The notes beneath the pieces were generated by a model, which saw nothing but the letters and a program-made list of their open reading frames with translations, was not told where the DNA came from and ran no database searches. 32,537 bases of DNA from Hydrogenothermaceae bacterium. Lineage in GTDB: Bacteria > Aquificota > Aquificia > Aquificales > Hydrogenothermaceae. The position numbers and the translations under genes are program-made. Location of the stretch: positions 1-32,537 of the forward strand of contig WIAL01000023.1 in assembly GCA_015519975.1 (NCBI GenBank). The letters run 5' to 3'. Positions 1 through 32,537 of this stretch are shown in pieces. Position 1 is the first letter of the stretch, and each line of letters starts with the position of its first letter.

Positions 1-309
1 AACAATGACAATTAAACTTTTTATAAAAAATGAGCTTATAAAAAATTTTTCTTTTACCAGGTTAATTGTAAAAACTAAAATTATTTTGGAGAAAAAATTT
101 ACACCATAACCTAAAGTTAAAATATCTTGCAAAACAGATATAACTGCTGTAAAAGTGTATATATTTTTAATTTTACTATTATATAGAACTACAAGTATTA
201 TAAATATACTTAACGGATCCCAAAAAATGCAGGTAAGAAAAAAATATGTATTAATTACAGTAACTTCTAAAAAAATTAGTAAGATAGCAGTTATATAGAG
301 AAAAATCAT
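1..309 (-). CDS. mreD: Rod shape-determining protein MreD, N-terminal part (runs off left edge)
   Basis: The reading frame is open from an ATG at 309 on the minus strand to the window edge, giving 103 codons without a stop. The start overlaps the mreC stop in an ATGA arrangement, as expected for translationally coupled mreC-mreD. The visible part is very hydrophobic, with several likely membrane helices (for example around LYITAILLIFLEVTVI and SIFIILVVLY). This fits MreD, a polytopic inner-membrane partner of MreC in the elongasome that guides lateral cell-wall synthesis. MreD diverges quickly in sequence, so the call rests mainly on position and hydrophobicity. The C-terminal third or so is outside the window. 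Confidence 0.72.
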   Translation of the reverse strand, partial: MIFLYITAILLIFLEVTVINTYFFLTCIFWDPLSIFIILVVLYNSKIKNIYTFTAVISVLQDILTLGYGVNFFSKIILVFTINLVKEKFFISSFFIKSLIVIV

Positions 310-1076
310 TTATTTCCCTTTATAACTAAAACATATTCAAGTTTAAAAGTTTTTAAAAATGGTTCAACTTCAACTTTCTTAAAAAATTCAGTAGGATAAT
401 CTTCTACTTTTACAATCTTACCAATTGGAATACCTTTAGGGTTATCTGTTTCAACAAGATCTCCCACCCTTATATCTTGATTTTTTTTAACAAATTTCAA
501 AACTGCATTTTTGCCGATTCCTCTTAGAAATACATATTCCCTAGTCTTTTGAGTTCTTCCTGTAATTTTAAAATCAATATCATTTACAAGTGTTACCTTT
601 GAGGAAAATAACCCTACATCTGTTATTTTTCCAACCAAATAACCGTCAGATACCACTAAATCTCCTATATTTACTCCTTTTCCTTTTCCCACATCAATAA
701 CTATATACTTTTCCCAGTTATTAGGAGAAAAGGAAATTACACGTGCAAGTTGAATGTTCTTTAGGTTTAAAGACGAAGAATACTTTAAAAGTTGTTTTAA
801 TTTTGCATTTTCATATTCTAAATATTCTAGATTTTGAATTTGATTTTTCAGTTTTATAACTTCTAGTCTTAATTTTTTATTCTCATCTAAAATTTGATCA
901 TTACTTATTATTAAATCTTTCACATCTGATATAGTAGAAACAACTCCATATATACTTTTTTGAACGGGATAAACTAAATCTAGTATTAGATTGTAATTTC
1001 TATATCCTAAAAAAACTAACGTTAAAATTGAAATACCAAAAAATAATACTAATAATTTTTTTCTATAAGGTTTCAT
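306..1076 (-). CDS. mreC: Rod shape-determining protein MreC
   Basis: This 256-residue protein has the MreC layout: a short basic N-terminus, one membrane anchor at about residues 8-27, a coiled coil at about 50-95 (DENKKLRLEVIKLKNQIQNL), then the beta-rich periplasmic domain. That domain carries the typical phrases IVIDVGKGKGVNIGDLVVS, GYLVGKITDVG and VGDLVETDNPKGIPIG. MreC links cytoplasmic MreB filaments to the peptidoglycan-synthesis machinery. Its start codon overlaps the mreB stop (TAATG) and its stop overlaps the mreD start (ATGA), so the three genes are one operon. The length is slightly short but normal for the family. Confidence 0.93.
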   Translation of the reverse strand: MKPYRKKLLVLFFGISILTLVFLGYRNYNLILDLVYPVQKSIYGVVSTISDVKDLIISNDQILDENKKLRLEVIKLKNQIQNLEYLEYENAKLKQLLKYSSSLNLKNIQLARVISFSPNNWEKYIVIDVGKGKGVNIGDLVVSDGYLVGKITDVGLFSSKVTLVNDIDFKITGRTQKTREYVFLRGIGKNAVLKFVKKNQDIRVGDLVETDNPKGIPIGKIVKVEDYPTEFFKKVEVEPFLKTFKLEYVLVIKGNK

Positions 1077-2113
1077 TAATCCATAGTTATTCTCTTAATT
1101 AGGCTAATATCTTCTAAAGCTTTACCTATACCCCTTGCAACAGCAGTTAAAGGATCTTCACAAACAAATACAGGTAGATTAACTTCTTCTTTTATTTTTG
1201 TATCAAGTCCATAAAGTAGTGCTCCACCACCTGCAAGAACTATCCCTCTTTCAACCAAATCAGCTCCAAGTTCAGGAGGAGTTTTTTCAAGTGCTGATTT
1301 TACCGCATTTACAATAGAATTAACTACCCCTTCTAAGGCTTTTCTTATCTCTTCTCCTTTTATAACTGTACTTATAGGGCTATTTGTTATATCAACACCG
1401 CCAATTTCCATCTCTTCTTTATCTTTCTCTGATGGGTATGCCGAGCCTAGCTGTATTTTTATTTTCTCTGCTGTTTGTTCACCTATTACTATTCCATGAT
1501 GTCTTTTAAGGTAATTAATTATGGCTTCATTCATTTCATCGCCAGCTACTCTTATTGAATGGGAAACTACCATTCCAGATAAAGATATAACAGCTATTTC
1601 AGTTGTACCTCCACCAATATCAATTATCATGTTTCCACCAGGTTCTGTTATTGGAAGACCTGCACCTATAGCTGCTGCCATTGGTTCTGCTATTAAATAA
1701 ACATCCCTTGCACCTGCACTTTTTACAGCGTCTATTACAGCTCTCTTTTCAACTTCAGTTATCCCAGAAGGTACGCCTACTATAACCCTTGGTCTTGGTT
1801 TTAAAATTTTAAGTAAAGGCATATTTTTATGAACTTTTTTAATAAAATATTTAAGCATGTCTTGAGTAACTTCAAAGTCTGCTATAACTCCATCTTTTAA
1901 GGGTCTTACTACGTCTATGTTTTCAGGGGTTTTGCCTATCATCGCTTTAGCTTCTTGACCAACTGCTAAAACCTTATTCCTTTTTGTATCTACAGAAACA
2001 ATAGACGGCTCTGTAAGAACTATCCCTTTTCCTTTTACAAAAACAAGTGTATTTGCTGTACCTAAATCTATTCCGATATCATTTGAAAAAATTCCAATAA
2101 GAGATGAAAACAT
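1076..2113 (-). CDS. mreB: Rod shape-determining protein MreB, bacterial actin
   Basis: This 345-residue protein is full length for MreB. It shows the actin-fold nucleotide-binding motifs: phosphate-1 GIDLGTANTLVFVKGKG near residue 14, phosphate-2 IDIGGGTTEIAVISLSG near 164, and the adenosine-binding VLAGGGALLYGLD near 293. MreB forms ATP-dependent membrane-bound filaments that position the elongasome. It is the first gene of mreBCD and starts at ATG 2111-2113 behind a strong GGAGGAAT ribosome binding site. It is transcribed divergently from dapA across a short AT-rich gap. Confidence 0.97.
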   Translation of the reverse strand: MFSSLIGIFSNDIGIDLGTANTLVFVKGKGIVLTEPSIVSVDTKRNKVLAVGQEAKAMIGKTPENIDVVRPLKDGVIADFEVTQDMLKYFIKKVHKNMPLLKILKPRPRVIVGVPSGITEVEKRAVIDAVKSAGARDVYLIAEPMAAAIGAGLPITEPGGNMIIDIGGGTTEIAVISLSGMVVSHSIRVAGDEMNEAIINYLKRHHGIVIGEQTAEKIKIQLGSAYPSEKDKEEMEIGGVDITNSPISTVIKGEEIRKALEGVVNSIVNAVKSALEKTPPELGADLVERGIVLAGGGALLYGLDTKIKEEVNLPVFVCEDPLTAVARGIGKALEDISLIKRITMD

Positions 2114-2147
2114 TATTCCTCCAAAATAAAGATAATTCCGAAAATAT

Positions 2148-2153
2148 ATTATA
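2148..2153 (-). promoter_or_regulatory. Possible -10 element of the mreBCD promoter
   Basis: A perfect TATAAT lies on the minus strand 35 bases upstream of the mreB start, which would leave a leader of roughly 28 bases. No convincing -35 box is visible at 16-18 bases. The surroundings are almost pure A/T, so a chance match is quite possible. Confidence 0.35.
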
Positions 2154-2194
2154 AACTATTAATATTAAAAATTTTTTCAAATATGGAGGATAAA

Positions 2195-3076
2195 ATGTTT
2201 ACTGGCTCTTTAGTTGCACTCATCACTCCCTTTAAAAATGGAGAAATAGATAAAAAATCTTTGAAAAATTTAATAGAATTTCATATTGAAAATGGAACTC
2301 ACGGTATAGTTGTTGCAGGTACAACTGGAGAATCAGCAACTTTAACATATTCAGAACATGAAGAGCTTATATCTTTAGCTGTAGAATATGCGGACAAAAG
2401 AATTCCAATTATCGCTGGAACAGGAGCAAATGCTACCCATGAAGCAATAGCACTTACAAAGTATGCAGAAAAAGTTGGTGCAGATGCTTCACTTCAGATA
2501 GTACCTTATTATAATAAACCAACTCAGGAAGGTATTTATCAGCATTTTAAAGCTATTGCAGAAGAAACTAACATACCTTTAATTCTTTATAACATACCGT
2601 CAAGAACAGGCGTTGATATGCTTCCTGAAACATTTGCAAGGCTTTTTGCTGATTTTCCAAATATAATAGGATTAAAAGAAGCTACTGGAAACGTGGCAAG
2701 GGTATCTGAAATAATTTCATTGACAAATCCGGATGTTTTAATACTTTCAGGTGATGATGCTTTAACAATTCCTATGATGGCTGTAGGAGCAAAAGGTGTT
2801 ATATCTGTAGCAAATAACATTGTTCCAGAAGATATCTCCGTAATGTGTGATTTAGCTTTAGAAGGAAATTTTGTTGAAGCAAGAAAAATTCATGATAAGT
2901 ACTGGAAATTGTTTAAAGTTTTATTTGTAGAAACAAATCCAATACCAGTTAAAACTGCAGCTTATTTAATGGGACTTATAGAAGATGATGAGCTTAGACT
3001 TCCTTTATATAAAATGAGTGAAAGTAATAAAAAACTCCTTGAAGATACTCTTAAAGAGTACGGATTAATAAAGTAG
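2195..3076 (+). CDS. dapA: 4-hydroxy-tetrahydrodipicolinate synthase
   Basis: This enzyme condenses pyruvate with aspartate semialdehyde, the first committed step to diaminopimelate and lysine, and so also feeds peptidoglycan synthesis. With the chosen start the protein has 293 residues, normal for the family. Catalytic features are in place: AGTTGES with Thr43/Thr44, YYNKPTQEG, Tyr132 and Arg137 in YNIPSRTG, and the Schiff-base Lys161 in GLKEATG. The start is placed at 2195 (MFTGSLVALITPF) because a GGAGGA ribosome binding site at 2185-2190 precedes it by four bases. The in-frame ATG at 2183 would put that site inside the coding region. Divergent from mreB. Confidence 0.96.
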   Translation: MFTGSLVALITPFKNGEIDKKSLKNLIEFHIENGTHGIVVAGTTGESATLTYSEHEELISLAVEYADKRIPIIAGTGANATHEAIALTKYAEKVGADASLQIVPYYNKPTQEGIYQHFKAIAEETNIPLILYNIPSRTGVDMLPETFARLFADFPNIIGLKEATGNVARVSEIISLTNPDVLILSGDDALTIPMMAVGAKGVISVANNIVPEDISVMCDLALEGNFVEARKIHDKYWKLFKVLFVETNPIPVKTAAYLMGLIEDDELRLPLYKMSESNKKLLEDTLKEYGLIK

Positions 3077-3095
3077 TATTTTTGCAAATTTTCAT

Positions 3096-3130
3096 AAATT
3101 ATTTATTCCCAGTTAATAAAAATAATTTTT
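3096..3130 (+). terminator. Possible AT-rich intrinsic terminator after dapA
   Basis: AAATTATT (3096-3103) pairs with AATAATTT (3121-3128), and TATT (3104-3107) pairs with AATA (3115-3118). A two-base bulge separates the two stems, the loop is CCCAGTT, and a short T run follows. It sits 20 bases past the dapA stop, where a terminator would be expected. The stem is weak because it has no G-C pairs. Confidence 0.35.
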
Positions 3131-3134
3131 ATAT

Positions 3135-3151
3135 TTGGCACAAATTTTGCT
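3135..3151 (+). promoter_or_regulatory. Sigma-54 (RpoN) -24/-12 promoter
   Basis: The bases read TTGGCAC-AAATT-TTGCT. This matches the sigma-54 consensus YTGGCAC-N5-TTGCW at every specified consensus position, and the invariant GG (3137-3138) and GC (3149-3150) have the required ten-base separation. The predicted transcription start is near 3162. That leaves about 30 bases of leader containing the AGGAGGA ribosome binding site (3179-3185) of the oxidoreductase gene. Sigma-54 promoters are inactive without an AAA+ enhancer-binding activator, so the downstream genes should be under signal-dependent control. No activator gene is visible in the window. Confidence 0.8.
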
Positions 3152-3191
3152 TAAAATTTATGCTGTATAATTCTAGTTAGGAGGATTTTTT

Positions 3192-4022
3192 TTGAAAGTA
3201 GCTGTTGTAGGCGTTGGTAATATGGGGAGGCATTATGCCAACAAATTTAAGTTAATGGGGTTTGATACTACACTTGTTGATGTAGACGCTCAAAAATTAG
3301 ATAAATTTGATGAGTATTACAAAAAATACACAGATTATGAAACTGCTTTAAAAATAGAAAATCCTAATTATGTATTTATAGTAACATCTCCAAAACTTCA
3401 TATACCTCTTGCCAAAAAAGCTTTAGAGAGAGATATAAATGTAATGGTAGAAAAACCTCCTGCAATTAATCCAAGTGAACTTGAAGAAGCTATCAATCTT
3501 GCTGAAAAAAGAGGCATATATTTAGGAGTTTCAGAAATAGAACTTCAATCAAACAGTGTAAGAAATTTTAATAAAGAGGGATCAATATATGAAGTTGAAG
3601 CTTACAGACTAAATCTTGGAAGGGGATATATAAATCCTTTTTACGATCTTGCTTGGCATGATCTTTACATATTCCAGTACTTGTTTGGAAATGTTAGTTT
3701 AAAAAAAGTAGTTGACAAAGGGGACATTTTTGAAGTTTACGGACAGACAAAAGAAAATGAGTTTTTCTTACAGGTTGCTTGGAGCCAGCAAAACTTAAGG
3801 CGTGAATGGATATTAAAAACACGAGAAGGAAATATAATTTTTGATTTTGTTAATGATAAAATTATTTACCCTGAAGGATATGTAAAAGAAAAAGATAACC
3901 TGGATAAACTTGAAAGTATGATTAAAAAGTTTATTGAAAAACCATCTTTTGAAAGTTCATACAGAGCTTTAGAAATTTTAAAAGAATTTGACAAATTTAA
4001 AATAAAGGAGAAAGTCCATTGA
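3192..4022 (+). CDS. Gfo/Idh/MocA-family NAD(P)-dependent oxidoreductase
   Basis: The 276-residue protein begins with a Rossmann NAD(P)-binding motif, VAVVGVGNMGRHY. It carries the family signature EKPP at residues 87-90 and the catalytic-type pair His156-Asp157 in DLAWHDLY. Family members oxidise or reduce sugars, sugar nucleotides, inositols and biliverdin; the substrate cannot be read from the sequence. It is shorter than many relatives (about 330 residues), mainly in the C-terminal domain. The start is a TTG, fixed by AGGAGGA at 3179-3185. It is first in an operon with a DegT-type aminotransferase (TTGA overlap). An oxidoreductase plus aminotransferase pair suggests making an amino sugar, but no glycosyltransferase or nucleotidyltransferase is nearby. 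Confidence 0.85.
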   Translation: MKVAVVGVGNMGRHYANKFKLMGFDTTLVDVDAQKLDKFDEYYKKYTDYETALKIENPNYVFIVTSPKLHIPLAKKALERDINVMVEKPPAINPSELEEAINLAEKRGIYLGVSEIELQSNSVRNFNKEGSIYEVEAYRLNLGRGYINPFYDLAWHDLYIFQYLFGNVSLKKVVDKGDIFEVYGQTKENEFFLQVAWSQQNLRREWILKTREGNIIFDFVNDKIIYPEGYVKEKDNLDKLESMIKKFIEKPSFESSYRALEILKEFDKFKIKEKVH

Positions 4023-5077
4023 TACCAATAATAAAACCTGATTTTGGAAAAGAAGAAGAACAAACTGTTTTAGAAATAATTAAAAGCGGGCATATAACAA
4101 GAGGAAAGTGGACATTAAAATTTAAGGAAGAGTTTTCAAATTACATCGGAACTACTTTCTGCCATACAGTTTGCAGCGGTACAGCTGCACTTTATGTAGG
4201 TTTAAAAGCTATAGGAATTAACAGCAAAGAGGATGTTGTAATTGTTCCTGCAGTGAGTTTTATGGCTACCATTGATGCAGTTTTGCTTGCCGGTGGGACG
4301 CCTGTAGTAATTGATATAAATGACAGCTACACAATGAATACAGAGCAGTTAATAGAAGCTGTAGAAAAGTATAATCCTAAAGCGGTAATACCTGTTCATC
4401 TTTTTGGGCAGACTGCAGATATGGATAAAATAAACGAAATTTGTAAAGAAAAAAACATTGTAGTTTTTGAAGATGCTGCGCAGGCCCACGGTGCAGAATA
4501 CAAAGGTAAAAAAGCAGGAAATCTCGGAGATTTAGCTGCATTTAGTTTTTACGCTTCAAAAAACGTAGCAATGGGAGAAGGCGGTGCATTAGTAACTAAC
4601 AGCTACAAAATAGATGAAAAAATATCCAACTGGATAGAATTTGGTGACCATCCTGCACTTAATTTAAGAATTACAGAGTTTCAAGCAGGGATAGGATACC
4701 ACCAGCTTCAAAAACTTGATGAAAACAATGAAAGAAGAAGAAAAATAGCACATTTATATAATAAAGAGTTTGAAAATCTTCCAGGGTTAATAATTCCAAA
4801 AGAATATCCAGATAGAAAACATGTGTATCATATATATGCCTTAAGACATCCTAAAAGAGACGAAATTGTTGAAAGACTTGTTCAAGAAGGTATTGGAGCA
4901 AGAGTTTATTATGAGTATACGCTTCATCAGCTTAGAAATGCAGAACATTTAGACTGTGAATTTGCCGAGCTTTTAACAAAAGAAATATTTGCAATACCTG
5001 TTTATCCTGCATTGAAAGACAGCGAAGTAGACTTTATAATTGAGAAAGTAAAACAAATTGTAAATGAGGTTTCTTAA
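4019..5077 (+). CDS. DegT/DnrJ/EryC1/StrS-family PLP aminotransferase
   Basis: This 352-residue protein has the family hallmarks: CSGTAALYVGLKAIGI for PLP phosphate binding, EDAAQAHGAEY with the ring-contacting Asp152, and FSFYASKNVAMGEGGALV with the Schiff-base Lys181. Relatives transfer an amino group from glutamate or glutamine to keto-sugars, usually nucleotide-bound; some act on other ketones. The start is TTG 4019-4021, overlapping the upstream TGA, with AAAGGAG at 4004-4010 at good spacing. Pairing with the Gfo/Idh oxidoreductase suggests that enzyme makes the keto group aminated here. The substrate is unknown. Confidence 0.88.
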   Translation: MIPIIKPDFGKEEEQTVLEIIKSGHITRGKWTLKFKEEFSNYIGTTFCHTVCSGTAALYVGLKAIGINSKEDVVIVPAVSFMATIDAVLLAGGTPVVIDINDSYTMNTEQLIEAVEKYNPKAVIPVHLFGQTADMDKINEICKEKNIVVFEDAAQAHGAEYKGKKAGNLGDLAAFSFYASKNVAMGEGGALVTNSYKIDEKISNWIEFGDHPALNLRITEFQAGIGYHQLQKLDENNERRRKIAHLYNKEFENLPGLIIPKEYPDRKHVYHIYALRHPKRDEIVERLVQEGIGARVYYEYTLHQLRNAEHLDCEFAELLTKEIFAIPVYPALKDSEVDFIIEKVKQIVNEVS

Positions 5078-5539
5078 ATGAAAGAAATTAACGGACAGCT
5101 TGATGCAAAAGGTTTAAAGTTTGCTGTAGTAGTTGGAAGATTTAACAGTCTTATTACAGAAAAGCTTCTTGAAGGGGCAGTAGACTGTATCGTAAGACAT
5201 AATGGAAGTGAAGATAATATAACAGTAGTAAGGGTTCCTGGTTCATTTGAGATACCTTTAACTGCAAAGAAACTTGCAAAAAGCGGGAGATACGATGCTG
5301 TAATATGCCTTGGAGCTGTAATAAGAGGCTCAACACCTCATTTTGATTATGTGGCAAATGAGGTAACAAAAGGAATAGCGCAAGTTAGTTTAGAAACAGA
5401 AGTTCCAATAGCTTATGGAATACTTACAACAGACACTATAGAACAGGCTGTTGAGAGAGCTGGAACAAAAATGGGGAATAAAGGATTTGACGCAGCTCTC
5501 ACAGCTATAGAGATGGTAAATGTTTTAAAAGGTATCTAA
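5078..5539 (+). CDS. ribH: 6,7-dimethyl-8-ribityllumazine synthase
   Basis: Lumazine synthase performs the penultimate step of riboflavin synthesis, joining a ribityl-aminopyrimidinedione with dihydroxybutanone phosphate. At 153 residues it is typical. Visible motifs are [24 protein letters not shown], and [20 protein letters not shown] with the catalytic His of [27 protein letters not shown] follows. The start ATG directly follows the aminotransferase stop with no gap. The order ribH then nusB is common in bacteria. Here the pair lies downstream of the sigma-54 promoter, though an internal promoter cannot be excluded. Confidence 0.97.
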
Positions 5540-5541
5540 AA

Positions 5542-5982
5542 ATGATAGGAAAGTTCAGGAAAAAAGCCAGAGAAATAGCTCTAAAAGTTTTATATGCTTA
5601 TGACATAAATAAAGAAAAAGATATAAATGAGATTTTAGAGGAAGTTATAGCCGATATAAGAGCTAAACTTTCTGAAAGAACGTTAAAATATGCATATCAG
5701 ATTGTTAACGGTGTTTATGATCATTTGGATGAGATTGATGAGATAATTCAGTCCCATTTGAAAGATTGGAGATTAGATAGACTTGGTTATATAGAAAGGG
5801 CACTTTTAAGGATTGGAACATACGAGCTTTTATTTTCTGACATCCCTGACAAAAAAAGAGTTTTTGTTGATATTTTAGACCTTGCAAAATGCTACAATCT
5901 TGATGAAAAAGCACTTAAGTTCATAAATGGAGTTTTAAGTAAAATTTATAAAGATTTTAAAGCCCAAAGTAAAACTGCTTGA
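5542..5982 (+). CDS. nusB: Transcription antitermination factor NusB
   Basis: NusB pairs with NusE (ribosomal protein S10) on boxA RNA and supports antitermination in rRNA operons. The 146-residue, all-helical protein shows the expected opening KKAREIALKVLYAYDIN. LKDWRLDRLGYIERALLRIGTYELL and FINGVLSKI also match the family. It begins two bases after the ribH stop. Its 3' end overlaps the convergent prepilin peptidase gene by 26 bases, which leaves no room for a separate terminator. Confidence 0.95.
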   Translation: MIGKFRKKAREIALKVLYAYDINKEKDINEILEEVIADIRAKLSERTLKYAYQIVNGVYDHLDEIDEIIQSHLKDWRLDRLGYIERALLRIGTYELLFSDIPDKKRVFVDILDLAKCYNLDEKALKFINGVLSKIYKDFKAQSKTA

Positions 5983-6739
5983 TGTATTCTCCAAAAAACA
6001 GATAAATAATTGCAGCTAAAGATAAAAAAGGCCCAAAAGGAATTTCATATGTAGATTTATCTTCTGCTTTGCTGAGATAAGCAGATAAAATACCAAATAC
6101 AGCCCCAATTAAAGAGCCGAAAAATATTATAAATAAGCTTCCAAACCACCCAAAATAAGTACCAAAAAAAGCAAGGAGTTTTACATCTCCCATTCCAAGT
6201 CCTTCAATTCCTCTATACTTTAAATATAAGAACGCTATTAACCATAAAAAACCTGCTCCAACAGCTGCACCTATTAATGCATCAACAGCCGAAAAATCCT
6301 GCCTAAAAAATGAGTAAATTATTCCCGAAACAAAACCAATAAGATTTATTTCATCTGGAATAATTTTAAAATCAAAATCAATAAAGGTTAAAGCAATTAC
6401 AAGGGATATAAATATAAGCGAAAATATAAGGTCTATACTTATTCCAAATTTTAAATAACCCAGTGAAAACAAAACACCTGTAATAAATTCAACAACTGGA
6501 TATCTTATAGAAATGGGAGTTTTACATTCAGAGCATTTACCTTTTAAGAATATATAAGAAATTATAGGAATATTTTCATACCATCTAACTTTATGTCCAC
6601 AGTTTGGACAGGAAGAAGGAGGCGAAATTAATGATTTTTCACGCGGAAGTCTGTATATAACAACATTTAAAAAACTTCCAATTATTGTTCCAAAAATAAA
6701 GAAAATTAAAAGATAAAAAATTTCAGGATTTATTTTCAT
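5957..6739 (-). CDS. pilD: Prepilin leader peptidase / N-methyltransferase (type IV prepilin peptidase)
   Basis: This inner-membrane aspartic protease cleaves the leader from type IV prepilins and pseudopilins and methylates the new N-terminus. The 260-residue protein has the N-terminal motif GSFLNVVIYRLPR. Two CxxC pairs (Cys44/47 and Cys69/72) form the zinc-stabilised cytoplasmic loop of the bifunctional type. The catalytic aspartates lie in FIDFDFKIIPDE (residues 119-130) and GLGMGDVK (Asp185). About seven to eight membrane helices are evident. Its start overlaps the upstream AtpR-like gene by 17 bases. It implies that the cell makes type IV pili or a type II secretion system; no such structural genes are in the window. 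Confidence 0.95.
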   Translation of the reverse strand: MKINPEIFYLLIFFIFGTIIGSFLNVVIYRLPREKSLISPPSSCPNCGHKVRWYENIPIISYIFLKGKCSECKTPISIRYPVVEFITGVLFSLGYLKFGISIDLIFSLIFISLVIALTFIDFDFKIIPDEINLIGFVSGIIYSFFRQDFSAVDALIGAAVGAGFLWLIAFLYLKYRGIEGLGMGDVKLLAFFGTYFGWFGSLFIIFFGSLIGAVFGILSAYLSKAEDKSTYEIPFGPFLSLAAIIYLFFGEYIKQFYFGL

Positions 6740-7088
6740 TTTTATTTTCTTCTTCTAACTGTTTTGCATACTCTTCAAGGTCTTGTTTTAATTGAGAGCC
6801 TCTTTTTATTAAGTAATAAAACTGTGCAAAAGAAAATCCTAAAATTACTGCGATGATACCACCAATTCCAGAAAATAAACCTGCAATAATTGCTGCGATA
6901 ATAGGTATAGGAAATCTTAAAAATGAAGAAAATATTATTTTTGATTTATCTGATTTATATGCATTTACACTTTTCCACAGATTATTAAAATATATAACTC
7001 CAGCTCCTATTCCAACAAAAAAGAAAACAATATAAAGCAAAAGTTTAATCAAGTCTAAAGCTCCAAGATTTTTATAAAATTTTAACAT
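6723..7088 (-). CDS. Small membrane protein resembling AtpR / ATP synthase subunit I
   Basis: Starting at ATG 7088 gives 121 residues. There are three hydrophobic segments: IKLLLYIVFFFVGIGAGVIYF, an Arg-Phe-Pro segment leading into PIIAAIIAGLFSG, and IAVILGFSFAQFYYLI. A charged C-terminal tail follows (EEYAKQLEEENKNENKS). The pattern G-x3-YFNNLWKSV ... SSFLR ... LGFSFAQFYYLIKRG recalls AtpR and related subunit-I proteins, which assist c-ring assembly of F-type ATPases. This is recalled by pattern, not by alignment, and no ATPase genes are adjacent. An in-frame TTG at 7139 would add 17 residues, but neither start has a clear ribosome binding site. It is co-transcribed with pilD by overlap. Confidence 0.5.
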   Translation of the reverse strand: MLKFYKNLGALDLIKLLLYIVFFFVGIGAGVIYFNNLWKSVNAYKSDKSKIIFSSFLRFPIPIIAAIIAGLFSGIGGIIAVILGFSFAQFYYLIKRGSQLKQDLEEYAKQLEEENKNENKS

Positions 7089-7108
7089 ATTATGTTGACA
7101 ATCAATTT

Positions 7109-7141
7109 TAAAACAATTACTTTTATACTCATAAAACAATT
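7109..7141. repeat. Two direct copies of TAAAACAATT in the pdh / AtpR-like divergent region
   Basis: TAAAACAATT occurs at 7109-7118 and again at 7132-7141, with start points 23 bases apart, about two helical turns. The copies lie between the start codons of the two divergent operons, where an operator would be expected. The motif is AT-rich, so chance is a serious alternative. Confidence 0.3.
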
Positions 7142-7161
7142 TTTATATCTGAGGGAAAAAG

Positions 7162-8133
7162 ATGATTAAATCCTATGCCGAGAAGTTTTATTATCTAATG
7201 AAGCTTGGAAGGGAGTTTGAACTTCGTGCAAAAGAAGAATATATGAAAGGGAATATTGCAGGCTTTTTACATCTTGCTATAGGTGAAGAAGCTACACACG
7301 TTGGGGCTATGCTTGGATTTGGGAAAGGTGATTTTTTTGTCCATTATAGGGAGCACGTTTACGCCCTTGCAAGAGGAATGTCTCCTAAAGAGCTTATGGC
7401 AGAACTTTTTGGTAAAGTGACAGGTGTATCAAAGGGAAAAGGAGGTTCGATGCACCTATACAGTTCAAGATTTAATTTTTACGGTGGAAATGCAATTGTT
7501 GGCGCACAGATACCACATGCTGTTGGAGCTGCATACGCAAGAAAATATCTTGGTCATATGGAAGGCGTAATGGTTGCATTCGGTGATGGGGCTACAAATG
7601 CCGGAAATTTCTATGAATCTTTAAACCTTGCAAATGTTTACAAAGTGCCTGTTTTATTCCTTTGTGAAAATAACTACTATGCAATTGGCACAAGAATAGA
7701 TAGAGTTTCAGCTTTTAAAGATTTATATATGAAAGCAAAAGATTATATGCCTGCAGTTCAGGTGGATGGAATGGATGTTTTTGCAGTTTTTGAAGCAGTT
7801 TCAAAGGCGAAAGAATACATAGAAACAGAAGGAAAACCATACTTTATAGAAGCTTTAACATATAGGTATGAACCACATTCAATGAGTGATGGAGGAGATT
7901 ACCGTTCACCGAGAGAGCTTAAAATAGCAAAAGATAGGGATCCTATAGAAAGACTTGTAAAAAAAGGACTTGCAGAAGGATTTCTAACAGAGGAATTTAT
8001 AAAAACTACAAATGAAAAAGTTGAAAAAGAAATAGAAGAAGCAGTTAAATTTGCTTTAGAATCGCCACAACCGCCTATAGAAGAACTTTATAAAGATGTA
8101 TATTGTGAGGTGTGTGAAAATGTTGTATCGTGA
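7162..8133 (+). CDS. pdhA: 2-oxoacid (pyruvate) dehydrogenase E1 component, alpha subunit
   Basis: This is the thiamine-diphosphate-binding E1 alpha subunit, which with E1 beta decarboxylates pyruvate or a related 2-oxoacid and passes the acyl group to lipoyl-E2. The 323-residue protein shows HLAIGEEATHVG, the GKGGSMHLY loop, and the ThDP/Mg motif beginning GDGATNAGNFYE at residue 141 and closing with CENNYYAIGT. YEPHSMSD carries the phosphorylation-loop-like segment. It is the first gene of an E1a-E1b-E2 operon behind a GAGGG ribosome binding site. Acetoin dehydrogenase E1 is similar and cannot be fully excluded. Many Aquificota use pyruvate:ferredoxin oxidoreductase, so a dehydrogenase operon is notable. 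Confidence 0.88.
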   Translation: MIKSYAEKFYYLMKLGREFELRAKEEYMKGNIAGFLHLAIGEEATHVGAMLGFGKGDFFVHYREHVYALARGMSPKELMAELFGKVTGVSKGKGGSMHLYSSRFNFYGGNAIVGAQIPHAVGAAYARKYLGHMEGVMVAFGDGATNAGNFYESLNLANVYKVPVLFLCENNYYAIGTRIDRVSAFKDLYMKAKDYMPAVQVDGMDVFAVFEAVSKAKEYIETEGKPYFIEALTYRYEPHSMSDGGDYRSPRELKIAKDRDPIERLVKKGLAEGFLTEEFIKTTNEKVEKEIEEAVKFALESPQPPIEELYKDVYCEVCENVVS

Positions 8134-9097
8134 AGCTTTAAGAAAAGCAATGGATGAACTTATGGAAAAAGATGAAACAGTTGTAATTTTAGGAGAAGAT
8201 GTTGGTTTTTATGGTGGAAACTACAGGGTAACAGAGGGACTTTATGCAAAATACGGAGAAAAAAGGGCAATTGATACCCCTATTGCAGAAAACTCAATTG
8301 TAGGCAACGCAGTTGGAATGGCACTTGGAGGACTAAGACCTGTTGCAGAAATAATGACAGTAAATTTTTCATTAATTGCCTATGACCAGATAGTAAATCA
8401 GGCCGCAAAAATAAGATATATGAGCGGTGGAGAAGTAGCCGTTCCGGTTACAGTAAGAATGCCTCAAGGGGTTGCCGTTCAGCTAGCTGCCCAGCATTCC
8501 CAGTCTTTTGAAAGAATTTATGCTTCTATACCAGGGCTTAGAGTTTTTACAGCTTCAGACAGTATTACAGCATATCACGGTTTAAAGCAGGCTATTTTGC
8601 TTGATGACCCTGTAGTATTTTTGGAACATGAGCTTTTATACGCAAAAGATTTTGATTTCGTTTATCTGCCTGAATTTGACGTTACAAAACAAAGACTAAT
8701 TAAAGAAGGAAATGATATAACTTTAGTTTCTTATTTAAAAATGCTTTATGATAGCTTAGAAGCTGTAAAAGAAATAGAAAAAACCCTTGGAATCAGTATA
8801 GAAGTTATTGAACTTACATCATTAAACCCTTTAAATCTTGAAAAAGTATATGAATCGGTGAAGAAAACTAAAAGATTTGTAATTGTTACTGAGGAGCCAA
8901 AAACAGGAAGCTTTGCAGCAGAAATTGTTTCAAGAGTTTTAGAAAATAACTTTTATGATTTAGATGCTCCACCTCTTAGAATATGTGGAGAAGATGTTCC
9001 AACTCCTTATAATAGAAAATTAGAACTTGCATCAATACCAACTCCAGATAAAATCGCTAAAAAAATAATTGAGTGGGGAAAGGAAAATGGAATATGA
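8120..9097 (+). CDS. pdhB: 2-oxoacid (pyruvate) dehydrogenase E1 component, beta subunit
   Basis: E1 beta completes the alpha2-beta2 decarboxylase. The chosen ATG at 8120 gives 325 residues beginning MLYREALRKAMDELM, the conserved E1 beta N-terminus. GAGGTG at 8106-8111 acts as ribosome binding site, and the gene overlaps the alpha-subunit stop by 14 bases. An in-frame ATG at 8096 would add eight residues (MYIVRCVK) without family support. Conserved segments include GEDVGFYGGNYRVT, DTPIAENSIVGNAVGMALGG, YDQIVNQAAKIRYMSGG and DDPVVFLEHELLY. Confidence 0.93.
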   Translation: MLYREALRKAMDELMEKDETVVILGEDVGFYGGNYRVTEGLYAKYGEKRAIDTPIAENSIVGNAVGMALGGLRPVAEIMTVNFSLIAYDQIVNQAAKIRYMSGGEVAVPVTVRMPQGVAVQLAAQHSQSFERIYASIPGLRVFTASDSITAYHGLKQAILLDDPVVFLEHELLYAKDFDFVYLPEFDVTKQRLIKEGNDITLVSYLKMLYDSLEAVKEIEKTLGISIEVIELTSLNPLNLEKVYESVKKTKRFVIVTEEPKTGSFAAEIVSRVLENNFYDLDAPPLRICGEDVPTPYNRKLELASIPTPDKIAKKIIEWGKENGI

Positions 9098-10376
9098 AAT
9101 AACTATGCCTAGATTAACAGATACTATGGAAACCGGACTAATAGTTCGCTGGTTAAAAAAAGAAGGTGATTATGTTGAAAGAGGTGAGCCTATAGTTGAA
9201 ATTGAAACAGAAAAAGCCATCCAAGAAGTTCCTGTTTTCAAAAGCGGTATTTTAAAGAAAATACTTGCTCCTGAAGGTGAAGAAGTTGAGGTCGGAAAAC
9301 CTATTGCTGTTTTAGAAATTTCAGAGAAAAAGCCAGAATCTGAGAAAACTGAAGAAAAAAAAGCAGTTGAATCTAAAGAAGAAAAACCAAAGCAAGTTGA
9401 AAAAAAAGCTGAAGTCGTAGAGGAAAAGACAGTAAAAATTGAAGAAGAAAAGCCTAAAAAGGTAGAGGAAAAACCGGAAAAAAAAGAAGCCGTAAAACCT
9501 GCTGAAGGGTCTGCATCTCCGGCTGCAAAAAAATTAGCATCACAGCTAAATATTGATTTAAAGAAACTTCAAAAAGAAGGTAAAATCCCTGTTCCAGCTC
9601 ACGAAGAAGATATTTGGCTTTATTTTTACTCTCAGTATTTTACCCCTGATGCTTTAGATGAAATAAAAGAATACAAAATTGATTTAAAACAAGTTGTAGA
9701 GGAACTTGGAAAAAATATAACAAAAGAAAAACTTTTAAAATATTTAAAAGAAAAAGGAGCGTATAAACTTTTAGATATTTCTCAAACACAAAAAAGACTA
9801 ATAGAACATCTTACCAAATCAGCTACGCTGCCTGTTTATCATATATACGAAACGTTAGATTTAAAATATATTGAGCATAATGAAGAATTTACGCTGACAA
9901 CATATCTGGTAAAAATATTTGCAGATGTTATGCAGGATCACTACAGAACAAGAATTTATTACGATAACGGAAAATATAGACTTTACCCTTCAAGCAACAT
10001 AGCAATAGCTGTTGCAGTGGATGAAGACCTATTTTCACCTGTGATAAAAAATGCATCAGAAAAAACGTTAAAACAAATACAGGAAGAGATCAACCAGATA
10101 AAAGAAAAAGCAAAAACTAAAAGCTTTAAAGTAGAAGATTTTGGAGATGGAACGTTTGGAATATCAAACCTTGGTATGTTTGGCATCCAGATGTTTGATG
10201 CAGTTATCCCATATAACTACAGCGGAATTGCAGCAATAGGAACAGAAGAAAGAAAAAAAATAAAAGCTGTAATAACATTTGACCATAGAATTATAAATGG
10301 TAGAGAAGCAGCACTTTTTGTAAAAGATTTAAAGGAAAAATTCAAAGATAAAAAATATATAGAAGGACTTAAATGA
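9087..10376 (+). CDS. pdhC: 2-oxoacid dehydrogenase E2, dihydrolipoyl acyltransferase
   Basis: E2 forms the complex core and transfers the acyl group from E1 to CoA. From ATG 9087 (429 residues) the order is: one lipoyl domain (2-77) with lipoyl Lys43 in EIETEKAIQEV; a Lys/Glu/Val-rich linker (80-142); a peripheral-subunit-binding domain starting ASPAAKKLASQLNIDLKKL (143-178, unusual loop); and a second similar helix pair, FTPDALDEIKEYKIDLKQV to ITKEKLLKYL (185-220). The catalytic domain has GTFGISNLGMFGI and the active-site FDHRIINGREAA (His400). The start was chosen for MEYEITMPRLTDTMETG and the AAGGAAA before it; it overlaps E1 beta by 11 bases. No E3 gene is present. Confidence 0.9.
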   Translation: MEYEITMPRLTDTMETGLIVRWLKKEGDYVERGEPIVEIETEKAIQEVPVFKSGILKKILAPEGEEVEVGKPIAVLEISEKKPESEKTEEKKAVESKEEKPKQVEKKAEVVEEKTVKIEEEKPKKVEEKPEKKEAVKPAEGSASPAAKKLASQLNIDLKKLQKEGKIPVPAHEEDIWLYFYSQYFTPDALDEIKEYKIDLKQVVEELGKNITKEKLLKYLKEKGAYKLLDISQTQKRLIEHLTKSATLPVYHIYETLDLKYIEHNEEFTLTTYLVKIFADVMQDHYRTRIYYDNGKYRLYPSSNIAIAVAVDEDLFSPVIKNASEKTLKQIQEEINQIKEKAKTKSFKVEDFGDGTFGISNLGMFGIQMFDAVIPYNYSGIAAIGTEERKKIKAVITFDHRIINGREAALFVKDLKEKFKDKKYIEGLK

Positions 10377-10759
10377 AAAAGATATTTATTTCATTGACAG
10401 CAGTTTTAATTTTTTCTGCTGTCCTTTTCTTTATTTATAGATTATTCTTTGCATCTGAAAGAATTAACATAATAGGAAGAACGATAGAAACAACTTTTGG
10501 GTTTGATAACGGAGTTGTGGAGTTTTACAGCTGTGGTAAATTAATAAAAAGATTTTTAAAAGTGGAAAAGTTAACTACAGCAAAAGGAACTTACCAAAAA
10601 GAAACACGACCTTACAGGTTCGGCTATGGATATACAGATGAGAACCTAAATGGGATCCTTGATAGGGATGAAAAGAAAAAGGGAAAAGTGTATTTTGAGA
10701 TACCTTCATACAGGGACTATATTTATTATGATGCAAAAGAAATTCCAGAATCTGATTAA
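10373..10759 (+). CDS. Membrane-anchored small protein with one EF-hand-like loop
   Basis: I do not recognise a named family. The 128-residue protein has an N-terminal membrane segment or uncleaved signal (residues 3-26, IFISLTAVLIFSAVLFFIYR) and a soluble domain expected outside the cytoplasm. Residues 89-100, DENLNGILDRDE, match the calcium-binding EF-hand loop at positions 1, 3, 5, 6, 9 and 12. A single Cys54 is present. The start overlaps the E2 stop (ATGA), so it is co-translated with the dehydrogenase genes. Its stop abuts the stop of the convergent gene with no gap. Its role in or near the dehydrogenase is unknown. Confidence 0.75.
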   Translation: MKKIFISLTAVLIFSAVLFFIYRLFFASERINIIGRTIETTFGFDNGVVEFYSCGKLIKRFLKVEKLTTAKGTYQKETRPYRFGYGYTDENLNGILDRDEKKKGKVYFEIPSYRDYIYYDAKEIPESD

Positions 10760-11728
10760 TTAGACGGCAAAATCTATTTTAGAGATTATTCCTGCACTGC
10801 CGTTTCCTTTGATATAAATGGAGGAATTTCTTAAATAACCATCTTGTAGGGTAAAAGGTGTATCTACATTATTTAAATAAACAGCATCTATATTAAGGTC
10901 TTTTAAAGAAACCACGTTGTCTTTAGAAGGTGTTTTTAGCCATACTTTTAGCTTGTCAAAAATTTTGTCGTCTTCTGTTATCCATCCATTTTTATTATCA
11001 TCATACCCTTTCAACTCTCCAAAACCGTCTCCCGTCTTGGTTCCAAATAACTCACTGCCGTCATCAACTACATTGTTTTCATTTTTATCAAAAACCAAAA
11101 ATCCATAACCTTCTGATAAAAGAGATATATTTTCTTTATTTCCATCTGCATCCAGATCAAAGCTAAATTTTGTACTTGAAAGAGGGCTTTCTAAACTGCC
11201 GTTTAAATTAATAACAAGAGGGTCTATAAGTGCTTTACTTCCAGCTTTTATATTAAGATGGGTATAATCTAGAATTTCCTTATTTAATGAAAAAGTTACA
11301 TCAAACTGTATCTGTCTTCCATCTTTTGTTATTATTTTTCCATTTGCTTTAAAGTTTACACTTTCTTTTTCATAATCTAATTTTTCATATTCTATTTCGG
11401 CAGCAAACTGAGGCTGTTCAATATTAGAATCCAATGTATGCAGTTTTCCCTGAAAATCTTTTAATGATAATGTTTTTATTTTCTTGCCTGTTAATTTTTC
11501 TACTAAAAGCTTGATTATCAATGTTTTTAGCTCATTTTCATCCATTAAATTACTGTCAACATTAATAGTTTCAACGCTGGATTTAATGGATTTGGTTTTT
11601 ATATCAACATTAACATCTTGATTTACTCTGTCAGCAGAAGATATAAATCTAAGGCTTAATTTCTCATAACTAAATGATATTTTTTCATATTTTGACTGTA
11701 AGCTAACATTTGAATTTAAAATTTGCAT
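10760..11728 (-). CDS. Calcium-loop (VCBS/EF-hand-like) protein of unknown function
   Basis: The 322-residue protein lacks a signal peptide. Its C-terminal half carries a recurrent acidic-loop module: FDLDADGNKENISL, then LVFDKNENNVVDDGSELFG, then GDGFGELKGYDDNKNGWITE, then FDKLKVW (about residues 189-265). Similar proteins with an N-terminus like MQILNSNVSLQS are, as I recall them, widespread in Proteobacteria as uncharacterised calcium-binding-like proteins. The start is set at 11728 because GGAAG lies eight bases upstream and MQI fits the family. The ATG at 11740 has no ribosome binding site. It is transcribed alone, convergent with the EF-hand gene. Function unknown. Confidence 0.78.
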   Translation of the reverse strand: MQILNSNVSLQSKYEKISFSYEKLSLRFISSADRVNQDVNVDIKTKSIKSSVETINVDSNLMDENELKTLIIKLLVEKLTGKKIKTLSLKDFQGKLHTLDSNIEQPQFAAEIEYEKLDYEKESVNFKANGKIITKDGRQIQFDVTFSLNKEILDYTHLNIKAGSKALIDPLVINLNGSLESPLSSTKFSFDLDADGNKENISLLSEGYGFLVFDKNENNVVDDGSELFGTKTGDGFGELKGYDDNKNGWITEDDKIFDKLKVWLKTPSKDNVVSLKDLNIDAVYLNNVDTPFTLQDGYLRNSSIYIKGNGSAGIISKIDFAV

Positions 11729-11798
11729 AGTTTCTTCCATAAAGGAAATCTTGAGCTTATTATCGGTAAAAATTTCATATTGTTTTAGGAATTAAGTT

Positions 11799-12239
11799 TT
11801 AAACAATCTCATCATCTCTATGGGGAACCCACACTTCCCTAAAAAATTTTTGCTCATTTTCTAAAAACTCTTTTGGAGTTTTGTCTATTATATTTTTTGC
11901 CCATTCTTCTATTTTTTTTCCAATTTCTTCTCCCCATTTACCAAAAATCTCTTTTTTATAATCTTCAGAAGTTAAAACTTTACCAGCAACAAAAGGTTTA
12001 TTTTGATAAGCAGCAAGCTTAAATATTTTAAATCTTTCCCAGTCTATATTTTCAGGATATTTTGCTTTTTTCTCCTCTTCTTCTCTATATCTAGTAGGAG
12101 AATGTGCAAGCCTTTTAAATATTGCATATTTTAACGCTTCAGCGATTCCAACTGCTTCAGCAATATCTTCAGAATATCCAAGTTTCATTGCTCTAAACTT
12201 TTGAAGTGCAGCCATTTTTGGAAATCTATTGATTTTCAT
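11799..12239 (-). CDS. Hypothetical protein, helical and charged
   Basis: I do not recognise this 146-residue protein. It is rich in Lys, Glu and aromatic residues, mostly helical, with no membrane segment, signal or cysteine. Recognisable stretches are YSEDIAEAVGIAEALKYAIF near the N-terminus, and the C-terminal FFREVWVPHRDDEIV. The absence of stops, a normal start ATG and divergent pairing with the archaemetzincin gene (16 bases between start codons) support a real gene. No good ribosome binding site is visible, so the message may be leaderless or nearly so. Confidence 0.68.
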   Translation of the reverse strand: MKINRFPKMAALQKFRAMKLGYSEDIAEAVGIAEALKYAIFKRLAHSPTRYREEEEKKAKYPENIDWERFKIFKLAAYQNKPFVAGKVLTSEDYKKEIFGKWGEEIGKKIEEWAKNIIDKTPKEFLENEQKFFREVWVPHRDDEIV

Positions 12240-12246
12240 TTATAAT
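12218..12246 (+). promoter_or_regulatory. Predicted housekeeping promoter of amzA giving an almost leaderless mRNA
   Basis: TTGGAA (12218-12223) and TATAAT (12241-12246) are separated by exactly 17 bases, matching a sigma-70-type promoter at four of six and six of six positions. Transcription would start near 12253, only about three bases before the ATG at 12256. The -35 box lies inside the 5' coding end of the divergent hypothetical gene. Confidence 0.6.
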
Positions 12247-12255
12247 TAACCTGTC

Positions 12256-12798
12256 ATGAATTTTAGTAAAATTATTGTACAACCTTTTGAAGATGATTTT
12301 AACGATATAAGATTTGAATTATCTAAAAGACTTAGTTCTATATTTTTTCTGCCTGTTGAATGGAAAACTATAATAAAAACACCTGTTGAGTTTTACGATC
12401 CTTATAGAAATCAGTATATAGGAAAATATTTTTTAGAATTTTTAAATGCACTACATGAAAATGATGATATTATTTTAGGCATAGTTCCTTATGATTTATA
12501 TGATGATAATTTAAACTTCATTTTTGGAATAGCATCACCTTTAACAAAAACTGCAGTAATTTCCACATATAGGCTTCACAACAGATTTTATGGTCTGAAA
12601 GAGGATTTTAATATTTATTTGGACAGGGTTACAAAGGAAGCAGTTCATGAAATTGGACATACACTTGGACTTCCCCACTGCCCAAATCCAAAATGTGTTA
12701 TGCATTTTTCAAACTCAATTTATGATACAGACATGAAAAGTTATTATTTTTGTGAAAATTGTTATAAAAAAGTAGAAATAGCACTGGGAATTTTATAG
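12256..12798 (+). CDS. amzA: Archaemetzincin-family zinc metalloprotease
   Basis: The 180-residue protein carries the archaemetzincin signature: HEIGHTLGLPHC (His131, Glu132, His135, His141, Cys142), Cys147 and Met149 in CVM, then Cys166/Cys169 in FCENC. The histidines bind the catalytic zinc and Glu132 is the general base. The Met-turn is Met149, and the four cysteines bind a structural zinc. IFGIASP upstream is also characteristic. The spacing from Met149 to the last CxxC is 16 residues, close to the family pattern. Archaemetzincins are common in Archaea and vertebrates and patchy in Bacteria; their physiological substrates are poorly known. No signal peptide, so probably cytoplasmic. No ribosome binding site is visible before the ATG. 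Confidence 0.93.
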   Translation: MNFSKIIVQPFEDDFNDIRFELSKRLSSIFFLPVEWKTIIKTPVEFYDPYRNQYIGKYFLEFLNALHENDDIILGIVPYDLYDDNLNFIFGIASPLTKTAVISTYRLHNRFYGLKEDFNIYLDRVTKEAVHEIGHTLGLPHCPNPKCVMHFSNSIYDTDMKSYYFCENCYKKVEIALGIL

Positions 12799-12800
12799 AA

Positions 12801-12830
12801 ATAAAATCTACTTTTTTCTCTTGATTTTAT
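12801..12830 (+). repeat. Inverted repeat just past amzA, possible weak terminator
   Basis: ATAAAATC (12801-12808) and GATTTTAT (12823-12830) are perfect inverted copies around a 14-base pyrimidine-rich loop, three bases after the amzA stop. There is no T run after the second arm, so it is not a standard intrinsic terminator. It may only protect the 3' end. The rest of 12831-12953 is A/T-rich with no gene. Confidence 0.3.
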
Positions 12831-12953
12831 CCAAGGATATTACTAAATAAAACTAATAAAACTAATAAATAATATTGTGATTTTAATTATAATTACATAA
12901 AGCATAATTCATATAATAATATTTATTATTTTTATTATTATTGTTAAGTATGA

Positions 12954-12962
12954 TGTTATAAA
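12954..12962 (+). promoter_or_regulatory. Predicted extended -10 promoter of the chemosensory operon
   Basis: TG-T-TATAAA forms an extended -10 element, which can work with a poor -35 box; the best -35 candidate is TTATTA at 12935-12940. Transcription would begin near 12969, giving a leader of about 30 bases with the strong AAAGGAGGG ribosome binding site at 12986-12994. I looked for a flagellar sigma-28 motif (TAAA-N15-GCCGATAA) and saw none. Confidence 0.45.
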
Positions 12963-12999
12963 ATAAATTTAAAAATATATATATGAAAGGAGGGTAGCA

Positions 13000-14877
13000 A
13001 TGGGTTTTATAAGAATGGGAAACAATTCAGAAGACAACAATCCCTCGCAAAAACAAAAATCAAATACCACTACACAAAAAGATCCTACACAAATCCAAAA
13101 CTTTAGCGATGTGTTTAAAATCTCCTCAGAGCTTTTGGCAAAAACACAGGAAGGCCTCGCTGCAGTAGAAGAACTTAAAGGAACAATGGATCAAATAGCT
13201 GCTGCTGCGGAAGAAAGTGCCGGAGCAGCAGAAGAAAGTTTAAGTGCAGTAACAGAAATAAAACAAAACTCTAAATATCTCGAAAAAGATGCAGAGGAAA
13301 TAATAATATTAGCCCAGAGACTTGAAGAGATTTTAACAATAGCGTCAGAAAATATAGAAGAATCAAGTATAGGAATGAGAAAAACTTCAGATACAGCTGT
13401 AAAAATAGCGAAAAAAGGAGAAGAACTTTTTGAAGCTTCAAAAAACATAACAGATGCAGTTAACTTAATAACTAAACTTGCTAAAAAAACATCTTTACTT
13501 GCCCTTAATGCAGCGATAGAAGCAGCAAGAGCCGAAGAAAAAGGAAAAAGCTTTACAGTTATGGCATCTGAAATAAGGTCTATGGCATCTAAATCAAGTA
13601 ACTATGCCCAGAAGATTAAAGAAATTGTAAGTATAATACAGAACAAAATACAAAACATCAAAGAAGCCATTTTAAAAATAAAAACAGATATGGAAAAAGC
13701 TGCAGATGATGCATCTGTAGTATCGGATAAAATGAAAAATATTGTAACTTTAATGGAAAAATATATAGAAAGTATAGAAAATCTATTAAGAATAATAAAC
13801 AAAGTAGTAATTGAAGTTGAAATTTTACACCAGGGATCAGAGACAATTGCAGCAGCAGCAGAAGAAAGTGCAAGTGCTGTAGCCGAAGTGGCAAATACTA
13901 TCGGAATGCAGGTTCAGGCCTTTTCTCAATCTGAAGAAGCAGCAAAAATGTTAAAAAATTTGGCTTCTAAAATAGATTCATCCCAAAATTCATCTATTGC
14001 TACAGAACTAGCAGCAGCATCTGAAGAATTAGCCAGTTCAATAGAAGAATTAGAACAATCTATGCAGCAGGTTGTAGAAGCATTGGAACAAATTGAACAG
14101 GCTGCAGAAATACAGAAAAATGACTCAACAAAAAATGAAGAAGTTGCAGAAAAATGTGTTGAATATATACATCAGGCCAGAGATATAGTAAGAAAAATGG
14201 CTGAGGATATAAATTCTATCAATAAAGAATTTAATGAAATATTCCATCTCCTTAAAGAACTTAAAGTTCTAGCAGGTGAAAATTCAAAACTTGCTGAAAG
14301 TAAAAAAATAGATCTGAATTTTGTTAAATCTAAAATAAATTCCCTGAATAATACGATAAGAAAAATAGAACTTGCTATTGTTCAAGTAGCAGCTTTATCT
14401 ATAAACGGTGCTGTTGAAGCAATAAGGATAGGAGAACTAGGATCAGGATTTAGTGAAGTTTCCAATGATATAAGGGATCTTGCAGTTACTTCTGAAGAAA
14501 ATCTGGATAAAGTTGTTGAGATCATAGATAAAGTACAGGAAGAAAATGACATAATCCTTGTTGAAATAAATAACATAGTGCTGACTCAAGAAAGAGAAAA
14601 TGAAAAACTTCAAAAACTAGAATACGAACTTAAACGAAACAAGGAAAATATAGAAAATGTTAAAGAAAAAGTTGATAAGTTTTTAACATCTGTTGAAGAA
14701 ATGAGCACAGCTTTAGAACAATCTAAAATAGCAGCCCAGCAGATAAAAGAAGCAGCTGAACTTTCTTTCCAGAATGCTACCCAGTCAAAAGAAGCAGCAA
14801 ATATTATTCTGGGGATAACAAAAGATATGAAGTTTTATATAAACAGACTATCTGAACTTGCTGCGAATCTTGTTTAA
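13000..14877 (+). CDS. Soluble methyl-accepting chemotaxis protein with two tandem signalling hairpins
   Basis: The 625-residue protein has no membrane segment and no recognised sensor domain. A Gln/Asn/Thr-rich disordered N-terminus (about 1-35) leads into a continuous coiled coil. Hairpin 1 has its tip at about 157-200 (TSLLALNAAIEAARAEEKGK). Flanking arms carry methylation-type motifs AAAAEESAGAAEES (67-80) and AAAAEESASAV (284-294). Hairpin 2 follows with a diverged tip at about 460-500 (AALSINGAVEAIRIGELGSG), keeping Glu473, Arg476 and IRDLA. The two tips are about 298 residues apart. Cytoplasmic receptors such as FrzCD are a partial parallel. It is first in the operon, so it should be the main input. 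The ligand or partner is unknown. Confidence 0.9.
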   Translation: MGFIRMGNNSEDNNPSQKQKSNTTTQKDPTQIQNFSDVFKISSELLAKTQEGLAAVEELKGTMDQIAAAAEESAGAAEESLSAVTEIKQNSKYLEKDAEEIIILAQRLEEILTIASENIEESSIGMRKTSDTAVKIAKKGEELFEASKNITDAVNLITKLAKKTSLLALNAAIEAARAEEKGKSFTVMASEIRSMASKSSNYAQKIKEIVSIIQNKIQNIKEAILKIKTDMEKAADDASVVSDKMKNIVTLMEKYIESIENLLRIINKVVIEVEILHQGSETIAAAAEESASAVAEVANTIGMQVQAFSQSEEAAKMLKNLASKIDSSQNSSIATELAAASEELASSIEELEQSMQQVVEALEQIEQAAEIQKNDSTKNEEVAEKCVEYIHQARDIVRKMAEDINSINKEFNEIFHLLKELKVLAGENSKLAESKKIDLNFVKSKINSLNNTIRKIELAIVQVAALSINGAVEAIRIGELGSGFSEVSNDIRDLAVTSEENLDKVVEIIDKVQEENDIILVEINNIVLTQERENEKLQKLEYELKRNKENIENVKEKVDKFLTSVEEMSTALEQSKIAAQQIKEAAELSFQNATQSKEAANIILGITKDMKFYINRLSELAANLV

Positions 14878-14891
14878 GAGGAGCATTTATC

Positions 14892-16289
14892 ATGAAAATA
14901 AATCTCCTGGAATTTAAAATAAAAGATCATCTTTTTGGTATACAGACTAAATATATAAAAAATATATTTGATGTGGATAACATAAAAAAGGCTCCTCTAA
15001 TGCCAGAGTATGTAATAGGATTTACATCCCACGGTAAAGATATATATATTCTCATATGTATCCAAAGTTTACTTGGTCTGTCTAAGGATAAATGTTCACA
15101 GTTTTTAGGTAAAACAGCAATTACGATAGATATTAAAGGAAAACTTTATTCCATTTTAGTAGACGAAATTGTAAAAATACAGGAAATAGAAAAAACAGGT
15201 TCAGATGATGATATTATAAATTTCTATAAAGAACAGGATACAGTTCTTGAAGAAATTACACCTGAATTTTTATCAAAAGTAATAAAAATACCTGCTCTTA
15301 CACACAACTTAGCAAAAAGTAGATCTGTTGAAAACAATGAAAATTATAAAGAACATCAAAAGTCAAAAAGGAAAGAAAAAAATTACCTTATCTTTAACCT
15401 TGACGATAAGCTATTTGCCGTTGAAACAAACTTTGTTAAAAAAGTAGAAACTTTAGAAGGTAAAGAAAAAGTACCTTTAAATGAAAAAGACTGGATAGAT
15501 GGTGTATATATAATAAAAGATACAGCTGTAAAAATAGGTAGCTTTAAAAAGCTTCTAAACATTTCTGGAGAAAATCCACAAACAGTTATACTAATTGAAA
15601 AAGATAAAAAAATCTTTGGAATTGCAGTAGATAGTATTGTTGATATCTATCCAATGGAAGAATCAAATCTTAATAAAAATATAAATAAGGACAGCTTATT
15701 TTCAGGATTTTTTATATATAAAAATAAAACTGTTCCTGTTTTATCTGAAAAGTTTTTAAATGATGCATTTGAAAAATATTCTGTTGAGAGAGCTCTTAAG
15801 GAAGAAACAACTGTAGACAAAAAATCTATACAAAATATGCTTCTGGTAAACATATTAGGTGAAAATTTTGCCCTACCGATGAATAGTTTAGATGAAGTGG
15901 TTGAAATAGATGATCTACATATTTCAACTTACCCATCAGAAAACCCCTACATAAAAGGGTTAGCAACCCGTAAAAGTAATTCATTTTTTGTTTTTTCTTT
16001 AGAACCTTTATTTAAAAAAGAAATGGATCTTTCAAATGAAAACTCAAAAGCACTGGTTATAAAAAAAGATGATAAAAAAACTGCAGTTTTAGTGTCAGAT
16101 ATAGAAGATATTATTTCTCTACCTGAGGAAGAAATAACTTTATTTGAAAACGGTGATCTTTTAATAAAGGGAGCTATTAGAGTAAAAGATGAGATAATTG
16201 ATATTATGAATGTGGAGTGGTTTTTTAAATCCAGTAATGAAAAAGGGATAAATAATGCTAATACCAATAGAGAAACTGAAGAGACTTAG
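14892..16289 (+). CDS. Triple CheW-domain scaffold protein
   Basis: CheW couples receptor tips to the CheA kinase. This 465-residue protein appears to hold three CheW-like domains in a row. The first is about residues 1-110 (LLEFKIKDHLFGIQTKYIK ... ITIDIKGKLYSILVDEI). The second is about 163-295 (LIFNLDDKLFAVETNFV ... KKIFGIAVDSIVDI). The third is about 312-448 (LLVNILGENFALPMNSLDEV ... KKTAVLVSDIEDI). A charged linker at about 140-160 separates the first two. Typical CheW is about 150-170 residues, so the length fits triplication. The domains have diverged from each other. AGGAG precedes the start, and the 3' end overlaps cheR by 35 bases. Confidence 0.85.
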   Translation: MKINLLEFKIKDHLFGIQTKYIKNIFDVDNIKKAPLMPEYVIGFTSHGKDIYILICIQSLLGLSKDKCSQFLGKTAITIDIKGKLYSILVDEIVKIQEIEKTGSDDDIINFYKEQDTVLEEITPEFLSKVIKIPALTHNLAKSRSVENNENYKEHQKSKRKEKNYLIFNLDDKLFAVETNFVKKVETLEGKEKVPLNEKDWIDGVYIIKDTAVKIGSFKKLLNISGENPQTVILIEKDKKIFGIAVDSIVDIYPMEESNLNKNINKDSLFSGFFIYKNKTVPVLSEKFLNDAFEKYSVERALKEETTVDKKSIQNMLLVNILGENFALPMNSLDEVVEIDDLHISTYPSENPYIKGLATRKSNSFFVFSLEPLFKKEMDLSNENSKALVIKKDDKKTAVLVSDIEDIISLPEEEITLFENGDLLIKGAIRVKDEIIDIMNVEWFFKSSNEKGINNANTNRETEET

Positions 16290-17082
16290 AGATTTTATAA
16301 ACAGTAAATTTGGCATTTTTATAGAAGATTTTAAATTAGATAGCATTTATAAAAGAAAATTTGAAAAATTAATGGAAAAGCACGGCTACACTTCTTTTGA
16401 AAATTTTTATAACGACATTATTTTCCGTAAAAATAGTAAACTACACGATGATTTTCTTAACAGTATAACTGTAAATGAAACCTACTTTTTTAGAGAAGAG
16501 TATCAATTTAAAACCCTTATAAATTATGTTTTACTGGAGCTACATTCTCGGAAACCCAGCAATCTACCGATAAATATATTAAGTGCACCTTGTTCTACAG
16601 GTGAAGAAGTTTATAGCATTGCAATTTATATAATGGAAGAAGGCAAAATTATTAACGAAAGAGATATTATGCTTCTTGGTATAGATATAGATAAAGATGC
16701 AATAGAAAAAGCTAAGACAGGCTTATATTCAGAAAGAAGCGTACATAAGATCCCACCTCATATTTTAAATAAATATTTTAGGAAAGTTGGGAAGTACTAT
16801 CAGGTAATTGACACTCTGAGGCAGGCTGTTAATTTTCGCGTTGTCAATGTGCTTGACAGATATGCAATGAAAAAACTTGGAAAGTTTGATGTCATATTTT
16901 CCAGGAACATGCTTATATATTTTGACGATCATAATAAAAGAGAAACAATTTCTATTTTTTATAATATCTTAAATCCAGGAGGATATCTATTTTTAGGGCA
17001 TGCAGAAAAAATACCTTCAGAAATAAAACTTTTTAAACAAATAAAAATAGGAGATATATTCGTATACAGGAAAGATGAATAA
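16255..17082 (+). CDS. cheR: Chemotaxis protein methyltransferase CheR
   Basis: CheR uses S-adenosylmethionine to methylate glutamates on MCP coiled coils. The 275-residue protein matches the family along its length. It has the helical N-terminal domain (1-65), then SITVNETYFFRE (70-81), the SAM-binding LSAPCSTGEEVYSIA (109-123), GIDIDKDAIEKAKTGLYSER, and VIFSRNMLIYFDD (213-225). LNPGGYLFLGHAEKI completes the fold. No C-terminal pentapeptide-binding or TPR extension is present. The start lies inside the end of the triple-CheW gene, indicating coupled translation. The substrate is presumably the double-hairpin receptor encoded upstream. Confidence 0.95.
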   Translation: MLIPIEKLKRLRDFINSKFGIFIEDFKLDSIYKRKFEKLMEKHGYTSFENFYNDIIFRKNSKLHDDFLNSITVNETYFFREEYQFKTLINYVLLELHSRKPSNLPINILSAPCSTGEEVYSIAIYIMEEGKIINERDIMLLGIDIDKDAIEKAKTGLYSERSVHKIPPHILNKYFRKVGKYYQVIDTLRQAVNFRVVNVLDRYAMKKLGKFDVIFSRNMLIYFDDHNKRETISIFYNILNPGGYLFLGHAEKIPSEIKLFKQIKIGDIFVYRKDE

Positions 17083-19555
17083 AATGGATAAAGAAAAACT
17101 TTTAAATATGTGTGTTAAAAATCCTCTTTTTTTAAGAGGAAAAGTTGCGACATTTACTTTAGAAAATAAATACGGTTTTCCGTTGGAAGAATGTTCTTTA
17201 TCTTTTAAAGAAATTCTAAAAGATGAGAGCCCAAAAGGCAAAAAGTTTATTGATTATTTTTATAAAAGTGATAAAAAAGGTTTTTTAACACTGGTAAATG
17301 ATTTTAGAAGTAAGCTTTTGGACCACTGGGAGTTTCCAATTATTAGATTAAAAACTTTAGATGGAAATATCATATATAGTGAAGTACATATTGTACCTAT
17401 TTACGAAGGAAAAAAAATAGTAAAGTTTTTAGGATATCTTATAGATATAACTCCTGAATTTGAAGAAAGAAAACTTCTTATCAAAATGTCACAGCTTGCT
17501 CCTGTAGGGGTTCTTATGCTTAAAGATAATAAAGTTATTTTTTACAATAAAAAACTTCTGGAACTTACAGGCTTAGATGATAATGAAATTAAAAATTTTC
17601 AAATTTTGCTGTCTTCAGTACATCCGGAAGATAGAGATAATTTCATTAAACAACTTGAAAATAAAGATGAAATTGCAAAAATAAGATTTTTGAAAAAAAA
17701 TAGAAAAATAAAATGGCTTCAGGTCCTGTCCAGCAAAATAAATTATAAAAACGATACTTATACAGTATTAATTATTGAAGACATAACTAAGTTGGTAAAA
17801 ATAGAAGGTCTAAAAGATCTACTCTATCATGTTAACAAAATTATTATTACATCTAATTCTCATAAAGAAATATTTAACAAAATCTGCGATTATTTGCCTA
17901 AATTGCCTTTTATAAAAGCTGGCTTTGCAATTTTAGAAGAAAAAAAGTTAACTAAAAGTAAGTGTAAGTATAACCTCAATGAGGAGGAAATCGGTGTATT
18001 TATTAAAAATTTAGATAAATTTAGGAATAGCAAGAATAATATTCTTTACATCAAAGATATAAACACTCACCTAATTTCTGAAGATATAAGGACATTACTT
18101 AAAGAAAAATATCTGAATTCATTTGCTATTTTACCTATAAAGCATAAAGACTTAAATTACTACATATTTCTATTTTTTGAAGAAAGTAGATTCCTTGAAA
18201 ATAAAAATGAATTAGAGATATTAAAAGAAGTAAAAGACGATATAAAATTTGCACTTAAACACATAGACCAGCAAAAAAGGCTGTTTATAAAACAGTATTA
18301 TGATGAAGTAACTGGTCTTGGAAACAGAAACTTTTTCTTAGAGTATTTAAACAAAATAAAACAAGAAAAAAAGAAATTTATTGTTGCTTTCATTGATATT
18401 TACCATTTTAAATATTTAAATGAAAAATACGGTCGTGATTTTGGAGATAAAGTTTTAAGATATATAGGAAAAAATCTTGATAAAGAACTAATGGAAGAGG
18501 ATATTTTTCGTGTAGGTTTTGATGAATTTGCAGTAGTGTCTACAGATAAGGATGAGTATTTTATACTTGATAAAGTTAAACAGGTATTTAAAAATATACA
18601 AATTGATGGAATCCATCTTGATCTTGACTTTAATATGGCATTAATACGATATCCAGATGATGAAACAAACATAGATAAACTTGTAGTAAAACTTGAAAGA
18701 ATGCTTGAAATGGCCCGCAGGAAAGGAAAAGGTGCTGTTGAGATGTTTTCTGAGCATCAATATAAAGAAGTTCACCAAATAATAGAAATAGAAGAGAATC
18801 TTGAAAAAGCTATATTGAATAACCAGCTAAAAATATTTTTACAGCCTATAGTAAATGTACAAAGTAATAGTATTTATGGAGCTGAAGCCCTAATAAGATG
18901 GGTCAAAGAAGATGGAAAGATTATATCTCCTAAAGATTTCATTCCTGTTGCAGAAAGAACAGGGCAGATAAAAGAAATTGATTTATGTATGCTTTTGAAA
19001 GCAAAAGAAGTCGTTGAAAAAGTTAAATATGAGTACGGAAAAGATATAAGTATATCTATTAACCTTACACCGGCTCACATAAAATATATCATTGAGTTTT
19101 TTGAAGGGAAAAATATACCAAAATGCAAAATTGGAACCGATTTTGATTTTTCAAATGTAAAAAATAAATTAGCCTTTGAACTTACAGAAAGACAGTCCAC
19201 GGAAGTATATGAAAGTCGTAAATATCTTAAAAAACTTAAAAAGCTTGGTTTTAAAATCTCTATAGATGATTTTGGAACAGGATACTCTTCATTAAGTTAT
19301 CTTGTAAATCTTGATGTAGATTATATTAAAATAGATATGGAATTTGTACAGAAAATGCTAAAAGATAAAAAAATATATAAACTGGTTCATTCTATAATAG
19401 ATATAGCGCATATTTTTGGACTTAAAACAGTTGCAGAAGGTGTGGAAACAAAAGAGCAGTTAAAAGAGTTAGAAAAATTAAAGTGCGACTATTATCAAGG
19501 ATATCTATTTAGTCCACCGATTCCTGTAGAAGAGTTTCTAAATTTACTAAAATAA
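17075..19555 (+). CDS. PAS-PAS-GAF-GGDEF-EAL protein, probable c-di-GMP phosphodiesterase
   Basis: Domains in the 826-residue protein, by recognition: PAS-like (about 25-125, weak), PAS (137-240, VLMLKDNKVIFYNKKLLELTG), GAF-like (245-395, weak), GGDEF (405-560) and EAL (570-826). The GGDEF signature reads GFDEF (481-485), and the metal-loop phrase DIDHF is DIYHF (441-445), so cyclase activity is doubtful. The EAL site looks complete: Glu604 in EAL, Asn663, Glu702 in ELTE, Asp731/732 in DDFGTGYSS, Lys752, Glu788 in AEGVET, and Gln808. The predicted activity is hydrolysis of c-di-GMP to pGpG, controlled by the sensory modules. No membrane segments. It overlaps cheR by eight bases and lies between cheR and cheB. 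Confidence 0.88.
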   Translation: MNKMDKEKLLNMCVKNPLFLRGKVATFTLENKYGFPLEECSLSFKEILKDESPKGKKFIDYFYKSDKKGFLTLVNDFRSKLLDHWEFPIIRLKTLDGNIIYSEVHIVPIYEGKKIVKFLGYLIDITPEFEERKLLIKMSQLAPVGVLMLKDNKVIFYNKKLLELTGLDDNEIKNFQILLSSVHPEDRDNFIKQLENKDEIAKIRFLKKNRKIKWLQVLSSKINYKNDTYTVLIIEDITKLVKIEGLKDLLYHVNKIIITSNSHKEIFNKICDYLPKLPFIKAGFAILEEKKLTKSKCKYNLNEEEIGVFIKNLDKFRNSKNNILYIKDINTHLISEDIRTLLKEKYLNSFAILPIKHKDLNYYIFLFFEESRFLENKNELEILKEVKDDIKFALKHIDQQKRLFIKQYYDEVTGLGNRNFFLEYLNKIKQEKKKFIVAFIDIYHFKYLNEKYGRDFGDKVLRYIGKNLDKELMEEDIFRVGFDEFAVVSTDKDEYFILDKVKQVFKNIQIDGIHLDLDFNMALIRYPDDETNIDKLVVKLERMLEMARRKGKGAVEMFSEHQYKEVHQIIEIEENLEKAILNNQLKIFLQPIVNVQSNSIYGAEALIRWVKEDGKIISPKDFIPVAERTGQIKEIDLCMLLKAKEVVEKVKYEYGKDISISINLTPAHIKYIIEFFEGKNIPKCKIGTDFDFSNVKNKLAFELTERQSTEVYESRKYLKKLKKLGFKISIDDFGTGYSSLSYLVNLDVDYIKIDMEFVQKMLKDKKIYKLVHSIIDIAHIFGLKTVAEGVETKEQLKELEKLKCDYYQGYLFSPPIPVEEFLNLLK

Positions 19556-19573
19556 AAATCATAAAGGAAAAAA

Positions 19574-20665
19574 ATGAGAAGAAAAAAAGTTTTAATAATC
19601 GATGATTCTGCACTTGTTAGAAGAATTTTAAAAAAGTTTTTAGAAGATCTTGGTCTTGAAGTTGATACTGCAAAAGACGGAGAGGAAGGTATAAAAAAAG
19701 CTCTTGAAAATGACTACGACATAATAACTGTAGATATTGAAATGCCTAAAAAAGGAGGGCTTGATGTAATCAAAGAAATAATGGACAAAAAACCAACCAG
19801 AATTCTCGTCATAAGTGCATATTCAACTGAAGATGCAGAGGTAACGTTGAAAGCTCTTGATTTGGGAGCCCTCGGTTATATTACAAAACCCGGAACACTT
19901 GGAGCAACCCTTCAACAGATAGAAAAAGAGATTAAAGAAAAGATTAAAGAAATCCTTGATGTACCAAAATTTAAAATCTTAATGAATAAAAATAAAGCTT
20001 TAAAATTAAAACAGGACTTTGACAAACTTGATAATTTAAAAATAGAAAATTTTCAGGCAAAAGATGACCTTAAATATGTGCTTATCGGGGCTTCCACAGG
20101 AGGTCCAAGACTAATTGAAACTATCGTAAAAGTATTACCTGAAAACTATCCTTATTCGTTATGCGTTGTTCAACATATGCCTGTAAATTTCACAAAAAAG
20201 TTTGCTGAAAGGCTTGACAGCATAAGTAAACTAAAAGTTGTGGAAGCATCCAACGGAGAAGAAGTTGTTACGGGAAAAGTTATTATAGGAAAAGGAGGCT
20301 GGCATTTACATTTTGCAAGACGCTCTTCAGATAATATGGTAATATGCAAGTTAGCACCAAATACTGCAAAAAGATTTTTTGTCCCTTCTGTGGATGAGAT
20401 GTTTTTTTCTGCTCTTGAAGTTATGAATCCTAAAAACATAATGGCTGTATTGCTTACAGGTATAGGAGATGATGGTGCAGATGGGATGGTTGCATTGAAA
20501 AAAGCAGGAGCGTATACTATTGCTGAGTCAGAAGAAACTGCTATAGTATATGGTATGCCAAAAGAAGCTTATCTTAGAGGTGGTGCAGTGAAAGTACTGC
20601 CGTTTCCAAAAATTGTTGAAGAAATTTTAAAATTCGGGGCTAAAGATGGGGTTCACAGAGTTTAA
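19574..20665 (+). CDS. cheB: CheB, receiver-controlled receptor methylesterase/deamidase
   Basis: CheB removes receptor methyl groups, reversing CheR, and is activated by phosphorylation. The 363-residue protein has an N-terminal receiver domain (1-125) with acidic pair Asp10/Asp11, phospho-acceptor Asp54 in TVDIEMP, Ser81 and Lys105. A linker (130-163) leads to the esterase domain with catalytic triad Ser174 in GASTGG, His201 in VVQHMP, and Asp300 in TGIGDDGADGM. All key residues are present, so both halves should be active. Phosphorylation needs a CheA kinase, which is not encoded in the window. AAGGAAA precedes the start. Confidence 0.96.
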   Translation: MRRKKVLIIDDSALVRRILKKFLEDLGLEVDTAKDGEEGIKKALENDYDIITVDIEMPKKGGLDVIKEIMDKKPTRILVISAYSTEDAEVTLKALDLGALGYITKPGTLGATLQQIEKEIKEKIKEILDVPKFKILMNKNKALKLKQDFDKLDNLKIENFQAKDDLKYVLIGASTGGPRLIETIVKVLPENYPYSLCVVQHMPVNFTKKFAERLDSISKLKVVEASNGEEVVTGKVIIGKGGWHLHFARRSSDNMVICKLAPNTAKRFFVPSVDEMFFSALEVMNPKNIMAVLLTGIGDDGADGMVALKKAGAYTIAESEETAIVYGMPKEAYLRGGAVKVLPFPKIVEEILKFGAKDGVHRV

Positions 20666-21257
20666 AGAAAATAAACCTGTAAGATTTAAAGAGTTTGATG
20701 AAGCTAGAGTGTATATTGAAAATATGTTTTTAAATAAAGAACTTACTTATGAAGCTGTAGATTATATGATAAAACACAAAGAATATTATTTTTTATTAAA
20801 GAATCTTATTAAACAATTTGCCAATTCACGGGAAGGAAACAGAGAACTTTTTGATTACATATTTTTAAGAATAGATGAATGCCCCAAAAGAAAAGAAGAT
20901 ATAGAGCTTTATAAGAAAATCATACACTCAAAAAATAAAGATCTAAAAGAATCTTTTTTAGAATTTGCAAAAAAATGTGCAGAAGAATTCAAAGAAATGG
21001 CAAAGAATTTTTTGGAAAGTGAAGATAAACTGGATAATTTCTTTGGATTTTGTATTTTAATTCATTTATACGATGATGAAGTAAAGAAAATTCTAGAAAA
21101 GTATATTTTAAACACATCAAATGAACAGCAAATTAAAGAGTTTCTTGACTATTTATACTTTTATGGAACAGAAGAAAACAAAGAATGCTTAAAACAAATT
21201 AGAGAAAGATATCCTAAATTTCAGGAATATATAGACAATATCCTAAAATCAATATAA
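20646..21257 (+). CDS. All-helical protein of unknown function in the chemosensory operon
   Basis: I do not recognise this 203-residue protein. It is predicted to be almost entirely helical, acidic/basic-rich and cytoplasmic. Repeated helical units with hydrophobic spacing (YYFLLKNLIKQFANSREGNR; DNFFGFCILIHLYDDEVKK; EFLDYLYFYGTEENKECLKQ) recall HEAT/ARM-type repeat proteins used for protein binding. The start ATG lies 20 bases inside the end of cheB, implying tight co-expression. HEAT-like proteins accompany some other chemosensory operons, so an adaptor role is possible. This is inference only. Confidence 0.75.
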   Translation: MGFTEFKENKPVRFKEFDEARVYIENMFLNKELTYEAVDYMIKHKEYYFLLKNLIKQFANSREGNRELFDYIFLRIDECPKRKEDIELYKKIIHSKNKDLKESFLEFAKKCAEEFKEMAKNFLESEDKLDNFFGFCILIHLYDDEVKKILEKYILNTSNEQQIKEFLDYLYFYGTEENKECLKQIRERYPKFQEYIDNILKSI

Positions 21258-21272
21258 ATCAAAGGAAAAGTA

Positions 21273-22499
21273 ATGAAAATAATTATAGAAAAAATTGTAT
21301 TTGGTGGAAAAGGGTTATCTAAATTTAATGGAAAAGTTTGTTTTATCCCATTTACCTTGCCTGAAGAAGTTGTTGAGGTTGAGATAAAAGAAGAAAAAAA
21401 GAATATTTGCGAAGGTTTTCCTGTAAATGTTTTGGAAAAAAGTCCGTATAGGATAGAGCCAAAATGTAAGTATTATATGCAGTGCGGTGGATGCGATTTT
21501 CAGCATATAAAATATGAAAAACAGGTTAAGATAAAAAAGGAAATTTTAGAAGAAACACTTGAAAGAATAGGTAAAATAAAGAAAAACGTAGACAAAGCAA
21601 TCCCATCCGAAAATCCCTTTAACTATAGAAATAGAGTTCAATTTAAATTTGACGGCCAAAATTTTGGATTTTATAAATTAAAAACAAATGAAGTAGTTGA
21701 TATTGAAAGCTGTGATATAGCTGAGGAAAATATAAATAATCTAATACCTACACTTAAAAATTTTGCAAAAAATCATCCTCAAGTTGAAGAACTGCATGTT
21801 TTTTATCCTCCTGAAAATAAACCTACATTAAAGATTGTTTTAAAAGAAAATTCCTTTGTAGATATCGAAAGTCTATTAAATACATTTGCAGGTATTGGAA
21901 TCTACGCTGGAAATAAACGAATAAAACTCGAAGGTAAGTCTTTTACTTTTTATAGGGTAGGTAAGTTTAACTATAGAGTAAGTATTGATTCATTCTTTCA
22001 GGTAAACAAGTTTCAGATAGAAAATATTGTAGATGAAGTAATTTCAGAAATTCCTAAAAATAGCCAGTGTATCGGTGATATTTACTGTGGTGTTGGACTT
22101 TTTACTCTTCCTACATCAAAAAAGGCAAAGAAAGTTTTTGGAATTGAAGCGTCAAAGTCTGCTGTTAAAGACGCACAGTATAATGTAAAAGTTCATAATA
22201 TTGGAAACGTAAAGTTTTATCAAAAAGTAGTTGAAAAATCTGCAGATATTATTTTTGGCTATAGTCCAGATACTTTAATTTTTGACCCTCCAAGAACAGG
22301 TATTCCGAAAAATATAATTCAAAAGTTACTGCAGTTAAAATCCTTAAAAAGGATAATTTATGTTTCCTGCAACCCTTCAACTGCTGCAAGGGACATTAAC
22401 CTACTCTCAGAAAAGTTTGAACTAAAAAAAGCTAAACTTATAGATATGTTCCCACAAACTCATCATATAGAAAGTATTTTTGTTTTAGATAAAATTTAA
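21273..22499 (+). CDS. RlmD/TrmA-family RNA uracil-C5 methyltransferase
   Basis: The enzyme transfers a methyl group from S-adenosylmethionine to C5 of a uridine in rRNA or tRNA. The 408-residue protein has an N-terminal TRAM-type beta domain (1-60). An iron-sulfur cluster site follows, Cys65-x5-Cys71-x2-Cys74 plus Cys147, as in E. coli RlmD. SAM-binding GDIYCGVGLFTLP is at 268-280 and IFDPPRTGIP at 336-345. The catalytic nucleophile is Cys366 in IIYVSCNPSTAARDI, and Glu400 is in QTHHIES. Whether the target is 23S rRNA U1939-like or tRNA U54 cannot be decided. It is last in the operon, 15 bases after the helical protein. Its stop directly abuts the dnaE stop. Confidence 0.92.
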   Translation: MKIIIEKIVFGGKGLSKFNGKVCFIPFTLPEEVVEVEIKEEKKNICEGFPVNVLEKSPYRIEPKCKYYMQCGGCDFQHIKYEKQVKIKKEILEETLERIGKIKKNVDKAIPSENPFNYRNRVQFKFDGQNFGFYKLKTNEVVDIESCDIAEENINNLIPTLKNFAKNHPQVEELHVFYPPENKPTLKIVLKENSFVDIESLLNTFAGIGIYAGNKRIKLEGKSFTFYRVGKFNYRVSIDSFFQVNKFQIENIVDEVISEIPKNSQCIGDIYCGVGLFTLPTSKKAKKVFGIEASKSAVKDAQYNVKVHNIGNVKFYQKVVEKSADIIFGYSPDTLIFDPPRTGIPKNIIQKLLQLKSLKRIIYVSCNPSTAARDINLLSEKFELKKAKLIDMFPQTHHIESIFVLDKI

Positions 22500-25400
22500 T
22501 TATTCAAAAATATACTTTTCCTGCGGAAGTAAGTTTGACAGCTGCTGTTTAAACTCATCATTTATATCAACATGGTAGTTTGAATGGGCAGCTATTTCAC
22601 ACCAGAATTTCCCATCTTCTCTTATTTCTAATATAACCTCTTTATTACCCTGAAACTTTTTACAGAGCTGTTTAATCTTTTCCGCTGTTCCATTTTCAAC
22701 ATCTTCTTTTGAAAGTATAAACCTTACGTATTTAACTTCTCTGTTTATATACTCTACAGGGATTATGTTATTTGCATTCATTGAAACTTCTTCCTGCTCT
22801 TCATTTATTTCTATACTTCCTTCTATAATCACAAGTTTATTTTCCTCAATAACTGAGCTGTCTTCTAAATTTTCAGGGAAAGCTCTAACATCCATTATTC
22901 CTGTCTCATCCTGAAGCTGGAAAATAGCCATTGTATTTCCACTTCTTGTTTTTTTCTTTTTAACGTTAGATATAACTCCGGCTACTTTAACCCTATCCCT
23001 TGATTTTCTAGTAATTAGAGAAGCTATTGGCAGAACTCTTCCTTTTAACTCTTTTTGGTATGCTTTTAAAGGATGACCTGATATGTAAAACCCTAAAACT
23101 TCTTTCTCGTAATCAAGCTTTTCCCTTTCTGTCAAAGGCGGAGCATCGTTATATGATAAAACAGCAGTTTTTGTTTCTTCTGGTTTCATCATTAAGCCTA
23201 ATAAGGAGTTTTGCCCTGAGAGCTTGCTTTGTCTCTGTTTTTGCCCTGAAGTTAAAGCTTTATCTATATTATGAAGCATAACACCTCTATCAACTTCTGT
23301 AAAATCAAAAGCTCCTGCTTTTATGAGTGCTTCAAGTACTCTTTTATTTAGATTTTTCGAGTCGAGTCTTTCTGCTATATCAAAAATATCGTGATATTCT
23401 CCATTTTTAATTCTTTCTTCTACTATAGCTTTTGCTGAAGATTCTCCAACATTTTTAATTCTTGCAAGTCCAAATCTTATTTTCCCTTTTTCTTCTATTG
23501 CAAACTCTGATAAAGATTTGTTTATGTGAGGTGGTAAAAGCTTAATGCCAAAATCTTTCATATCATTAAGAATGTTTAAAAATTTATCATCATTTTTTTC
23601 TGTTGTTAGTTTTACTGCGAAAAACTCTTCAGGATAGTAAGTTTTTATATAAGCAGTCCAGTAAGTTAAATATGCATAAGCTGTTGAATGGGACTTGTTA
23701 AATGAATATGAAGCAAATTTTTCAATGTCATCCCAGAGCTGGGATATTTTTTCCTTGCTGAATCCTTTTTCAACAGCACCGTTTATGAACCTATCTTTCA
23801 TTTTTGCCATAACATCGGCTTTTTTCTTACCTATAGCTTTACGGAGTGTATCTGCTTCTGCCATTGTAAATCCAGAGAGAATGTTAGCCATGAACATAAT
23901 TTGCTCTTGATAGACAATTAAACCGTAGGTTTCTTTTAAAACATCTTTAACCTCTTCAAACGGATACTCAACTTTTTTTCTGCCGTGTTTTCTTTCTATA
24001 TATTCATCAACCATTCCAGACATTAAAGGTCCAGGTCTAAAAAGTGCCAGAATAGCTATGATTTCATCAAATTTATCTGGTTTTAGTTTTGCAAGAAGGT
24101 TCTGCATTCCTTTACTTTCAAGCTGGAATACTCCAGTTGTTTTACCTGACTGAAGAAGTTTATAAACATTAGGATCATCAAATCCAAGCTCTAAAAAGTT
24201 AAGATCTACTCCGTGTCTTTCCTTGATAAGTTTTCTCATATAATCAAGTTCTGTAAGGGTTTTTAGCCCCAAAAAGTCCATTTTCACAAGCCCAAGCATC
24301 TCAAGGGTGCCCATGTCAAACTGGGTAGCTTTAGTTCCATCTTTATCAACATATACTGGAACATACTCATCAAGGGGTCCCGGAGCTATAACAATACCTG
24401 CTGCGTGAATACCTGTATGTCTTGCAGACCCTTCTAATTTCTTAGCCAAATCAAGGAGTTTTCTTACTCTTTCATCTGTTTCATATAGTTTTCTAAATTC
24501 AGGATTTGCTTCAAGGTTTTCTTCTATTGTTAATGTTGAGCCCTGCACCGGTCCAGGGAGAATCATTTTTGCGATTTTGTCTGCTTCAGAATATGGAAAA
24601 CCTAAAACTCTTGCCACATCCCTTATAACCATCTTAGATTTCATAAAGTTATAGGTAATTATTTGGGCAACAGCCTGTTCACCGTACTTGTTTCTCACAT
24701 ATTCAATAATTTTAGGTCTATTTTCCATACAAAAATCTATATCAATATCAGGCATTGAAATTCTGTCTGGATTTAAAAACCTCTCAAAAATAAGCCCGTG
24801 CTGTAATGGGTCAACATCAGTAATTCCGAGAGTGTAAGCAACTAAAGACCCTGCTGCAGAATTATGAATGGCAAAATTGTTAGCAACATAAGATGTATCT
24901 ATTGGAACAGTTATATCGTAAACTTCTCCTTTGTAATAAAGTTTTCTAACTTCTTTAATCTTTATGTATATATAGTCTTCATCTACGAAAAATGAGTCAT
25001 TTCTAAAGAATTTCTGGTTAGGTATGTGGATTTTGAAGTGTTTAAAATCATTATTCCAGTTTAAAAGTTGTTTTCCTGAAAGTTTTACAGAGTATTCTGT
25101 ATTCCAATTTTTATTACTTTTTTTTCTTTCTAATATCGAAGCGTAATATCCAAATCTTGCAAGTAAAAATTTAAGTTGAGAAGCTAAATTGTAAGATATA
25201 GTTGAATACTTTATTGATATATTTTTAGAAGATTTACCGTTGTGTCCATCTCCTCTAAACATATAAGCAATTAAAGTTTTTATATATTTATCTTTTCCGT
25301 ATTCAATTAAAATAGGATGTATTATTTTATTTTTAGCTCTTTTACCACATAGAGAAGTTAAAAACTCTCCAACAATTCTAGAATAAGTTATTACCTGTAA

Positions 25401-27248
25401 AGAATTTCTAGTTTTATGAAAAACAATTTTAGATTCAAGCTCAAATATTTTATTTAAAAGTTTTTGAACTTCTGATGCATAACTAATTTCATTTTTATGA
25501 AATACAAAACCTATTGCACTTTCTCTTTCATTTAGTCTAGCCCAACCTTCAGCAATATAATATCCAAGTAATTTTGCTAAATCTTCATCAAAAGGTATAA
25601 ATCTAGGGATTTTTTTTGTTTTTAATTTATTAGTGCCTATTTCATACCAAACATATTTTTCATCATATCTTAGATAATTTTTCTTATCTATAAATTCAAG
25701 AATATCAAAGATTATTTCCTTATTTTTTGATTTTACCCGCGGATATACCACAAAATCTCCTGATTTTAATTTTCCAGCTTCTATCCACTTTAGTTCATAT
25801 TTTTCAAAAGGTTTAGATGAGCAATATCTATTACAAGTGGGCTTACATATAACCGACACTGTTTTTTCACTTTTTACCACACATTTTTCTGAAACTATAG
25901 CCCAGACTTTATGGTCAGAGGTTAAAAACAGCTCGTCACTACCTACTTTTAATTTTACTATTTCTTCTTCTACATCGTATATAAACTTGTTAACAACAGG
26001 TAAAATTTTCCCTGTATGACTAATAACAAACTGTCCTATTTGTATATCTTTAATAGGAACTACAGAACCATCAGAGAGCAATACTTTAGTATTAGGTAAT
26101 ACACATCCCCTTCCGGGACCAACCGGAATACCGTTTTCTTTAGCGTGTTTTATAAAATCCTGAACTATAAGGAAATATTCAGGAAATCCCATCTGTTTAA
26201 TAACATCTATCTCGTATTTAAGTCTTTCTTTATATTCCTCATATTTTTCTTTTGGTAGATCTTTTATTTTCTCAAGTCTTTTTTCAAGCCCTTCCCATGC
26301 AAGTTTTTCAAAATACTGTGCTTTTTCTTCTTCTGTTGCTTCTCTATCAAGTCCCGGTATCTGGAATTTTGGGAAAAGATATCCTCTTGTATCTGCTGTT
26401 TCTATTTCTACATTGCATTTTTCAGCAATTTCCATTGTATTTTTTAAAGCAAATTCATAACCTTTAAATTTTTTGTACATCTCTTCAGGTCTTGTAAAGT
26501 GAAGACCTCTCACTTTAAAAGCTCTACCCTTTTCTTTTAGCTCTTTTAAAGTAAGTTTCATTTGAAGAGCTTTAATTACATCATGAGCTTCAGCATCTTC
26601 TTCATTTAGGTAATGAGAGTCATTTGTTGCAACAACTTTTACATCAAGCTTTTCTGCAAGTTCTAAGATTCCTTTATTTGCAATTTCCTGTTCTTCAAGT
26701 CCATTCATCTGAATTTCAAAATATAAATCTTCTCCAAATATATCTTTTAATCTTTTACCGTATTCATAAGCCTCATCAAACTTTCCTTTTGAGAGAAGGT
26801 GGGGGATAAAACCTTTTAAACAAGCAGTTTGGCAGATAAGACCTTCATGGTATTTTTCTAAAAGTTCCCAGTCTATTCTGGGTTTATAATAAAATCCCTC
26901 CGTATATGCTAGAGAAGAAAGTTTCATTAAGTTCTTAAATCCAGTTTTATCTTTTGCATGAAGGATTAAATGATAGTTTTTATCTGCTAATATGCTGTCG
27001 GAACCTTCTCCTTTCTTCTCAAATCTATTATTTGTAAAGTAGGCTTCCATTCCGATGATAGGTTTTACACCTACTTTTTTCATTTCCTGATAGAACTCAA
27101 TAGCACCGAAAATATTTCCGTGATCCGTTAGGGCTACTGCTTTGTATCCGTACTCTTTTGCTTTTTGCGCAAGTTCAGGTATTTTTATAGCACCGTCCAG
27201 TAATGAATAGTGGCTGTGTAGATGTAAATGTGTAAAATCCTTTGACAT
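22500..27248 (-). CDS. dnaE: DNA polymerase III alpha subunit (DnaE1 type) carrying an intein
   Basis: This is the replicative polymerase. The precursor has 1582 residues; removing the 415-residue intein leaves 1167, the normal DnaE1 size. The PHP domain opens with FTHLHLHSHYSLLDG and LTDHGNIFG. The palm active site has MPDIDIDF (Asp834, Asp836, Asp838 region), split from the preceding VGPGRG/SAAGSLVAY glycine-rich motif by the intein. Later parts include HTGIHAAGIVI, LVKMDFLGLKTLT, FNKSHSTAYA in the fingers, and an OB-fold (KVAGVISNVKKKKTRSGN) near the C-terminus. GGTGGAG precedes the start. The gene diverges from queH; its 3' end abuts the methyltransferase stop. Confidence 0.97.
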   Translation of the reverse strand: MSKDFTHLHLHSHYSLLDGAIKIPELAQKAKEYGYKAVALTDHGNIFGAIEFYQEMKKVGVKPIIGMEAYFTNNRFEKKGEGSDSILADKNYHLILHAKDKTGFKNLMKLSSLAYTEGFYYKPRIDWELLEKYHEGLICQTACLKGFIPHLLSKGKFDEAYEYGKRLKDIFGEDLYFEIQMNGLEEQEIANKGILELAEKLDVKVVATNDSHYLNEEDAEAHDVIKALQMKLTLKELKEKGRAFKVRGLHFTRPEEMYKKFKGYEFALKNTMEIAEKCNVEIETADTRGYLFPKFQIPGLDREATEEEKAQYFEKLAWEGLEKRLEKIKDLPKEKYEEYKERLKYEIDVIKQMGFPEYFLIVQDFIKHAKENGIPVGPGRGCVLPNTKVLLSDGSVVPIKDIQIGQFVISHTGKILPVVNKFIYDVEEEIVKLKVGSDELFLTSDHKVWAIVSEKCVVKSEKTVSVICKPTCNRYCSSKPFEKYELKWIEAGKLKSGDFVVYPRVKSKNKEIIFDILEFIDKKNYLRYDEKYVWYEIGTNKLKTKKIPRFIPFDEDLAKLLGYYIAEGWARLNERESAIGFVFHKNEISYASEVQKLLNKIFELESKIVFHKTRNSLQVITYSRIVGEFLTSLCGKRAKNKIIHPILIEYGKDKYIKTLIAYMFRGDGHNGKSSKNISIKYSTISYNLASQLKFLLARFGYYASILERKKSNKNWNTEYSVKLSGKQLLNWNNDFKHFKIHIPNQKFFRNDSFFVDEDYIYIKIKEVRKLYYKGEVYDITVPIDTSYVANNFAIHNSAAGSLVAYTLGITDVDPLQHGLIFERFLNPDRISMPDIDIDFCMENRPKIIEYVRNKYGEQAVAQIITYNFMKSKMVIRDVARVLGFPYSEADKIAKMILPGPVQGSTLTIEENLEANPEFRKLYETDERVRKLLDLAKKLEGSARHTGIHAAGIVIAPGPLDEYVPVYVDKDGTKATQFDMGTLEMLGLVKMDFLGLKTLTELDYMRKLIKERHGVDLNFLELGFDDPNVYKLLQSGKTTGVFQLESKGMQNLLAKLKPDKFDEIIAILALFRPGPLMSGMVDEYIERKHGRKKVEYPFEEVKDVLKETYGLIVYQEQIMFMANILSGFTMAEADTLRKAIGKKKADVMAKMKDRFINGAVEKGFSKEKISQLWDDIEKFASYSFNKSHSTAYAYLTYWTAYIKTYYPEEFFAVKLTTEKNDDKFLNILNDMKDFGIKLLPPHINKSLSEFAIEEKGKIRFGLARIKNVGESSAKAIVEERIKNGEYHDIFDIAERLDSKNLNKRVLEALIKAGAFDFTEVDRGVMLHNIDKALTSGQKQRQSKLSGQNSLLGLMMKPEETKTAVLSYNDAPPLTEREKLDYEKEVLGFYISGHPLKAYQKELKGRVLPIASLITRKSRDRVKVAGVISNVKKKKTRSGNTMAIFQLQDETGIMDVRAFPENLEDSSVIEENKLVIIEGSIEINEEQEEVSMNANNIIPVEYINREVKYVRFILSKEDVENGTAEKIKQLCKKFQGNKEVILEIREDGKFWCEIAAHSNYHVDINDEFKQQLSNLLPQEKYIFE
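24861..26105 (-). mobile_element. In-frame intein with LAGLIDADG homing endonuclease, within DnaE
   Basis: The intein spans precursor residues 382-796. Splice junctions are GPGRG|Cys1 and HN415|SAAGS, so Ser is the +1 residue. By intein position: block A CVLPNTKVLLSDGS (1-14); block B Thr62-Ser-Asp-His65; endonuclease motifs LLGYYIAEGW (179-188, acidic Glu186) and LIAYMFRGDGH (279-289, Asp286); block F GEVYDITVP (393-401); block G VANNFAIHN with His414-Asn415. All splicing residues are present and the frame is open, so self-splicing is expected. Two sampled rows inside it (25261-25320, 25441-25500) are about 18% G+C, against about 42% for 24301-24360 in the extein. This hints at separate ancestry. 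A Cys75-x11-Cys87-x3-Cys91-x3-Cys95 cluster sits between blocks B and C. Confidence 0.96.
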
Positions 27249-27321
27249 TGCTCCACCTTGAAATTAGTCTTTAATTTATTTTCGGTTAGAATAATTTATC
27301 TAATAAATCCATAAACTTCAA

Positions 27322-27337
27322 TTGTTAAAATTAACAA
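27322..27337. repeat. Perfect palindrome TTGTTAA-AA-TTAACAA upstream of queH
   Basis: The two seven-base arms are exact inverted copies around AA, ending 20 bases before the queH start and 8 bases before its GAGGAG ribosome binding site. The position fits an operator in the dnaE/queH divergent region (27249-27357). No matching regulator can be named. The AT-rich composition weakens the significance. Confidence 0.4.
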
Positions 27338-27357
27338 AAATTTTCGAGGAGAATAAA

Positions 27358-28569
27358 ATGGATAAGATACTTGTTCATATATGCTGCGGCGTTGATGCCG
27401 TTTGGGCACTGAGAAAGCTTAAAGAAGAATATCCAAACGCCCAGCTTGAAGGATATTTTTACGACCCAAATATCCATCCTGAAGAAGAATATGAGCTTAG
27501 ATGGATAGAAACTAAAAGAGTTTGCAACGATTTGAATATTCCTTGTAAAAAGGGAGAGTACGATATAGAAAACTGGTTTAATGCAGTAAAAGGATACGAA
27601 AATGAACCCGAAAGGGGAGATAGATGTACAATTTGCCATGATATTAGACTTGAAAAATCTGCTAAATATGCAAAAGAAAAAGGTTTTAATAAATTCACAA
27701 CTGTTTTAATGATGAGTCCTAAAAAAGATTTTGATGTTTTGAAAAATGTCGGTGAAAATATAGCAAAAAAACACGGGCTTGAGTTTTTAGCCGTTGAGTT
27801 TAGAAAAAACGGTGGAATGGAAAAAATGAATAAACTTTCAAAAGAAAAACAGTTATATCATCAAAATTACTGTGGGTGTATATATGGATTATTTCAGCAG
27901 AGAAAAGGTCTTGAATACATACCTGAACTTGTATCTTTCTCAAAAGAAATACTTCCAGGAAGCCGTGAAGAAAAACTGGCTATAAAAAAAATAAGAACAT
28001 TTGCTGAAGAACTTGGACTTTCTTGCTATGAGGAAGAGTTTAACTTTATAGACTGGAAACTTATCTCATCTGTATTAAAAATCGGAAAAGAACCTGTATA
28101 TCACGAAGTTTTACCTTATTCTGCTTCAATAAAAGGTATATTAAGGGATAGAGTAAAAAATATAGAGGAAAAGGAAGATAAAATTATTCTAACTTTTGAA
28201 AAATCAACTACACAGGTTTGGATGGTAGAAAATTCATCTAATACAAAATTAGAATATCCAAGATTTATAACAAACCCAGTTTTTATCATTAAAAAAATAC
28301 CTGTAGAAATAGGTCAAAAATTTGAATTTCAATTAAAAACAGAAATTGATCATAATGCAAAAAGCCAAATATTAATAATTGGAAATATTCAAAGTGAAAA
28401 TTACCTTGACTTGTCGGTAGACGAAAACTATCATGAAATAATAAGTAGAATAAAGGAAAATTTAAAATCTTTAAAAAATAGTGAAATTTTAATACTTATT
28501 AAAGGTTCACCTAAATTTGGAGATATAGGAATGATGTATTTTAAAAATATCATGGGGGTAAAATCATGA
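27358..28569 (+). CDS. queH: QueH-type epoxyqueuosine reductase with C-terminal extension
   Basis: QueH reduces epoxyqueuosine to queuosine in the anticodon wobble position of some tRNAs. The conserved metal and cluster cysteines are present: Cys9/Cys10 in HICCGVD, Cys90/Cys93 in CTICHDIRL, Cys172/Cys174 in NYCGCIYG, with LMMSPKKD between. The QueH core ends near residue 195. The protein continues to 403 with a region I do not recognise, containing ILPGSREEKLAIKKIRTFAE and beta-rich sections around IILTFEKSTTQVWMV and GQKFEFQLKTEI. The start ATG at 27358 follows GAGGAG; an in-frame upstream start at 27322 would begin in the palindrome and adds nothing conserved. Its stop overlaps the lipoprotein start (ATGA). 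Confidence 0.9.
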   Translation: MDKILVHICCGVDAVWALRKLKEEYPNAQLEGYFYDPNIHPEEEYELRWIETKRVCNDLNIPCKKGEYDIENWFNAVKGYENEPERGDRCTICHDIRLEKSAKYAKEKGFNKFTTVLMMSPKKDFDVLKNVGENIAKKHGLEFLAVEFRKNGGMEKMNKLSKEKQLYHQNYCGCIYGLFQQRKGLEYIPELVSFSKEILPGSREEKLAIKKIRTFAEELGLSCYEEEFNFIDWKLISSVLKIGKEPVYHEVLPYSASIKGILRDRVKNIEEKEDKIILTFEKSTTQVWMVENSSNTKLEYPRFITNPVFIIKKIPVEIGQKFEFQLKTEIDHNAKSQILIIGNIQSENYLDLSVDENYHEIISRIKENLKSLKNSEILILIKGSPKFGDIGMMYFKNIMGVKS

Positions 28570-29900
28570 AAAAGAAAACCTTGGCAAAGATTATAGGGAT
28601 ATCAGCTATTTCTATAATCTTGGGAAGTTGCGGTTTAAGTGATGAAAACACTCCAGAAGCCTGTAAATTTGAAGTGTCTCAGGCTCTGGATAAAGGAAAC
28701 TACGATGTGGTTATACAAAAGTTATCTTCTGACCCAACCTGTGGGGGAGCTTATACACCTGAAGAAGGAAAAATACAGCTGGCAGCAGCATATATTGGAA
28801 AAGCTGGATTTGATATACCAAGTTTAATAAGTGATATTATAGACGCTGGTGCTGATAAAAATACTGATAATTATACATTGTTTGTACAAGCCATTGCTAA
28901 AAGAGCAAAAGGAGAAACTTTAAATTATCTAGAGAAGGCAAAAAAACTATATAAAGAAATATATGGCCAAATAAATTGTGATGATAAAAATCAACTTCAA
29001 AATGCACCTGATATTATTAAGGATGCTTGTTTTTATGCTGGTTTAACAGATACTGCAAAAGCAACTACATCTGTTACCCTTTTGATAGGTGGTGATACGA
29101 CTGATACTAATGAAATTGTTAATTTAGTTGAAAAGTGGGCAAATTCAGATGGGGGAACATCAACATTTACTTGTGATACCAATGATATTAATGCAAATGG
29201 TATTCCGGATTCTGCTGATGTTTCCGCATGTGCTTTGAAATATTCTACAGACTTATCAGCTGGAAAAAATCCAACCGTGCCTTATAATTGTGGAGGTAAC
29301 ATTTTTATCTCTGCTGAAGAATCTAATGTTCAATTCACTAAACCTTCTACAACTTTCACATCACTAACTATAATAGTAAACAAAGATCAAAATTGTTCAG
29401 ATCCAAATTTACCTTCGTCTAAAACTTATAAAAGACTTATATATGATATAGGAAGTGGTATTTACACAACTGCTATAACAGAAGGATATTGTGATACAAA
29501 TAGAAATATATGTTCTGATATAACTGTAAGTAGTTGTTATCCTTGTCCTGTTGTTACAGAAACCGAGCAAAATGGGCAAATAGTAGAAGAACCTGTATCA
29601 ACTGTAGATACAGTAATTGAAACCATTAATGAAGGTGCTGATTCAATATTAGCGGTTATTCCAGAAGATGTAACAGGAGACACTTCAACAATAAAAGAAA
29701 AAGTTACAGAATTTAAAAAGGATTTATGTTCTTATGAACCTTCAGCATGTCTTTGTGATACTAATGGAGATGGAGTAGGAGATACTGATTGTGACAAAGT
29801 AGGTAATATTGATACTGTACCAGATGTTGATATAAAGTCTCCAAAAACTAATCCTGACGTTCAACAACTTATAGCAGATTATCTGCAAAAAAATAAGTAG
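28566..29900 (+). CDS. Lipoprotein with calcium-loop motifs, unknown function
   Basis: The N-terminus is a lipoprotein signal: basic MKKKTLAK, hydrophobic IIGISAISII, then lipobox LGSC with lipidated Cys22. The 444-residue product should be anchored to the inner or outer membrane on the periplasmic side. Helical, TPR-like material at about 30-150 (KGNYDVVIQKLSSDPTCGGA) is followed by a Cys-rich region. Two acidic loops, CDTNDINANGIPDSAD and CDTNGDGVGDTDC, resemble thrombospondin type 3 calcium-binding repeats. Many cysteines suggest disulfides. It overlaps queH and is 12 bases upstream of an outer-membrane barrel gene, suggesting the two act together. No family name can be given. Confidence 0.8.
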   Translation: MKKKTLAKIIGISAISIILGSCGLSDENTPEACKFEVSQALDKGNYDVVIQKLSSDPTCGGAYTPEEGKIQLAAAYIGKAGFDIPSLISDIIDAGADKNTDNYTLFVQAIAKRAKGETLNYLEKAKKLYKEIYGQINCDDKNQLQNAPDIIKDACFYAGLTDTAKATTSVTLLIGGDTTDTNEIVNLVEKWANSDGGTSTFTCDTNDINANGIPDSADVSACALKYSTDLSAGKNPTVPYNCGGNIFISAEESNVQFTKPSTTFTSLTIIVNKDQNCSDPNLPSSKTYKRLIYDIGSGIYTTAITEGYCDTNRNICSDITVSSCYPCPVVTETEQNGQIVEEPVSTVDTVIETINEGADSILAVIPEDVTGDTSTIKEKVTEFKKDLCSYEPSACLCDTNGDGVGDTDCDKVGNIDTVPDVDIKSPKTNPDVQQLIADYLQKNK

Positions 29901-29912
29901 GGGGATAGAAAA

Positions 29913-31070
29913 ATGAAAAAAATATTACTTTCAGCACTACTTATATCTTCATCATCTTTTGCCGTTACATTTGAATATCCATACCTATATAAAGATCCTA
30001 GAGCAATGGGTATGGGAGGAGCTTATGTGGCTGTTGGTGGGACATCTTCTTCTGTATTTTATAACCCTGCTGGAATAGCAAAAATAAATAAAAAAGCAGG
30101 ATGGGAAATAAATCTTTTGAAAATAAATCTTGCGTGGGGCAAAAATTCTGTAGATTTTATGAATGATCTTCAGGATGCCCTTGATGCAAAAGATGGAGAT
30201 TATGTACAACCTCCTGATGGAAAAGATGATGACGACCAGTTAAAAGCTGTTAATGAAGTTATAAAAAAGTATCAGGGCGAGAACCTTCACGTATCCGCTA
30301 ATAACTATACTTCTATCTCAAAAAAATGGGATAAAGTTGGCTTTACACTTGGTGTTTTGGTAAGTATGAAAAGTGACAGCATTACACATCAAGGTTTTGG
30401 AATTGAGGGAGTGATAGAAGAACACGCAAATATAACTTATGGTCCAGTTTTAGGATTTTCTTATGATGCTTTAGATGGAAATCTTAATATTGGTTTATCG
30501 GGTAAATATTTATATAGAAAGACAATTGACCATTACTTTACATCAAGAGAACTTGTTGAGCATGAAAATGATCTTAGTGATTATATTCTGAACGAAGTTG
30601 CAAAAGACGGAACTGCTTTTGGTGGAGATTTAGGTGTAATTTATAACATTGATAAAATCTCATGGCTTCCTATATCTATAGGTGCTTCTATTTTAAATAT
30701 AGGAGATCTTGATTTTGGAGATGCCGGAAAAGTACCTATGACGGTTAATGCAGGTATCGCATTAAAACCAAAAATACCGATATTTGACTGGACTTTTGCA
30801 CTGGACTACGTGGACATTACACAGAATATAAAAGAGGATGACGATAAAGGCAAAAGAATTAGAGCCGGTGTGGAAGTTGGACTTTTAGATAGATGGTGGG
30901 GAGGACTCAAAGTTAGAGGAGGTGTTTATCAAGGATATCTAACAGCTGGAGCTGAACTCAGGGTTTTCCTTCTTACTGCAATGTTTACAACATATGAAGA
31001 AGAAGTTGGTGCATATGCAGGACAGAAAGGTGATAGAAGATATATGTTAACATTTGCTCTTGGTTGGTAA
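29913..31070 (+). CDS. Outer-membrane beta-barrel protein, TraF/PorV-like
   Basis: A Sec signal peptide, MKKILLSALLISSSSFA, precedes the mature start VTFEYPYLYKDPRAMGMGG. The phrase RAMGMGGAYVAVGGTSS, then VFYNPAGIAKI, is typical of FadL/PorV/TraF-type barrels. The 385-residue protein shows alternating beta-strand patterns (LNIGLSGKYLY, FDWTFALDYVDI, GLKVRGGVYQGYLTAGAELR). It ends in Trp (MLTFALGW), the aromatic C-terminal signature recognised by the Bam machinery. It lies directly after the lipoprotein gene behind a GGGG ribosome binding site. Candidate roles are transport of hydrophobic compounds or assembly of a surface machine. The substrate is unknown. Confidence 0.85.
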   Translation: MKKILLSALLISSSSFAVTFEYPYLYKDPRAMGMGGAYVAVGGTSSSVFYNPAGIAKINKKAGWEINLLKINLAWGKNSVDFMNDLQDALDAKDGDYVQPPDGKDDDDQLKAVNEVIKKYQGENLHVSANNYTSISKKWDKVGFTLGVLVSMKSDSITHQGFGIEGVIEEHANITYGPVLGFSYDALDGNLNIGLSGKYLYRKTIDHYFTSRELVEHENDLSDYILNEVAKDGTAFGGDLGVIYNIDKISWLPISIGASILNIGDLDFGDAGKVPMTVNAGIALKPKIPIFDWTFALDYVDITQNIKEDDDKGKRIRAGVEVGLLDRWWGGLKVRGGVYQGYLTAGAELRVFLLTAMFTTYEEEVGAYAGQKGDRRYMLTFALGW

Positions 31071-31081
31071 AAAATAGCTAC

Positions 31082-31128
31082 ATTCTCCGTTAAAGGGTAT
31101 AATAATATAAATCCCTTTGGCGGAGAAT
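31082..31128 (+). promoter_or_regulatory. Strong hairpin enclosing the carB ribosome binding site, with a -10-like box in its loop
   Basis: ATTCTCCG-TT-AAAGGG (31082-31097) pairs with CCCTTT-GG-CGGAGAAT (31113-31128). In RNA this is an unbroken 16-bp stem with two G-U pairs and a 15-base loop. The ribosome binding site GGAG (31122-31125), nine bases before the carB ATG, is paired with CTCC in the left arm. The loop begins with TATAAT (31098-31103), so a transcript starting near 31110 would lack the left arm and leave the site free. Only a short TTTT follows the stem, so it could be a weak terminator for the upstream gene instead. Confidence 0.65.
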
Positions 31129-31134
31129 AGTTTT

Positions 31135-32537
31135 ATGAGTCAAAAGAAAAAAATTATAATTCTCGGAAGCGGTCCAAATAGAATAGGACAGGGTGTAGAG
31201 TTTGACTATGCCTGCGTTCACTGTGTTTTTTCTTTAAAAGAAGAAGGCTACGAAGCCATAATGGTCAACTGCAACCCTGAGACAGTATCTACAGATTACG
31301 ACACATCAGATAAACTCTTTTTTGAACCTATTGTATTTGAAGATGTATTAAACATTATAGAGGCAGAAAACCCAATTGGAGTAGTGGTTCAGTTTGGAGG
31401 GCAAACCCCTTTAAAACTTGCAGTTCCTCTTCAAAATGCAGGAGTAAATATTCTTGGGACATCTCCTGAAAGCATAGATATAGCTGAAGATAGAGAAAGA
31501 TTTAGGCAGCTTATTATAAACCTTGGACTTAAACAGCCAGAAAGTGGAATAGCAAAATCAAAAGAAGAAGCAATCATAACAGCAGAGAAAATAGGATATC
31601 CTGTCCTTGTTAGACCTTCTTATGTCCTTGGTGGAAGAGCCATGAGACTTGTTTATGATACTGCCGAGCTTTTAGAGTACGTTGAAGAAGCTGTTTTAGT
31701 TACAGAAGACAAACCTCTATTAATAGATAGGTTTTTAGATAATGCTGTTGAGCTTGATGTAGATGCAGTATCTGACGGTGAAGATGTGCTTGTTGGAGCA
31801 GTTATGGAACATATTGAAGAAGCTGGAATACATTCTGGAGATAGTGCTACCTGTATACCTCCATATTCCCTTCCTGATAATTTAATATATGAAGTAAAAG
31901 AGCAAACTAAGAAACTTGCGAAGGCTTTAAATGTAAAAGGTTTAATGAATGTGCAGTTTGCAGTTAAAGATAATGAAATTTATATAATAGAAGTAAATCC
32001 AAGAGCATCAAGAACTGTACCATTTGTAAGTAAATCAATTGGATATCCACTTGCAAAAATTGCTTCCAAAGTGATTATCGGTAAAAAATTAAAGGAAATA
32101 GTTCCAGAAGTTTTCAATATAAAGGAAACACATCCAGCTTCAGATTTTTGGGATAAAAATGTAAAAATGTACTCTATTAAAGAAGTTGTTTTCCCGTGGA
32201 ATAGATTTCCTGAAGTTGACCCGCTACTAGGCCCTGAAATGAAATCAACAGGGGAAGTTATGGGAATAGATGAAGACTTTGGACTTGCTTTTTGGAAAGC
32301 CCAAGCAGCTACGGGTCTTTTACTTCCTGAAAATGGAAACGTTTTTATTTCAGTAGCCGATAAAGATAAACCTGCTGTTTTAGAGATAGCAAAGAAATTA
32401 AAATCTTTAGGATTTAATATCCTAGCAACTAAAGGTACTTATAAATTTTTAACAGAAAATAATGTAGAGGCACAGCTTGTAAATAAACTTTCTGAAGAAA
32501 GACCAAATATAGTTGACAAAATAAGAAACGGAGAAGT
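31135..32537 (+). CDS. carB: Carbamoyl-phosphate synthase large subunit, C-terminal half of a split CarB (runs off right edge)
   Basis: The open frame from ATG 31135 gives 467 codons without a stop. It begins KIIILGSGPNRIGQGVEFDY, which in ordinary one-piece CarB of about 1070 residues marks the start of the second half. The ATP-grasp domain that phosphorylates carbamate follows (LVRPSYVLGGRAM, DVDAVSDGEDVLVG, IIEVNPRASRTVPF). From about residue 400 comes the MGS-like allosteric domain (VFISVADKDKPAVLEIAKKL ... ATKGTYKFL). The first half is not encoded upstream, so the gene is split as in Aquifex and Methanocaldococcus. The product supplies carbamoyl phosphate for pyrimidines and arginine. 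About 60-80 residues are probably missing at the edge. Confidence 0.93.
   Translation, partial: MSQKKKIIILGSGPNRIGQGVEFDYACVHCVFSLKEEGYEAIMVNCNPETVSTDYDTSDKLFFEPIVFEDVLNIIEAENPIGVVVQFGGQTPLKLAVPLQNAGVNILGTSPESIDIAEDRERFRQLIINLGLKQPESGIAKSKEEAIITAEKIGYPVLVRPSYVLGGRAMRLVYDTAELLEYVEEAVLVTEDKPLLIDRFLDNAVELDVDAVSDGEDVLVGAVMEHIEEAGIHSGDSATCIPPYSLPDNLIYEVKEQTKKLAKALNVKGLMNVQFAVKDNEIYIIEVNPRASRTVPFVSKSIGYPLAKIASKVIIGKKLKEIVPEVFNIKETHPASDFWDKNVKMYSIKEVVFPWNRFPEVDPLLGPEMKSTGEVMGIDEDFGLAFWKAQAATGLLLPENGNVFISVADKDKPAVLEIAKKLKSLGFNILATKGTYKFLTENNVEAQLVNKLSEERPNIVDKIRNGE

Follow-up and report, generated by a model that had tools for sequence, protein, structure and literature searches.

The six genes at positions 13000-21257 of the window (the whole 32,537-nucleotide stretch of Hydrogenothermaceae DNA analysed here, contig C12 of a near-complete (99.97%) genome from the Aquificota) form what is, judged from its genes and their domains, a CheA-less ('partial') F9-type chemosensory operon. 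All six reading frames are open on the same strand, with spacings of +14, -35, -8, +18 and -20 bases, and Pfam recognises two MCPsignal stretches, three CheW domains, CheR, two PAS domains followed by GGDEF and EAL, and a receiver with a methylesterase (Table 1). The gene content and tight spacing given in an initial annotation of this DNA are borne out by these coordinates and matches. So are its pairing of a double-tip receptor with a triple CheW as one module, found here in adjacent genes (PF00015 twice, PF01584 three times), and its finding of adaptation enzymes without a kinase or response regulator: CheR and CheB are in the operon, and Pfam and profile searches find neither CheA nor CheY in the operon or the rest of the window. 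Pfam gives no match for the GAF domain that had been assigned to the EAL protein. A uracil-5-methyltransferase gene starts 15 bases past the last gene, a position not conserved in relatives. A promoter and terminator scan of the operon was uninformative, with promoter-like sites at or below the shuffle expectation.

Table 1. Genes of the chemosensory operon, with positions in the window
Feature	Position	Strand	Basis
DosM-type soluble receptor, 625 aa	13000..14877	+	PF00015, two stretches; hydropathy maximum 1.45
CheW3, three CheW domains in one chain	14892..16289	+	PF01584, three stretches, 135.7 bits
CheR methyltransferase	16255..17082	+	PF01739; sole CheR of the genome
PAS-PAS-GGDEF-EAL protein	17075..19555	+	Pfam and alignment; orthologues track the operon in Hydrogenothermaceae
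CheB, receiver and methylesterase	19574..20665	+	Pfam, phospho-site residues; sole CheB of the genome
HEAT-like helical-repeat protein	20646..21257	+	predicted fold and position after CheB, as for the HEAT protein in full F9 operons

The signature proteins of the F9 class are DosM and CheW3 (PMC9321776). The window has both, as a cytoplasmic receptor with tandem signalling domains and an adjacent CheW3, and lacks the CheA and CheY found in the cluster of a full F9 system. Its composition (dosM, cheW3, cheB and cheR without cheA or cheY, and a single CheA encoded elsewhere) is that of the 'partial F9 class' reported from Nitratiruptor, Nautilia and others, in eight of 2781 complete genomes (PMC9321776). 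Thus, what was put forward initially as an undescribed system had already been published. The window is homologous to operons of F9 composition and shares a tree with them, one built without a V. cholerae sequence or class model. For the partial F9 group of Campylobacterota and Aquificota, PMC9321776 proposed a single origin and suggested cooperation with the CheA of another class.

The partial F9 operons of Nitratiruptor and Nautilia share with the window dosM, cheW3 and cheBR, the lack of cheA and cheY in the cluster, and a sole CheA that comes from another class. The window differs in its added GGDEF-EAL and HEAT-like genes, neither of which is named in the main text of PMC9321776; nor are distinguishing DosM or CheW3 residues reported in that paper, whereas our larger sample shows some. 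Full F9 operons, such as cluster I of V. cholerae (PMC7534058) and those of Aquificaceae, Thermodesulfovibrio and Proteobacteria, have in common with the window DosM, CheW3, CheB, a HEAT-like protein and CheR, and several have the same order as the Persephonella variant. Unlike the window, they encode CheA and CheY-like receivers in the operon, have a canonical tip 1 and a CheW3 near the CheW consensus, and usually have no EAL gene in the directon. According to the review PMC7534058, the F9 array of V. cholerae is cytoplasmic and double-layered, DosM is apparently essential, and arrays form without their own CheA, in reduced number.

The sole CheA of the genome is encoded on contig C41 in a flagellar cluster (cheZ-like, cheA, cheW, cheV, cheY, fliG and fliM) that has neither CheR nor CheB, and the only CheR and only CheB of the genome are those of the window. 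Given that these sole copies are at separate loci, the C41 cluster and the window operon are complementary. The whole-genome search thus confirms the suggestion, made at the outset, of a CheA encoded elsewhere, and this genome has no complete classical cluster equipped with a CheR and a CheB of its own. Conserved linkage of CheA to such operons, which the initial annotation had counted against its own proposal, does occur in Aquificaceae, Sulfurimonadaceae, Thermodesulfovibrio and many Proteobacteria. CheA is encoded elsewhere in every carrier genome examined except one that is 83% complete (14 of 14 in Campylobacterota), and none of the near-complete carriers examined lacks it, so a CheA partner in trans is always possible.

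Such a partner is the basis of the hybrid array proposed for Nitratiruptor and Nautilia (PMC9321776), in which DosM and CheW3 would recruit the flagellar CheA into an ordinary kinase-controlling array and provide an intracellular input to flagellar chemotaxis. The single CheA in this genome, its presence in all Campylobacterota carriers, an intact CheB receiver and the published argument favour this arrangement, which we consider possible but on balance unlikely given the divergence of the receptor, CheW3 and CheB described below.

Flagellar clusters in relatives vary in their adaptation genes. A genome of the same genus (G065, 99% complete) has, at locus L089, a flagellar cluster with CheA, CheW, CheV, CheY and CheZ-like genes, and matches to CheR, CheB and MCP are all absent genome-wide. 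At three other loci (L090, L086 and L091), a second, flagellar-type CheR-CheB pair beside CheZ-CheA has apparently been lost stepwise; the pair is intact in G079, its CheB is broken in G083 and gone in G081.

CheW3 orthologues occur, with DosM, in three Aquificota families. Hydrogenothermaceae operons are ordered either DosM-CheW3-CheR-EAL-CheB-HEAT, which is the arrangement of the window, or DosM-CheW3-CheB-HEAT-CheR-EAL; those of Desulfurobacteriaceae read DosM-CheW3-CheR, with CheB adjoining on the opposite strand, and the Aquificaceae order is DosM-CheW3-MCP-receiver-CheA-CheB-HEAT-CheR-receiver. Aquificaceae thus have CheA within the homologous operon. Scanning the collection with the second tip adds operons from Campylobacterota that lack CheA, and CheA-linked operons from Sulfurimonadaceae, Thermodesulfovibrio and many Proteobacteria. 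Several CheA-linked operons are ordered DosM-CheW3-CheB-HEAT-CheR-receiver-CheA, and by comparison the Persephonella variant has EAL in place of the receiver and CheA of the full operons. Gene labels in relatives come from phmmer comparison of mechanically called ORFs with window and Aquificaceae references, and are noisy at high-GC loci.

In a FastTree phylogeny of DosM and CheW3 from 57 operons, which is midpoint-rooted and so leaves the direction of change unshown, the 22 operons scored as CheA-less (the window's included) group with a Nautiliaceae operon cut by a contig end in a single clade (support 1.0). That the CheA-less operons are one clade across Aquificota and Campylobacterota is apparently new. 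It also means that the changes in the receptor tip and CheW3 described below may go back to a single inherited event and not to separate adaptations. A recent loss of CheA from the window's own genome was considered and rejected, because the CheA-less operons are an old clade.

Some genomes of the same genus or family have no operon (G065) or have broken copies (an interrupted DosM without CheW3 in G067, only CheB and CheR in G080), as would be expected if the window operon were what is left of a full F9 operon in decay, with little or no function remaining. We regard this as very improbable, given that its six frames are open and tightly coupled with catalytic residues kept, that CheW3 orthologues in the family keep the gene set at 33-48% identity, and that the clade spans two phyla. 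In the same-genus genome G067 (L095 285-1923), DosM is split into two open frames, CheW3 is missing and CheR follows directly, the picture of a decaying operon. Five Persephonella-group loci (L080, L081, L082, L083 and L099) retain a CheB-HEAT-CheR trio, complete or incomplete, but neither DosM nor CheW3; at three or more of these loci, the flanking genes match in size those on either side of the entire partial F9 operon in relatives.

The DosM of the window has signalling tips at about residues 173 and 472, and hydropathy and Pfam indicate neither a transmembrane segment nor a recognised sensory domain. A conserved Asn in tip 1 is replaced in 22 of 22 DosM proteins of the CheA-less clade (the window, which has Ser, not being counted) and in none of the 34 CheA-linked ones, and a Gly has become Ser in 17/22 versus 0/34; many of the relatives analysed are metagenome-assembled genomes, and members of a single clade do not count as independent events. 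A Val to Met change is also mostly seen near the lost Asn. The literature on receptor-tip residues that contact CheA offered nothing usable, and we do not claim the altered residues as contacts. Pfam scores of CheW3 fall into disjoint ranges, 91-160 bits in CheA-less operons (n=18) and 222-365 in CheA-linked operons (n=13, including two proteins with a fourth CheW stretch), whereas those of CheR overlap (148-200 and 164-200). The combination of altered DosM tip residues and a divergent CheW3 with an ordinary CheR is an apparently new characteristic of the CheA-less clade.

Both the DosM tips and CheW3 have moved away from residues that CheA-containing arrays conserve, and a DosM/CheW3 scaffold therefore probably does not include CheA as a regular component. 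The divergence lies precisely in the coupling parts, whereas canonical tips are retained in five of the genome's six other receptor-like genes, which argues against the hybrid array.

DosM contains four strict consensus methylation motifs (shuffles give a mean of 0.1 to 0.3), two of which flank tip 1 almost symmetrically at -102 and +115, and none of the genome's six other receptor-like genes has the strict motif. That DosM alone among the receptors of its genome has consensus methylation sites appears not to have been noted before. Judged by sequence, DosM is the one obvious substrate of the CheR and CheB of the operon. We also considered that these enzymes serve the flagellar receptors. This is weakened because the other receptors lack the motif and several Hydrogenothermaceae genomes keep a flagellar CheA with neither CheR nor CheB. 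We retain it as a lesser candidate because the flagellar receptors of G079, in which CheR and CheB stand beside CheA, also lack the strict motif, so that a missing motif is no proof of missing methylation, and because some genomes keep CheB-CheR without DosM.

The phospho-site of the window CheB receiver is intact (D10, D11, D54, S81 and K105), as it is in all Hydrogenothermaceae copies of the operon and all CheA-linked operons examined. It is degenerate in 4/4 Desulfurobacteriaceae, 3/3 Nautiliaceae and one Helicobacteraceae operon, and partly so in one Sulfurimonas. This difference between the window and several of its vent relatives, as read from aligned residues, appears to be new. Decay of the receiver in genomes that nearly all still encode CheA is a further point against the hybrid array. 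The intact receivers of Hydrogenothermaceae suggest that some kinase link persists there.

Our preferred interpretation, held tentatively and with a little less than even confidence, is that DosM and CheW3 build a scaffold in the cytoplasm that has a methylation circuit of its own, is connected to the flagellar CheA by CheB if not by more, and probably has c-di-GMP as its output. This scaffold would be double-layered, and its state would be set by CheR against CheB. The flagellar CheA could phosphorylate CheB in trans; given that the CheB receiver needs a phosphodonor and the only CheA is flagellar, phosphorylated CheB would be the likeliest wire from that kinase to the scaffold. The likeliest output, we suspect, is the PAS-PAS-GGDEF-EAL protein encoded in the operon itself, which would be under control of the scaffold.

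A module fully independent of the kinase, in which methylation of the scaffold would by itself control the c-di-GMP enzyme and CheA would play no part, seems improbable to us. It would fit the finding that the CheB phospho-site was lost repeatedly within the CheA-less clade and never in the CheA-linked operons examined, the loss of tip residues kept by all CheA-linked DosM, and the dissimilar GGDEF-EAL genes that repeatedly neighbour CheA-less operons. However, the uniformly intact CheB receivers in the Hydrogenothermaceae copies examined are hard to explain without a phosphodonor.

The EAL domain of the window protein has the catalytic motifs EAL, N, E, DDFG, K, E and Q in alignment, and its GGDEF site is degenerate (GFDEF); the protein is a probable c-di-GMP phosphodiesterase. 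Among 41 Hydrogenothermaceae genomes, all nine operon carriers have an orthologue (full length in eight, cut by a contig end in one). Beyond the carriers it is full length in G066, a fragmented assembly with CheB-HEAT, and in G079, and G093 has a fragment near a CheR match. The genome of the window has 16 EAL matches, so a single neighbouring EAL gene could be due to chance; linkage across the family could not. That the GGDEF-EAL orthologue tracks the operon across Hydrogenothermaceae is apparently new, and it gives better support to the c-di-GMP output that the initial annotation considered and that we find plausible.

More widely, 11 of 22 loci of the CheA-less clade have a GGDEF-EAL gene in the directon of the operon, compared with 3 of 34 CheA-linked loci (Fisher p=0.001, kinship ignored); about half of the related CheA-less loci thus have no EAL gene in the directon. 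The enzymes of Desulfurobacteriaceae and Campylobacterota are 22-30% identical to that of the window and therefore look like separate recruitments. At L058 (12297-17148, minus strand), genes for an EAL protein and a protoglobin-PAS-GGDEF-EAL protein come before a Desulfurobacteriaceae partial F9 operon, which suggests an oxygen or gas input.

Wsp-type (ACF class) systems control c-di-GMP through a CheA-like kinase of their own and a diguanylate cyclase that is phosphorylated. The window resembles them in the linkage of chemosensory parts to a c-di-GMP enzyme, but has no kinase in the operon, and its enzyme combines PAS domains with an EAL domain that looks active.

Textbooks treat the control of CheA as the purpose of a chemosensory array. 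The operon is a good place for testing whether an array works without its own kinase, and the role of F9 and partial F9 systems becomes directly testable with a stable clade in which receptor and CheW modules lack CheA, the coupling residues have drifted, the adaptation enzymes are intact and a c-di-GMP enzyme is linked. The clade across Aquificota and Campylobacterota might even have abandoned the kinase as a structural part and become a kinase-free methylation switch, wired in Hydrogenothermaceae to a c-di-GMP phosphodiesterase, although we think this unlikely.

The last gene of the operon has no significant Pfam match, for which reason its product was folded with AlphaFold. The model is a confident all-helical solenoid (pLDDT 91.5); its best PDB matches, to armadillo and alphaRep HEAT-like repeats, are without exception weak (E of 0.004 or worse). 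The homologous Aquificaceae operon has a true HEAT_2 protein between CheB and CheR, the place of the window gene after CheB. The earlier HEAT-like call is upheld by predicted fold and position, not by Pfam. Elsewhere in the window (22500-27248, minus strand), a gene for the DNA polymerase III alpha subunit contains an in-frame intein carrying a LAGLIDADG endonuclease domain, recognised by a Pfam LAGLIDADG_3 match and a sub-threshold Intein_splicing match.
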